Of a DNA stretch of 64,000 nucleotides, positions 1 to 64,000 are shown one piece after another. The DNA is from an uncultured Curvibacter sp. GTDB lineage: Bacteria; Pseudomonadota; Gammaproteobacteria; Burkholderiales; Burkholderiaceae_C. Numbering within the stretch: position 1 is the stretch's first letter; each line of letters begins with the position of its first letter. A model generated the notes under the pieces. That model had not been told where the DNA came from. It saw only the letters and a program-made list of their open reading frames with translations, and ran no database searches. The position numbers and the translations under genes were made by a program. The stretch covers positions 1-64,000 of the forward strand of contig CAIKMN010000019.1 of NCBI GenBank assembly GCA_903828535.1, written 5' to 3'.

Positions 1-361
1 AAAGGTCCGCAAAAGTTGGAGCAAACACAATGCCCTCGCGCTTGGCCAGTTGACGCACGTAAATGGCAGTGGGGTCACTGCGACGTCGCCGGGCTCGCTT
101 GAGGTGTTGAGTTCGCTGATGCTCCATTTTGGCCATGGCCTGTTCAAGCAACGCCTTTTGACCCATCTGCTCAACCTTGTCAGGTTTGGCATAGACGCCG
201 CGATCAAGTCGGATGATGAGACCCTTTTCGACCAAAGCTTTGAGCGCGGCAGAGACCTGGGTGGGGCTCCCGAAGTCATTGACGTCTGAGCGCAGCAGAA
301 CGCCATCTCGCCGAGGGCGGAGTGATTGCAAGATGCGTCCTTCGATGTCCATGTGGTTCAT
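1..361 (-). CDS. Winged-helix, DUF6088/AbiEi-antitoxin-like protein, truncated at left window edge
   Basis: Reverse-strand frame open from ATG at 361 to window edge, absent from the ORF track because it is truncated: MNHMDIEGRILQSLRPRRDGVLLRSDVNDFGSPTQVSAALKALVEKGLIIRLDRGVYAKPDKVEQMGQKALLEQAMAKMEHQRTQHLKRARRRRSDPTAIYVRQLAKREGIVFAPTFADL; 'L..LVEKGLIIRLDRGVYAKP' is the wHTH pattern of such antitoxin-like proteins. Confidence 0.65.
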   Translation of the reverse strand, partial: MNHMDIEGRILQSLRPRRDGVLLRSDVNDFGSPTQVSAALKALVEKGLIIRLDRGVYAKPDKVEQMGQKALLEQAMAKMEHQRTQHLKRARRRRSDPTAIYVRQLAKREGIVFAPTFADL

Positions 362-501
362 TGTATAGAATAAAAAAAGTCTATGCAAATCAATTGGTTA
401 CGAAAATATTTATGCCGGTAGTTTGGGCTCTTGCGGACGGCTCTTCATATTCGCTGTGCCCACCATATGCAAAGTGAGAAAGCACTCTCTCACTTTTTGA
501 A

Positions 502-545
502 GAACCCCGCTGAGGCCCAGTCTCTGCGGGGTTTCGCCGTTTTTA
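502..545. terminator. Hairpin, terminator-like, with no intact gene immediately beside it
   Basis: AACCCCGC...GCGGGGTT inverted repeat followed by a short T run; a second hairpin AAAGTGAGA...TCTCACTTT lies at 471-497. Confidence 0.45.
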
Positions 546-904
546 GATGTTGTATTCGCCCTAAAGCGACCACCTGAGTTAATCGATCAGGGTCAGCGCC
601 GACCGGAAGCCAGCTTCTCTTCGATCTTTTTCTGCACCCAGTCGGATACGTTTTTGTATTCGATCCGCTGGTATCACGATCAGCAAGCGCGGGAGAGGCT
701 ATTCCGCAGGGGGGACGTTTGTGCGAATTCGCATAATTTTAGATTCGATCAGATGAATTTTCGATGACATGGTGAAAATATTTATCGAAAATACTACGGT
801 TCTAACATTTCACTGACTGAGTTCGCCCCCTGAAAAACAGTCCCGTTGGTATTCCTTAAACTAACAAATTCTCAAGGAGGCTGTGGACTTCGCCAAAGCA
901 AAAA

Positions 905-1063
905 AGTGGATTGCGCGTTCGCCAGCAGCTGGACACGAGTTTTCCGACCGCGACAGCAGCGGTCAAGGTGCTGGAAGGTCTGGGCATCGTGGCTGAAATG
1001 ACGGGCCAGAAAAAGAACAGAAGTTACAGCTACCAGGCCTACGTCGAACTGCTCTTTCGGTGA
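905..1063 (+). pseudogene. C-terminal remnant of a Fic family protein
   Basis: In-frame SGLRVRQQLDTSFPTATAAVKVLEGLGIVAEMTGQKKNRSYSYQAYVELLFR* resembles the C-terminal wHTH of Fic family proteins; no Fic core (HPFxxGNGR) upstream. Confidence 0.7.
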
Positions 1064-1104
1064 CAAATACGCGCCATTTCGCGGCTTTTTTTCTATCTGG
1101 CGCC

Positions 1105-2364
1105 TCATTTCGAATCCACCCCATTCAACAAATAATCGAATAGCTGGTGGCTTTTGAGCACGCTCACTCCGGCTTTGATTTTGTAGGGGGTGTTCAGGGG
1201 GTGGTTAAAGATCAAGGGCACATGGGCTTCTGAGGTGCTGCCGTGGGTTCTGAGGCGATGCCCTTGCAGGCCCGAAAAATCGTGCCGATCGGCAGAGGTG
1301 CCGATGCAAACGTTTTTTCTGGCCACGACCGCCACGTCGCCTTCACGGTCGGGTGGGAGGTCAAACAAGCGACAAACGTTTTCTTTGTCTAAAACCAACT
1401 CGATGCCGTCAAGACTTGCCACTGCTTCGATCACTTGCTGAGGGGTCGTTTGACCTTGGCACCACACCCTCACAAACCCACCCAAGGCACCATGGTGGCC
1501 CACATAGGCATCGGTGATGGGGCAAATGACTTGAGCCGAGCCAACCCCTAATTTTTGATCCAAGACGTCTTGCAACCAAATGACATTCGGTTGACCGTCG
1601 GCGTTTGATTTGTCGCTCATGCCGTGGTCGGCTGTCAACGCCAGCAGCGCCCCCTTTTGGTCAAACTGTCCAAAGAGGTGGTCCAACGCTTGGTAAAAAT
1701 CTTGGGCCTCTTTTGCCTCAGGTGCGTATTTGTGTTGAACCCAATCCGTGAGAGACAAGTACATCAAGTCGGGCTTTTCCGTTTCCAATAATTGGAGTCC
1801 TGCTTGGAGCACAAACAAGGACAGCTCGGCGGAATAGACATCGGGCTGAGGCATGGCCAGCCTCGCCAACACATTTTCAATGCCGTTTTCTTGAAGGGTG
1901 CAACGGCTGGCTTGTTCTGCTGAGAATGAAATGTTGCCCAGGCTCATCTCTAAGTTTTTGCCGAGTTGTCGGCGCAACTTGTCTTTCGCAGTGATCGAAA
2001 TGACCTTGGCGCCAGCAGACGCAAATTGGGACAAGATGGTGTCGTTGCGCAGCAATTCAGGGCCCGTCATCACGACCGGTTTTCCGGTGTGGGTGTCCAA
2101 GTAAAAGTTGCCTGAAATGCCATGCTGTGAGACTGGCGTTCCCGTCACGATCGACATGTTGTTGGGACAAGTGAAACTGGGCATTGCCCCTTGTGCCACG
2201 GTACTGAAACCCTGCTCAATGAATTTGGAAATGTTCGGTATCAAGCCCAGGGCCGACAGCCCTTGAAGGTACTCGGGGTCACCCCCATCGATGCAAACCA
2301 CCACCGTTGGCTTTTGCGGCCAGCGGTAGGACGTACCGTTAACGACAACCTCAGTGGGCCTCAT
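1105..2364 (-). CDS. phnA: Phosphonoacetate hydrolase (alkaline phosphatase superfamily)
   Basis: VVVCIDGGDPEYL..., TADHGMS, HHGALGGF motifs; last gene of a phosphonate operon. Start probably MRPTEVVVNG rather than the longest ORF start. Confidence 0.85.
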   Translation of the reverse strand: MRPTEVVVNGTSYRWPQKPTVVVCIDGGDPEYLQGLSALGLIPNISKFIEQGFSTVAQGAMPSFTCPNNMSIVTGTPVSQHGISGNFYLDTHTGKPVVMTGPELLRNDTILSQFASAGAKVISITAKDKLRRQLGKNLEMSLGNISFSAEQASRCTLQENGIENVLARLAMPQPDVYSAELSLFVLQAGLQLLETEKPDLMYLSLTDWVQHKYAPEAKEAQDFYQALDHLFGQFDQKGALLALTADHGMSDKSNADGQPNVIWLQDVLDQKLGVGSAQVICPITDAYVGHHGALGGFVRVWCQGQTTPQQVIEAVASLDGIELVLDKENVCRLFDLPPDREGDVAVVARKNVCIGTSADRHDFSGLQGHRLRTHGSTSEAHVPLIFNHPLNTPYKIKAGVSVLKSHQLFDYLLNGVDSK

Positions 2365-3166
2365 GGCTGTTGGGTTTTTGGCCGGCCGCCAATCGTTGGT
2401 TGATCTGATCCAAAACAGGCAGTAAATCAGCCACCGAGTCAATCACGAAATCGGGTTGCATGGCGGCAAGGTCGGACCGAGCCTGCTGTTTTAAATCGCC
2501 CAATTCGGCTTCAGGCATTGCCTTCATTTCTTCGAGAGACAAACCCAAAGCATTGCCGCTGATGGCAACCCCAACGGTCCAGCAACCAAAGGCTTTGCCT
2601 TCGTCAATGCCGGGCAAGGTGTCGTCCACCTTGATGTACGAAAGCGGGTTGTCGATACCCAAAGCAACAGCACACTTTTGCATCATCTGTGGGGCGGGTC
2701 GACCCAATTCGGTCTCGCCGGCGCAAACAGAAAAATCAACCTGATAGCCTTGTTTTTGCGCCAAAGGAATCACCAAGTCCAACAACTCACGCGTATAGCC
2801 GGTGGTCGAACCGATTTTGATGTGCCGTTCACGCAGTGATTGAGACAAAGCAGGCATGCCTGGAATCAGATCACTGCACTCGACCACGCTGACTTTGTTG
2901 AAAGGAATAAAAACCGCCAAGAGCCGATCCACATCGGCCGCTTCGTGGGGGCGGCCATGCAATTGTTGCCACTGCGCCTGGACTTCAGGCAAATTCAACA
3001 GGGCATGGATGTGATCCCACTTGTTCATGCCCATAGGACCTCGGGCTTGTGAAATGGAAAGCGCCATGCCCTCGTCCCTGAACAAGCGCACAAAGGCATC
3101 CATGGGCGCTCGGCTGCCAAAGTCAACGGTGGTGCCTGCCCAATCAAAAATAACCGCCTCAATCAT
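2351..3166 (-). CDS. phnX: Phosphonoacetaldehyde hydrolase (HAD superfamily phosphonatase)
   Basis: MIEAVIFDWAGTTVDFGSRAP... is a PhnX signature; in operon. Confidence 0.92.
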   Translation of the reverse strand: MIEAVIFDWAGTTVDFGSRAPMDAFVRLFRDEGMALSISQARGPMGMNKWDHIHALLNLPEVQAQWQQLHGRPHEAADVDRLLAVFIPFNKVSVVECSDLIPGMPALSQSLRERHIKIGSTTGYTRELLDLVIPLAQKQGYQVDFSVCAGETELGRPAPQMMQKCAVALGIDNPLSYIKVDDTLPGIDEGKAFGCWTVGVAISGNALGLSLEEMKAMPEAELGDLKQQARSDLAAMQPDFVIDSVADLLPVLDQINQRLAAGQKPNSHEAH

Positions 3167-4311
3167 GTGGTCAACCATTCGTCAAAATTATCTTTGGCCA
3201 ATCCAAAGGCCGTGCTTGCCCCTGTACCGCTGCTCACCACGGCCACCCGCAACTGAGGCGACACCTTTTCAATGAAAGCGTCGTAGGCATCTGAAGATGG
3301 GTAAACACCGGTCCAGCGCTCGACCACGTTCAACGCCTTGATGTTCAGAACCTGGCGGAGCAAATCCAAAATAAGTTGATCGGTTTTCTCACTTGCAAAA
3401 ACATCCTCATAAGCGCCGTAACGGTGCGAATCGCCCACCACCAGCGTGCCGTCTTCACTCTGCACCACAATCAAATGGATGCCTTCTTTCAAATAATCAG
3501 GCATCTCTTTGGCAATTCGTTCTTTCAAGGCAGCGGCTTCTGGCAAGTTAGCCCATCCTAAATAGCGGGCCAAGCTGTTGTCGGTCATGACACTGCCCGG
3601 CAAGCGATAGCCCTCATCCACTTTGACGCGCAACATTTGAAGCGTGCACAACTTCAGCGGGCGATGGTGAAGGTAGGGCTTTGCAATGCCGGTCAAGGAG
3701 GCCCCCGGGCAAATCACCACTTTATCCGCCGAGAGATGGCCTTGTGAAGTTTTGATTTGTGAGCCTTCAATCGACAATACCGCGGTGTTCCAGCAGAAGT
3801 CTACGCCCCTCTTTTTTTCTAAATATTGGGCCAGCTGGGGAATCGCCTCGCGCGATTCAACCCTGAATTCATGCGGGCTGTAGAGCAAGCCGACGGAATT
3901 TTCAAGGTTCAAACTTAATGCGGGGTTGACCTCAAACTGATCCAATTTTGAATAGTCGGCCTTGGCAACATACTGACAATCCTTGCCCATTTCGGTTTTA
4001 AGAAAAGCCTTCGCCACTTCAGCCGCCTCGGGGCGCTCGCACAAGATCCATGTCCCTTGGTGCAATACTTTGATGGACGCCAGCTGGGCTAAATTTTTCC
4101 AAACTTGCGCCGAGTAGGCGGCTCTGCGCCAGGTGTCACCGGCCCTTTGGCCGGAGACAGTAATGAAACCGAAATTGCGAATCGAAGCCCCCACGCAGCG
4201 GTCGTTTTGCTCCACCACCAAGACCGATAAACCGCGTTGGCGGGCTTCATAGGCGTGGGCCATGCCGACGATGCCAGCGCCCACAATGAGTAAGTCGTAT
4301 TTTTTTTCCAT
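3163..4311 (-). CDS. FAD-dependent oxidoreductase of the TIGR03364 (phosphonate-cluster) type
   Basis: DLLIVGAGIVGMAHAYEARQRGLSVLVVEQ Rossmann motif, 'GASIRNFGFITVSGQ'; overlaps phnX. Confidence 0.85.
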   Translation of the reverse strand: MEKKYDLLIVGAGIVGMAHAYEARQRGLSVLVVEQNDRCVGASIRNFGFITVSGQRAGDTWRRAAYSAQVWKNLAQLASIKVLHQGTWILCERPEAAEVAKAFLKTEMGKDCQYVAKADYSKLDQFEVNPALSLNLENSVGLLYSPHEFRVESREAIPQLAQYLEKKRGVDFCWNTAVLSIEGSQIKTSQGHLSADKVVICPGASLTGIAKPYLHHRPLKLCTLQMLRVKVDEGYRLPGSVMTDNSLARYLGWANLPEAAALKERIAKEMPDYLKEGIHLIVVQSEDGTLVVGDSHRYGAYEDVFASEKTDQLILDLLRQVLNIKALNVVERWTGVYPSSDAYDAFIEKVSPQLRVAVVSSGTGASTAFGLAKDNFDEWLTT

Positions 4312-4312
4312 G

Positions 4313-5395
4313 TCAGACCTCGAACCCCGCAAAATTTTGACCCCGAGGCGTCATTTTCAAGGCCTCAATTTGTTGGCTGATCTGGCCCTCTGAGCCCTTT
4401 AGAGGGTGGACTGAAAATTTCATCTTCAAGAGCCAATCACGCATCGATTCAGGACCCGAGAAACAGTCTCCAACCGCCTTCATCACATTTTCCTTGATAA
4501 CGGCATCGCAAGCGCTGTCCATCAACAATTGCCAAACAAAAGGTAACCAATAGGCACAAGATTGTCCATGGCTTTTCAGGTTGGCGGCCGTCTCAGCGTA
4601 AGACAAGGCATGCGCCAATGCCGTTTGGGTTTTGGCCATCGCCAGGCCAGCAAGCAAGGCGGCTTCTGACAACCGTTCTCGTCTCGCCAGGTTGTCTAAG
4701 TCGTCTTCCAACAGAGGCAGTTCATGACAAATGATTTGCGCGGCCTCGATGGCCCAAAGCGCAGTCTGTCTGGTTTGATGGCGATTCCAAATCGCCTCCA
4801 AGGCATGTGACAAGGCATCGATGGCCGAATCTCGGGAAACGAGCCAAGGCGCACTGCAACAAAAAACCGGGTCGACCACCGCCACATTGGCCAAAACCTC
4901 AGGGCCAAAGAAAGCGTGTTTTTTTTGTTTTTCAAAGTTCCAAATGGTGGCCGTTGGCGTCACTTCACTGCCGGTTCCCGCCGTGGTTGGCATCAAGAGC
5001 AAGGGCACTTTTAAGCAATCACTTTTTTCAATGGCGACGTCCAGGTGCTGCTGAAGCCAGCCCTCTTGTGAAGGAACAAAACGCAATACCTTGACGAGGT
5101 CCATCAAGCTGCCACCGCCAAGGCCCAACAGCACGCTGTTTTGCGGGTCTTTGTCATGCCAAAACCCATCGTGTAGCGCTTGCACTTGGCCTAAATCGGG
5201 CATGCCCTGGCTGTAGAGCGTTTCGGATGCCAAGCGGCCTGACAAAGCAAGCCGAACATTTTCAAGTGCTTCGTCCTTGATTTCAGGAATTCGAACCCAG
5301 TGGAACTGCCGGCCGGGATACAAATCAGACAAAGCTTGAACAGCGTCAGTCCCAAAATGAATGATGGGATGAATACTGGGATCGAACATGGTCAA
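4313..5395 (-). CDS. Iron-containing alcohol dehydrogenase (phosphonoacetaldehyde reductase / HEP dehydrogenase-like)
   Basis: [16 protein letters not shown] and [16 protein letters not shown] motifs of Fe-ADH family; embedded in the phosphonate operon. Confidence 0.82.
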
Positions 5396-6204
5396 GTCAC
5401 GCGTTTCCTAAGGAAAGCAGAAATCAAATCAATGGCGGTGACGGTCCCGATCAAAATAATCAACACAGCGCATGTTTCTTGGTATTGAAAGCCGCGGATG
5501 ACTTCATAAAGTATCACGCCAATGCCCCCCGCTCCCACCATGCCCACAACGGAAGCAGAACGCACATTGGACTCAAACCGATAAAGCGAATAAGAGACCC
5601 ATAACGGCATGACTTGGGGCAAGATGCCAAAGACAACAGCCGCCATCGGGTGCGCGCCTGTGGCCTTAATGCCTTCAATGGGCCTCGGGTCTACTGCCTC
5701 AACGGCCTCGGAAAACAACTTGGCCAAAGTGCCTGTGGTGTGAACAAACAAAGCCAAAACGCCGGCAAATGGCCCCAAGCCGACCGCCACGATGAACAGC
5801 ATGGCAAATACCATTTCATTGATGGCGCGCAACGCATCCATCAGGCGGCGTATGGGTTGATAAACCCACGGGCTCACCACATTCGAAGAGCTCAATAAGC
5901 CCAAAGGCACTGCGGCCAAAATGGCCAGCAAAGTCCCCCAAATTGCGATTTGAAGGGTGACCATCATTTCGGCAACGTATAGCTTCCAGTCTTTGAAATG
6001 GGGCGGAAAGAAATCAGCTGCGTATTTCTTCATGTTCCCGGCATCTTTGATCAGATCAAGGGGCCGAATTTCAGCACCCTGCCAGGCCCACGCCAACACC
6101 AAGAAAAAAACAGCCCATCCGATGTAATAGGACAAGCCTTTTTTTTCTTCAAGAACGCGTGCATGCGCACGTGCCAGGGAAGCTTCTGTCGCCAAGGACC
6201 TCAT
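5392..6204 (-). CDS. phnE: Phosphonate ABC transporter permease PhnE
   Basis: Multi-TM protein, '[64 protein letters not shown]' permease loop; 4-bp overlaps with neighbours. Confidence 0.93.
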
Positions 6205-7148
6205 TTCAGTTTGGCCAGCGCTTCTTTCAGCTCAGCCATTTTTTTGGCTTTTTCAGCTTCACCCAAGGTGGTATCGGATTCTGTCTTGCGCAATTCTTTG
6301 TAGAGCTCCAACTGGCGGATGGGGTCCAGTTGGGCATTGGTCGAAGGTTTGAAACCACCATAGTTGTAGATGTTCTTCAGAACCGCCTTTTCTGCAGGGT
6401 CTGTTTTGGCGTAGTTGTAAATGAATTTTTTCAGCTTCTCTTTGGTGTCGCTGTCCAAGTCTGTGCGCCAAACAAAGGGATCGCTCGGGATCAAGGGGCT
6501 TTTCCACAAAACCTTGATTTCTTGAGCCATTTCGGGTTTGGTGGCGGTCAAGCGGTCAATTTCTTCAGTGTTGTTGGTGGCAACATCGAGTTGCTTGGCC
6601 AAAATGGCTTGCAAATTGGCGCCGTGGCTGCCGTTGCGAATGGTCTTAAATGTTTCTCTGGCATCCAGGTTTCTTTTGGCAAAGACGTAGTAATTGGGCA
6701 CCAAATAGCCTGAGGTGGAGTTGGGGTCACCCATGCCGAAGTTGATGTTTTTGCCATTGCGCAACACATCGTCCAAGTTGTTGTAGGGCGAATCTTTGGG
6801 TGCAATCAACAAGGAGTAATAGCCCATGGAGCCATCGGCGTAGACAATTTGCGCAAAGATTTCACCGTTGGCACGGTCCACAGCTTCCATCGCGGCCTTG
6901 TTGCCATACCAAGCCACTTGCACCTTGTTAAAGCGCATGGCTTCAATCACGCCGGCGTAGTCAGGGGCGTAGAAAGACTTGACGGTCAAACCCGTTTGCT
7001 TTTCCATGTCGCGGAAGAAGGGCTCCCAACGGTCGCGCTGCACCGAAGCCGAATCGGTCGAAATGATGCCGAAGTTAATTTCTTTGGCTTGCACGCCCAA
7101 GGCAGACAAGCCCAAAATGCCCGAGATCAAAATTTTGCTGAATTTCAT
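6201..7148 (-). CDS. phnD: Phosphonate ABC transporter substrate-binding protein PhnD
   Basis: Signal peptide; [60 protein letters not shown] typical PhnD. Confidence 0.93.
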
Positions 7149-7183
7149 GAAAACCTCTTAGTAAAAAAATAAACAAACCAAAA

Positions 7184-7957
7184 TTAGTCATTGCCGGAGA
7201 AACCATATAAATCAGTCAACTTGGCTTCATCTAAATGCGGAGTAGGCCCATCAAAAACCAAGCTGCCTTGGCTGAGTGCAATGGTTCTCTCGCAGTACTT
7301 TTGAGCAATTGGAATTTGATGCAGGCTGGTGATCAAGGTGAGGTTTAACGTCTTGGCCAACCCCAACAAGGTATCCATGACTTTTCTGGAAGACTCAGGG
7401 TCCAGCGAGGCGACGGGCTCGTCCGCCAGAACAATTTTGGCGCCTTTAATCAAAGCCCGAGCAATGGCCACCCGCTGCTGCTGCCCACCCGAAAGCGTTG
7501 ACGATTTTTGATAGGCCAAGTCCACCAAGCCCACTTTTTCTAATGAATCTAAACCCCGCGCTTTTTCTTCCAACGTAAAACGCCTGGTCATGATTTGAAA
7601 GGCGTTTTTCTGGGGGGTCAAGCCAATCAGCACATTGGTCAATACATCGAGTTGACCGACCAAATTGAATTGCTGAAAAATCACACCCATCTCTTGCCGA
7701 ATGCGTCGAATGCGGGGGGACAGTTCGCCTTTTGATTGAATCAACTGCTGATCCAAGAGCAGTTCACCGCTGGTTTTATCGAGTATTTCTAAACCACAAA
7801 TGGCTCTCATCAGCGTCGATTTTCCAGACCCAGAAGCGCCGATCAAAGCCACCGATTCACCCGCATTGATGTCAAAACTCACGTTATCAATGGCCTTGGT
7901 CACTCGGCCATGAGATTCAAAGGTTTTATTCGCGCTGCGAATGGCCAACATGCTCAC
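7184..7957 (-). CDS. phnC: Phosphonate ABC transporter ATP-binding protein PhnC
   Basis: Walker A GASGSGKST, signature LSGGQQQR, Walker B IVLADEP. Confidence 0.95.
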   Translation of the reverse strand: MSMLAIRSANKTFESHGRVTKAIDNVSFDINAGESVALIGASGSGKSTLMRAICGLEILDKTSGELLLDQQLIQSKGELSPRIRRIRQEMGVIFQQFNLVGQLDVLTNVLIGLTPQKNAFQIMTRRFTLEEKARGLDSLEKVGLVDLAYQKSSTLSGGQQQRVAIARALIKGAKIVLADEPVASLDPESSRKVMDTLLGLAKTLNLTLITSLHQIPIAQKYCERTIALSQGSLVFDGPTPHLDEAKLTDLYGFSGND

Positions 7958-8508
7958 ATCAAACTTTCAGCGAGTTGTTTGAAATCCGTCAGCATCTTGG
8001 CTTGGGTGGGCATGGGATGGAGGGTCGCTTTACCCTCGTCATCCCATTGACGCAAAGAAATTGCGTCTTGTGAGAAAGGCATTTTGATAAACGCCTTGCA
8101 TTCCACCTCGGTCATCGAGCCCCCTTGAAGGGCCAAGCTGCGCATTGAATCTTCAGACAATTGCGCTTGGTAGTCTCGATTCGTCGTGACCAGATAGCGC
8201 TTTGCCAGCACATGCAAAGCCACGGGCTGCACCACGGCGGGGGGGAGTTTTTGCGCCAAATAATGACTGCCCAAAACTTGGTGCTGGTCATCAATTCCCA
8301 CCACCGTGGGCGTCCCGATTTGGCCGGTTAACAAATGCCCAATGTCGTGCAACCAAGCGGCCATTTGCAACTCAGGCGAAGCCGCCTGCTGCTTCGCCAA
8401 CTGACCACACTGCCATGCATGAACCAACTGAGTGACGTTTTCGCCGTGGTACTGAAGATCACCTTTCTCTTGATAGAGATCGGCAATTTCTTGAAAGAAA
8501 ATTCTCAT
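7954..8508 (-). CDS. Phosphonate-operon HD-domain protein, PhnZ-like mixed-valent diiron oxygenase
   Basis: HDIGH motif; YHGENVTQLVHAWQC, AKRYLV, LSEDSMRSLALQGGSM and LRQWDDEGK resemble PhnZ (TIGR03276-type). Confidence 0.85.
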   Translation of the reverse strand: MRIFFQEIADLYQEKGDLQYHGENVTQLVHAWQCGQLAKQQAASPELQMAAWLHDIGHLLTGQIGTPTVVGIDDQHQVLGSHYLAQKLPPAVVQPVALHVLAKRYLVTTNRDYQAQLSEDSMRSLALQGGSMTEVECKAFIKMPFSQDAISLRQWDDEGKATLHPMPTQAKMLTDFKQLAESLM

Positions 8509-8592
8509 TCATTCATGATGACAGCGCATTGTTACGTGTTCGTGAAACAACCCGCACGCTTTCACAATCGCATCATCCCGCTGAAGCATCAA

Positions 8593-9972
8593 TCAATTTA
8601 ATTTCAACGCATGGCCTTCGGCATTTTTCAACTGAACGCCCAAGACTTTGGCCATCGTGGGGGCGATGTCTCGCATGTCGACCGTGCCTAAATTAGCGCC
8701 CTTTTTCTGGTTGGGGAATGAAACGAGCAGGGTCGCTTGCATCTCTGGGTTACTGGGTGAATAACCGTGCATCCCCTTTGATTTGCTGGGCGCCACCAGA
8801 GCGGCGGTGGGGTCGATGCCCATTTCATAACCCAATTTAAATTCAACCCAAAAATCGGCCAAAGGGTTACCCCCCCTTTGGCTGATCGTGGGTTTTTCGT
8901 AAACAGCGGCAATGCCCAGTTCAGGGGTGTTGCTGAGTTGGTCCAGAACGGCCTTGACTTTGGCGTAAGCGGCTTTGTCTGTTGGGTCTTTCAGAACGAT
9001 GGCCGCCGCGCCGCCGGCAAACCAAGGCGCCGCCGTCCAGCCCGTCACCTTCTTGCTGGCAACGTCGTATTGAATCAAGCCGTTTTGTAAAAAGGCGCCG
9101 ATCAGGTTGACGTCGTAGTTCACGGTCGAAAAACCGTGATCGGAGACCACGAAAACAACGGTTTTCGGATTAACCTTACGGGTTGTGACGATCATTTCGC
9201 CCAGCGTTTTATCCAAGGTCTTCAATATGTCTTTGGCTTGCTGGGTACCGGGACCGTAAATGTGTTGGTTGTGGTCCAAGGCGGTCAAATAAAAGGTAGA
9301 AAAATCAGGATGCTTGAGTTCGAGCAACGCTTGGGCGAATTGGGCTCGGTTCAGGTCTTCTTCCAGATCCTCCTTGATGCCTTGTGCATACGACAGGTTC
9401 AATTTCTTTTCTAATTCATCCTGAAGGCCCGGCGTAGAAAGGGCTCGGACCAGTTTCCGGTCGTCTTCGTGTCCAGTGCGCCAAATTTGGGGCAAAGAAA
9501 AGTCAATGGGTTCAGCCACGGTCACTGGCCAATGCACGTTGGCGGTTTTAAGCCCTGCTTTCCTGGCGGCATCGAACAGCGTTTGCGACTGGATGTCAGA
9601 TGCGTACCAATACCAACCGACTTGGTTGATGTTCATCGGATCAAAAGAGGTGTTTGAATAAACACCATGAACCGCGGGCGAACTGCCTGTGATCAAGGTC
9701 ACATGGCTGGGGTAAGTCAGGGTGGGCGTTACACCCACCACCCCTTGAGCAAAGTACCCATGCTCTCGCAGTGAGTTCAAAGTTGGTAATTCTTCAGCTG
9801 AAGCGCTCAGCCAATCAACAGGCCGAAGCCCATCGATGGAAATCAAAACAACCGGTGCTTTTTTGATGGGGAATTTAGCTTGATTTTCAGCATGGATGGA
9901 TTGCGCTGAGACACAAGTCGATACCAACAAAAACAGAGCGAGACGAGAAAAACGGGCGTGAATTAATTTCAT
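8593..9972 (-). CDS. Secreted alkaline-phosphatase-superfamily / nucleotide pyrophosphatase-phosphodiesterase-like protein
   Basis: N-terminal signal peptide; VVLISIDGLRPVDWL, GVTPTLTYPSHVTLITGSSPAVHGVYSN, VFVVSDHGFS, MHGYSP motifs. Confidence 0.87.
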   Translation of the reverse strand: MKLIHARFSRLALFLLVSTCVSAQSIHAENQAKFPIKKAPVVLISIDGLRPVDWLSASAEELPTLNSLREHGYFAQGVVGVTPTLTYPSHVTLITGSSPAVHGVYSNTSFDPMNINQVGWYWYASDIQSQTLFDAARKAGLKTANVHWPVTVAEPIDFSLPQIWRTGHEDDRKLVRALSTPGLQDELEKKLNLSYAQGIKEDLEEDLNRAQFAQALLELKHPDFSTFYLTALDHNQHIYGPGTQQAKDILKTLDKTLGEMIVTTRKVNPKTVVFVVSDHGFSTVNYDVNLIGAFLQNGLIQYDVASKKVTGWTAAPWFAGGAAAIVLKDPTDKAAYAKVKAVLDQLSNTPELGIAAVYEKPTISQRGGNPLADFWVEFKLGYEMGIDPTAALVAPSKSKGMHGYSPSNPEMQATLLVSFPNQKKGANLGTVDMRDIAPTMAKVLGVQLKNAEGHALKLN

Positions 9973-9974
9973 TC

Positions 9975-9993
9975 AAAGACTGTTGCAGTCTTT
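9975..9993. promoter_or_regulatory. Perfect inverted repeat directly upstream of the phosphodiesterase start codon
   Basis: AAAGACTG-TTG-CAGTCTTT ends 3 bp from the ATG (9970-9972, reverse strand). Confidence 0.45.
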
Positions 9994-10045
9994 TATTTCG
10001 AGGGCATGACAACGTGAACAAATTAAAAAATTGGCTCAAACACAA

Positions 10046-10063
10046 CAGTCATGGGCTCGTAAC
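10046..10063 (+). promoter_or_regulatory. Candidate Pho box
   Basis: CAGTCAT-GGGC-TCGTAAC: two 7-mers at 11-bp spacing resembling CTGTCAT/CTGTAAC half-sites (6/7 and 5/7), between the divergent operon and the receptor gene. Confidence 0.35.
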
Positions 10064-10114
10064 ACGCAGCCACAAAAATCAACTTGTTTTGTTTGTTAAA
10101 AAAAGGAAGCTCCC

Positions 10115-12382
10115 GTGAAAAGTTCTCTGCATCTTCAAAAGATTGGTTTCAGAAAATCAATCGTTTCGTCCTTGGTCTTGGCAGCATTTGTGCCAGCAAT
10201 GGCTTGGGCTCAAGCAGCCAACAATGGACCCGAGGAAGTCTTGGTCGTGGCCAACGGCAAGGGCATCTCGCGTCAAGTGGAAACCATTTCCAGCGTTGAG
10301 ATGAGTCAATTGCCTCCTGGCTCTAGCCCTCTTGCTGCTGTGTCCAGATTGCCCTCGGTGAATTTCCAATCCGCCGATACGTTTGGTGCTTATGAATGGT
10401 CTACCCGCATTTCGGTTCGCGGTTTTAACCAAAACTACTTGGGCTTCACTTTGGATGACGTGCCCTTGGGAGACATGTCTTATGCCAACTTCAACGGCCT
10501 GCACATCAGCCGTGCCATTTCCACTGAAAACATCAACAAAGTGGTTTTGTCAGCCGGTACAGGTTCCTTGAGCACCGCTTCTTCCAGCAACTTGGGCGGC
10601 ACGGTTCAGTTTTATTCAATTGATCCCGCCAAAAAGGGCGGTCTGTTTTTCAACTTGGGAACCGGCTCCTTCAGCGATCAACACGTCTTTGCCCGTTTGG
10701 AAACGGGTCAAACCGAGTTTGGCCGCGCCTACCTGAGCGTGACCAGCCAAGACTCCAACAAATGGAAGGGCTCAGGCCAAGACCGTCAAACCCAATTTAA
10801 CTTCAAGTACGTCAACGAAATCGGCAACAGCAAATTAACTGCTTTTGCCAATACCTCAGACCGTCGCGAAATTGATTATCAAGATTTGTCCTTGAACATG
10901 ATCAAGCAATTTGGCTACAAATTGGACAACACGTACCCCAACGTCACACAGGCATTGAACATTGCCAAAACCCAATGCGGTAATACCGTCAACGGCGTTC
11001 CCAGCACCTATTCTGCCGCTTGCGATTACCAATACTATGCCGGTTCAGGTCTTCGTCAAGACGGGTTGTATGGTGCCAGCTTGGCCAGCAATTTCTCGAA
11101 TGGTTTAAAAACCAAAGCCACCGTTTACTCACATCACGACAAAGGCGACGGCCTCTGGTACACGCCTTATGTCGCTTCGCCTGATGGGACGCCTCAGTCG
11201 CTTAGAACCACCGAATACCGTTTGAACCGAGACGGCGTGGTAGCGAATGCAGACTACCGCGTGGCCAATCATGCTGTCAAAGCAGCTGTTTGGTATGAAG
11301 ACAACCAATTCAACCAAGCCCGCCGTTTTTATGCGACTCCTGCATCCTCTTTCCCTTCGCCCTACGATTTTCCAAGCAATCCTTTTTACACGCAGTGGCA
11401 ACATCAATTTGGCACCAAGACCACTCAGTTTTCTCTAGAAGACAACTGGAGCGTCACCAAAGACTTGAATGTCAATTACGGCTTCAAATCACTTAAGCAA
11501 TCCACGAATGATGTTTTACAAGCGGGCTCGCCAGCTTCTTACCCACAGGGCAGCATCACCTCCAGCAAGCCATTCTTGCCTCAGTTGGGCTTGACCTATG
11601 CTTTGAATGATTCGTCTGAATTGTTTGCTGGCTACTCCAAAAACATGCGCGCTTTCCAAAGCTCAGTCGCCGGTCCTTATGGCACGACGGCCGCTGGTTT
11701 TAACGCCATTCGCTCCAGTTTGAAACCTGAAACCTCTGACACCTATGAAGGTGGCTGGCGTTTGAACAGCGCCGATAACCAAGCGGTTATCGCGCTTTAC
11801 AACGTGAACTTCCAAAACCGTCTGTTGTCGATTCAGCAAGGGGCCGGCATCGTGGGCAATCCTTCGGTGTTGGGCAACGTCGGTGGCGCTCGCATGACCG
11901 GTTTGGAAGTGTCTGACTCTTGGAAATTTGCCAAGGGCTACTCATGGTTCAATGGTGTGAACTTCAACAAGAACACTTACACCAGCGACTACGTGAGCAA
12001 TGGGACTACCTACAAAACGAATGGCAAAACCATCGTTGATTCCCCCACTCAAATGTGGAAGTCGATCGTCAGCTATGACGTGAACTCGGTCTTTGCCAAC
12101 GTCGGTGTGGACTACATGAGCAAACGCTTCTACAGCTACTCAAATGACGCTTCTGTCAGTGGCCGCACCTTGGTGAATGGCTCTGTGGGTTACCGCTTCG
12201 GTCAATACGCATCGTTCAGCGACTTGACCCTGCAACTCACAGGTTCCAACCTGACAGACAAACGTTATATTTCGACCATCGGAAGCAATGGCTTCACTTA
12301 CAGCGACCCCACTGGCGACGCTCAAACGGTGTTGCCAGGTGCGCCCCGGGCTTTCTTCCTGAGCCTGACGGGCAAGCTCTGA
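10115..12382 (+). CDS. TonB-dependent receptor
   Basis: GTG start with AAGGAAG RBS, signal peptide, plug domain (STRISVRGFNQNYLGFTLDDVPLGD), beta-barrel ending ...PRAFFLSLTGKL. Confidence 0.92.
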   Translation: MKSSLHLQKIGFRKSIVSSLVLAAFVPAMAWAQAANNGPEEVLVVANGKGISRQVETISSVEMSQLPPGSSPLAAVSRLPSVNFQSADTFGAYEWSTRISVRGFNQNYLGFTLDDVPLGDMSYANFNGLHISRAISTENINKVVLSAGTGSLSTASSSNLGGTVQFYSIDPAKKGGLFFNLGTGSFSDQHVFARLETGQTEFGRAYLSVTSQDSNKWKGSGQDRQTQFNFKYVNEIGNSKLTAFANTSDRREIDYQDLSLNMIKQFGYKLDNTYPNVTQALNIAKTQCGNTVNGVPSTYSAACDYQYYAGSGLRQDGLYGASLASNFSNGLKTKATVYSHHDKGDGLWYTPYVASPDGTPQSLRTTEYRLNRDGVVANADYRVANHAVKAAVWYEDNQFNQARRFYATPASSFPSPYDFPSNPFYTQWQHQFGTKTTQFSLEDNWSVTKDLNVNYGFKSLKQSTNDVLQAGSPASYPQGSITSSKPFLPQLGLTYALNDSSELFAGYSKNMRAFQSSVAGPYGTTAAGFNAIRSSLKPETSDTYEGGWRLNSADNQAVIALYNVNFQNRLLSIQQGAGIVGNPSVLGNVGGARMTGLEVSDSWKFAKGYSWFNGVNFNKNTYTSDYVSNGTTYKTNGKTIVDSPTQMWKSIVSYDVNSVFANVGVDYMSKRFYSYSNDASVSGRTLVNGSVGYRFGQYASFSDLTLQLTGSNLTDKRYISTIGSNGFTYSDPTGDAQTVLPGAPRAFFLSLTGKL

Positions 12383-12400
12383 TTGAACTGAGCCCAGAAC

Positions 12401-12429
12401 AAAAAGCCACCTTCGGGTGGCTTTTTTTA
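12401..12429. terminator. Rho-independent terminator (possibly bidirectional)
   Basis: AAAAAGCCACCTTCGGGTGGCTTTTTTT. Confidence 0.9.
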
Positions 12430-13329
12430 TTAAAAAATATACCCAACGCTCATCACCATTTCATTGGATCTAACGTTTTGTGAAGCAGTGCCTTTGTAAA
12501 CAGGAATGTTCCGCATCGACGTATAAATTTGTTTGTTGGTCAGCTCTAAATAAATGGGTTTGACAGTCACGTAACGAAAGCCAAGTTCTTCACCCGTTGA
12601 GGTGCCAACGATGCGCCACCATCCCGAATTCGTACCCAGCAAGTTGGTTAAATTTTTATTGCCCACGCTGTTGGGTTGACCATTGATGTCAATCTCAGGG
12701 TGAACAATCGCCAGGCCGGTACCGACCTTGGCAATCAGCGACAGGCTGCTGCCTTCTTCTAAATTTCCCAACAGGGGTTTGCGGTAAAGCGCGCTGACCA
12801 TGACGTGGTTCAGGCCGTTGTGAAGCAGGTAAGTGAAATAGTGGGTGCTCAAGGTTTTGAGACCCACGCCGCCGGCGTTGGTGCCTGTGACCAAGGCCGT
12901 TTGGTTCAAGGTGCTGGTGAATTTGGTGTGGTCCAAGCTCAAGTCCAAGGCCCAGTTTTTGTTCTCATCGAAAAAACGACCGACCCGAACGTTATCGGGC
13001 GTACAGCAAACGGGGGACTTGAATTCATCGTGGCCTTGCATGTTGTGGACCACGAAGTCATTGTTCAAACTGGGCTGTGAAACATGGACATCAGAGGGGT
13101 GGTAATGGGTTTTGTCATAACCCCAAGAGGCATACCACTCGCCTTGCGTGAAAAACGCATGGGTCGACTTGAAGAATGCATTTTCGTTGCTGGCGTCGGT
13201 TTGTGCGAGCACCGGGCTGGCCATGGCGCAACCGATAAACAGGAGCCCCAAGAAGCGAAAAACCGGCACAAATAAACGGGAACAGGAGGTGGTTTGGAGG
13301 GACATGGAAAGCATACTTTTTAGATTCAA
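12430..13329 (-). CDS. Predicted outer-membrane beta-barrel protein, unknown function
   Basis: Signal peptide (FLGLLFIGCAMASPVLAQ), aromatic beta-strand pattern and C-terminal ...MVMSVGYIF (terminal Phe). Confidence 0.7.
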   Translation of the reverse strand: MNLKSMLSMSLQTTSCSRLFVPVFRFLGLLFIGCAMASPVLAQTDASNENAFFKSTHAFFTQGEWYASWGYDKTHYHPSDVHVSQPSLNNDFVVHNMQGHDEFKSPVCCTPDNVRVGRFFDENKNWALDLSLDHTKFTSTLNQTALVTGTNAGGVGLKTLSTHYFTYLLHNGLNHVMVSALYRKPLLGNLEEGSSLSLIAKVGTGLAIVHPEIDINGQPNSVGNKNLTNLLGTNSGWWRIVGTSTGEELGFRYVTVKPIYLELTNKQIYTSMRNIPVYKGTASQNVRSNEMVMSVGYIF

Positions 13330-13389
13330 ATGAACCCTGAAAGTATATTCTTCGTGCTTTCGCTGGCTTTGACGCCCCTCAAAGCGACA

Positions 13390-14427
13390 TTAAATAATCG
13401 AGGCGCTGGACTTTTTGGAGCCGCCTGAACCCTTCTTCGGGGCATCATCAGGATTGGAGGTGGCTCTTCGAAGCACCTCCCAATAGCCCTTGGCAATTTC
13501 CATTTTGGGATGCAATCCCTTTTCACCCAACACGCGGTGCGCTTGAGGCAACTTCCAGCAGGGCGTGAAAATCAACAAATGGTGCTCCAAGTGGTAGTTC
13601 ACCCAATAAGGCGCCCACAAAGCCCGTCCCATGAGATGGGTGTAGGTCGTTCGGGTATTGCGCAAGGGGTCTTGGTTGTCGCCCACCACCGCATGCTCTG
13701 CAATGTTGCGGATTCGGCTCACCAGTTGATACCAAGTCAAAAGAGGAATCACCCACAAAAACAAATAAAGCCAAGGGTGACCCGCCAAACTGAGCAAGGC
13801 CCACAAAACCAAATTGGTCAACAGGAAGCGCCGCTCAACCTGCACCATTTTTTTCAATCTCGAGACGAAGGTCTCAGGGCCGTTGGCCCCCGCCTCGGCT
13901 TGCATCGCGGATTGAAATTGAATACGACGACGCTGATAGCCCGTTATGCCCAAAACGTCGCGCAACAATTTGCGCCACAAGCCATTGCGGTGAATGGGAA
14001 AATGGGCCGACAACGACCAATCGGGGTCTTCGCGCTGCTGGGTAAAGCGGTGGTGTTTTAAGTGATAGGGCCGGTACAAACCGATGTCGGTCCCAACGGG
14101 GTCGCCGCAAAACCAGCTGCCTAAAAAGTCATTGAGCTTCGGCTGGGCGCACAGCAACCGATGCGCGGCGTCGTGCATCAAAATCGCCAAACCCAATTGG
14201 CGACTGCCAATCACAACGCAGGCGAATAAATAGCTGAACGGATTGCTCCACACGACGAACAGCAGCATCGCGGCCAAAATGACCCCCCAAGCATGCAACA
14301 CCAGCAAGACGCCGATCACATCGCTGCGCTCACGCAATTGAGCCTCTTCCTCGGGAGAAAGAAGGTCAATGGGGCGTGGAGCGACGGTCATTGGAGCGGT
14401 CATTGGAGCGGTCATTGGAGCGGTCAT
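13390..14427 (-). CDS. Fatty acid desaturase family protein
   Basis: Histidine boxes HDAAH, HHRFTQ and HLEHH; TM segments. Confidence 0.88.
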   Translation of the reverse strand: MTAPMTAPMTAPMTVAPRPIDLLSPEEEAQLRERSDVIGVLLVLHAWGVILAAMLLFVVWSNPFSYLFACVVIGSRQLGLAILMHDAAHRLLCAQPKLNDFLGSWFCGDPVGTDIGLYRPYHLKHHRFTQQREDPDWSLSAHFPIHRNGLWRKLLRDVLGITGYQRRRIQFQSAMQAEAGANGPETFVSRLKKMVQVERRFLLTNLVLWALLSLAGHPWLYLFLWVIPLLTWYQLVSRIRNIAEHAVVGDNQDPLRNTRTTYTHLMGRALWAPYWVNYHLEHHLLIFTPCWKLPQAHRVLGEKGLHPKMEIAKGYWEVLRRATSNPDDAPKKGSGGSKKSSASII

Positions 14428-14428
14428 T
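14378..14428. repeat. 12-bp tandem repeat over desaturase start codon
   Basis: ggagcggtcatt x3 plus a 15-nt variant; encodes MTAPMTAPMTAPMT. Confidence 0.9.
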
Positions 14429-14474
14429 CAATCAGTCTAGCGGACCAACGCTTCGCTGCCAATCCCCACTGACT

Positions 14475-14506
14475 ACCACCCCATTAACCACCCCATTAAC
14501 CACGCC
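14475..14506. repeat. 12-bp tandem repeat
   Basis: accaccccatta x2 plus partial third copy. Confidence 0.8.
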
Positions 14507-14507
14507 T

Positions 14508-15251
14508 TCAACCCGGCGAATCCTGAAAATGGTGGGCGCGACAAGTCAACACCAAGGTGTCGCGGTGACCGCCCTCGGCCAACGGCTGGATGGGGGTGCT
14601 TTCGTGGATCACGCGGGCATCGTCCATCAGCATCATGGAACCCGGCTCGCTCAGCGTGAAGCGCTCTCCGAGCGGTCCATCGGCTTCAAAGACGCGTGTT
14701 TCACCGCCTTTGATGCCGATTCGATTCACCATCATGACGGCCACCAAGTCGACGCCGTCTCGGTGCGCGCCTTCGGGCGTTGGGCGGCCAATGCCCCCCG
14801 TGGTGTCGATGCGAAATTGATGGGCCTCAATGCACCAGCGGACCTCTGCTTGGCCCCGAACCGCACTGGCGGTTCGGGCAAAGGTGCTCAGCAATTCTAA
14901 AAACGCGGGCTGGCTGGTGGTGCTTTCCAGCATCGGTTCAAACCAGCGCTCCATGCCACCGTGCAAGGCGTTGTAATCCAAGGGCTGCCAGTGCGCTCGG
15001 TGAGGGACTTGGGTCAAGACGCCTGATTCAAATACAAAACTGCTGTGCCGACGCCGGCGGTAGCGCCCACCGTCTTTCAGGTAGTTGTCCGGCGGCATGT
15101 TCTCCCACTCACTTGCCAGCGACTGGAGGGCTTGGATTGAAATCCCCGCCCATTGCGCCACACCCTCGGCACTGAGCACGCCGTAACCCTTTTGGCTCAG
15201 CAAATGACCCATCTCCGAAGCGGGGGTGTATTGGGGCGACAAAGATTTCAT
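14508..15251 (-). CDS. 2OG-Fe(II) dioxygenase family protein (PF10014-like)
   Basis: QFRIDTTGGIGRPTPEGAHRDGVDLVAVMMVNR...HRDTLVLTCR. Confidence 0.8.
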   Translation of the reverse strand: MKSLSPQYTPASEMGHLLSQKGYGVLSAEGVAQWAGISIQALQSLASEWENMPPDNYLKDGGRYRRRRHSSFVFESGVLTQVPHRAHWQPLDYNALHGGMERWFEPMLESTTSQPAFLELLSTFARTASAVRGQAEVRWCIEAHQFRIDTTGGIGRPTPEGAHRDGVDLVAVMMVNRIGIKGGETRVFEADGPLGERFTLSEPGSMMLMDDARVIHESTPIQPLAEGGHRDTLVLTCRAHHFQDSPG

Positions 15252-15730
15252 GAATTCGCAAAATCCTTGTAGCTCTTCTCTTCCACCAGTTCAGAACCCA
15301 AGGCCAAATTGATGGCCTTTTTCAATTGGGCGCGCTCGTCGTTGAGTCGGTAAACCTGACGGGCCAGATGAATGAAGGTTTCGCCAAATGCCTGCTTGGC
15401 CTCTTGAGCGCGAATGTCGTCCTCGACCTGCCAAAGGGATTGATTCACTTTCAGCAAGTCGTTTTTAAGATCAAAAATGGCCGCAGGCAAGTGGGGGGTT
15501 GCTTGCGCGATGGCCTCCAAAAGGCCCAGCTCTTTGCGCACATTTCCCAAAGCAGCTTGCCCGTTGATCTTGGCTTGTTTGATTTCCAAGATGGTGATTT
15601 TGTCGAGCAACTCGCCCCAAGAAATGGGGATCAAGGGCGTGGGGGTTTGGAGGCTTTGGGCAGACATGGCTTCAGGCTTGGTTTTGGGGAGCGTTGAGGA
15701 AGTGGGGGTTTTCAAGGGCTTGTTGATCAA
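15248..15730 (-). CDS. DUF6165-like protein
   Basis: [21 protein letters not shown]...[19 protein letters not shown]; start probably MSAQSL or upstream. Confidence 0.65.
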
Positions 15731-16544
15731 CGGCTTGTTGGTAAGACTTTAGCCAGCCCAAGCCGTCGCGGGTGGCGTTCGGCAACGTGCCGCGCTGGGG
15801 TCGGTATTCACAGCCGATCCAGCCGTTCCAGCCCGAGCGGCTCGACAACTCGTCGATGACTTCAAACAAATGGCGGTAATTGACCTCACCCAAATCGGGT
15901 TCGTGGCGCATGGGCACGCCTGCGATTTGCAAATGGCCCACACGACCACTGGGCAAATAACGGCGCAGCTGCGTTTCCAAATCGCCCTCCATGATTTGAC
16001 AATGGTAGAGGTCCATTTGCACTTTGAGGTTGGGGGCATTCAGCAGCTGAACCCACTCATGTGCTTGGGCTTGTTTGGACAAAAAATACCCCGGCATGTC
16101 TCGCTGGTTGAGGGGCTCAATGAGCACGTCCAAGTGATGGGCAGCGGCTTTTTCAGCGGCCCACTGCAGGTTGGATAAGGTCGTGGCCCGCAGGCGTTCT
16201 TCAGACAGGTGCGCCGGCTGAATGCCTGCCATCACGTGGATCCGGGGGCAATTCAGGGCCGATGCGTAGGCCAGCGCCAACTCAAAGCCTTGACGAAATT
16301 CTGCCTCTCGGTCTGGCAAACAGGCCAGACCACGTTCACCCGCAACCCAGTCACCCGCTGGGGCATTAAACAGCACCTGCTGCAAGCCGTTGTCTTGCAA
16401 GCGCTGTTGGAGTTCATGGGCTGAGTGCGCATACGGAAAGAGGGCTTCAACGGCCTGGAAGCCATCTTCGGCGGCCGCTTGAAAGCGGTCCAGAAAAGGC
16501 AGCTCGTTGTAGAGCATCGTCAGATTGGCCGCGAATTGGGGCAT
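15672..16544 (-). CDS. hyi: Hydroxypyruvate isomerase family protein (TIM barrel)
   Basis: [64 protein letters not shown]. Confidence 0.9.
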
Positions 16545-16573
16545 AAGAAGGCGCGAAGAAAGGAGGGGTTGAA

Positions 16574-17431
16574 TTAAATTTCAAAATTGTCAATGAGGCG
16601 GGTGCTCCCGAGCTTGGCCGCGCCCAACACCACCAGCGATTGAGGCGGTTCTTGGGCGGTTGGTGCTTGCAAGTCGACACGACGACGCACCGTTAAATAG
16701 TCGGGCTTCCAACCCCGATCCTGTAATTGGCGCATGAAGCATTGCTCCAAGGCTTCCCGCTTTTCAGGCAAGGCTTGGCCCATCGACAAGGCACTTTGCG
16801 CCAAGCCACGCAAAACCAAAGAGAGTTGCAACGCTTCGGCGCGTTCAGCCTCGCTCAAGTACCCGTTGCGCGAACTCATCGCCAAGCCTTCGGCCGTGCG
16901 CTTGGTTTCACCTGCCAAGATGTCGATGGGCAAGGCAAACTGGCGCACCAATTGACGAATCACCATGAGTTGCTGATAGTCCTTTTTGCCAAAAGCCGCT
17001 ACCCCCTGCGCGTGGCCTGCAAACACAGCTTGAAAGAGCTTCATCACCACAGTGGCCACGCCGACAAAAAAACCAGGGCGGAATTGGCCTTCCAGAATGT
17101 CGGCCATGCGCGGGTCGGGGAGAACCTTGAAAGTTTGAGGCTCGGGGTAAAGGTCGGCTTCGCGCGGCGCAAACAGCACGTCGCAACCCACCGCCTCCAG
17201 CTTGGCGCAGTCGGCTTCCCAGGTGCGCGGATAACTGTCGAAGTCTTCGTGCGGCAGGAATTGAAGGCGGTTCACGAAGATGCTGGCCACCGCCACATCG
17301 CCTTCTGGTTTGGCCAACTTCAACAAGGCCAAATGTCCGTCGTGCAAATTGCCCATCGTGGGCACAAAAGCGGGTTTTTCAAAGGCGCTCAAAGCAGCGC
17401 GCAATTCAGGCAAGGTGCGGACGATGTGCAT
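16574..17431 (-). CDS. panC: Pantothenate synthetase
   Basis: [47 protein letters not shown]. Confidence 0.95.
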
Positions 17432-17450
17432 AAAGTGAGGGCCGCTTGAA

Positions 17451-18344
17451 TTACCAAGCGTGCAAAGTATTGTCTGGGAATTGGCCTGTTTTAACCGCCT
17501 GAACATAGGCCTGCATGGCGGCTTGCACGCTGCCGGTGTCGGTCATGAAATTGCGAACAAATTTAGGGTTCTTGCCCAAGTTCACGCCCAGCATGTCGTG
17601 CATCACCAAGACCTGTCCGGCCGTGCCATTGCCAGCACCAATGCCGATGGTGGCGCAGTGTTTGAGTTCTTGCGTCAACTCAGTGGCCAAGGCCGCGGGC
17701 ACCATTTCCAGCACCAACATCGCCGCACCAGCTTGTTCAAGGGCCAATGCCTGTTGACGCAAAGTGGCCGCGCTGTCGCCCTTGCCTTGCACGCGGTAAC
17801 CGCCCAAGGCATGCACGGTTTGCGGGGTCAGTCCAAGGTGTGCACAGACCGGAATGCCGCGCTCAACCAAGAAGCGAACCACCTCGGTGGTCCAGCCACC
17901 GCCCTCTAGTTTCACCATGTGGGCCCCTGCTTTCAGCAAGGCAGTCGCACTGCGCAAAGCTTGTTCACGGGATTCTTGGTAAGTGCCAAAAGGCAAGTCG
18001 CCAATCAGCCAAGCGGTGCCTTGAACGCGCCGCAGTCCGCGTGAAACGCTCTCGGTGTGGTAGCACATGGTCTCCAAGGTGACGCCAACAGTGCTGTTCA
18101 AACCTTGGCAAACCATGCCCAAAGAATCCCCGACCAGCAGGCACTCGACGCCCGCCGAATCGGCCATGGCTGCAAAGGTGGCGTCGTAAGCCGTGAGCAT
18201 GGTGATCTTCTCGCCACGGGCGTGCAACTCTGCCAAACGCGGCAAGCTGATGGGCTTGCGGCTGGCCGGTGCGCTGGCTGTGGGCAAGGTGCCGTAGGGA
18301 ATGGCTGAAAGACTCGCCGAGGGGTTGAGATTGGGTGTGGTCAT
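17451..18344 (-). CDS. panB: 3-methyl-2-oxobutanoate hydroxymethyltransferase
   Basis: [55 protein letters not shown]. Confidence 0.96.
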
Positions 18345-18423
18345 GGTCGCATTTTAAAGATCGACAAAAGGTACAAGTTACCGATGCTCGGGCTATTATT
18401 GACGGCTTATAAATAGAGACAAC

Positions 18424-19161
18424 ATGTTTTTGAATCTGAAATCTGCAGCCGAATCTGCTGCCAAGTCACAGAAGTCACAGACCCTTTTCGAGCCCATATG
18501 GTTTGAATGGCTGGTGTTGCTGGGGCTTTTTATATTTGCCTCTTGGCTCTTGGGCATTCAAGGGGTTTGGCAGTTGTTGCTGACCTCTGACCCCACCGGC
18601 ATTACCGCGCTGATTTTGGTTGTTTTCAGCGTCTCGACCTTGTGGTGCGGGGCCCGCAGCCGAGAGCTCAATCAGCAGCGTGCGCTGTGCCAAAAAGCCA
18701 CTCAAATGCCCCCACAATGGCCCATCAAAAACCGCGTTCAGGCCTTGTTGGTGGCGGAGGGTTGGGCCGGTGAATATTGGCGAGCCCTTTCCAACAACCC
18801 ACACGAGAGCGCCACTGCCTTGGATGTGCTGGCCGAGCAAGCCCAGGGCCGGCACACGACGATGTGGTGGGTGAATGGGGTGCAACTCAAGCTGGGGCTG
18901 CTCGGAAAAGTGATCGGATTTTCGATCTTGGCAATGCAAATTGGGCACATTCAAAATTTTGACCCTTCGCAGTCGCAAGAGCTGTTGCGCAACTTGACCG
19001 GTGGACTGGGCGTCGCCTTGTTGACGACCATGGTCGGGCTGGTCGGCAATATTTTGCTGGGTTTGCAACTGACTCGCTTGGACCGTTTCGCCGACGATTT
19101 GGTGCTGCAAATTCAGCGCCATGGTTTAAACATCACCCCCCAAAATGCGCAGCCGGCGTAA
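18424..19161 (+). CDS. MotA/TolQ/ExbB-like proton channel subunit
   Basis: TM segments near N-terminus and in 'LKLGLLGKVIGFSILAMQI' and 'NLTGGLGVALLTTMVGLVGNILLGLQL', which resembles the ExbB/TolQ terminal region. Confidence 0.72.
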   Translation: MFLNLKSAAESAAKSQKSQTLFEPIWFEWLVLLGLFIFASWLLGIQGVWQLLLTSDPTGITALILVVFSVSTLWCGARSRELNQQRALCQKATQMPPQWPIKNRVQALLVAEGWAGEYWRALSNNPHESATALDVLAEQAQGRHTTMWWVNGVQLKLGLLGKVIGFSILAMQIGHIQNFDPSQSQELLRNLTGGLGVALLTTMVGLVGNILLGLQLTRLDRFADDLVLQIQRHGLNITPQNAQPA

Positions 19162-19786
19162 ACCCCGCGAACCGGAGGTCGATCCTTTTTACGACATGTT
19201 GTTCAACATGCTGATCGCTTTCGTCTTTTGTTTCATCATTGCCTTGCTCGCCATGAACCCGGTCGCCAACAAAAATGGCGACATCCCTGCCAAGGCCGAG
19301 TTCATCATTACCTTGACGTGGCCAGACAATGACCCCAACGACCTGGACCTTTGGACTCAAGGTCCCTCGGGTGAAACCGTTTGGTTCCGCAACCGCGATG
19401 CTGACCTGATGCACTTGGACCGCGACGACCGCGGCAACGCCAACAACACCATCACAGTCAACGGCAAAACCATCGTCAACCCCTTGCGCCAAGAAGTGGT
19501 GACGGTGCGGGCCATCAACCCAGGCGAATACGTGGCCAACGTCAATTACTACGAAAACAAAGACGCCCCGGCCGACGAAACCAGCGATCACCCCCGCGCT
19601 GGGCAACCCGTGGTGGCCACCTTGAGCGTGATCAAAGTCAACCCCAAAGCCGAGGTGGTTTTTTACGGACAAGCCACTCTGACGCACAAGGGCGAAGAAA
19701 CCACCTTGGTGCGCTTCACCGTCGCGCCCGACGGCAGCGTGACCAACATCAACACCTTGCCCAAATCCTTGGTCACCACCTTTTAA
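19145..19786 (+). CDS. ExbD/TolR-like single-TM protein with DUF2135/YfaP-like C-terminal domain
   Basis: VDPFYDMLFNMLIAFVFCFIIALLAMNP (ExbD-like Asp-containing TM) followed by ITLTWPDNDPNDLDLWTQGPSGETVWFRN; overlaps preceding gene by 17 nt. Confidence 0.68.
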   Translation: MRSRRKPREPEVDPFYDMLFNMLIAFVFCFIIALLAMNPVANKNGDIPAKAEFIITLTWPDNDPNDLDLWTQGPSGETVWFRNRDADLMHLDRDDRGNANNTITVNGKTIVNPLRQEVVTVRAINPGEYVANVNYYENKDAPADETSDHPRAGQPVVATLSVIKVNPKAEVVFYGQATLTHKGEETTLVRFTVAPDGSVTNINTLPKSLVTTF

Positions 19787-19809
19787 AAATATTTACTGAA
19801 AGAACTGGC

Positions 19810-20307
19810 ATGACACTGCAATTTTCGGTCGCGATGGTTATCGTGGTTTTTCTCTCCGTTTTGGCTTTGCTGTTTTCGCATTGGCCGCGCTGGATCAAAG
19901 CCGTTTTGGCCTTGGGCTCCTTGGGCTTTTATTTTTTCGCCTTCAATGCCGTCGGCAGCTTGTTGGGTCAGCCCAGCACCGATGCCTTGCCGCCCCGCTT
20001 TGTCATGGTGGCGGCTTTTGTGGATGAGCCAAGACCCAAATTTGCCGGCGCCATTTACCTTTGGGTCACACCCATCGAAGAAGGCCGCAACAACATGGAG
20101 CCCCGCGCCTTCAAGCTGCCCTACAGCCGCCCCATGCATGAACAAGTGGCCTCAGGCATGAAGAAGGGACGCGACGGTGTGGCGCAAATGGGCACCGCCG
20201 AAGCCAGGTCTGGCACCGGCCACGCCCCCTCTTGGCTCAAGCCAGGTAATGACGAGCAGGAGATCAAAATTGCCGACTTGCCCACCCCTCAGTTACCTGA
20301 AAAATAA
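19810..20307 (+). CDS. Hypothetical membrane-anchored protein
   Basis: Two N-terminal TM segments then a soluble domain; in tight cluster with the ExbB/ExbD-like genes. Confidence 0.65.
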   Translation: MTLQFSVAMVIVVFLSVLALLFSHWPRWIKAVLALGSLGFYFFAFNAVGSLLGQPSTDALPPRFVMVAAFVDEPRPKFAGAIYLWVTPIEEGRNNMEPRAFKLPYSRPMHEQVASGMKKGRDGVAQMGTAEARSGTGHAPSWLKPGNDEQEIKIADLPTPQLPEK

Positions 20308-20316
20308 GAGGCCGGC

Positions 20317-21066
20317 ATGACACCAATTTTCAGTGGATGGCGGGCCCTCTTGTTGATGAGCGCGCTGGCTGCCTTGACCACCTTGACCACCTTGACCGCC
20401 TGCGACAAGCCCGCGCACGAGCACCCTTATTTCCCCTTGGCTGAAGGCCACAGTTGGACCTATGAAGTCTCGACCCAGTTTGACGATCCCGAGGGGCACA
20501 CCGACATCACCCACACCACGTTGACCAACCTGGGCGGCGAGCTTTTGAACAACCAACCCAGCTGGCGTCGGCGCAGTACGGAAGGGGTCGAGTATTGGCT
20601 GCGCCAAGACGACAAAGGCCTGACCCGTGTGGCCACCCGATCGGCCTTAGACGCTCGAGCCACCTTGGACGCTGCTCCGCGCACGGTGCTGCCCGATCCG
20701 CTGTTGGTCGGCGCGCATTGGGAAACCGACACCACCCTTTATTTTTTGCGCCGCCGCAGTGAACGCCCCGCAGAGTTTCGCTTGGTTGAAAAATACAAAG
20801 CCATTCCCATGACCTACACCGTCACCGATTTGAACCAAAAGGTATCGACGCCCGCGGGTGATTTTGAAGGCTGTGCCTTGGTCAGTGGCCGCGCCGATGT
20901 GGTCATGTGGATCGAATCTGCAATGAGTTTTAAGCCGACACCCGTGCTGACGCGCGAGTGGTATTGCCGTGGTGTTGGCTTGGTGCAATTGGAGCGCGAG
21001 GAACCTACCACGGCGCGGTTTTTCCAAGGTGGTTTTTTGCGCATGAAATTGACCGCTTGGCATTGA
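20317..21066 (+). CDS. Predicted lipoprotein, unknown function
   Basis: Signal peptide with lipobox (TTLTAC); HPYFPLAEGHSWTYEVSTQF...; 10 nt after previous gene. Confidence 0.7.
   Translation: MTPIFSGWRALLLMSALAALTTLTTLTACDKPAHEHPYFPLAEGHSWTYEVSTQFDDPEGHTDITHTTLTNLGGELLNNQPSWRRRSTEGVEYWLRQDDKGLTRVATRSALDARATLDAAPRTVLPDPLLVGAHWETDTTLYFLRRRSERPAEFRLVEKYKAIPMTYTVTDLNQKVSTPAGDFEGCALVSGRADVVMWIESAMSFKPTPVLTREWYCRGVGLVQLEREEPTTARFFQGGFLRMKLTAWH
20372..20398. repeat. 9-bp tandem repeat in lipoprotein signal sequence
   Basis: ccttgacca x2 plus ccttgaccg. Confidence 0.8.
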
Positions 21067-21096
21067 TCATTTGGCCATTTTGGCAACGTCCATTTC

Positions 21097-21138
21097 GACT
21101 CTGACGCGGCCCTTACTGACTCTGACAGATGCCTTACT
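21097..21138. repeat. 21-bp imperfect direct repeat upstream of xoxF-like gene
   Basis: GACTCTGACGCGGCCCTTACT / GACTCTGACAGATGCCTTACT. Confidence 0.6.
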
Positions 21139-21308
21139 AAAAGCCATTCATTTTTTAAATTATTTCATCCAAATTGACACAATTTAAGGGTTTGCCATAG
21201 CGGGGTCTCCTGGTTTTCTCCAGAGAATTAACGCACTAACGGTTTGGTTGGGGGGCTGACTTGTCTTCCTGGTCGTTGGTTTTTTCTTTTGAAAATTTTG
21301 GAGACTTT

Positions 21309-22988
21309 ATGAAGCTTTTGCTTAAAACCCTAGCTGTGGTTGCCGCTGTTGGCGCCACGTCTTTGGCCAGCGCTCAGAACTGGCCCATTTATGGTGGCGA
21401 TTCGGGCAACACCCGTTTCAGCAATGCCAACCAAATCACGCCTGCCAACGTCAAAGACTTGCACGTGAAATGGGCCCTGCAATTGGGCACCAACCGCTCG
21501 CAAGAATCCAGCCCCATCATCATCGGCGACACACTCTATGTGACCTCCTCTTTTGGTCCCAAGAACGTGTACGCGGTTAACGCCAAAACCGGCGATGTCA
21601 AATGGTCCTACTCGCCAGACATCCCAAAGGGTGTTGACCAATTCGCTTGCTGCGACGTGAACAGCCGCGGCGTGACCTATGCCAACGGCAAGATTTTCGT
21701 CGGCCGTTTGGACGCCAAGATGACCGCCCTCGATGCCGCTACCGGCAAAGAACTGTGGACCTCCACCGTGGTTGACTACACCGCAGGTTCCGTCATCACT
21801 TCGCCCCCCACAGCCGTCAAGAACCTGATCATCACCGGGTTCGGCGGTGGTGAATACGGCGTTCGCGGCGCTCTGGTGGCTTATGACCAAAACACCGGTA
21901 AAGAAGTTTGGCGCACCTACACCGTGCCCACCGGCAACGAAAAGAATGCCGACACCTGGAAGGGTGACTCCGGCAAGAACGGTGGCGGCGTGGCCTGGAA
22001 CGTGGGCTCTTACGATCCCAAGTTGAACCTGGTTTACTACGGCACTTCAAACCCCAGCCCTTGGACCGCTGCTGTTCGCGGCAACGACTCCTCCAACGTC
22101 GGCAAGTTCACCAACCTGTACACCGCTTCTGTGATCGCTTTGAACCCAGAAACCGGCAACATCGTTTGGCACTATCAATTCACCCCCCACGACGCTTGGG
22201 ACTATGACGGCGTGAACGAATTGGTGTTTGCCGATCTGCCTTTCGGCGGCAAGACGGTTCCCACCATCATGCAAGCCAACCGCAATGGCTTCTTCTACGT
22301 GATTGACCGCGCCAACGGCAAACTGTTGTCGGCCAAGCAATTCGTGGACGGCGTGAACTGGGCCACCAGCATTGACCTGAAGACCGGCGCGCCCGTTGAA
22401 ACCGCAGGCGACGTCAAGCGCCCTGGTTTGAAGCGCATGGCCAAAGACGTTTGCCCCAACTTGTTGGGCGGCAAAAACTGGATGCCCATGTCTTACAACC
22501 CCAAGGAAAACTTGGTGTTCATTCCTACGCTGAACCTGTGCATGGACATGGAAGGCGTTCAAGAAGAGTACAAACGCGGCCAGTTCTACTTGGGCGTGAA
22601 CTTTGACTTGGGCAAAGCCGGTGCTGGCGGCCACTTGGGTGGCGTGAAGGCATGGGATCCTGTCAAGCAAAAAGAAGTTTGGTTTAACAAAGATCCTCTG
22701 CCCTACACCGGCGGCACCTCGACGACAGCCACTGGCTTGGTCTTCGGTGGCGACGTGACCGGCAAGTTCCGCGCAATGGACGCCAAGACGGGTAAGGTGC
22801 TGTGGCAGTTCAATGCGGGTTCTGGCATCTCTGCTGCCCCTGTGACTTACACCATCGACGGCAAGCAATACGTCGCTGTGGTCACTGGCCGTACCCAATC
22901 GATCCCTGCTTTCTTGGGTTCCATCGGTGACAAGGTGGTGTCTGCCAGCCCTGAAGGCGGCACGATGTTTGTGTTTGCTTTGAACTGA
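21309..22988 (+). CDS. xoxF: PQQ-dependent methanol/ethanol dehydrogenase, XoxF-like (lanthanide-type)
   Basis: PQQ propeller motifs, FACCDVNSRG vicinal disulfide, TPHDAWDYDGVNE with the extra Asp of Ln-dependent enzymes; start MKLLLKTLAVV with signal peptide. Confidence 0.9.
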   Translation: MKLLLKTLAVVAAVGATSLASAQNWPIYGGDSGNTRFSNANQITPANVKDLHVKWALQLGTNRSQESSPIIIGDTLYVTSSFGPKNVYAVNAKTGDVKWSYSPDIPKGVDQFACCDVNSRGVTYANGKIFVGRLDAKMTALDAATGKELWTSTVVDYTAGSVITSPPTAVKNLIITGFGGGEYGVRGALVAYDQNTGKEVWRTYTVPTGNEKNADTWKGDSGKNGGGVAWNVGSYDPKLNLVYYGTSNPSPWTAAVRGNDSSNVGKFTNLYTASVIALNPETGNIVWHYQFTPHDAWDYDGVNELVFADLPFGGKTVPTIMQANRNGFFYVIDRANGKLLSAKQFVDGVNWATSIDLKTGAPVETAGDVKRPGLKRMAKDVCPNLLGGKNWMPMSYNPKENLVFIPTLNLCMDMEGVQEEYKRGQFYLGVNFDLGKAGAGGHLGGVKAWDPVKQKEVWFNKDPLPYTGGTSTTATGLVFGGDVTGKFRAMDAKTGKVLWQFNAGSGISAAPVTYTIDGKQYVAVVTGRTQSIPAFLGSIGDKVVSASPEGGTMFVFALN

Positions 22989-23053
22989 TCTGTTTCCAAA
23001 CAGATTCAGATCTGAAAGCACTTTTCGTTATTTTGGTTAGTTAGGAGAAATGT

Positions 23054-24244
23054 ATGTCCAAGTCGTTGAACGACTTATTCCGGTCAAATCGCCAGGGTGC
23101 GTTGGGTTCGATCAGTGGTTTGGTGGGCGCTCTGTTGCTCACTGCTGCTGCCCTGCCCTTGCACGCTCAAGCACAAGCCGCGTCGCCGACTCATCTTCGA
23201 GTCTGCTCGGATCCCGACAACTTGCCATTCAGCAAGTCGGAAGGGCCTGACAAAGGCTTGTACATTGATTTGGCCGAAAAGGTCGGACAACGATTGGGCA
23301 TGCCGGTCGACTACGTTTGGTGGTTGACCTTCAATCAACGCCGCGCCATGCGCAACAGCATGGCCGGCTGCGATGCTTACTTCGCGCTGCCTGCAGACGC
23401 GGATTACAAAGTCAGGGGTTTGCTGAAAACCAGCTCTTTCCTGAATGTGAGTTATGCAGCGGTGGGCGCACCCGGTCAAAGCATCCACACTTTGACCGAC
23501 CTCAAAAACAAACGCGTGGGCGTTTTGTTTGGCTCCCCTCCCCAAATTTTGTTGGCGGTGAATGAAGGTTTCAATGCGCAAACCTTCCGCACCCATGAAC
23601 AAGCGTTTGAGGCCCTGAACAAGCATGAAATCGATGTGGCCCTGTTGTGGGGTCCGAGTGCGGGGTACGACAACGTCAAACAATTCAACAACCAGTGGCA
23701 AGTCACGCCGATCACCGGCGAAGGCATGGGCGGACAAGTGGCCGTCGCTGTGCAAAAAGACCAACCTGAGTTGAAAGAAAAAATCGATCAGGCGCTGAAA
23801 GATTTGCAACCCGAAATTGCCGCTTTGGCAAAAAAATATGGCTTTCCAAGCCAATTGCCCGTGAACCTGTCCTCAGCCAACCGCGCCTCTGAGAGCGGCA
23901 AAAACGGCGCTGCAGACCACGTGGTGACCGCTGCGAACAACACCAGCAAGTTCATGCGCCAAGTGGCTGACATGCCGGCCAAGATTTCGGACGAGTCCTT
24001 GCAAGCCGCCAAATCGCGCTTCAACAACACCTGCTCGCATTGCCACGGCGCCAATGGTGCCAGCCCCATTTCAGAGCGCGACCTGCGCAAATTGAAATCG
24101 CGCTACAAAGACCAATGGCAAGAAGTTGCCTACACCACCATCACCAAAGGCCGCCCAGAATTGGGGATGCCGACTTGGGGTGGCGTCATTCCGGACGACG
24201 AAATTAAAAACGTCATTCAATTCTTGGCCACGGTCCAGCGTTAA
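23054..24244 (+). CDS. XoxJ/MxaJ-like periplasmic binding protein fused to a C-terminal cytochrome c (XoxG-like)
   Basis: HLRVCSDPDNLPFSKSEGPDKGLYIDLAEKVGQRLG (TIGR03871-type) and C-terminal CSHCHG haem motif with GMPTWGGVIPDDEI. Confidence 0.88.
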   Translation: MSKSLNDLFRSNRQGALGSISGLVGALLLTAAALPLHAQAQAASPTHLRVCSDPDNLPFSKSEGPDKGLYIDLAEKVGQRLGMPVDYVWWLTFNQRRAMRNSMAGCDAYFALPADADYKVRGLLKTSSFLNVSYAAVGAPGQSIHTLTDLKNKRVGVLFGSPPQILLAVNEGFNAQTFRTHEQAFEALNKHEIDVALLWGPSAGYDNVKQFNNQWQVTPITGEGMGGQVAVAVQKDQPELKEKIDQALKDLQPEIAALAKKYGFPSQLPVNLSSANRASESGKNGAADHVVTAANNTSKFMRQVADMPAKISDESLQAAKSRFNNTCSHCHGANGASPISERDLRKLKSRYKDQWQEVAYTTITKGRPELGMPTWGGVIPDDEIKNVIQFLATVQR

Positions 24245-24268
24245 GCCGGCCCTCCCCATTTCTGAGTC

Positions 24269-24296
24269 ACCCCCATCGGCAACGGTGGGGGTTTTT
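24269..24296 (+). terminator. Rho-independent terminator after xox genes
   Basis: ACCCCCATCG-GCAA-CGGTGGGGGTTTTT. Confidence 0.88.
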
Positions 24297-24323
24297 CATT
24301 TTTGAGTTGGGGAATAATGCCTT

Positions 24324-26705
24324 ATGCACAGCACGCCCCCCGATTTCTTCAGCGACCCAGACCCCTTTCAAACGCCCTCGGGTGGCCCTTCTCGCTTGTC
24401 AGATTCGCCCTTGCTCAACGGTCTGAACGACGAACAGCGTTTGGCGGTGACCTTGCCTTCTGAGTCGGCCTTGATTCTGGCCGGAGCAGGTTCTGGGAAA
24501 ACACGGGTTTTGACCACACGCATTGCGTGGCTGCTGCAAACCGGTCAAATTTCGCCCGGCGGCGTGTTGGCGGTCACCTTCACCAACAAGGCCGCCAAAG
24601 AGATGATGACGCACTTGAGCGCCATGCTGCCAGTCAACGTGCGCGGGATGTGGATTGGCACCTTCCACGGGCTTTGCAACCGCTTCTTGCGGGCGCATTG
24701 GAAGCTGGCGAACCTGCCCCAAGGTTTTCAAATTTTGGACACCCAAGACCAACTCTCGGCCATCAAGCGTTTGATGAAGCAGTTCAATATCGACGACGAG
24801 CGTTTTCCGGCCAAGCAACTGCAGTGGTTCATTGCGGGTTGCAAGGAAGACGCACAGCGGCCCGGTGACGTCGAAGTGCGCGACGCGGAAACCCGCAAAA
24901 AAGTCGAAATTTACCAGCTCTACGAAGAACAATGCTTGCGCGAGGGCGTGGTCGATTTTGGTGAGTTGATGCTGAGAAGTTATGAACTGCTGCGCGACAA
25001 CGCCCCGGTGCGTGCGCATTACCAACGCCGCTTTCGCCACATCCTGATCGACGAGTTTCAGGACACGAACAAGCTGCAATACGCTTGGATCAAGCTGCTC
25101 AGTGGACGGGGTGTTGATCACTTGGACTTGGAAGGCGTTAGCGCCGTGCTGGCTGTGGGCGACGACGACCAAAGCATTTACGCCTTCCGCGGCGCGCGGG
25201 TTGGCAACATGGCCGACTTTGTTCGCGAATTCGGGGTGCAGCATCAAATCAAGATGGAGCAAAACTACCGCTCTTACAGCAACATCCTTGACTCAGCGAA
25301 TGAACTGATCAGCCACAACCAAAAGCGCTTGGGCAAAAACCTGCGCACCGATCAAGGTGCTGGCGAGCCTGTGCGCGTGTCTGAATCACCCAGCGACTTT
25401 TCCGAGGCCAACTGGCTGATCGACGAGATCAAGCACTTGTTGCGCGATCAAGGCACCGAGCCCGGTTACAAACGCCAAGAAATTGCCGTGCTCTACCGCT
25501 CCAATGCCCAAAGCCGGGTGGTCGAAACGGCCTTGTTCAATGCGGGCATTCCTTACCGCGTGTACGGCGGCTTGCGCTTTTTTGAACGCGCTGAAATCAA
25601 GCATGCACTCGCCTATTTGCGCCTGATCGAAAACCCGCGCGACGACACCAGTTTTTTGCGCGTCGTGAACTTTCCTCCCCGTGGCATTGGGGCCCGAAGT
25701 TTGGAACAGCTACAAGACTTGGCGCGTGAATCCGGTTGCGCCTTGCACGATGCGGTCAGCGCCCTGAGCGGCAAGGCCGGTACCAACATTGGCAGTTTTG
25801 TCGCCAAAATCGATGTGCTGCGCGAGCAAGCGGCGACCTTGACGCTGCGCGAAATTGTCGAGCTCGTGCTCGACCACAGCGGCTTGATCGAGCATTACCG
25901 AGCCGACCGCGAGGGCGCAGATCGCCTGGAAAATTTGGAAGAATTGGTCAACGCGGCACAAAGCTTCGTGAGTCTGGAAAGCTTTGGTCGAGAGGTTGAT
26001 CACACCGCGAACCGTGAATTGGCCCGTGAGCAAGCGGCTGAAGTGGACGTCGAATTCGAGACGGGCGAAACCCTCTCGCCTTTGGCTGAGTTTTTGTCCC
26101 ACGCGTCGCTAGAAGCGGGCGACAACCAAGCCCAAGCCGGCCAAGACGCGGTGCAACTGATGACCGTCCATGCGGCCAAGGGGCTGGAATTTGACGCCGT
26201 GTTCATCACCGGACTAGAAGAAGGGTTGTTCCCACACGAGAATGCCATGAGCGACCACGACGGCCTCGAAGAAGAACGCCGCTTGATGTACGTGGCCATT
26301 ACCCGCGCCCGCAAACGCCTCTATTTGAGCTTTTCCCAAACCCGCATGTTGCATGGCCAAACCCGCTACAACATCCGCAGTCGATTCTTAGAAGAGTTGC
26401 CCGAAAGCGCCTTGAAGTGGCTGACACCCAAACACGGCGGCCTGCCCAAAACGCACGAGTGGTCGCCGTCGAGCTTTAACGACATTTTCAGCAAGCCCAG
26501 CGAAAAGTTCCAAGAACCTTTGCTCGAAAAGGCCAGCGCCGCCCAACCCATTCGTGCCAAGATGAAGGTGTTTCACAACAAGTTTGGAGAGGGCGTGGTG
26601 GTGACTGTAGAAGGCCGCGGCACCGATGCGCGGGCCCAGGTCAGTTTTACCCGCCACGGCGTAAAGTGGCTGGCCCTGAGTGTGGCCAAGCTAACCCCGA
26701 TTTAA
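24324..26705 (+). CDS. uvrD: UvrD/Rep-family ATP-dependent DNA helicase
   Basis: LNDEQRLAVTLPSESALILAGAGSGKTRVLTTRI, GDDDQSIYAFRGA, MTVHAAKGLEFDAVFITGLEEGLFPHE. Confidence 0.95.
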   Translation: MHSTPPDFFSDPDPFQTPSGGPSRLSDSPLLNGLNDEQRLAVTLPSESALILAGAGSGKTRVLTTRIAWLLQTGQISPGGVLAVTFTNKAAKEMMTHLSAMLPVNVRGMWIGTFHGLCNRFLRAHWKLANLPQGFQILDTQDQLSAIKRLMKQFNIDDERFPAKQLQWFIAGCKEDAQRPGDVEVRDAETRKKVEIYQLYEEQCLREGVVDFGELMLRSYELLRDNAPVRAHYQRRFRHILIDEFQDTNKLQYAWIKLLSGRGVDHLDLEGVSAVLAVGDDDQSIYAFRGARVGNMADFVREFGVQHQIKMEQNYRSYSNILDSANELISHNQKRLGKNLRTDQGAGEPVRVSESPSDFSEANWLIDEIKHLLRDQGTEPGYKRQEIAVLYRSNAQSRVVETALFNAGIPYRVYGGLRFFERAEIKHALAYLRLIENPRDDTSFLRVVNFPPRGIGARSLEQLQDLARESGCALHDAVSALSGKAGTNIGSFVAKIDVLREQAATLTLREIVELVLDHSGLIEHYRADREGADRLENLEELVNAAQSFVSLESFGREVDHTANRELAREQAAEVDVEFETGETLSPLAEFLSHASLEAGDNQAQAGQDAVQLMTVHAAKGLEFDAVFITGLEEGLFPHENAMSDHDGLEEERRLMYVAITRARKRLYLSFSQTRMLHGQTRYNIRSRFLEELPESALKWLTPKHGGLPKTHEWSPSSFNDIFSKPSEKFQEPLLEKASAAQPIRAKMKVFHNKFGEGVVVTVEGRGTDARAQVSFTRHGVKWLALSVAKLTPI

Positions 26706-26726
26706 AGCCAATTTGAAGGGGCCATT

Positions 26727-27533
26727 TCAGCTCTGCTCGTCAGAACCGAGCGTATCGACCGTCACATCCACCAAGCTACCGCCAAAGCAAGCGCGGAAAG
26801 TGAACACCAGGGAAGTGGTGAACATGGCCAGCGCGATCAAGGCCAGACCCATCACCAAGCCGGTCCCGAGATTGGATTCCAACGCATCAGCCAGCAAACT
26901 CGCCATGAGCAAACAGCTGCTCATGAGCGCGGTCCACAGGACACCAAAAACGGCGAACGCCCCCTTGTTCCGCCAGCAGGCCATCCAACTGAAAAACAGA
27001 CTTTTGACCGGCGGCACATGGCCCCAGTGCACCAAGGCCGGTGCGTGCCAAAACAAGAGCTGCAGTAAAAAAGAACCCGCCGTAAAAAGCGCCATGGGGG
27101 CCAGCAGCGGGGCGTTTTGCAAGGCGGGCGTGCTTGTGTCGCTGCCCACCAAATACAGCTTTGCGAAGGCCCCGCCGTCGATCAAAACAGTCAAGGCCAA
27201 CAAGCAAAAAAAACCGGCGGCGTAGAGCAAACCCAAGGTCAGCATGTCGCGTTTTCGTTGCTGCCCCACGCGCCAGGCGGTCAAGAGCACCGTGGGCATG
27301 GGAAAACGGCCTTGGGCGGCTTCGTGGCTGGCGGCCATCATGCCCAATGAGGCACCCGGTATCAACACCAGCGACAGCAGCCCGCCCACATAAGGCACCA
27401 GTGACAGCAGCGAAACGAGGGACATGAACAGGAAGAACAAGCCCGTCAACGCCAGCGGTTGTTTAAAAAAAGTGCGAATGCCTTCACGCACCCATTGCAT
27501 GCCGTCTCGAGGGGGGACTAAATTAAGCTTCAT
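26727..27533 (-). CDS. BPSS1780-family membrane protein
   Basis: VREGIRTFFKQPLALTGLFFLFMSLVSLLSLVPYVGGLLSLVLIPGASLGMMAAS. Confidence 0.8.
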   Translation of the reverse strand: MKLNLVPPRDGMQWVREGIRTFFKQPLALTGLFFLFMSLVSLLSLVPYVGGLLSLVLIPGASLGMMAASHEAAQGRFPMPTVLLTAWRVGQQRKRDMLTLGLLYAAGFFCLLALTVLIDGGAFAKLYLVGSDTSTPALQNAPLLAPMALFTAGSFLLQLLFWHAPALVHWGHVPPVKSLFFSWMACWRNKGAFAVFGVLWTALMSSCLLMASLLADALESNLGTGLVMGLALIALAMFTTSLVFTFRACFGGSLVDVTVDTLGSDEQS

Positions 27534-28540
27534 GCAGGCCGCCAGGGGCGTTGTACGCGTTCTTTTAAGACCCGCTCAAAATGCGTGGGATCGTGTGGTT
27601 TAAGCAGGCTCGCTTCGCGCGGCAGGTAAAAGTCCCACAAACGTGAAATCCAAAACCGCAGGGCTGCGGCCCGCAACAAGGAGGGAAACAAAGCGTGTTC
27701 AGCGGCGGTGAAGGGCCGCACCGCTTGGTAGGCGCTTGTGAGGGCGTTGACGCGGGCTTCATCGAGCCGACCAGAGCTCAAATCAATGCACCAATCGTTC
27801 AGGCACACCGCCACGTCAAAAAGCCAGGTGTCGCAACCGGCAAAGTAAAAATCGAAAAACCCGGTGAGCTGTTCGCCCTCAAACATCACGTTATCTCGGA
27901 ACAAATCCGCATGAACGGGCCCCTTGGGCAGGGCTTGGTATTCGGGCGATGCAGCCAAGTGGTTTTGCCAAGCCAGCTCGGTTTGCAGCAAAGTGGTTTG
28001 AGCGGCGTCTAAAAAAGGGAGCACTGAAGGGGTGGTGTCGTTCCACCAGGCCAGACCCCGAAAGTTCGGTTGTTCACGGCCATAGTCTTGGCCTGCCAAG
28101 TGCATGCGGGCCAGCATGTCACCCACGGCAGCGCAGTGAACCGGCCCCGGTTGCAGCTGGCTTTTGCCGACCAATTTGTTGACCACCGTCGCAGGTTTGC
28201 CGTTGATGTGGAGCAATACATCCCCATAGGCATTGGGTTGCGGGTCGGGCACCGGAATGCCCGCTTGCGCCAAATGCTTCATCAGAAACAAGTAAAAAGG
28301 CAGTTGTTCGGCCTCAAGGCGCTCGAACAAGGTCAAGACGTAGTGGGCTTCAGGGGCTTCAGGGGCTTCAGGGATTTCCTGAATTTCCGAGGCGTCCAAT
28401 GGGTTGGGTTGCGTGGTCAGGAAGTAATTGGTGTTTTCAATGCCGCCCTCAATGCCCCGCAGTTGCGTCACCGTGCCCAACCCCAGCGTGTTGGCAATTT
28501 GTTGAGCTTGTTCGGGGGTGACTTCGGTAAAAACGGCCAT
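27530..28540 (-). CDS. thrB: Homoserine kinase
   Basis: MAVFTEVTPEQAQQIANTLGLGTVTQLRGIEGGIENTNYFL; HADLFRDNVMFEGEQLTGFFDFYFAG. Confidence 0.92.
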   Translation of the reverse strand: MAVFTEVTPEQAQQIANTLGLGTVTQLRGIEGGIENTNYFLTTQPNPLDASEIQEIPEAPEAPEAHYVLTLFERLEAEQLPFYLFLMKHLAQAGIPVPDPQPNAYGDVLLHINGKPATVVNKLVGKSQLQPGPVHCAAVGDMLARMHLAGQDYGREQPNFRGLAWWNDTTPSVLPFLDAAQTTLLQTELAWQNHLAASPEYQALPKGPVHADLFRDNVMFEGEQLTGFFDFYFAGCDTWLFDVAVCLNDWCIDLSSGRLDEARVNALTSAYQAVRPFTAAEHALFPSLLRAAALRFWISRLWDFYLPREASLLKPHDPTHFERVLKERVQRPWRPA

Positions 28541-28542
28541 GT

Positions 28543-28926
28543 TCAAAAATCAAATAAATTCCAGCGTCTCGCGCCCAAGGGGGCTGAATTCATGCTGCGC
28601 TCTACCGGGTGGCTGTGAGCGCCGTCGGTGGTTTGCACTTCGTAGGGAGGCAGCCCCCCTTTGGGGCTGACGTTGATCGATTGGGTGACGCCGCCGTAAC
28701 GCACCTCTTCGATGCGGCTGCCGTCCCCCTCCAAGGTGATCAGCAACAGGGTTTGGTCTCCGGGCAACACCGCTGGGGTGCGCACTTCTGAATTAACAGT
28801 GCCGAGGGGTTTTTCTGCGGTTTCGGCCGCCCAAAGGGCGCCTGTCAAGGGCGCCAAGAAAGCCAAGACAACCCCCAACAGCCAAGCTGAAAAGGGGGCA
28901 AAATGCAGGCGAAACAACCAGTTCAT
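28543..28926 (-). CDS. DUF2782 domain-containing protein
   Basis: Signal peptide; IEEVRYGGVTQSINVSPKGGLPPYEVQ. Confidence 0.75.
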   Translation of the reverse strand: MNWLFRLHFAPFSAWLLGVVLAFLAPLTGALWAAETAEKPLGTVNSEVRTPAVLPGDQTLLLITLEGDGSRIEEVRYGGVTQSINVSPKGGLPPYEVQTTDGAHSHPVERSMNSAPLGARRWNLFDF

Positions 28927-28957
28927 AAAAGCATTGTAGGCAATGCACAATGTTGGT

Positions 28958-31813
28958 ATGTCTGAGACTACCTTTTTACTCGTAGACGGTTCTAGTTACC
29001 TCTACCGTGCTTATCACGCCATGCCCGACTTGCGGGTCGTTCGAGGCGACCCCAGCAGCCAAGCCACAGGCGCCATTCGCGGCATGATCAACATGCTGCA
29101 AAGCCTCAAAAAAGAAGTGCCTGCTTCTTATGCCGTTTGCGTGTTCGACGCCAAGGGCCCGACCTTCCGCGACGACATTTACCCCGAATACAAAGCCCAT
29201 CGCTCGCCCATGCCCGACGATCTGCGCGCTCAAATTGAGCCCATCCATGAGGTGGTCCGGCTCCTGGGCTGGACGGTGTTGGATGTCCCAGGCGTCGAAG
29301 CCGACGATGTGATTGGCACCTTGGCCAAGCGCGGCGAACAGGCCGGCTTGAAGGTCATCGTCTCCAGCGGAGACAAAGATTTGTCTCAACTCGTCACGCC
29401 GAACATCACCATCATCGACACCATGAATGGCAAAAAACGCGATGTGGCGGGCGTGACCACTGAATTCGGCGTGCCGCCCGACTTGATGATCGATTACCAA
29501 ACCTTGGTGGGCGACCCGGTCGACAACGTGCCAGGCGTCACCAAAGTGGGACCCAAAACTGCGGCCAAATGGTTGATGGAATACGGCAGCTTGGCGGCGC
29601 TGATGGCCCGTGCCAATGAGATCAAAGGCGTCGCGGGCGAGAACCTGCGTGCCGCGCGCGATTGGCTGCCCGTGGGCCGCAGCCTGGTGACCATCAAGAC
29701 CGATTGCGATTTGTCCGCCTGGGTGCCAGGCTGGGGCAGCCCCGAGCCAGCGGCCATGCAGCCTTTTTTGGAGTTGGCCTTCTCAGAGCCCAAGAACGAG
29801 GCCTTGCGTGATTTTTACGAAAAAATGGGCTTCAAGACCCTGGCCAAAGCGCTGGGCGGTTCGGGTCTGGGGGTTGCCCCTGGCAAACCCGTGAAAGTTG
29901 ACTGGACTGGCCCTGTCACTGGCGACTTGTTTAGCGACCCCTCGGACGCCGAAGACGACGCCCCGAAGGTCGCCGCCCCCGCCCATTTGAACTACGAAAC
30001 GCTGACCGACTGGCCCAGCCTGAACCGTTGGTTGGCCAAAATCGAAGCCGCCGAGTTGACCGCCATCGACACCGAAACCACGTCCTTAGACCCCATGCAG
30101 GCGCGCATCGTCGGCATCAGCTTGAGTGTGGTGGTGGGCGAATCGGCCTACATCCCATTGGCACACGTCTCAGTCGATGGCCCCGCCCAATTGCCCCTTC
30201 AAGACGTGCTGGCAAAACTCACACCTTGGCTGGAAAACCCCGCCGCCAAAAAACTCGGCCAACACATCAAATACGACCGCCATGTTTTCGCCAATCACGG
30301 CATCGAGGTTCAAGGCTACACGCACGACACCCTGCTAGAGAGCTACGTTTTAGAGGTGCACAAGCCCCATAATTTGGCCAGCTTGGCCGAGCGCCATTTG
30401 GGCCGCAAGGGCCTGAGCTATGAAGATTTGTGCGGCAAAGGGGTGCACCAAATTTCGATCAGTCAAGTGCCCATCGACAAAGCGGCCGTGTATGCCTGTG
30501 AAGACGCCGACATGACGCTGCATGTCCACAAGGTGTTGTGGCCCAAGATCCAAGCCATTCCTTCGTTGAGGCACGTGTATGACTTGGAAATTGAGAGCAG
30601 CGAGGCACTTTTCCGCATTGAGCGCAACGGCGTGTTGATCGACGCGCCGACCTTGCAACAGCAAAGCCACGAGTTGGGCCAACGCCTGCTGCAACTTGAA
30701 ACCGACGCCTATGAGATCGCCGGCCAGCCCTTCAACTTGGCCAGCCCCAAACAATTGGGTGAAATCTTTTTTGACAAGCTCGGCTTGCCCGTCATCAAAA
30801 AAACCGCCACCGGCGCGCGCAGCACCGACGAAGAAGTGCTCGAAAAACTGGCCGAAGACTATCCGCTGCCCGCGAAGATTTTGGCCTACCGCGGCCTCGC
30901 CAAACTGAAGGGCACCTACACCGACAAATTGGCGCAAATGGCCTACCCCGGCGATGGCCGGGTCCACACGCATTACGCGCAAGCGGTCGCAGTGACGGGC
31001 CGCTTGTCGAGCAACGACCCCAACTTGCAAAACATCCCCATCCGCACGGTCGAAGGCCGCCGCGTGCGAGAAGCCTTTGTGGCTGGCCCCGGCAACCTGA
31101 TTGCCAGCGCCGACTACTCGCAAATCGAGTTGCGCATCATGGCCCACTTGAGCGATGACCCCGCTTTGTTGCGCGCCTTCCATGAAGGTTTGGACGTGCA
31201 CCGGGCCACCGCGGCCGAGGTCTTTGGCGTGCCTTTGGACCAAGTCAGCAGCGAGCAACGTCGCTACGCCAAGACCATTAACTTCGGTTTGATTTACGGC
31301 ATGAGCGCCTTTGGCTTGGCCAAGAGTTTGGGCATCGACACCAAGGCGGCGGCGACCTACATTGACCGCTATTTCCAGCGCTACCCCGGGGTGCGCCACT
31401 ACATGGACCAAACCCGTGCCAGCGCCAAGGCCAAAGGCTACGTTGAAACCGTGATGGGGCGTCGGCTTTACCTGCCAGAAATCAATTCACCCAACGGCCC
31501 CCGCCGCTCTGGCGCCGAGCGTGCCGCCATCAACGCGCCCATGCAAGGCACAGCGGCCGACCTCATCAAGCTGAGCATGGTGGCGGTGCAGCGCGCCTTG
31601 GACGAGCACAACAAGGCCTTGGGAAGAAACCAAGGCCCAAGCGCCGTCAAGATGATCATGCAGGTGCACGATGAATTGGTCTTTGAAGTGCCTGCCGATC
31701 AAGTGGATTGGCTCAAAACCACCGTGCCCACCTTGATGGCTGGCGTGGCCGACTTGAAAGTGCCGCTGCTGGCCGAAATGGGCGTTGGCCCCAACTGGGA
31801 ACAGGCGCATTGA
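28958..31813 (+). CDS. polA: DNA polymerase I
   Basis: MSETTFLLVDGSSYLYRAYHA, SADYSQIELRIMAHLSDD, INFGLIYGMSAFGLAKSLGI, MQVHDELVFEV. Confidence 0.98.
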   Translation: MSETTFLLVDGSSYLYRAYHAMPDLRVVRGDPSSQATGAIRGMINMLQSLKKEVPASYAVCVFDAKGPTFRDDIYPEYKAHRSPMPDDLRAQIEPIHEVVRLLGWTVLDVPGVEADDVIGTLAKRGEQAGLKVIVSSGDKDLSQLVTPNITIIDTMNGKKRDVAGVTTEFGVPPDLMIDYQTLVGDPVDNVPGVTKVGPKTAAKWLMEYGSLAALMARANEIKGVAGENLRAARDWLPVGRSLVTIKTDCDLSAWVPGWGSPEPAAMQPFLELAFSEPKNEALRDFYEKMGFKTLAKALGGSGLGVAPGKPVKVDWTGPVTGDLFSDPSDAEDDAPKVAAPAHLNYETLTDWPSLNRWLAKIEAAELTAIDTETTSLDPMQARIVGISLSVVVGESAYIPLAHVSVDGPAQLPLQDVLAKLTPWLENPAAKKLGQHIKYDRHVFANHGIEVQGYTHDTLLESYVLEVHKPHNLASLAERHLGRKGLSYEDLCGKGVHQISISQVPIDKAAVYACEDADMTLHVHKVLWPKIQAIPSLRHVYDLEIESSEALFRIERNGVLIDAPTLQQQSHELGQRLLQLETDAYEIAGQPFNLASPKQLGEIFFDKLGLPVIKKTATGARSTDEEVLEKLAEDYPLPAKILAYRGLAKLKGTYTDKLAQMAYPGDGRVHTHYAQAVAVTGRLSSNDPNLQNIPIRTVEGRRVREAFVAGPGNLIASADYSQIELRIMAHLSDDPALLRAFHEGLDVHRATAAEVFGVPLDQVSSEQRRYAKTINFGLIYGMSAFGLAKSLGIDTKAAATYIDRYFQRYPGVRHYMDQTRASAKAKGYVETVMGRRLYLPEINSPNGPRRSGAERAAINAPMQGTAADLIKLSMVAVQRALDEHNKALGRNQGPSAVKMIMQVHDELVFEVPADQVDWLKTTVPTLMAGVADLKVPLLAEMGVGPNWEQAH

Positions 31814-31815
31814 GC

Positions 31816-32613
31816 ATGACCCCATTGAGCATGGCGCTTTGGACCCTTTTAGAAATTGCCTTGGCCACTTTGGCCGCTGGGGTGGGCAGCGTATGGTTGG
31901 CCGCGGTCTTGATGCGTTGGACCGAGCAAGCCACCGATCAGCGTGACGCCAGAAGCCAAAGTCTGCTGAGCTTGTCGGCCGGTGCCTTGTTGGCCACGGC
32001 CTTCATGCACCTGCTGCCCGAAGCCTTTGAAGCGGGCCCCTCCCCGAGCGTTTTGTTTGCGTGTTTGCTGGGGGGGTTGCTGTTTTTCTTTTTGCTCGAA
32101 AAAGCCGAGTTGTGGCACCACGGGCATGAGCATGAACTTGCGCATTCCCATGACCACGCCACCCCGCCCCAGATCGCGGGTGGCTGGGCGGTGTTGACCG
32201 GCGACAGCCTGCACAGTTTTGGCGACGGCGTCTTGATTGCCTCGGCTTTTTTGGCCAATGGCCGATTGGGGTGGCTCGCCGCCTTGGCCGTTTTGGCGCA
32301 CGAAGTGCCGCACCACATGGGCGATTTGGTGGTCTTGCGCCAGTCCAGTGACTCGCGCCAATGGGCGCTCATCAAAGTGTCCTTGGCGGGGGCAGTGACC
32401 GTCTTGGGTGGCTGCCTGGGGTATTTTTTAGTGGGCTCTTTTGAAGGCGCTTTGCCTTACTTTTTAACCCTCGCTGCCAGCAGTTTCGTGTATGTGGCTT
32501 TGGCGGATTTGGTGCCCCAATTACAAAAACCTTTGTCGGCCAAAGAGACGCTGATCCAAGTGGCCTGGTTGTTGGCGGGCTTGGTTTTGGTGACGCTCTT
32601 TTCGATGTTGTGA
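31816..32613 (+). CDS. ZIP family metal transporter
   Basis: GALLATAFMHLLPEAFE, HSFGDGVLIASAFL, LAHEVPHHMGDLVVL. Confidence 0.88.
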   Translation: MTPLSMALWTLLEIALATLAAGVGSVWLAAVLMRWTEQATDQRDARSQSLLSLSAGALLATAFMHLLPEAFEAGPSPSVLFACLLGGLLFFFLLEKAELWHHGHEHELAHSHDHATPPQIAGGWAVLTGDSLHSFGDGVLIASAFLANGRLGWLAALAVLAHEVPHHMGDLVVLRQSSDSRQWALIKVSLAGAVTVLGGCLGYFLVGSFEGALPYFLTLAASSFVYVALADLVPQLQKPLSAKETLIQVAWLLAGLVLVTLFSML

Positions 32614-32653
32614 GGCTTGCTTCTGGCGCTTTTAAGCTGTTCGATAATTCACC

Positions 32654-33244
32654 ATGCTTTATCAAATCATCTCTTATGTTCTTGAAACTGTCACTGCCGT
32701 CGTGGCGGGCGCCTGTTTGTTGCGCGCCTTCATGCAATATTGCCGAGCGCCCTTCAGCAACCCAATCGGTGAAATGGTCTTCGCACTGAGTAATTGGTTG
32801 GTGCTTCCTCTGCGAAAAACGATGGGGCAAATCAAAGGACCAGGGAAAGGATCAGGCAGCTTGGATTGGCCCAGTGTCGTCGCCGCTTATTTGATTGAAC
32901 TGGCCCACGCTGTCTTGCTGTGGGTATTGGCTGGCGCGAATCACCAACTGGCCCCGCTGGGGGATGTGCCGGTTTTTGCGCTGTTTGCCTTGGGCCGTTT
33001 GGCCTTGTCTGGCTTGACGGGCTTGGTGATGTTTTACGTCATCTTGTCTTGGCTCAACCCGGCCAGCCAGGCTTTCGGCTTGTTGTCACGCTTGGTCGAG
33101 CCGTTGCTCGAACCCGTTCGTCGGGTCGTTCCCCTGTTCGGTCAAGTCGACTTGTCGCCCTTCGTGGTGTTCGTGCTGCTGAACATCGCCTCGATGGTCT
33201 GGGCAGGCCTGCAAAACGCCGTGGTGCAGGCGCTGAGCCTTTAA
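32654..33244 (+). CDS. YggT family protein
   Basis: Two YggT repeats (FALSNWLVLPLRK ... VEPLLEPVRRVVPLFGQVDLSPFVVFVLL). Confidence 0.9.
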   Translation: MLYQIISYVLETVTAVVAGACLLRAFMQYCRAPFSNPIGEMVFALSNWLVLPLRKTMGQIKGPGKGSGSLDWPSVVAAYLIELAHAVLLWVLAGANHQLAPLGDVPVFALFALGRLALSGLTGLVMFYVILSWLNPASQAFGLLSRLVEPLLEPVRRVVPLFGQVDLSPFVVFVLLNIASMVWAGLQNAVVQALSL

Positions 33245-33288
33245 TGAGCCTTTAATGAGCCTTTACTGAGCCTTTACTAAAGCTTTAT
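33234..33288. repeat. 11-bp tandem repeat spanning yggT stop codon
   Basis: tgagcctttaa x2, tgagcctttac x2, then degenerate taaagctttat. Confidence 0.92.
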
Positions 33289-34157
33289 TGAACCGCGTCG
33301 GCGGGTTGTCGTTGCAACATGGCCAACGCGCTGGCGATGGTTTTGCGCAGTTCACGGCGGTCGGCAATGAAATCAACCGCACCCTTGGTCTGCAAGAACT
33401 CGGCACGTTGGAAACCTTCAGGCAAGGTCACGCGCACAGTGGATTCAATCACACGGGGGCCGGCGAAGCCAATCAAGGCCTTGGGTTCGGCCACCACGAT
33501 ATCGCCCAAAAAGGCAAAACCAGCGCTCACTCCGCCCATCGTGGGATCGGTCAGCACGCTGATGTAGGGCAAGCCTTTTTTCGCCAAGCGGGTCAAGGCG
33601 GCATTGGTTTTCGCCATCTGCATCAACGACAACAGGCCTTCTTGCATGCGCGCACCGCCGGTGGCCGTGAAGCAAACAAAGGGCACTTTTTGTTCGATGG
33701 CGTTTTCGACACCGCGCACAAAACGCTCGCCAACCACCGAGCCCATGCTGCCGCCCATGAAGTCAAATTCAAAGCAAGCTGCCACCACATTGATGCTGTG
33801 GACCGAGCCCCCCATGACGACCAAGGCATCGGTTTCACCGGTGTTTTCCAGGGCCTCTTTCAAGCGTTCGGGGTATTTGCGGCTGTCCTTGAACTTGAGG
33901 GCATCAACCGGAATCACTTCTTGGCCGATTTCATAGCGGCCTTCCGCGTCCAGGAACGCGTTTAGACGGGCCCGCGCACCGATGCGGTGGTGGTGCGAGC
34001 AGTTGGGGCAGACGTTTTGATTTTGTTCCAGGTCGGCGTTGTACAAAACACTCTCGCAACTGGGGCATTTGATCCAAAGGCCTTCGGGCACGCTGCGGCG
34101 GTCGGCCGGGTCGGTGTGCTGGATTCTGGCGGGGAGTAGTTTTTCGAGCCAACTCAT
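33285..34157 (-). CDS. accD: Acetyl-CoA carboxylase carboxyltransferase subunit beta
   Basis: [13 protein letters not shown], zinc motif CPSC...[22 protein letters not shown]. Confidence 0.97.
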
Positions 34158-34175
34158 GTTCGTCTCCTTCAAAAA

Positions 34176-35000
34176 TTAACGGGCTTCATCCAGCGCACTG
34201 CGGATGCCGCTCAAAAAGGCCTGGCACTCGGCGATGGCTTGGGCGCGGGGTAACTCGTCGATCAATTGGATAATTTTGCTGCCAATGACCACCGCATCGG
34301 CGACGCGAGAGACCGCCACGGCCGTTTGCGCATCGCGAATACCAAAGCCCACGCCCACTGGAATGTGCACGTGTTGGCGAATTTTGGGCAAGGCGGCTTC
34401 GACGGCGTCGGTGTCCAAATGGCCCGCGCCCGTCACGCCTTTGAGCGAAACGTAATACACATAGCCCGAGGCCACAGCGGCCACTTGCTGCATGCGCTCC
34501 TCGGTGCTGGTGGGGGCCAACAAGAAAATCAAATCCAGGTTGACGGCCTTGAGCTTGGCGGCGAATTCAGCGCATTCTTCCGGCGGGTAATCGACAATCA
34601 AAACGCCGTCGATGCCAGCAGCAGCCGCGTCGGACACAAAGCCTTTGCCAGCAAGGTCGCCGTGTTTTTGGTCATAGCGCTCCACCGGATTGGCGTAGCC
34701 CATCAAGACAATCGGCGTCACCGAATCTTGACTGCGAAAGGCCTTCACCATCTCCAGCACCTCAAACAGGCCAATACCGAAAGACAAGGCCTTTTCGCCG
34801 GCGCGTTGAATCACGGGGCCGTCGGCCATGGGGTCAGAAAAAGGCACCCCCAGCTCGATGATGTCGGCGCCGGCCTGCACCATGGCGTGCATCAAATCCG
34901 GCGTGATGTCGGCCTGCGGAAAACCAGCGGTGACATAAGGAATCAGGGCTTTGCGGCCTTGGCTTTTCAGTTCGGCCATCTTGGCTTGAATCCGGCTCAT
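34176..35000 (-). CDS. trpA: Tryptophan synthase alpha chain
   Basis: [30 protein letters not shown]. Confidence 0.97.
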
Positions 35001-36259
35001 AGGCGCCCCTTCACGCTTTGGCCGCGGCAGCTGGGGCGGCAGAAAAATTCGGCATTCGACAAGTCGGCCACGGTGCCAATGTCTTTGTCACCCCGTCCAG
35101 ACAGGTTGACCAAGATCGATTGATCGGGGCGCATGGTTTTGGCCAGCTTCATGGCGTAGGCCACGGCGTGGCTCGATTCAAGCGCGGGGATGATGCCTTC
35201 GGTGCGGCACAAATAGTGAAAGGCTTCCAAGGCTTCTTTGTCGGTGCAGCCGACGTATTCCGCGCGGCCGATGTCCTTCAAGAAAGCATGCTCGGGGCCG
35301 ACGCCAGGGTAATCCAAGCCCGCGCTGATGCTGTGCGTTTCAGTGATTTGACCGTTGTCGTCTTGCAAGATGTAGGTGCGGTTGCCGTGCAAAACGCCGG
35401 GGCTGCCGCGTTGCAGCGACGCCGAGTGCTTGCCGCTGTCCAACCCTTCGCCGGTGGCTTCGACGCCAATCAGTCGGGTGTTTTCGTAGGGAATGTAGGG
35501 GTAAAAAATGCCCATGGCATTCGAGCCGCCACCGACGCAGGCCAGCACCGCATCGGGCTGTTTGGGGGCCATGCCAATTTCTTCTTGAATCAAGGGCATT
35601 TGCATCAGGCACTCTTCGCCAATCACGCTTTGGAAGTCGCGCACCATCATCGGGTAAGGGTGGGGGCCCGCCACGGTGCCAATGATGTAGAAGGTGTTTT
35701 CGACATGGGTGACCCAGTCGCGCATGGCTTCGTTCAGCGCGTCTTTCAGGGTTTTACTGCCTGAATCCACCGGCACCACTTTGGCGCCCAACAAGTGCAT
35801 GCGGTAAACGTTGGGGCTTTGACGCTTGACGTCTTCGCTGCCCATGTAGACCACGCATTCCAAGCCATAGCGCGCGCAAATGGTGGCGGTGGCGACGCCG
35901 TGTTGGCCCGCGCCCGTTTCGGCAATGATGCGCGGCTTGCCCATGCGCTTGGCGAGCATGGCTTGGCCGATGGTGTTGTTGACCTTGTGCGCGCCGGTGT
36001 GGTTCAAGTCTTCGCGCTTTAAAAAGATTTGTGCGCCCCCCATTTCACGGCTCATGCGGGCCGCGTGATAAACCGGCGAGGGGCGGCCCACAAAGTGGGC
36101 CAACTCATAACGGAATTCGCGCTGGAATTCGGGGTCGTGCTGGTACTTGGCGTAAGCCGCTTTGAGCTCTTCCAGCGCGTGCGTCAGGGTTTCGCTGGCG
36201 AAGCTACCGCCATAAATGCCAAAGTGACCGCTGAGGTCGGGTTGGTGGTATTCAAACAT
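34997..36259 (-). CDS. trpB: Tryptophan synthase beta chain
   Basis: [38 protein letters not shown]; start MFEYHQPDL. Confidence 0.97.
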
Positions 36260-36956
36260 AGGCGCCTTCAGGATGCAGGTCGGCGGCCCGAACGGCCGCC
36301 ATGAATTCAAAAATCTTCTCCGCCGACTTGATGCCTTTGCTGACCTCAACGCCAGAGCTCACATCAACAGCCAGCGATTGGCCTCGGCCTTTCAAGGCTC
36401 GGATGCCATCGCCCACATTGCTGGGGTGGAGCCCACCCGACAAAATCAGGTGAGCGGGCACTTTCGCGGGCAAAGCAGACCAATCAAATGCATGGCCAGC
36501 GCCCCCAAAACCGTCCACCAAAGCGTCGAGCAAGATGCCGCAGGCACGGGGATAACTGGCCACAAATTTTACTAGGTCAAAAGACCCGGCGTTCTCGCGG
36601 GGAATGCGGGCCGCCTTGAGGTAGGGACGCCCGGCGCTGGCCGCCCAACACAAACTTTCACTTTCATCCCCATGGAACTGCAGCAGGGCCCCCGAAATTT
36701 GTGCCGCTATGGCCTGCACCTCGGCGGGCTCTGGATTCACAAAAAGCAGCACCGGTGTCACAAAGGCCGGCAAGCGACGCGCCAAAGCGGCGGCACGTTC
36801 AGGCGGGACGTAGCGGGGACTTTGGGGGTAAAAGACAAAGCCAAGGGCATCCGCGCCCGCATTCACAGCGGCATCCACGTCTTGCTCTCGGGTCAGGCCG
36901 CAAATTTTGACGCGGGTGCGGACGGGGGTGTTCACGGTGAGGTCAGCGGGGCTCAT
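36252..36956 (-). CDS. trpF: Phosphoribosylanthranilate isomerase
   Basis: [48 protein letters not shown]. Confidence 0.96.
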
Positions 36957-37774
36957 GGCAGCCAATCATAAGCAGGCGTTCGGGTGGGCAAGTCCAGATG
37001 GGCCCATTCTGGGCCATAAATTGGGCCAGCAAAGTACAAACCATCGGGAGAAAAGGTCGGGGCAGCCACTTTTCGGCTGCGCGCCTCCAACACGTTTTTG
37101 GCCCATTCGGGGGGCTGAGCTTCTTGGCCAATGGCCAGCAAGGTGCCCATGAGGTTGCGGATCATGTGGTGCAAAAAGGCATCGGCTTCAAATTCAAAAC
37201 GCCAATAAGCCCCTCGCCAGCTGATGTCTAGGCGCTTCAGGGTTTTGATGGGCGACAAGGCTTGGCATTCCGAGGCCCTGAATGACGAAAAATCATGCGT
37301 GCCCAGCCAGTGTGCTTTGGCGCTCTGCATGGCGTCTGGGTTCAAGGGCCTGAACACCCAGCCGACATGGCCCCACTCCAAACTGGGGCGCACCGGGGAG
37401 CACAACAGCGAGTAAACATAATGCCGGCCCACTGCAGAGCCACGGGCATGAAAGGTCTGTGGCACCCGCCGCGCCCAAGCGACCGAAATGTCCTTGGGCA
37501 ATAAAGCGTTCAGGCCCCGGACCCAAGAAGTCTCGGGGCGGTCGACATGGGTGTCGAAGTGAACCACTTGCATGAGGCCGTGGACACCAGAGTCGGTTCG
37601 GCCCGCACAAAGGGTGGTGACTTTGGCGTTGACGAACTGCGCCAAGGCCCTCTCAAGAGCATCTTGCAAGGTGGGTTGATCGCGTTGGCTCTGCCAGCCG
37701 GCGTAGTGAGTGCCCTTGAAACTCAAGCCCAGGGCGATTCGAATCGGCGGGCGCTCGTTCGGCAAATCAGACAT
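36953..37774 (-). CDS. truA: tRNA pseudouridine(38-40) synthase
   Basis: GLSFKGTHYAGWQSQ, CAGRTDSGVHGLMQVVHFDT. Confidence 0.96.
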   Translation of the reverse strand: MSDLPNERPPIRIALGLSFKGTHYAGWQSQRDQPTLQDALERALAQFVNAKVTTLCAGRTDSGVHGLMQVVHFDTHVDRPETSWVRGLNALLPKDISVAWARRVPQTFHARGSAVGRHYVYSLLCSPVRPSLEWGHVGWVFRPLNPDAMQSAKAHWLGTHDFSSFRASECQALSPIKTLKRLDISWRGAYWRFEFEADAFLHHMIRNLMGTLLAIGQEAQPPEWAKNVLEARSRKVAAPTFSPDGLYFAGPIYGPEWAHLDLPTRTPAYDWLP

Positions 37775-37795
37775 GATTCAGCCCAGTCATGCCGG

Positions 37796-39523
37796 TCAAT
37801 CCTTCAGGTCCAAGGAGATGTCGGGCATTTTCTGAAGGGGCAGCGCCAAGCCCTCGTGCGGACCGGAAGGCGCGCTGGCGTGAAGGCCGGTGTCCAATTC
37901 AAAATCGTCGTCGCTGAAATCAAAATCCCCATCGCTTTCGACTTTTTCGACGTTGACGTCTGCATCGCCCCCCCACCCACTCAAACCCTGCAGCCCACTG
38001 CCGTGGGTTCGAAGTGCATAAATTTCAAGCAACTTGGCTTGGGCTGTCAACAAGGTGGGGTTGTTGCGCAGCGTCGTTTTCAAGAAAGCTTCGGCCTGGT
38101 CGAGTTGGCCCGCGTCGATCCATTGCTGGGCCATTTGGAGCGGCTTGTCGGCGTCCCAATCCATGTCATGAAGCGGTAAAGGTGCCCCTTCTTTTTGAGC
38201 ACGCCCTTCATCGGCATTGGGCTCATCACCCCACTCTTGTCTTGCATGACGACGTCGATAGGCCCACCAGCCTGCGTAACCCAATAAAAGAGCCAACAAA
38301 AAAGCGCTCAAAGGGACCATTAAAGCAGCGCCAGCCGCCTTCAGCCAAGGACGTGACTCAGATTCTGTGGGTTTAACGCCAGGCGCATCGATCGACAGCA
38401 CCGGTTCGGAAGCGGGTTCTTTGGCGTTTGAAACTGCCGGCGCCTGTTTGGAAGCTTGGAGTTCATTCAACTCGCCCAAGGTTTTCTTCAACTCAGCCAA
38501 TCGCTCGGCTTGGGCCTTGGCTTGTTTGGCTTGCGCCAGCAAGGCTTCTTGGGCGCTCTTCTCTGCTTGACTCAAGGTCAGCTTGTCGTTGGGCGCCTCG
38601 GCCAACTTGGCTTCTGGGGGCGGCGCTTGAATGCTGCCCGAAGCGCTTCGGCCTGGGGCCTGCAACTCAAGCTGTAAGCCATTTTTAGCAGGCAGCTTGA
38701 AGGCGCTCTTGGCCAACGCACTGCGGTAAGCGTCGAAAGCCTCGCTTTGTTCGACCTGCCATTGATGGGCTTCGGCTGGTGAGGTGGCCAAAATTTTCGA
38801 CGCCTCTGGAATGTCCAAAATGACGCCAGCGCGCATGCGGTTGGGGTTGCCTTCGACAAAAGCGGCGGGGTTTTCTTGCACCAAAGCCAACAAGGCTTGT
38901 TCGACGCTGGCCGAGGTGGGTTTGATTTTTTTCGCCAAAGCGCCCGCGGTGTCACCGACTTGCGTTTCTAGGGTTTTTCGTTGATCGGCCAAAGGCTCGG
39001 TGGCGACGGGTTTGACGGGAGGGGTCACCGAGCCGGCATGACTCGAACTGGCGGGATTCACCTTGTCCTGGGCCTCTGCCGACTCGCTGGTGCGGGCGTT
39101 ATCCGATGTCGGCAACAACATCAAATAGTCGCGAACAAGCCGACCTGAGCGCCATTTGAGGTCCAGCACGATGCCAATCAGCGGCTCTTTGATCTCTTGG
39201 CTGCTTTTCAAGCTCAGGTAAGGCTCACCGCCTGGGCGACGCAACAGTTCAATTTGAATGCCATGTTCAAGAGAAGGGTAGGCCACGCCAGGCGTTTGAA
39301 AGAGACTGGGCTCTGAAATGCTCAGTTGCAACGTGGCCGATTCAGCGGGCGTCAATACCGGGACCGCCACCTCGGCCCTTAAAGGCTCCCCGAGCGAGGA
39401 GAGAACCTCCAACTTGCCGAGTTGCAAGGCACTGGCCCTCAGTGGGCAAATGGCCAGAGGCAACGTGAGAAAAAGAGCGGACAGTCCCCCCTGCAGGTGC
39501 TGTCTGAAAATGGAGTGGCGCAT
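37796..39523 (-). CDS. fimV: FimV-like protein
   Basis: LQLGKLEVLSSLGEPLRAEVAV N-terminal domain, LysM-like VEGNPNRMRAGVILDIP, TM, C-terminal TPR-like AQQWIDAGQLDQAEAFLKTTL. Confidence 0.85.
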   Translation of the reverse strand: MRHSIFRQHLQGGLSALFLTLPLAICPLRASALQLGKLEVLSSLGEPLRAEVAVPVLTPAESATLQLSISEPSLFQTPGVAYPSLEHGIQIELLRRPGGEPYLSLKSSQEIKEPLIGIVLDLKWRSGRLVRDYLMLLPTSDNARTSESAEAQDKVNPASSSHAGSVTPPVKPVATEPLADQRKTLETQVGDTAGALAKKIKPTSASVEQALLALVQENPAAFVEGNPNRMRAGVILDIPEASKILATSPAEAHQWQVEQSEAFDAYRSALAKSAFKLPAKNGLQLELQAPGRSASGSIQAPPPEAKLAEAPNDKLTLSQAEKSAQEALLAQAKQAKAQAERLAELKKTLGELNELQASKQAPAVSNAKEPASEPVLSIDAPGVKPTESESRPWLKAAGAALMVPLSAFLLALLLGYAGWWAYRRRHARQEWGDEPNADEGRAQKEGAPLPLHDMDWDADKPLQMAQQWIDAGQLDQAEAFLKTTLRNNPTLLTAQAKLLEIYALRTHGSGLQGLSGWGGDADVNVEKVESDGDFDFSDDDFELDTGLHASAPSGPHEGLALPLQKMPDISLDLKD

Positions 39524-39610
39524 AACCCACCGATTGTCGGCGAGGCCTCGTTTTTCGGCAAGTGCAAAGAAGCCAGAAAATCGGGGAGGCCACCCGTTTC
39601 AAACCATCGA

Positions 39611-40657
39611 TTAAGGCAGGGTATTTTGTTGAATGCTGGTCAAGTCCTTGGCGGTTTTTTGTAATTCAAGCCAACGCGCTTTTTGAGCCTGTTCTTGCTT
39701 GGCTTTGGCGAGTTGAGAGACGGCGGCTTCATCCGATTTGGCGTTCGCCGATGAAGCCCTGCTCAGGGTCAAACTGTCAGAGTGGGCGTTTTTGCTGGGT
39801 TGGTTTGAAGTCACTCTGTTTTTGCGGCTGGACTCGCGAAATTCGGCAAACGCTTGGTTGTCTTGCTGGATCACCTGCGCCGCCTGCTCGGCAGCGACTT
39901 GGTTGACCTCATCCACATTGGGCACTGCCAAACTGACGCCGGCGCGCAAGCGATTCACATTGCCGTTGACAAAGGCGTCTGCATTTTTGTCTTTCAAAGC
40001 CACCAGAACCTGGTTCAAGCTGGTGTGGGGCGGTCGAATTTTCAAAGCAATGGCGCTGGCGCTTTGTCCGGGTTGAACGACCCAATCGGGAATGAGTGGC
40101 GGATTGAGCAAGAGCACATAGTCCCGCCGGAGTTCGCCAGAGCCCCAATGGAGCCGCAAGTCCAACAGCGCGACGTCTGCCACCAGGGCTTGTGGGCCCT
40201 CGATCCTCAAGAGGTACTGGCGGTTTTGAGGATTTTGGGGGTTCTGAAAGGCTTCCTCGTGTTCGCTGGCTTGAGCAGGTCCATTTGCCTTTGCCTTTGG
40301 TGAGAGAGCGTCTGATTTGGGGCTGTCCATCCAAAAGGTGCGCAGCAGGACCTTGGGCGGTGTGGGGCTGTCGGCGGCGGCTTTTTGAGAAGAACCCAAA
40401 GCAACGACACTGAGTTTTGAAAACTCGGCAGGCGACACGTCGTTGACTTCCAAAACGGCGAGAAAAGGCTCGTTTTGATGGGACAACACCAGAATACCGC
40501 CCAAGGAGGTGGCCTCGGCTGGGCGGCTCAGAATCAAAAACAACCCCAAAAACAAGAGCGGGGCCGTTGTGCACAGGCCACAGAGACTCGCTCTTAGACT
40601 CGCTCTTAAATTGACGTTTAGATTCATGAGGCGCAATGAACGAATCATGCGCCCCAT
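39611..40657 (-). CDS. Second, shorter FimV-like protein (N-terminal domain + LysM-like only)
   Basis: SLGGILVLSHQNEPFLAVLEV...LLRTFWMD...FVNGNVNRLRAGVSLAVPN; no TM/TPR C-terminal part. Confidence 0.75.
   Translation of the reverse strand: MGRMIRSLRLMNLNVNLRASLRASLCGLCTTAPLLFLGLFLILSRPAEATSLGGILVLSHQNEPFLAVLEVNDVSPAEFSKLSVVALGSSQKAAADSPTPPKVLLRTFWMDSPKSDALSPKAKANGPAQASEHEEAFQNPQNPQNRQYLLRIEGPQALVADVALLDLRLHWGSGELRRDYVLLLNPPLIPDWVVQPGQSASAIALKIRPPHTSLNQVLVALKDKNADAFVNGNVNRLRAGVSLAVPNVDEVNQVAAEQAAQVIQQDNQAFAEFRESSRKNRVTSNQPSKNAHSDSLTLSRASSANAKSDEAAVSQLAKAKQEQAQKARWLELQKTAKDLTSIQQNTLP
40584..40607. repeat. 12-bp tandem duplication in signal-sequence region of short fimV-like gene
   Basis: agactcgctctt x2. 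Confidence 0.85.
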
Positions 40658-40669
40658 TGTTCACCCAAA

Positions 40670-41824
40670 TCAAGCGTCGAGGAGGATCCGCAACATGCGG
40701 CGCAAAGGTTCGGCAGCACCCCACAACAACTGGTCGCCCACTGTGAAAGCGCCCACATACTCGGGCCCCATGGCCAATTTGCGGATACGACCAACGGGAA
40801 TCGTCAAGGTGCCAGTGGTGGCCACGGGCGTCAAGTCTTTCAGCGTGGCCTCGCGGGTGTTGGGCACCACTTTCACCCAAGGGTTATCGGCCGCAATCAG
40901 GGCTTCGATGTCGGCCACGGGCACGTCTTTCTTCAGCTTGAAGGTCAGGGCTTGGCTGTGGCAACGCATCGCGCCGATGCGAACACAGAAACCGTCCACA
41001 GGAATGGCGGCGCTGTTGAAACCTTCACCGATGCCCAAAATCTTGTTGGTCTCGGCCATGCCCTTCCACTCTTCTTTGCTCATGCCGTTGCCCAGGTCTT
41101 TGTCGATCCAAGGAATCAGCGAGCCGCCCAAGGGCACGCCAAAGTTGGCGGTCTCAGAAGCGCTCAAAGCCCGTTGTTTGGCGATGATTTGCCGGTCAAT
41201 TTCGAGGATGGCGCTCTTGGGGTCGTCCAGCAGGTTCTTGACTTCGGCGTTCAAGGTGCCGAATTGGGTCAGCAGTTCGCGCATGTGCTGGGCGCCGCCG
41301 CCCGATGCGGCTTGGTAGGTTTGGGTGCTCATCCACTCGACCCAACCGGCTTTGTACAAAGCACCCACACCAATCAGCATGCAGCTCACCGTGCAATTGC
41401 CGCCAATCCAGTTTTTGCCGCCTTGGGCCAATGCGTTCTTGATGACGGGCGAGTTCACCGGGTCGAGCACGATGACGGCGTCGCTGTTCATGCGCAGGGT
41501 GGAGGCGGCGTCGATCCAATGGCCATTCCAGCCCGCAGCGCGCAGCTTGGGGAACACTTCGGTGGTGTAGTCGCCACCTTGCGCGGTCAAAATGATGTCA
41601 CAACGCTTGAGGGCGTCGATGTTGTAGGCGTCTTGCAGCGTGGTTTCGTTCTTGGCCTGAGCGGGGGCTGGGCCGCCAGCATTCGAGGTCGAGAAAAAGA
41701 CCGGTTCAATCAGATCAAAATCGCCTTCGGCCGTCATGCGGTCGATCAGGACCGAACCGACCATGCCGCGCCAGCCGACCAGACCCACCAAATTGCCCTT
41801 GACGTCACTACCTGCTTTCATCAC
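40670..41824 (-). CDS. asd: Aspartate-semialdehyde dehydrogenase
   Basis: [30 protein letters not shown]. Confidence 0.96.
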
Positions 41825-41894
41825 ATTGCCCTTTCAGAAAAATTTTTCTTATCCCGGCTCGTCGGCCGGAAGGGCGTGACGAACCGGGCTGCTG

Positions 41895-43031
41895 TTAGCC
41901 TTTAATCGCTGTCTTGGTGGCTGTTTTGCCAATCGCCGCCACGACAGCGTCGCCCATCTCGCGGGTGCTGACCTGGGTGGTCTTGGCGGTGCCTTTTGAA
42001 TAAATGTCCGCCGTTCTGAAACCGTCAGCCAATACCGATTTGACAGCCGACTCGATGTGATCGGCAGCGGCAGCTTGGTTGAGGGAGAAGCGGAGCATCA
42101 TGGCAGCGGACAAGATTGTAGCCAATGGATTGGCGATGCCTTTGCCCGCAATATCCGGGGCACTGCCGTGGCTGGGCTCGTACAAACCTTGGTTCTTGGC
42201 GTTCAAACTGGCCGATGGCAACATGCCGATGGAGCCAGTCAACATCGAAGCCTCATCCGACAAGATGTCGCCGAACATGTTGCCGGTGACCACCACGTCA
42301 AACTTTTTGGGTTCTTTGACCAATTGCATGGCGGCGTTGTCGATGTACATGTGGTCGAGCGCGATGTCGGGGTATTGCAAGCCGACTTCGGTCACGACGT
42401 CTTTCCAGAGTTGGAAGGTTTCGAGCACATTGGCTTTGTCGACGCTGGTCACTTTACCGGCGCTGCCAGCGGCCTTGCGTTTGCGGGCAGCTTGGAAGGC
42501 CACATGGGCAATGCGCTCAATTTCAGGGCGGCTGTAGCGCATGGTGTCGAAGGCTTCTTCGGTGCCAGGGAAGTGGCCATCAGAGGCGGTGCGGCGGCCA
42601 CGGGGTTGACCAAAATAAATGTCGCCCGTGAGTTCACGGATGATCAAAATGTCCAAGCCGGCCACCAATTCGGGCTTCAAGCTGGAGGCGTTGACCAGTT
42701 GCTCATAGCAAATGGCAGGGCGGAAATTGGCAAACAGACCCAGGTGCTTTCGCAGACCCAGAATGGCCTGCTCGGGGCGCAAGGGCCGATCCAGTTTGTC
42801 GTACTTCCAATCGCCGACGGCACCGAACAAAACGGCGTCAGAGGCCTGCGCCAGCTTCAACGTGGATTCAGGCAACGGGTGGCCGTGGGCCTCATAAGCA
42901 GCGCCCCCGACCAAAGCGGTTTCGGTTTCAAACTTCAAACCATAAAAGGGGGCCAGCGCGTCCAAAACCTTGACCGCTTCAGCGACGATTTCAGTACCGA
43001 TGCCGTCACCGGGAAGAATTGCAATTTTCAT
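41895..43031 (-). CDS. leuB: 3-isopropylmalate dehydrogenase
   Basis: [44 protein letters not shown]. Confidence 0.97.
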
Positions 43032-43036
43032 TTGGA

Positions 43037-43687
43037 TTAACCCACCATGGTTTGAGCCAGCCAAGGCTTGGTCGCCAAGCGTTGGGCTTCGAATTGTTTG
43101 ATCTTGTCGGCTTGACGCAAGGTCAATCCAATGTCGTCAAAGCCGTTCATGAGGCAATAGCGGCGGAAGGCTTGAACCTCAAAAGGAATGGGCTCGCCGC
43201 TGCCCGCCCGAATGACTTGCTGGTCGAGGTCAATCGTCAACTCGAAGCCTGGGAAGGCAAAGGTTTCGTTGAACAGTTGGCTCACCTTGGCTTCGGGCAA
43301 AACGATGGGCAACAAGCCGTTCTTGAAACAGTTGTTGAAAAAGATGTCGGCAAAACTGGGCGCAATGATCGCTCGAAAACCAAATTGATCCAAGGCCCAA
43401 GGCGCGTGTTCACGCGAAGAGCCGCAGCCAAAGTTTTTGCGGGCCAACAAAATCGACGCGCCTTGGTAACGGGGCTGATTCAAGACGAAATCAGGGTTGG
43501 GTTGGCGGCTGGCGGGGTCTTGGCCGGGCTCGCCGTGGTCCAAGTAGCGCCATTCGTCAAACAGATTGGGGCCAAACCCCGTCTTGCGGATTGACTTTAG
43601 AAATTGCTTGGGGATGATGGCGTCGGTATCGACGTTCTCACGGTCCATCGGGGCCACGAGGCCTTTGTGTACATTGAATTTTTGCAT
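43037..43687 (-). CDS. leuD: 3-isopropylmalate dehydratase small subunit
   Basis: [38 protein letters not shown]. Confidence 0.97.
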
Positions 43688-43712
43688 GGTGTTTCTGACT
43701 CAAACCCGTTGG

Positions 43713-45134
43713 TCAAGCGAATTGGCGGACGTCGACAAAGTGGCCGTGCACCGCCGCCGCCGCCGCCATCGCGGGGCTGACCAAGTGCGTGCGTCCACCA
43801 GCGCCTTGTCGGCCTTCAAAGTTGCGGTTGCTGGTCGAGGCACAGCGCTCGCCGGGCTCCAGGCGATCGGCATTCATGGCCAGACACATCGAGCATCCGG
43901 GTTCGCGCCACTCGAAACCAGCGGCCTTGAAAATTTGATCCAAACCTTCTCGTTCTGCTTGCTCTTTCACCAAACCGGAGCCAGGCACCACCAGGGCGAT
44001 CTTGATGTTCTTGGCCACTTTTTGGCCCAGCTTCTTCACCACCGCGGCGGCTTCGCGCATGTCTTCAATGCGGCTGTTGGTGCAAGAACCAATGAACACC
44101 TTGTCGACAAAAATATCGTTGAGCGGCTTGCCAGGCTCGAGGTTCATGTAGGTCAGCGCGCGTTCCATGGCGCCGCGCTTGTTGGCGTCTTTTTCTTTGT
44201 CGGGATCGGGCACACGGGCGTCCACGCCCAACACCATTTCAGGCGAGGTGCCCCACGTCACTTGCGGCACGATTTGGCTGCCATCTAACTCCACCACGGC
44301 GTCGAACTTCGCGTCCGCATCCGAGTGCAGCGTTTTCCAGTAAGCGATGGCATGGTCCAGCTCAATGCCTTTGGGCGAGAGGGGACGGCCCTTCACGTAT
44401 TCCAAGGTTTTTTCATCGACGGCGACCAAGCCCGCGCGGGCGCCGGCTTCGATGGCCATGTTACAGACCGTCATGCGGCCTTCCATCGAGAGGCTGCGAA
44501 TGGTGGAGCCCGCAAATTCGATGGTGTAGCCCGTGCCGCCCGCCGTGCCAATTTTGCCAATGATGGCCAGCACCACGTCTTTGGCGGTGACGCCCTTGGC
44601 CAAAGCCCCTTCGACCTTGATCTGCATGTTTTTGGCTTTTTTGGCGAGCAACGTTTGCGTCGCCATGACGTGCTCGACTTCACTGGTGCCAATACCGTGC
44701 GCCAGCGCACCAAAGGCGCCGTGGGTCGAGGTGTGGGAATCGCCGCAAACGACGGTCATGCCTGGCAGCGTAGCGCCATTTTCAGGGCCAATCACGTGAA
44801 CGATGCCTTGGCGCTTCGACATGAACGGGAAGAAGGCAGCCGCGCCAAATTCGGCGATGTTCTTGTCCAGCGTGGTGATTTGCTCTTTGCTGATGGGGTC
44901 GGTGATGCCGTCGTAACCCAGCTCCCAACCCGTCGTGGGGGTGTTGTGGTCGGCGGTGGCGACGATGGAACTCACCCGCCATACCTTGCGACCGGCCTCG
45001 CGCAGGCCTTCAAAGGCTTGGGGGCTGGTGACTTCGTGCACCAAGTGGCGGTCGATGTAGAGGATGGCCGTGCCGTCTTCTTCAGTATGGACAACGTGCT
45101 CGTCCCAAATTTTGTCGTAAAGGGTGCGTCCCAT
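43713..45134 (-). CDS. leuC: 3-isopropylmalate dehydratase large subunit
   Basis: [50 protein letters not shown]. Confidence 0.97.
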
Positions 45135-45208
45135 GGCTTTGCTTTTAGCGGAATAAGAGGGAAGATTTTAGAGCCTACAATTTCTGACCCCTGAAACACG
45201 GACATAAC

Positions 45209-45775
45209 ATGAGCATCAAAAGCGATAAATGGATTCGCCGCATGGCTAAGCAACACGGCATGATCGAGCCCTTCGAGCCCGGTCAAATCCGCCAGCAGGA
45301 CGGCAAAAAAATCATCAGCTACGGCACCAGCAGCTATGGTTATGACATCCGTTGTGCCCCTGAATTTAAGGTCTTCACCAACATCCACAGCACCGTGGTG
45401 GACCCCAAAAACTTTGACGAAAAGAGCTTCGTTGATTTCGAGGGCGACTCGTGCATCATCCCGCCGAACAGCTTCGCCCTGGCCCGTACCCTGGAGTACT
45501 TCCGCATTCCCCGCAACGTCCTGACCATTTGTCTGGGCAAAAGCACCTATGCGCGGTGCGGCATCATTGTCAACGTCACCCCGTTTGAACCCGAATGGGA
45601 AGGTTATGTGACGCTGGAGTTTTCCAATACCACGCCCCTGCCCGCCAAAATTTACGCGGGTGAAGGCTGCGCCCAAGTCTTGTTCTTTGAGAGCGACGAA
45701 GTCTGTGAAGTCAGCTACAAGGACCGCGGCGGCAAATACCAAGGCCAACACGGCGTGACCCTGCCGAGGGCCTGA
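45209..45775 (+). CDS. dcd: dCTP deaminase
   Basis: [69 protein letters not shown]. Confidence 0.97.
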
Positions 45776-45897
45776 GGGGCCCTCCCTAAAACCCCAATCT
45801 TTGTAGGGTTTCCTTCAGGGTGCGTCGGCGTTGTCCTACATCGTTGCCATTTAACTCTTTTTAACATTTACCCATCTGTCAAAAAGAGGAACCCCAT

Positions 45898-46137
45898 ATG
45901 ACAACCCTTCTATCCAAGCCCACCCTCAGCGGTCTTTTTGATCGGCCTTTGGCCATCGTGGCGGGATCGGTTTTGGCTGTTTTGCTGCTCCTGCACTTGG
46001 TCGAGGTCAGAGAGGCCCGCGTCCAACCGACTTGGGGCCCGACCTGGGGCTCATTGGTAAAAAATGAACTTTGCGTCAACTCGTCGGGTGCCTCCGACAC
46101 GGTCACTTGCGCCGTGGGGAGCCGCCCTGCCTTGTAA
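45898..46137 (+). CDS. Small single-TM hypothetical protein (79 aa)
   Basis: GAGGA RBS upstream of ATG; TM segment PLAIVAGSVLAVLLLLHLV. Confidence 0.5.
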   Translation: MTTLLSKPTLSGLFDRPLAIVAGSVLAVLLLLHLVEVREARVQPTWGPTWGSLVKNELCVNSSGASDTVTCAVGSRPAL

Positions 46138-46221
46138 GCGGCTGAGATTGCGGCTCAGCGCGGTGGCGGCTTGCCATTGAACCTCGGGCAGCACTTTTCA
46201 CTGACACGTTTCTCGTTACCC

Positions 46222-46299
46222 CTTCCTTTAGCCACTTCCTTTAGCCCCTTCCTCCGGACACTTTCTCTGGCCGCTTTCTCTGCCCAATTTCTCCCGACT
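46222..46299. repeat. Degenerate 13-bp tandem repeat, pyrimidine-rich, upstream of rhlE
   Basis: cttcctttagcca/cttcctttagccc/cttcctccggaca/ctttctctggccg/ctttctctgccca/atttctcccgact in strict 13-bp register. Confidence 0.8.
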
Positions 46300-46370
46300 G
46301 TCGTCCTGAATTCTTCCCATTGGATGCCCTTTTGCCGCTGGTTTGCACTGATGCGACAATAGAGCACTTA

Positions 46371-47906
46371 ATGACCACCTCTTTTTCAAACCTCTCCCTC
46401 GCCGATCCTCTGGCCCGCGCCGTTGCCGAAATGGGCTACGAGTCGATGACGCCCATTCAGGCCCAGGCCATCCCAGTTGTGATGACGGGCCAAGATGTGA
46501 TGGGCGCCGCCCAAACGGGCACTGGCAAAACGGCTGCCTTTTCGCTCCCCTTGTTGCACCGCTTGCTCAAGCACGAAAACAGCTCCACTTCCCCTGCGCG
46601 CCACCCCGTTCGCGCCTTGGTCTTGTTGCCCACGCGCGAGTTGGCCGACCAAGTGGCTGAACAAATCAAGCTCTACGCCAAATACACCCAGCTGCGCAGC
46701 GCAGTGGTTTTTGGCGGCATGGACATGAAGCCCCAAACCGCCGAACTGAAGCGCGGCGTTGAAGTGCTGGTGGCCACGCCTGGTCGCTTGCTCGACCACA
46801 TTGAAGCCAAAAATGCGGTGCTGAATCAAGTGGAATATGTGGTGCTTGATGAGGCCGATCGCATGCTTGACATCGGCTTCTTACCCGACTTGCAGCGCAT
46901 CTTGAGCTATTTGCCCAAACAGCGCACCACGCTTTTGTTTTCAGCAACTTTTTCGCCCGAAATCAAGCGACTGGCTGGCAGCTATTTGCAAAACCCCGTC
47001 ACCATCGAAGTGGCCCGTTCCAATGAAACGGCCGCCAACGTCGAGCAGCGCTTTTACGCCGTTCGTGACGAGCAAAAGCGCCAGGCCTTGCACCAGGTCT
47101 TGCGCTCGCGCGGCATCAAGCAAGCCTTTGTGTTCACGAACAGCAAATTGGGCTGCGCCCGATTGGCCCGGGCTTTGGAGCACGATGGCTTGAGAACCGC
47201 GGCCCTGCACGGTGACAAGAGCCAAGATGAGCGCCTGAAAGCCTTGGAAGCCTTCAAAAAAGGCGAAGTCGACTTGTTGGTTTGCACCGACGTGGCAGCG
47301 CGCGGCTTGGACATCAAAGATGTGCCGGCGGTATTCAACATGGACATCCCCTTTAACGCAGAAGACTATGTGCACCGCATCGGTCGAACGGGCCGGGCCG
47401 GGGCTTCTGGTTTGGCGGTCAACTTTGTCGGCGGCAACAACGACGCGAAGTTGGTGGCCGATATTGAGAAGCTGATCCACAAAAAAATCGAAGTCGAGAC
47501 CCTGTCGTTTGACGAAGAACGCCCCCGGGCTCGCCACAACGAAGGCCATCGTTTGTATGAGCGCCAAGGCCAAGAACGTCGAGAACGTCACGCACACGGC
47601 TCGGATGTGCCAGAACGCGTGTTTGAATCGCGCTACAGCCGCCCCGTTCGCAATGTGCCGCGTGACCCCTTCTTTGACCAACCCTACGAAGCGCCCAACA
47701 CCGATGCGGCGCCGTCCTGGGAGGCCACCGTGAAGCCACCGTCAGGGGCTCGCAGCATTTCGGCCAACATCAAACCCAAACGCAAAGTGGCAGCCCTGTT
47801 CTCAGCAGAGGTTGCGCCCAACGTACCTGCAAATGGGACTGCAAATGGGACTGCTAACGGGACTGCTAATGAGTCCTCACCGGGCTCAGACGGCCTCACA
47901 GACTGA
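46371..47906 (+). CDS. rhlE: DEAD-box ATP-dependent RNA helicase (RhlE-type)
   Basis: AAQTGTGKTAAFSLPLL, VLDEADRMLDIGF, HRIGRTGRAG. Confidence 0.92.
   Translation: MTTSFSNLSLADPLARAVAEMGYESMTPIQAQAIPVVMTGQDVMGAAQTGTGKTAAFSLPLLHRLLKHENSSTSPARHPVRALVLLPTRELADQVAEQIKLYAKYTQLRSAVVFGGMDMKPQTAELKRGVEVLVATPGRLLDHIEAKNAVLNQVEYVVLDEADRMLDIGFLPDLQRILSYLPKQRTTLLFSATFSPEIKRLAGSYLQNPVTIEVARSNETAANVEQRFYAVRDEQKRQALHQVLRSRGIKQAFVFTNSKLGCARLARALEHDGLRTAALHGDKSQDERLKALEAFKKGEVDLLVCTDVAARGLDIKDVPAVFNMDIPFNAEDYVHRIGRTGRAGASGLAVNFVGGNNDAKLVADIEKLIHKKIEVETLSFDEERPRARHNEGHRLYERQGQERRERHAHGSDVPERVFESRYSRPVRNVPRDPFFDQPYEAPNTDAAPSWEATVKPPSGARSISANIKPKRKVAALFSAEVAPNVPANGTANGTANGTANESSPGSDGLTD
47828..47875. repeat. 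12-bp tandem repeat at rhlE 3' end
   Basis: tgcaaatgggac x2, tgctaacgggac, tgctaatgagtc; encodes ANGTANGTANGTANES. Confidence 0.9.
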
Positions 47907-49269
47907 ACAAGCGAAGCGCCCCCAGCACGTCCTCGGTGCTGACGCCATCTGCCAAATCCGCTTGCTGAGAAACTGTGGCCCAAGCCGAATCGGGCTTGGC
48001 CTTGAGCTCAGCAATGGCTTTGCCGGCCGCCTTGGGGTCGCTGTACGCGTGGCTTTGCAGCAACAAACGGCCGGATGCCTCATTTAGCTTGAAATAAAAC
48101 TGGCCATCGGCTTCGCGGTATTGTTTGAACACCGGCACGGCAGCCTCTGAGCTGGCACTCGGGCCATCCCTTCCTTCCGCGCCTTCCGCCCCATTCCCAC
48201 CATGAGGCTTAGGCACTTTTGTGCCTTTGTTTAAGGGGTCGACCCCCCCCTTCACCAAGCTACGCAGTCCCACCGCTTGACGCAGTTCGCGCATGAAGGG
48301 CGTGGCCACTGAGCGCGCTTTGCTGGCGCCGGCTTGCAAGATATCTTCCAAGCGCTGGGGTTGCGCCATCAACGCTTCGTAGTGCTCACGCAAAGGCGCC
48401 ACATCGCGCTCGACACGCGCCCACAACTGGGTTTTGGCGTCACCCCAGGCAATGCCGTCGGCAAAGGCTTGGCGCAGGGCGTCGGCCTCGGCTGGGGTGG
48501 CAAAGCCTTGGTAAATTTGGAACAAGGCCGATCCCTCGGTGCGCTTGGGTTCGCCGGGCGCACGCGAGTCGGTCAAGATGCCTGCCATCAATTTGCGCAT
48601 GGCTTCGGGCTTGGCAAACAGAGGCAACGTGTTGTCGTAACTCTTGCTCATCTTGCGGCCGTCTAAACCGGGCAAGGTGGCCACCGACTCTTCAATCACC
48701 GCCTCGGGCAACACAAAATGCTCGCCGTAAAGGTGGTTGAAGCGCTGGGCGATGTCGCGGGCCATTTCAATGTGCTGAATCTGGTCACGGCCCACCGGGA
48801 CCTCGTGGGCTTTGAACATCAAAATGTCGGCGGCCATCAACACCGGGTACATGAACAAGCCGGCCGTCACGTCGGCATCGGGGTCGTTGCCGGCTTCGTT
48901 GTTGCGATCTACTGAGGCTTTGTAGGCGTGGGCGCGGTTCAAAATGCCCTTGCCTGTCACGCAGGTCAAGAGCCAAGTGAGTTCTGGAATTTCAGGAATG
49001 TCGGACTGGCGATAAAAAGTGACCCGCTCTGGGTCCAAGCCAGCCGCCAGCCAAGTCGCCGCGATCTCCAAAGTCGAGCGCTGGATGCGCACGGGGTCGT
49101 CGCACTTGATGAGGGCGTGGTAGTCGGCCAAAAAATAAAAAGACTCAACACCTGCCTCACGGCTGGCCGCCACGGCAGGGCGAATCGCGCCGACGTAGTT
49201 GCCCAAGTGGGGGGTACCGGTGGTGGTGATGCCGGTCAAAACGCGGCGATTGTGAGGTGCTGAGGTCAT
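47896..49269 (-). CDS. trpS: Tryptophan--tRNA ligase with C-terminal extension
   Basis: TTGTPHLGNYVGAIRPAV, GRKMSKSYDNTLPLF; extra C-terminal domain FKQYREADGQFYFKLNEASGRLLLQSHAYSD. Confidence 0.95.
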   Translation of the reverse strand: MTSAPHNRRVLTGITTTGTPHLGNYVGAIRPAVAASREAGVESFYFLADYHALIKCDDPVRIQRSTLEIAATWLAAGLDPERVTFYRQSDIPEIPELTWLLTCVTGKGILNRAHAYKASVDRNNEAGNDPDADVTAGLFMYPVLMAADILMFKAHEVPVGRDQIQHIEMARDIAQRFNHLYGEHFVLPEAVIEESVATLPGLDGRKMSKSYDNTLPLFAKPEAMRKLMAGILTDSRAPGEPKRTEGSALFQIYQGFATPAEADALRQAFADGIAWGDAKTQLWARVERDVAPLREHYEALMAQPQRLEDILQAGASKARSVATPFMRELRQAVGLRSLVKGGVDPLNKGTKVPKPHGGNGAEGAEGRDGPSASSEAAVPVFKQYREADGQFYFKLNEASGRLLLQSHAYSDPKAAGKAIAELKAKPDSAWATVSQQADLADGVSTEDVLGALRLFSL

Positions 49270-49284
49270 GGAACTCAAATGAAA

Positions 49285-49959
49285 TCAATGAATGAATGCA
49301 GAAGCGGGGGTGATGATCAGCAGGTTAATCAGCGCATAGCCCAATCCCATCAAGGGTTGCAGCCACCAGCTGCCCACCACGCCGGCCACCACCAAGCCCA
49401 TCACAATAAAAAATCCCCAGGGTTCAACGCGCGACAACAGCGCGGCTTGCTTCCAGGGCAACAAGCCCACCAAGATGCGCCCGCCGTCCAAAGGAGGCAA
49501 TGGGAACAAATTGAAGGCCCACATGACCAAGTTCCATGAAACGCCGGCTTTGGCCATTTCAATGAAGAAGCGTTCGTTCACGTCAAATGCCGCCAGGACC
49601 ACCAAGATGAGCGCCCACAAAATGGCTTGAATGAAGTTACTGGCGGGGCCGGCCAAGGCGACCCAAATCATGTCGCGTTTGGGGTGACGCAAGCGGTTGA
49701 AGTTCACCGGCACAGGCTTGGCATAGCCCAGCACAAAGGCGCCCGAAGTGGCGAAATACAACAAAGCGGGCATGACGATCGTGCCCATCCAATCGATGTG
49801 GCGCATCGGGTTGAGTGAAATTCGACCCATCACCTCGGCCGTCGGATCCCCAAAGTAGCGCGCCACATAACCGTGCGCCGCCTCGTGCAGCGTGATCGCG
49901 AACAACACCGGCAAGGCGTTGATGAGCAGGGTTTGAATGAGGGAGTCGATGGGGTTCAC
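49285..49959 (-). CDS. Site-2 protease family (M50) membrane metalloprotease
   Basis: FAITLHEAAHGYVARYFGDPTAEVMGRISLNPMRHIDW; NLFPLPPLDGGRIL. Confidence 0.92.
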   Translation of the reverse strand: MNPIDSLIQTLLINALPVLFAITLHEAAHGYVARYFGDPTAEVMGRISLNPMRHIDWMGTIVMPALLYFATSGAFVLGYAKPVPVNFNRLRHPKRDMIWVALAGPASNFIQAILWALILVVLAAFDVNERFFIEMAKAGVSWNLVMWAFNLFPLPPLDGGRILVGLLPWKQAALLSRVEPWGFFIVMGLVVAGVVGSWWLQPLMGLGYALINLLIITPASAFIH

Positions 49960-50013
49960 GTTGCGATTGTCTCAAAGTCCAAGAGGCTTAAAGCGAGGGC
50001 CCATGCGCAGGCC

Positions 50014-50649
50014 TTACAAGCCCAGGGCCACCCAGTCGCCGGCACCTTCTCGGATGACCTCCGGGTCACCCCCCTCGCCCATGGGCGTGAGGTCGAGCAC
50101 CGTCGTGGCTTGCAGGGCACAGGCACCTGCATCAACCACGGCAGCCAAAGCATGCTCAAACCGCTCCCGAATCAGCGCCGGGTCGTTCATGGGCTCCGAT
50201 TCGCCCGGGGCAATCAAGGTCGTCGAAAGCAGCGGCTCGCCATGAATGTCGAGCAGCATTTGCAACGCTTTGTGTTCGGGTACCCGCAGGCCAATGGTTT
50301 TGCGCTGAGGGTGGCTGACGCGGCGCGGCACCTCTTTGCTGGCCTCCAAAATAAAGGTGTAGGGGCCGGGTGTGGCGAGCTTTAGCAATCGGAATTGGCG
50401 GTTATCGACCTTGGCGAAGTTGGCCAAAGCCGACAAGTCTTGGCACAACAGGGTCAGGTGGTGTTTGTCGTCCACTTGACGAATGCGTCGCATTTTTTCA
50501 ACGGCCTCTTTGTCGTCCATGTGGCAGACCAAGGCGTAGCTGGAATCGGTGGGTACGGCCAAGACCCCACCCGCCTTCAATAAGGCCGCGGCCTGCTTCA
50601 ATAAACGGGCCTGGGGGTTGTCAGCATGAACTTCAAAGTGTTGTGCCAT
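50014..50649 (-). CDS. L-threonylcarbamoyladenylate synthase family (Sua5/YciO) protein
   Basis: GGVLAVPTDSSYALVCHMDDKEAVEKMRRIRQVDDKHHLTLLC; GLRVPEHKALQMLL. Confidence 0.92.
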   Translation of the reverse strand: MAQHFEVHADNPQARLLKQAAALLKAGGVLAVPTDSSYALVCHMDDKEAVEKMRRIRQVDDKHHLTLLCQDLSALANFAKVDNRQFRLLKLATPGPYTFILEASKEVPRRVSHPQRKTIGLRVPEHKALQMLLDIHGEPLLSTTLIAPGESEPMNDPALIRERFEHALAAVVDAGACALQATTVLDLTPMGEGGDPEVIREGAGDWVALGL

Positions 50650-50661
50650 GTCAGTCTATTT

Positions 50662-51591
50662 TCAGGTTTCGGGGTGAAAGTCTTCTTGCAAAACGTCCAC
50701 CACTTTGTGTCGTTCTTCATGGCGCGTCAGCCAGGCGCCCACGCACCCCGACAAAGCAATCAGGGCCATGCCGCGCAAAGACCACAGGTCGGGGACATGG
50801 GCAAAAATCAACCAGCCCCCCAGCATGGCAAAGCCTATCTGACCATAAAAATAGGGGGACAACACCGTGGCTGGCGCGCGTGCAAAAGCCAAAATAAACA
50901 ACCAATGGCCCAAAGTAGCCGCTGCGCCCATGATGACCAAAGCCAAGGCATCGTGCCAAGCCACCTCGGGCGACCAAGCAAATGGCAGCAAGAAAGCGGT
51001 GATGGTGAAGCCAATCCAGCCCGAATAGAGTTGCATGGTCATGGGGTCTTCGGTGCGGGCCAATCGGCTGGTGAGCAACTGAAAGCCGGTGTTGGTCGCG
51101 ACCGATCCGAGCGGGAACAACAGGCCCCAGTTGAACGACTCCCCACCGGGCCGAATGATCATCATCGTGCCCACAAAACCCGCCACCAGCAAAAGCCAGC
51201 GCAAGGGGGATATCGGTTCTTTGAAGAAATAGGCGGCGATGACGGTGACCACCAAGGGGGTGATCATGGCGATGGCAGTGAACTCGCCCACCGGCATGTG
51301 CTTGAGACCCAAGAAAACGAACAAGCTGCTGCCCATCAACAGCAAGCCACGAACCAGGTGGTATTTGGGATGGGCCGTGCGCCAAATGCCCTCTGCCCAT
51401 CGGCGGCGCGTGAGTGCTGTGGTGCTCAACGCCTGGATGCCATAGCGCACCCAAAGTGCCATGATCATGGGCACACCGGCGATGGTGACGAAGCGCGTGG
51501 TGGTGTCTAAACAGGCAAAGCAGGCGGTCGCGGCGATCGCCAAGGCGATGCCCACCAAGGTACTCGGCTTAGGGGGCGTGGCGAGGTTCAC
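50662..51591 (-). CDS. DMT/EamA family transporter
   Basis: Ten predicted TM segments, internal duplication pattern of EamA proteins. Confidence 0.88.
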   Translation of the reverse strand: MNLATPPKPSTLVGIALAIAATACFACLDTTTRFVTIAGVPMIMALWVRYGIQALSTTALTRRRWAEGIWRTAHPKYHLVRGLLLMGSSLFVFLGLKHMPVGEFTAIAMITPLVVTVIAAYFFKEPISPLRWLLLVAGFVGTMMIIRPGGESFNWGLLFPLGSVATNTGFQLLTSRLARTEDPMTMQLYSGWIGFTITAFLLPFAWSPEVAWHDALALVIMGAAATLGHWLFILAFARAPATVLSPYFYGQIGFAMLGGWLIFAHVPDLWSLRGMALIALSGCVGAWLTRHEERHKVVDVLQEDFHPET

Positions 51592-52442
51592 TGAATGCGG
51601 TGCTCAAGCAGTTCCCAAATGGGGGTCAGTTGACCGCTTAAATACGGCAGGGAACCCAAGTCGGTATGGGATTCCTCAGGGCTGTGGAAGTCGCTGCCGC
51701 GCGAAGCGGCCAAGCCAAACTCTTTGGCCATGTCGGCATAGATGGCGTATTCAGCCGGGGTGTGGCTGCCCGTTACCACTTCGACCCCCACGCCGCCGTG
51801 GGTTTTGAATTCTGAAAACAGCGCATATTCTTCATTGGCGCTGAATTTGTAACGAGCGGGGTGGGCAATCACCGCGGCCCCCCCGCATTCGGTGATCCAT
51901 TGAACAGCGTCTTTTAAGTGGGCCCAGCGGTGAGGGATGTAACCCGGTTTGCCTTCGACGAGGTAATTGCGAAATACCTCATGGGTGTCTTGGCAAACCC
52001 CGGACTCGACCAAGAAACGGGCAAAGTGGGTGCGTGAAATCAGCTCGGGATTGCCCACAAACTTCAAGGCCCCTTCGTAGGCATTCGGAATGCCGACCTG
52101 AGCCAGTTGGGCCGCAATCTCTTGGGCGCGTTGGTCGCGGCCGCCGCGAGTGTTGTTGAGGCCTGTTTGCAGGCGGGGGTCAGCGGCATCGAAGCCCAAA
52201 CCCACAATGTGAACCGTTTGGCCCGCAAAGGTGACCGAGATTTCGACCCCGGTCAGGTAATGTAGCCCGTGTTCCCGAGCGGCGGCGGCCGCTCTTAATT
52301 GACCGCCCACTTCATCGTGGTCGGTCAAAGCCCAGAGTTCTACCCCATTGGCCTTGGCCCGTGCGGCCAACTGCTCCGGGGTGAGCGTGCCGTCGGACAC
52401 CACCGAGTGGCAATGCAGATCGGCATTCAGAAACGGGGCCAT
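51588..52442 (-). CDS. PHP-domain phosphoesterase (YciV/Rnm-like 5'-3' exonuclease)
   Basis: NADLHCHSVVSDGTLTPEQLAARAKANGVELWALTDHDEVGG; ASRGSDFHSPEESHTDLG. Confidence 0.92.
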   Translation of the reverse strand: MAPFLNADLHCHSVVSDGTLTPEQLAARAKANGVELWALTDHDEVGGQLRAAAAAREHGLHYLTGVEISVTFAGQTVHIVGLGFDAADPRLQTGLNNTRGGRDQRAQEIAAQLAQVGIPNAYEGALKFVGNPELISRTHFARFLVESGVCQDTHEVFRNYLVEGKPGYIPHRWAHLKDAVQWITECGGAAVIAHPARYKFSANEEYALFSEFKTHGGVGVEVVTGSHTPAEYAIYADMAKEFGLAASRGSDFHSPEESHTDLGSLPYLSGQLTPIWELLEHRIQ

Positions 52443-52460
52443 TTGACTTTGGCCTGGGGC

Positions 52461-53924
52461 TTATTGGCAGGTGGTCGCTGTGGGGTAATCGGTCAGGACT
52501 TGCACATTGGGCGACGCGGCATTGCCGGTGACGAACACAGAATACAGGTAACCCGGGAAGGTGGTCAGACCATTGGCAGTCGCACTGCTGGCCGAGCCCA
52601 ACCCGGTGGCGTACAAAGTCATGTTGCTGCCAGCGGCGTTGCAAGTGAAGAAGGGGTTATTTGGCAACGTGACGGAGCCGCTTGAATTGCCGTAAACCGC
52701 GCTAATGGGGCTGCCAACCGGTTGGTTGATCGAGGTCACCGACAGGGTGCCTATGGCGGACGATACGGCGTTGTACAAACGAACGTTCACAAAGTTCGAC
52801 GCCACGCTGGTTTGGGTGGGCAAGAGGTTGTTGTCGGGCACCAAGGAGTAGGCCGAGTTGCCATAAACCAACAAGGTGTAATCCTGACCGGGGGTCAATA
52901 CTGTCGCAGGCACGGCAAACGAACTGCTGCCCATGCGCACGGTGATGCTGGTGGCGTCGGTGCTGTCGGTCGGAACGGTGACATAAGAACCGATGGCCGC
53001 TGCGGTGGGCGTGACGGGGGTCGAAGCCAGCAAAGTGTTGGATGCCGAGACAAAATTGGGCAAGGTGTTGGTGGTCGAGAAGCTCGAAGTGGCCGAGGTA
53101 ATGGTGTTGCTGGTCACGGCCATGCCATTGGCCACCCGAATGCGCGCCAAGCCGGTCGTGCTGGAAGTGGCCACCATGGTGCCTTGTTGGTTCAACACAT
53201 AGCCACTCACCAAATTACCGGAAGCACCCGAACTCAAAATCAGGGTCAAGTTGGATTTGTCGGCAATCGGCAGGTTGGGAATGTCCAAGCGAACGTCATT
53301 CGAAACGCCGGGCACCTTATTCGAGCCCGTGACCACCAGTTCGTAGGCGTTGCCACTGGGCACGGTCGAGTTGCTGTAGCCATTGTTGAAAGTTGAGCTG
53401 GTGACGTCTGAGAAAACCAAGGGCGCAGAAGTCAAGTCATTCGTGGAGCCGGTGTTGCTGGCGCTGACCAAGTAGACGCTCAAAACACCAGCCGAGCTGG
53501 CCGTGTCGAGCACGCGCACATTGAAGGTCCCGGCGGCGGGTGTGGCCGCGTTTTCGTTCAAGAAAAACAGGGAAGGGTTGGTAGAAGAACCCGCCATCAC
53601 CAATGTGTAGGGACCTGCCGTACCCGAGACGGAGAAGCTGGGGTTGGAGTAATAGGTGGTGGTCGTGCCATTTTGGGTGCAGCTGAAGGTCAGATTCACC
53701 AAAGATGTGCCCAAAGAGTTGTAGGCGGAGGCCACAGCCCCTTTGGCGATCGAGCTGGAAGATGCGATGGCGGCGCCGTTGACATTCATGGTCAAGCTGG
53801 CGCAATCGCTGGTTGCATTCAACAATCGCACATTGGTGTTGGTGCTTGTAGAGCTGCCGCCACAGGCAGTGAGCAAAGCGGATGAGGCCAGCGCCAATGC
53901 GAGCGACCAAGTCTTAAATGTCAT
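52461..53924 (-). CDS. DUF4397-domain lipoprotein
   Basis: MTFKTWSLALALASSALLTACGGSS lipobox; NVRLLNATS / NVRVLDTAS / NVRLYNAVS repeats typical of DUF4397. Confidence 0.78.
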   Translation of the reverse strand: MTFKTWSLALALASSALLTACGGSSTSTNTNVRLLNATSDCASLTMNVNGAAIASSSSIAKGAVASAYNSLGTSLVNLTFSCTQNGTTTTYYSNPSFSVSGTAGPYTLVMAGSSTNPSLFFLNENAATPAAGTFNVRVLDTASSAGVLSVYLVSASNTGSTNDLTSAPLVFSDVTSSTFNNGYSNSTVPSGNAYELVVTGSNKVPGVSNDVRLDIPNLPIADKSNLTLILSSGASGNLVSGYVLNQQGTMVATSSTTGLARIRVANGMAVTSNTITSATSSFSTTNTLPNFVSASNTLLASTPVTPTAAAIGSYVTVPTDSTDATSITVRMGSSSFAVPATVLTPGQDYTLLVYGNSAYSLVPDNNLLPTQTSVASNFVNVRLYNAVSSAIGTLSVTSINQPVGSPISAVYGNSSGSVTLPNNPFFTCNAAGSNMTLYATGLGSASSATANGLTTFPGYLYSVFVTGNAASPNVQVLTDYPTATTCQ

Positions 53925-54033
53925 GAATAACTCCTGCCAACTCAATTGGGCAATTTCTTTGAATCCGCTATTAAAACAGAAGTTGACCCCAACCATGCAA
54001 AAGGCGGCGACAAAAGGAGGGGCTCAACAGCAA

Positions 54034-54066
54034 AAAAGCCCATTCTTTTGGAAAGAATGGGCTTAA
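54034..54066 (-). terminator. Terminator downstream of tRNA-Met
   Basis: AAGCCCATTCTTT..AAAGAATGGGCTT stem with T run on the minus strand. Confidence 0.85.
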
Positions 54067-54071
54067 TAAAC

Positions 54072-54148
54072 TGGTGGCGCTTCACGGATTCGAACCGCGG
54101 ACCTGTGGATTATGATTCCATCGCTCTAACCGACTGAGCTAAAGCGCC
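54072..54148 (-). tRNA. tRNA with CAU anticodon, probably tRNA-Met (77 nt incl. encoded CCA)
   Basis: GGCGCTTTAGCTCAGTCGGTTAGAGCGATGGAATCATAATCCACAGGTCCGCGGTTCGAATCCGTGAAGCGCCACCA folds as cloverleaf. Confidence 0.95.
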
Positions 54149-54433
54149 GAGCCGGAAAGTATAGCAAATTTTGCAAGACTGGGCGGCCACTCCAAAGTCC
54201 TGGCATAAGAAATAACGTACCCCAAACCTGGGGGCTTCAGCGCGCTTAAAGCGCCGCGTTTTTGGGCTTTCAATTCGCCTTCGCATCGAAGATGAGCAAG
54301 GCACATTGGTGCACAGCGACCCTGATTGAAAGCAGCGATCCGATCGCCCCACGTCAATGGCCCCAGTGAATTATTTGGAGAACCGGCGGTTGGCTTTATC
54401 ATGACAAGGCCTTTATTCAACAAAGCCATCAAG

Positions 54434-55030
54434 ATGCCAAACCGCCCTTTGACCCGCGTTTTATCAGCCATCGTTTTGGGACTGGTCGCCGGTTCTGCAC
54501 AAGCCCACACCGGCCACGGAGCCTCTGGTTTTTTTGAGGGGCTTTCACACCCCTTTGGTTTAGACCATTTGCTGGCCATGGTGGCGGTTGGCATTTGGTC
54601 TGTTTCGGCGTTGCCCGCGCAAAAGGTGGGGGCTGGCCCTGCCACTTTTCTGGCCAGCTTGCTTTTAGGTGCCGCTTTGGGCGCCATCGGCGTGACCGTA
54701 CCCTACCTGGAAAACATGGTCTCGCTCAGCGTGCTGGTCTTCGGCGCAATGCTCGTTTTGGCACCCGTGTCAATGACACCCCAATGGGGTCTGCCTCTGA
54801 TTGCCTTGGGAGCCGTCCTGCATGGCTTGGCCCATGGTTCAGAAAGCCCTGAATCAGGCTTTGCGGCTTATGCAGCGGGCTTTTTTCTGACCACTGCTGC
54901 CCTCCATGGCGGGGGCGTTATGGCTGCTGTGGGCCTGCGTCGTTGGTTGCCCAATTTGTCGGGGCGCATCACCGCTTTTCTAGGCATTTTGTTTGGCGGA
55001 ACGGGGCTGTATCTTTTTAGCCAAATTTAA
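54434..55030 (+). CDS. HupE/UreJ family protein
   Basis: AHTGHGASGFFEGLSHPFGLDHLLAMVAVGIWS; LHGLAHGSE. Confidence 0.92.
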   Translation: MPNRPLTRVLSAIVLGLVAGSAQAHTGHGASGFFEGLSHPFGLDHLLAMVAVGIWSVSALPAQKVGAGPATFLASLLLGAALGAIGVTVPYLENMVSLSVLVFGAMLVLAPVSMTPQWGLPLIALGAVLHGLAHGSESPESGFAAYAAGFFLTTAALHGGGVMAAVGLRRWLPNLSGRITAFLGILFGGTGLYLFSQI

Positions 55031-55052
55031 GTTTTGAAGGAAAAAGCCTTCT

Positions 55053-55077
55053 CCTCACTGAACCTGTGAGGTGTTTT
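55053..55077 (+). terminator. Terminator after hupE-like gene
   Basis: CCTCAC-TGAACCT-GTGAGG-TGTTTTT, nested within AAAAAGCC/GGCTTTT. Confidence 0.7.
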
Positions 55078-55179
55078 TGGCTTTTCGTCACCGTCATTTA
55101 AGCTCAGTGGTGTACTGTGCGCTTCAAGATCACGCCGTTGAGAATTCAAAAAAGTGCCCATTCAATTGACAATCATTCA

Positions 55180-57105
55180 ATGTTTCAATTAAAAGTTTAT
55201 AAATTCTTTATTTCGTTGTTCTTTTCGCTCTTTTTAATGGATCAGGCCATGTCCATTAATTTGAATAAAGGTTTGAATGATCACGATCAAGGCAATAGCA
55301 TTACCAATTTTGTGCTGACTGCAGAAAAAACCCATTATGCTGAAACGGGAACTTATGCTGAAGTCGAAAGTTATTGCCAAAAAATGGCCTCAAGTTTTCC
55401 CAATGCGGTGAGCTGCCAAACCCTGGGTCGCACATCAGAGGGTCGCAAAATTCAATACATGGTTATTTCCAAAAAAGGAATCCAAGCACCCCAAATTTCC
55501 CCAAAGAAGAAAGCCCCTGTTGTACTCATTATTGCAGGAACCCATGCGGGAGAAGTGGATGGAAAGGACGCCAGTCTTCTTTATTTCAGGGATCTAATGA
55601 CCAGCAAAAAACAAGACAACCCATTAAATCATTTAACCGTTATCTGGGTCCCTGTTTTTAACGTCGATGGTCATGAACACCGAGGTCGCTTTCATCGACC
55701 GAATCAGAATGGACCGTATGAACAAGGTGAAAGAGTCAACGGCAGACGTATTAATTTGGCGCGAGATTGGATGTTTGCTCAATCAGCAGAAATGAAAGGG
55801 ATGCTCGGCTTGGTAAAGGCCTGGGATCCCTCAGTTGTCGTTGATTTGCATGTCACGGATGGACTCCGATTCCGACATGACGTTTCAATTTCCGCCGCCC
55901 CTGATTTTGGCGGGGATTATCAATTAACTGAGGTCACCAGAGGTTTATTGGATGAGGTTCTTCAAAATTTGAAGCAAAGCGGCCACACACCGCTGGGTTT
56001 CTATCCACGCCTTAAAGACAAAGAAGATCCAAAAGCAGGCATGGTCTTGGATGTCGATAAACCTCGATTTGCCCATTCCTACGCGGCTTTTCGCAATCGA
56101 ATTGGCTTTTTAGTTGAAGACCATGCCTGGGAGCCTTATGCATCAAGAACAAAAACTTGCTTTGATACTTTGGATTCAATTCTAAAAACGATTGTTCTTC
56201 ATTCCAATCAAATTCTCCAAACCGAAACCTTTGCTGATCATGAAGCCAGCAAGTTAGCGGGTCGTTATTACGCGCTGGATTACGAGACCGATATCGACAG
56301 CGAAGTACCTCCCAAAAAAATTGAGCTGCTTGGCTATAAATACCAAATACTCGATCCGGCTCCGATTATTGGTGGGCGATTCATCAGTTATGACTTGACT
56401 CAAGAAGAACTGTGGCAAATTCCTTTTTATGATCAAGTGGCGCCCCTCAAGGAAACCATCACCACCTTACCAAGAGGGGGTTATCTCATACCGTCGGCAT
56501 GGACGGAGGTCGTCAAGCCTTATTTAGATTTGCACGGCATTAGATACAAGACCCTTCAATCCACAACGCAGCATGTTGAACTTCATGCTTACCACGTTGA
56601 TCCTTCGACCGTTGACTATGATTCGAGTAGCTTTCAAGGCCGCCAAAGAGTCGCCATACAAGGTGAATGGCAACCGCAGACAGATGCCCTCCAAAAGAAT
56701 TCCATTTTTGTCCCCATTGACCAGCCTAAAGCGCTCTTGGCGGTTCACTTACTCGAACCCATGGGGCCGGATTCGCTTTCAGCCTGGGGGCTTTTTAATA
56801 CGGCCTACGAAATCAATGACTACATGGCCAATCACCGTTCGCTTGAAGTGATTCGTTGGATGTATGAAGAGAATCCAAAAATCAAAGCGCTTTACGGTGA
56901 AAATTTGTTCAAAAAATTACCTCAAATCCGAAAAGACTATGAGCAACTATTAAGCAATGATGAGGGTTTTAGGCTTGACACCAATGCGCGTTTGGATTTT
57001 TGGATTTCTCGCCTGCCTCCACAAGACCCCTCTTTGAATATCTATCCCATCAAAAGAGTCGAAAAGCTGAATCAAAAAGCCCTGGTGTTCTTTTCTGCCC
57101 ACTGA
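55180..57105 (+). CDS. M14-family zinc carboxypeptidase-like secreted protein
   Basis: Signal peptide; GRTSEGRKIQYMVIS, VLIIAGTHAGEVDGKDA, VDLHVTDG. Confidence 0.85.
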   Translation: MFQLKVYKFFISLFFSLFLMDQAMSINLNKGLNDHDQGNSITNFVLTAEKTHYAETGTYAEVESYCQKMASSFPNAVSCQTLGRTSEGRKIQYMVISKKGIQAPQISPKKKAPVVLIIAGTHAGEVDGKDASLLYFRDLMTSKKQDNPLNHLTVIWVPVFNVDGHEHRGRFHRPNQNGPYEQGERVNGRRINLARDWMFAQSAEMKGMLGLVKAWDPSVVVDLHVTDGLRFRHDVSISAAPDFGGDYQLTEVTRGLLDEVLQNLKQSGHTPLGFYPRLKDKEDPKAGMVLDVDKPRFAHSYAAFRNRIGFLVEDHAWEPYASRTKTCFDTLDSILKTIVLHSNQILQTETFADHEASKLAGRYYALDYETDIDSEVPPKKIELLGYKYQILDPAPIIGGRFISYDLTQEELWQIPFYDQVAPLKETITTLPRGGYLIPSAWTEVVKPYLDLHGIRYKTLQSTTQHVELHAYHVDPSTVDYDSSSFQGRQRVAIQGEWQPQTDALQKNSIFVPIDQPKALLAVHLLEPMGPDSLSAWGLFNTAYEINDYMANHRSLEVIRWMYEENPKIKALYGENLFKKLPQIRKDYEQLLSNDEGFRLDTNARLDFWISRLPPQDPSLNIYPIKRVEKLNQKALVFFSAH

Positions 57106-57114
57106 GGGATGTCC

Positions 57115-57453
57115 TCAAGACGTTTTTCTGGAGCCCCAAATGCTGCTGCGTTGAAGGTCTCGGGCGTTGACGACGCACTCTTGCTTCAAACTGAACGAAC
57201 TGACTTTGTCGCAGTCGTACCAGTTGCCCAACGCCATGCCTTTGCAAAGGCTCTTCTTTTGGAAGCTGGCAATATTGCCGCACCAAGAGGTGTCTTTATT
57301 GGCTTTGGCATTGCAAACCGCGTTGTCATCCACATCCGTAATCGACGAGCAGCTCGGCGATGGCGGTGCTTTTTGGGACCAACTCAATGGAGGCATCAAC
57401 AGTAAGGCCAGCACCGCCCATTGCAGCGACCTGCCCAAAAGCCCGTTTGTCAT
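57115..57453 (-). CDS. Small secreted Cys-containing hypothetical protein
   Basis: Signal peptide LQWAVLALLLMPPLSWSQ; six or more Cys in mature part (CSSITD..CNAKAN..WCGNI..LCKGM..YDCDK..ECVVN). Confidence 0.6.
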   Translation of the reverse strand: MTNGLLGRSLQWAVLALLLMPPLSWSQKAPPSPSCSSITDVDDNAVCNAKANKDTSWCGNIASFQKKSLCKGMALGNWYDCDKVSSFSLKQECVVNARDLQRSSIWGSRKTS

Positions 57454-57624
57454 TTGAAATTGCCTCAGAAAAAAATCCCGCACAAAAACCCAATTTGGTG
57501 CGTGCGCACCCAATTAAACCTTGTAGCCCCTAAAAAGAGCAGGAATGGGTGCGTTTTGTAATTAGGCGCCCATTCTGCAGCTTACAGATGCAATTTTCAT
57601 GACAAGCTGGATGGACTCAAAGCC

Positions 57625-57794
57625 TCATCGCGGTTCGTTTGAAAGGAACTTGGGCCAGTCTGAGTGCTGAATGTAAACCGATGTGTAGACGCCGGGTGAT
57701 CGGTAATTGATTTCGTAGGTGAAGTTGCCAAACAGGTCGTACAAGCGTGCCAATGGCAGGGCAGTTGCTTCATAAATCCATTTGAATTGAGCAC
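57625..57794 (-). pseudogene. Protein-coding-like C-terminal fragment without start codon
   Basis: Frame QGAGAQFKWIYEATALPLARLYDLFGNFTYEINYRSPGVYTSVYIQHSDWPKFLSNEPR*, closed upstream by TGA with no ATG. Confidence 0.4.
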
Positions 57795-57873
57795 CTGCAC
57801 CCTGTCAAGCGGGCTACAGTGGGGCGCCAGTGGTTCCGGTAAAGTTAAACGAATAAATTTTAAGGATGTATCC

Positions 57874-58782
57874 ATGAGCATTGATTTCAAAGGCCGCGTG
57901 GCCATCGTGACCGGCGCTGGTGGCGGCTTGGGCAAACAACACGCTTTGGCTTTGGCCGCTCGAGGCGCCAAAGTGGTGGTCAACGATTTGGGTGGCGATG
58001 TTCACGGCGTGGGCGGCTCCGTTTCGGCCGCACAAGCCGTGGTGGACGAAATTCGGGCCGCGGGCGGTGAGGCCATTGCCAATGGGGCCTCCGTGACCGA
58101 TTTTGAAGCCGTGCAACAAATGGTTCAGCAAACCCTGGACACCTGGGGTCGTGTCGACATTTTGGTGAACAACGCAGGCATCTTGCGCGACAAAAGTTTC
58201 GCGAAAATGGACTTGGCCGATTTCCGTTTGGTCATGGAGGTCCATGTCATGGGCTCAGTGAACTGCACCAAAGCCGTCTGGCCCCTCATGCAAGCTCAAA
58301 ACTATGGCCGCATCATGATGACCACCTCGTCCAGCGGCCTTTATGGCAACTTTGGTCAGGCCAATTACGGCGCCGCCAAGATGGCGCTCGTGGGCCTGAT
58401 GCAAACCCTGTCCATTGAAGGCGAAAAGCACAACATCCGCATCAACGCGCTGGCCCCCACCGCCGCCACCCGCATGACCGAAGGTCTGATGCCCGAGGCC
58501 GTTTTGAAAGCCTTAGAACCAACGGCCGTGGTGCCCGCCATGTTGGTCATGGTCAGCGAGGACGCGCCGAACCGCACCATATTGTGCGCCGGTGCGGGTG
58601 GTTTCGAGGCCGCTCAAATCACCTTGACCCAAGGCGTGTATTTGGGCATCGGCCCCGACACGCCCGAACGCTTGGCCGCCGCGCTGGAGCAAGTGACCGA
58701 TTCCTCAGGGGCCACCGTGCCTCAATCAGGTTCAGCGCAAGGCACCCTGGAAGTCGGCAAAGCGATGAAAGCGCATGGCTAG
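57874..58782 (+). CDS. SDR family oxidoreductase (3-hydroxyacyl-CoA dehydrogenase-like)
   Basis: [46 protein letters not shown]. Confidence 0.93.
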
Positions 58783-58801
58783 AATCACGGCACGCCTGCC
58801 C

Positions 58802-59193
58802 ATGAAAAAACCCAAAGTCGCCTTGATCGCTCACGATGGCAAAAAAGCAGAGATGCTGGCACTTGCCGCCGAATACCAAGCCTTCCTTTCGGGTTGCACG
58901 CTTTGTGCGACTGGCACAACGGGCAGCCGTTTGGCGCAGTCCGTCGGCCTGACCATTGAGAAGCTCCTGAGCGGCCCCTTGGGAGGCGATTTGCAAATTG
59001 GCGCCCGCATCGCCGAGAACAACATGGATTTGGTTATTTTTTTACGCGACCCCATGACCTCTCAACCCCATGAACCAGACATCAATGCGCTGGTGCGTGC
59101 GATGTCCACAACATCCCTTGCGCCACCAACACGGCGTCCGCCAAATTGATGCTCGATTCATTCATGCTCAACTCATTGGCGGCCCCAACTTAA
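58802..59193 (+). pseudogene. mgsA: Methylglyoxal synthase with an apparent frameshift near 59093-59098
   Basis: Frame 1 [15 protein letters not shown]...[10 protein letters not shown]...[43 protein letters not shown]; continuation in another frame [31 protein letters not shown]. Confidence 0.85.
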
Positions 59194-59313
59194 TCGAAGG
59201 GTTCACCAAGGCTTTTATTGAAACAGTCCAAATGGACGGCTCATGTGGATTTTTCTTGCCAAAATTTCTGCTCAAGGCTACCTTCAGTAGAAACGCCAAC
59301 AGAGTCAGAGTCC

Positions 59314-59928
59314 ATGCCATTCTCCGTCCTTTTGATCGATGACCACCAGCTGTTTCGCCACGGTTTGGAAATGCTGATTCAATCAGAGTGGAAGGAGGCG
59401 CAGGTTTTCCACGCTGACGCCATGGAGGCCGTTTGGCACTCGGACACACCCCGACCTGATGTGGTTCTATTGGATGTGAAATTGCAGGGGCTGAATGGCT
59501 TAGAGAGCATCAAGTTACTGCATTTGCGTTGGCCGGGACTGCCCATCATCATGATCTCCTCCGACGCTTCAAGTGCCACGGTCAAGCACTCCTTGGACAA
59601 AGGGGCCGTGGGTTTTGTTTCTAAAGCCAGCAACAGCGAAACCATCTTTGCCGCCCTTCGCGCCGCCTTGAATCCCCATTTGACCCCCGATGAAAAGGCC
59701 ACCGAAGCAGCGCGTGATCTGGCGCCAAATTCGAACCCGCTGACCGTTCGCCAAGTCGAAGTGCTGACGTTCATCAACCAGGGCCTGACGAACAAAGCCA
59801 TCGCCAGAAAATTATTCATCTCTGAAAATACAGTGCGGGGCCATGTGCAGTTGTTGCTCACGGCACTGAAAGCGACCAGTCGATCAGAAGCCGTCTTCAA
59901 CGCCCGCAATCTGGGGCTGATTGATTAG
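59314..59928 (+). CDS. LuxR/NarL-family response regulator
   Basis: MPFSVLLIDDHQLFRHGLEMLI receiver; LTVRQVEVLTFINQGLTNKAIARKLFISENTVRGHVQLLLTAL HTH. Confidence 0.94.
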   Translation: MPFSVLLIDDHQLFRHGLEMLIQSEWKEAQVFHADAMEAVWHSDTPRPDVVLLDVKLQGLNGLESIKLLHLRWPGLPIIMISSDASSATVKHSLDKGAVGFVSKASNSETIFAALRAALNPHLTPDEKATEAARDLAPNSNPLTVRQVEVLTFINQGLTNKAIARKLFISENTVRGHVQLLLTALKATSRSEAVFNARNLGLID

Positions 59929-61691
59929 CGCGCCTTCACTTTGAGGCCCATGGCCTGGGTCAAGGTGGCGTAAAGTTGATCGGGCAACAGGGGCTTGTGC
60001 AGCAGTTCAATGCCCGCCTCTTTGGCTTCATGAAACACCCTGGGCGATGTGTCACCTGTAATGACCACGGCAGGGATGCCGGCTCCAAAGGCCTCTCGAA
60101 GTTGCTTGATGGCTTGAATGCCCGACCGGTTTTCTCTGAGCATGTAATCACTCAGAATCACATCGGGTCGTTGTTTTTCGGCGCTGACCTTGGCCTCGTT
60201 CAGGTTGGCGACCACATCGCATTCACAGCCCATCTCGAACAAAATTTGTCGAATGGCATCGCGCACAAACGCGTCATCGTCAATGGCCAAGACCCGAATT
60301 TTTCCAAATTCTGAGAGCGCCTTGATCGGCTTGGGCTGAAGCACCTGGTCGTCGGCTTGGGATTTAGGAATCAAGACGCTGAACACACTGCCCCGACCCC
60401 ATTGTGATTTGAGCTGGATGCGCAAGCCCAGAAGTCCGACCAAGCCTTTGACAATCGCCAGCCCCAAACCAAGGCCTTTGGCCCGATCGCGTTCGGGGTT
60501 ATCAATCTGGCGAAACTCTTCGTAGATACACTCCTGTTCCGATTCGGCAATGCCCACCCCGGTGTCCCAAATCTGGACCGAAACAAAGTCACCTTTGGAA
60601 CGACAGGCCACCAAAATGCCACCCTGTTGCGTATAACGAATCGCGTTCGAGATCAGGTTTCTAAAAATCAACTCCATCAACGCGGGGTCGGACGCCACCA
60701 AAAAATCCGACTCGCGTGTTCGGTAATAAAGGTCTTTGGCGTTGGCTTGGGGGGCAAATTCAGGTTCGAGTTTATCGATGAGGTTTTGCAGCTTGAAGGT
60801 CTGGATTTGAGGTTGTACCGCCCCCGCTTCGATGCGAGAGTAATCCAACAAGGCGTCGAGCATGCCCGAGAAAGATTGGGTCACCGTGACGGCACTTTTC
60901 AAAATGCCCTTCAATTCAGGGGCGGTATTTTTGCGGGACAGTAACTCATGGTAGAGGCCCAAGGCATGAATGGGTTGCCTCAGATCGTGGCTGGCAGCGG
61001 CCAAAAATCGAGACTTGGCCAAATGTGCTTCAACGGCTTCTTTAAATGCCAGTTTGGTTTTATGGGACTCCTGGGTCAACAGCTCGAGCAAACCCGTGTT
61101 TTCATGCCGCAGGTCGAAAGACTCTTTGAGTGAGGCATAAATATTCCTGACCAAGCGTTGCAGAATGAGGACGCACGCCACTGCTGCAATCGATAAGGAG
61201 TAGTTGGTGATGCCGCCCAGATAAAAATACCTAGGAATGACCGACAAATACTCCGCCCATATAAACGCGGAAAAAACGCCTGGCACCGGCGATAACAAAA
61301 TCAACGTGGCAATGGCCACGCCATTGATGACCGTGTTGATAAAGATAGAAAGGGCATCCGATGTTTCCTGGTACATGCCGACCCAAATCAAGAGTCCCCA
61401 AACAGCCCCATAAAGCACATTCAGCAATCTGAATTCTTGGTAAATCCGGTTCAGATTCAAGGGATTTTCTTGAGCCAACCAAAAACGGGCGCGAACACAA
61501 TGCGCCCACTTGAGGGCTGCACAGCCCAGTCCCCAGAGGCCCAAATTCAGCGTGGATACCGAGCCATACAAACAGGCCACCACCAAAAACGTCAACAAAA
61601 ATGCAGGCAAAAATGACCCGCTCACATTTTTGAGCATGAGCTTCACTTCGTGTTCGCGAAGCGTGGGTTGGTGATTTTTAAATAATGCCAC
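59925..61691 (-). CDS. Hybrid sensor histidine kinase with C-terminal receiver
   Basis: RFLAAASHDLRQPIHALGLY, GLGLGLAIVKGL, IRVLAIDDDAFVRDAIRQIL...VILSDYMLRENRSG. Confidence 0.94.
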   Translation of the reverse strand: MALFKNHQPTLREHEVKLMLKNVSGSFLPAFLLTFLVVACLYGSVSTLNLGLWGLGCAALKWAHCVRARFWLAQENPLNLNRIYQEFRLLNVLYGAVWGLLIWVGMYQETSDALSIFINTVINGVAIATLILLSPVPGVFSAFIWAEYLSVIPRYFYLGGITNYSLSIAAVACVLILQRLVRNIYASLKESFDLRHENTGLLELLTQESHKTKLAFKEAVEAHLAKSRFLAAASHDLRQPIHALGLYHELLSRKNTAPELKGILKSAVTVTQSFSGMLDALLDYSRIEAGAVQPQIQTFKLQNLIDKLEPEFAPQANAKDLYYRTRESDFLVASDPALMELIFRNLISNAIRYTQQGGILVACRSKGDFVSVQIWDTGVGIAESEQECIYEEFRQIDNPERDRAKGLGLGLAIVKGLVGLLGLRIQLKSQWGRGSVFSVLIPKSQADDQVLQPKPIKALSEFGKIRVLAIDDDAFVRDAIRQILFEMGCECDVVANLNEAKVSAEKQRPDVILSDYMLRENRSGIQAIKQLREAFGAGIPAVVITGDTSPRVFHEAKEAGIELLHKPLLPDQLYATLTQAMGLKVKAR

Positions 61692-61729
61692 AGTGAAGTT
61701 TTAAGGGCACCCAAGTGGATGGTTGCGGA

Positions 61730-61876
61730 TTATGGGCCACTCAATTCAACCTCATCACAGGTATTTTTCACGCCCGTGTGGGTATTTTTGGCACTGGCGT
61801 GCGTATTGATGCTAAGCAGCGTCACCGCCACAATGAAGTTAAGACCAATCAGGAATCCGTAGACTGAAGTTTTCAT
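61730..61876 (-). CDS. Small single-TM protein (48 aa), below ORF-track cutoff
   Basis: MKTSVYGFLIGLNFIVAVTLLSINTHASAKNTHTGVKNTCDEVELSGP*; GAGAAAA RBS-like region upstream. Confidence 0.4.
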   Translation of the reverse strand: MKTSVYGFLIGLNFIVAVTLLSINTHASAKNTHTGVKNTCDEVELSGP

Positions 61877-61978
61877 TTTTTCTCATTTGTCGATAACAGG
61901 GACCAGAGAAATTTAACGAAACACAATGTCCTCGCATAGCGAAACTCATCAAAACCACCCATCAAGACTGTTTCGTTT

Positions 61979-62368
61979 TTACTTGAATGAGTGCAGCCCC
62001 ACCGCATTACCCTCAGTGTCGCCAATGATGGCAATGTACCCATCAGGTCCAATCGGCCATTTGGCTTTAAAAACGTGTCCTCCGTTTTTGAGGGCGCGCT
62101 CAGATTGAACCTCACAATCCTCGCAATGAAAATAAACCAAGGTCCCTTCCAAGGAAGGTTTGCGCAAAGGGTGCTGCATCAGTGCCCCCACCGCGCCATT
62201 CCCCGGCATGCCGCCAGGAAAGCGGTAAGCTTCAAAGATGCCGTCGTTGGGCTCCGGCAATAAGGCATAACCCAAAACAGCCTCATAGAATGCTTTGGCC
62301 CTGGGCAAATCATTCACATAGATTTCGAACCAGGTGATGGGATTCGTCGAATTCTGAGTTGTTGACAT
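61979..62368 (-). CDS. VOC family protein (glyoxalase/bleomycin-resistance fold)
   Basis: NPITWFEIYVNDLPRAKAFYEAVLGYALLPEP; IIGDTEGNAVGLHS. Confidence 0.92.
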   Translation of the reverse strand: MSTTQNSTNPITWFEIYVNDLPRAKAFYEAVLGYALLPEPNDGIFEAYRFPGGMPGNGAVGALMQHPLRKPSLEGTLVYFHCEDCEVQSERALKNGGHVFKAKWPIGPDGYIAIIGDTEGNAVGLHSFK

Positions 62369-62566
62369 GCGGCTTCCTTCTTCATTTGAGTCTTTCGATT
62401 ATCCATTTCGATGATCAAATACGAAGGCGCTTGAGTCTCGCACTATCATCTTCGCTGCGATTTTATCTACGGTTCATCTGGCATCAGGGCCTTAGCAGGG
62501 CATCCCCAAATTGAATGCCCCCTACCTGAATGAACTTTTCCCAAAAATTTTTGAGCGAGTTAATCA

Positions 62567-63649
62567 ATGCCCGTTTCTGTGTTTAATTCCACCTGCCTGA
62601 AGTCCCCATTTGCTTTGAACACAGGGGCCGTTGTGATGCTGCTAAGCGCACTGGGGGCTTGTAACCAGCAGGTCGCGACCCCGTCTTTGGCGCCTCCCCT
62701 GCCGGTCCAAACCTTTACGGTCACCCCAGGTTTTGATGAGACGATTCAAAAATTTCCCGTGACCTTGCTCCGAGACCGCGAGGCCAACCTGTCTTTCAGG
62801 GTGGGCGGTGTGATCCAGTCGGTGAATTTCAAACCGGGACAACTGGTGACCAAGGGGCAATTACTGGCTGAGATCACCCCCATTAATTACGAGGCCGCCA
62901 AGGCGCGCTCCAATGCCGAATACCAAAAGATTCTGAGAGCGAATCAAAGAAATCAAGAATTAATCGCAGCCGGCGCCATTACCAACAGCCTGAAAGAAGA
63001 CACACAAGACAACCTGGCTGCAGCCAAGGCCAACTTAGAGGGCAGCGAATACGACCTGAGTTCAACCGCGATCAAAGCCCCGTTTTCAGGGGTGATCCTG
63101 TCACTCGACAGTGAGTTTGGCGAAACCGTCTCACCGGGCCAACGCATCATCAAAATGGCCGATTTGGAATCCGCACTGATTGCCAAAGCGGCGATTCCCT
63201 TGGCCTTCGCGAAACGAATTCACACCGGAGATGTGGCCATGATTCGATTGGGGGTTGAAGCGCAAGCCATACCCGCCAAGGTGCGCTTCATTGGTGCTTC
63301 CAGTGACCCCAAAACAGCGGCCGTCATGGTGGATTTGGTGGTCAACACCCCTCAAAGAATTCCAAGTGGCAGCACGGGCTCTGTTGAGTTTCATTCAAAA
63401 AATTCAGCGGGCTCCTCCCCCAAAGATTTGAAGCTTCCACCGGGTGCCTTGTTGGAGTCAAACCAAGACAAAGGCCATGTGTTTGTGTTGGATCCCAAAG
63501 ACGCGACAGCGCACAAACAAGAAATCAAATTGCTGGGCATTGAGGGCGAATGGATTCGGGTCAGCGGCCTTGAGCCAGGGGCCAAAGTGATTACGACAGG
63601 CGCGGGTTTTGTGACCGAAGGTCAGAAAGTTCAGGAGAGCCTGCGATGA
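62567..63649 (+). CDS. RND efflux periplasmic adaptor subunit
   Basis: LSFRVGGVIQSVNFKPGQLVTKGQLLAEI; IKAPFSGVILSLDSEFGETVSPGQRI. Confidence 0.93.
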   Translation: MPVSVFNSTCLKSPFALNTGAVVMLLSALGACNQQVATPSLAPPLPVQTFTVTPGFDETIQKFPVTLLRDREANLSFRVGGVIQSVNFKPGQLVTKGQLLAEITPINYEAAKARSNAEYQKILRANQRNQELIAAGAITNSLKEDTQDNLAAAKANLEGSEYDLSSTAIKAPFSGVILSLDSEFGETVSPGQRIIKMADLESALIAKAAIPLAFAKRIHTGDVAMIRLGVEAQAIPAKVRFIGASSDPKTAAVMVDLVVNTPQRIPSGSTGSVEFHSKNSAGSSPKDLKLPPGALLESNQDKGHVFVLDPKDATAHKQEIKLLGIEGEWIRVSGLEPGAKVITTGAGFVTEGQKVQESLR

Positions 63650-64000
63650 GCTTCAATTTAGCCGGCCTCTCGATCAAACGATGGCAATTCACGGTCATCG
63701 TTTTCTCCCTCTTGGCAGCGCTCGGACTCTCGGCCTTCTTTAGCACGCCCAGAACCGAGGACCCCACACTGAGTCCGCCCATCTTTGTGGTCAATGCGGT
63801 GCTGCCCGGTGCCACACCCAGCGACATTGAACAACTGGTCACCAAGCCCGTCGAAAACGCCCTCTACAAATTGGACGCCATTCGCGAGGTGCGCTCCCAA
63901 AGCCGGGCGGGCATTTCCACCACGCGGATTGAGTTTGTTTGGGGCACCGATCCTGAAACCACCTACGACCAAGTGAGTCGTGAAGTCAGCGCCATTCGCG
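63646..64000 (+). CDS. RND efflux permease, N-terminal part, truncated by window edge
   Basis: MSFNLAGLSIKRWQFTVIVFSLLAALGLSAFFSTPRTEDPTLSPPIFVVNAVLPGATPSDIEQLVTKPVENAL...; ATGA overlap with adaptor. Confidence 0.93.
   Translation, partial: MSFNLAGLSIKRWQFTVIVFSLLAALGLSAFFSTPRTEDPTLSPPIFVVNAVLPGATPSDIEQLVTKPVENALYKLDAIREVRSQSRAGISTTRIEFVWGTDPETTYDQVSREVSAIR

Follow-up and report, generated by a model that had tools for sequence, protein, structure and literature searches.

In the phosphonatase clusters of Achromobacter, PhnX is encoded together with HpnW and PhnHD (PMC11203657). PbfD1 belongs to TIGR03364, and enzymes of the PbfD type have been shown by experiment to convert N-methyl-AEP (M1AEP) directly to phosphonoacetaldehyde (PAA) without PhnW; PbfD2 accepts AEP too, and replaces PhnW where PhnW is missing (PMC10590968). 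PhnZ is reported to tolerate some substrates but to be specific for (R)-alpha-hydroxyphosphonates (PMC10574752). In a survey of phosphonate-cycling genes in genomes, phnA and phnX occurred together in 6-12%, and phnZ with either phnA or phnX in 30-50% (PMC9381506). The combination of phnA and phnX is thus uncommon but known at the genome level.

We analysed a window of 64,000 nucleotides, the whole stretch of DNA considered here, from a betaproteobacterium that is kin of freshwater Polynucleobacter. Its minus strand carries nine ORFs between 9972 and 1105, all in the same direction. Families were assigned by NCBIfam/Pfam profile search with curated cut-offs in bits. In order of transcription the genes are:

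8593..9972, minus strand: NPP-type phosphodiesterase with an apparent signal peptide (PF01663)
7954..8508, minus strand: Phn-HD, PhnZ/TmpB-like mixed-valence diiron oxygenase of 184 aa, heading the conserved operon (TIGR03276)
7184..7957, minus strand: PhnC, phosphonate ABC transporter ATPase (TIGR02315)
6201..7148, minus strand: PhnD, periplasmic phosphonate-binding protein (TIGR03431)
5392..6204, minus strand: PhnE, permease (TIGR01097)
4313..5395, minus strand: iron-containing alcohol dehydrogenase (Fe-ADH), proposed 2-hydroxyethylphosphonate/phosphonoacetaldehyde oxidoreductase (TIGR03405 nearest, under the cut-off)
3163..4332, minus strand: FAD-dependent amine oxidase of HpnW/PbfD type, proposed source of phosphonoacetaldehyde (TIGR03364)
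2351..3178, minus strand: PhnX, phosphonoacetaldehyde hydrolase of the HAD type (TIGR01422)
1105..2364, minus strand: PhnA, phosphonoacetate hydrolase (TIGR02335)

As a preliminary description of this DNA had stated, the nine genes are co-directional; from HD to PhnA their ends overlap or almost touch. The intergenic distances (negative for overlaps) are -4 bp for HD/PhnC, +35 for PhnC/PhnD, -4 for PhnD/PhnE, -4 for PhnE/ADH, -20 for ADH/FAD, -16 for FAD/PhnX and -14 for PhnX/PhnA. The last value takes the ATG at 2364 (MRPTEVVVNG...) as the PhnA start, which is probable; the frame itself is open from 2442. Three C-P-cleaving enzymes of distinct families are encoded in this one operon, which is real and looks functional. 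A Pho box scan of the whole window gave 2 weak matches, with 3.2 expected by chance and none upstream of the operon, and promoter and terminator scans stayed at background level. Base 1 of the window is the end of the contig (C19), and the neighbourhood past PhnA falls outside it.

The uptake genes are well supported by their profiles: PhnD scored 324 bits against TIGR03431 (cut-off 261) and matched PDB 3n5l/3p7i at E<1e-100, PhnE scored 300 bits against TIGR01097 (cut-off 217), and PhnC, with 265 bits, fell just below the TIGR02315 cut-off of 266. The NPP gene sits 84 bp upstream of HD and may be co-transcribed with the operon. Its product scored 157 bits against PF01663 and resembles bacterial and animal NPP phosphodiesterases. 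It was rejected as a PhnA or as an enzyme of the conserved operon because it reached only 67 bits with the PhnA model TIGR02335 (cut-off 408) and is not kept with the operon in relatives, where no NPP relative at >=100 bits was found among the related loci. The NPP gene is divergent from a TonB-dependent receptor (10115-12382, plus strand) and could free phosphate or phosphonate from esters. A 299 aa protein beyond the receptor (12430-13329, minus strand) had no Pfam match.

The preliminary description had pointed out that the operon lacks PhnW, a PhyH-type PhnY and a PAA dehydrogenase, and this is borne out, with PhnJ missing too. The search was extended to the whole genome (2.34 Mb in 36 contigs, 99.99% complete), and none of the three feeders passed its family threshold there. 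For PhnW, the best class V aminotransferase (PF00266) candidate in the whole genome reached 60-80 bits against cut-offs of 361-401, and a direct search of the genome gave nothing at E 1e-20. The class V aminotransferase L008 (G000:C22:76327-77109) was rejected as PhnW, since PhnW/AepZ are its nearest models and it lies far below their cut-offs. The best genome score for PAA dehydrogenase was 299 bits against a cut-off of 636; the PhyH domain of PhnY* (PF05721) had no match in the whole genome, and a family search for PhnJ found none. The genome falls outside the PhnWX pathway for want of PhnW, outside PhnWYA for want of PAA dehydrogenase, and outside PhnY*/PhnZ for want of a PhyH-type 2-oxoglutarate oxygenase partner. 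In 12 related genomes PhnW was likewise absent or under the cut-off, making 13 of 13 with this genome. The genome has four genes of the class III aminotransferase fold. Three of them, ArgD, BioA and HemL, have housekeeping roles; the fourth, L024 (G000:C10:70590-71750), is a weak match in a 562 aa open frame that no NCBIfam model fits at E 1e-60, and PbfA is unlikely as a further feeder.

It had been concluded from the operon that the feeder reactions must be unusual or encoded elsewhere. The genome-wide absence of the canonical feeders agrees with this, but the conclusion overlooked an FAD oxidase within the operon itself: PhnC/D/E, PhnX, PhnA and HD had been named, whereas the FAD oxidase and the Fe-ADH, the likely feeders, had been left out. 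The FAD protein scored 395 bits against TIGR03364 (cut-off 285), which places it in the HpnW/PbfD FAD oxidase family, and its gene adjoins PhnX in Polynucleobacter and many Burkholderiales. Within this order an HpnW/PbfD oxidase often takes the place of PhnW, and HD often occurs without PhnY*; both are on record for Achromobacter (PMC11203657). By analogy with PbfD, and from its family and context, it would make PAA from N-methyl-AEP; it could be PbfD1-like, a subgroup usually accompanied by PhnW. With an FAD oxidase of the PbfD family inside the operon, the puzzle of the missing feeder largely dissolves. PhnX, which would receive the PAA, scored 322 bits against TIGR01422 (cut-off 220) and retains D12, K53 and H56 in alignment with B. 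cereus-type PhnX.

The Fe-ADH lies outside its nearest family, the PsrA type (TIGR03405; 217 bits against a cut-off of 424), with the metal ligands D193, H197, H262 and H276 all in place. It adjoins FAD-PhnX in about eleven related loci, and on Variovorax and Ensifer plasmids PsrA-type relatives are neighbours of PhnA and PAA dehydrogenase. The enzyme probably oxidises 2-hydroxyethylphosphonate (2-HEP) to PAA, a direction that fits all these contexts.

The HD protein scored 207 bits against TIGR03276, just below the curated cut-off of 214.6, and its structural relatives in the PDB are TmpB and PhnZ. Residues Y24/E27/H34/H58/D59/H80/H104/K108/S126/Q133/D161 of PhnZ correspond to Y20/E23/H30/H54/D55/H76/H99/K103/S121/Q128/D156 of HD, so that the six metal ligands and the substrate-binding residues of a PhnZ-type diiron oxygenase are conserved. 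Strong Phn-HD matches were found in 62 genomes besides this one, among 399 of the order. Only one of the 62 (G144) has a PhyH gene directly adjacent to HD, another (G131) has one within 10 kb of it, and 16 have no PhyH gene whatsoever; with adjacency in a single genome, an orphan HD is the rule in this order. Given the specificity of PhnZ, the simplest reading is that HD directly uses an imported hydroxyphosphonate. HD most likely acts on imported alpha-hydroxyphosphonates, which it can use without strictly needing a feeder.

PhnA scored 518 bits against TIGR02335 (cut-off 408), matched 1ei6/3szy at E~1e-112, and in alignment with 1ei6 keeps the nucleophile T91 (PSFT motif) and the metal residues D52, D233, H237, D272, H273 and H400. 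The family assignments of the preliminary description hold for PhnC/D/E, PhnX, PhnA and HD, with PhnC and HD just under their cut-offs, and the catalytic residues of the last three agree with them. A PAA dehydrogenase accompanies PhnA in 20 of the 27 PhnA loci and is absent from the four that have PhnX (Fisher p = 0.002, which is only a guide, as the loci were chosen via HD, FAD or ADH matches and many are related). PhnX and PAA dehydrogenase share no locus among the collected neighbourhoods, and no PAA dehydrogenase over the cut-off was found in the genomes of L126, L129, L168 and L177. In the PhnA tree the five PhnX-associated rows, the window included, occupy two separate positions, so that a minimum of two changes is needed. 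The arrangement of PhnX beside PhnA without the usual aldehyde dehydrogenase therefore arose at least twice and is mildly new, and PhnA seems to have been retained on two or more occasions in a setting where PAA is handled by PhnX. In one genome of the set (G005; L108, L112), several copies of PhnA, from the same clade as that of the window, lie near transporters and HD, and no PAA dehydrogenase was found in that genome.

We consider it likely that the operon is a phosphonate-scavenging unit that broadens the substrate range of a PhnW-less phosphonatase pathway. PhnCDE would bring phosphonates in, and the FAD oxidase of PbfD/HpnW type would stand in for PhnW by converting N-methyl-AEP, and probably also AEP, to PAA. 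The Fe-ADH would probably add PAA made from 2-hydroxyethylphosphonate, and PhnX would split PAA into acetaldehyde and phosphate. Without dedicated feeders, PhnA would cleave imported phosphonoacetate, and HD would act on an alpha-hydroxyphosphonate taken up from outside, for example (R)-1-hydroxy-2-AEP. This proposal builds on the observed gene content, operon packing, catalytic residues, conserved architecture and genome-wide absence of the classical feeders; all substrates, expression, and the direction in which the dehydrogenase works are predicted from sequence. A classical branched pathway, in which PhnW, PAA dehydrogenase and PhnY* from other parts of the genome supply PhnX, PhnA and HD, would invoke the textbook feeders and the frequent pairing of PAA dehydrogenase with PhnA. 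It is strongly disfavoured and highly improbable, as none of these feeders exceeds its family threshold in a genome that is 99.99% complete.

The individual enzymes also admit other roles. It is unlikely that PhnA is a relic, or is fed from PAA by a general-purpose aldehyde dehydrogenase, after PhnX displaced PAA dehydrogenase in an older FAD-ALDH-PhnA cluster. Some of its closest relatives do belong to FAD+ALDH clusters that have no PhnX (L134, L166), PhnX and ALDH never occur in the same locus in this set, and several full-length aldehyde dehydrogenases in the genome (L013-L016) include candidates for a generic enzyme that could feed PhnA from PAA. However, PhnA is intact in all the catalytic residues checked and is kept beside PhnX in two separate lineages, which argues against a relic, and the aldehyde dehydrogenases of the genome are unlike PAA dehydrogenase, at less than half its cut-off score. 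PhnA most likely acts on imported phosphonoacetate, a substrate for which it strictly needs no feeder, and we favour this over supply by a generic aldehyde dehydrogenase and over gradual loss. In Salmonella, deletion of phnA left growth on phosphonoacetate unaffected (PMC5351497), so the in vivo role of PhnA is not always as annotated. We likewise doubt that the Fe-ADH works in reverse, as a PhpC-like PAA reductase that makes 2-hydroxyethylphosphonate or clears excess aldehyde instead of feeding PhnX: one of its distant relatives is annotated as a 'phosphonoacetaldehyde reductase', and phpC within AEP catabolic operons has been proposed to serve AEP re-use (ISME J, PMC9381506), but the gene stands among catabolic and uptake genes, by FAD-PhnX here and, in relatives, by PhnA-PhnY in the Variovorax and Ensifer plasmids. 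More tentatively, the Phn-HD proteins of the order could be, rather than halves of a PhnY*/PhnZ pair, stand-alone enzymes for an environmental, possibly uncharacterised, alpha-hydroxyphosphonate. The operon would then be a scavenging unit for multiple substrates that retained PhnA as PhnX took the place of PAA dehydrogenase.

In a scan with the FAD protein, the order HD-PhnC-PhnD-PhnE-ADH-FAD-PhnX recurred in three Polynucleobacter species, P. nymphae (L127), P. campilacus (L128) and P. cosmopolitanus (L131), and in a lake MAG (L130); in none of them does PhnA stand next to PhnX in the stretch examined. A Burkholderiaceae MAG (L129) has all eight genes, PhnA included, and the operon is found in mosaic form in Rhodoferax (L177), Xenophilus (L168) and Rubrivivax (L193), among others. 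In a MAG filed as Curvibacter (L126), whose FAD protein is 94% identical, the contig begins inside the FAD gene and continues as FAD-PhnX-PhnA; the frames past PhnA, read by eye, are unlike phosphonate genes, which suggests that the operon ends after PhnA. The G+C content over the operon (window 1-12000) is ~50-53%, against 57-58% across most of the remaining window. Together with the presence of the closest complete operons in Polynucleobacter, this suggests, but does not prove, that the operon was gained by lateral transfer. A second G+C dip, to 48% at 54001-57000, contains a tRNA gene (54075-54148) and is possibly acquired DNA.

Even with neither PhnW nor C-P lyase, such betaproteobacteria may be able to use several phosphonates as sources of phosphate. 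The operon requires no new chemistry, and it offers a test case for the role of Phn-HD without PhnY* and of PhnA without PAA dehydrogenase.

The nearest described systems share much with the window. The Polynucleobacter operons (L127, L128, L131) have the same gene order, with FAD identities of 62-72%, and differ in the missing PhnA next to PhnX. The Achromobacter clusters (PMC11203657), a direct precedent, are alike in combining PhnX with a TIGR03364 flavin oxidase that replaces PhnW and a TIGR03276 HD oxygenase; the window adds PhnA and the Fe-ADH and has PhnCDE inside a tight single-strand operon, and its genome is without any PhnW, whereas Achromobacter has PhnW elsewhere. In the PbfD2-PhnX and PbfD2-PhnY-PhnA pathways (PMC10590968), PAA is made from M1AEP/AEP by FAD oxidation without PhnW, as would be the case here by analogy, but the window has PhnX and PhnA together and no PAA dehydrogenase. 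The oxidative PhnY*/PhnZ, TmpA/TmpB and GmPhnY*/GmPhnZ pathways contain an HD oxygenase whose metal and substrate residues are shared by the one here, and the window genome differs from them in having no PhyH-type hydroxylase. With its parts known and related operons in relatives, the locus is mostly explained, as a modest variant of the known PhnW-less phosphonatase clusters.
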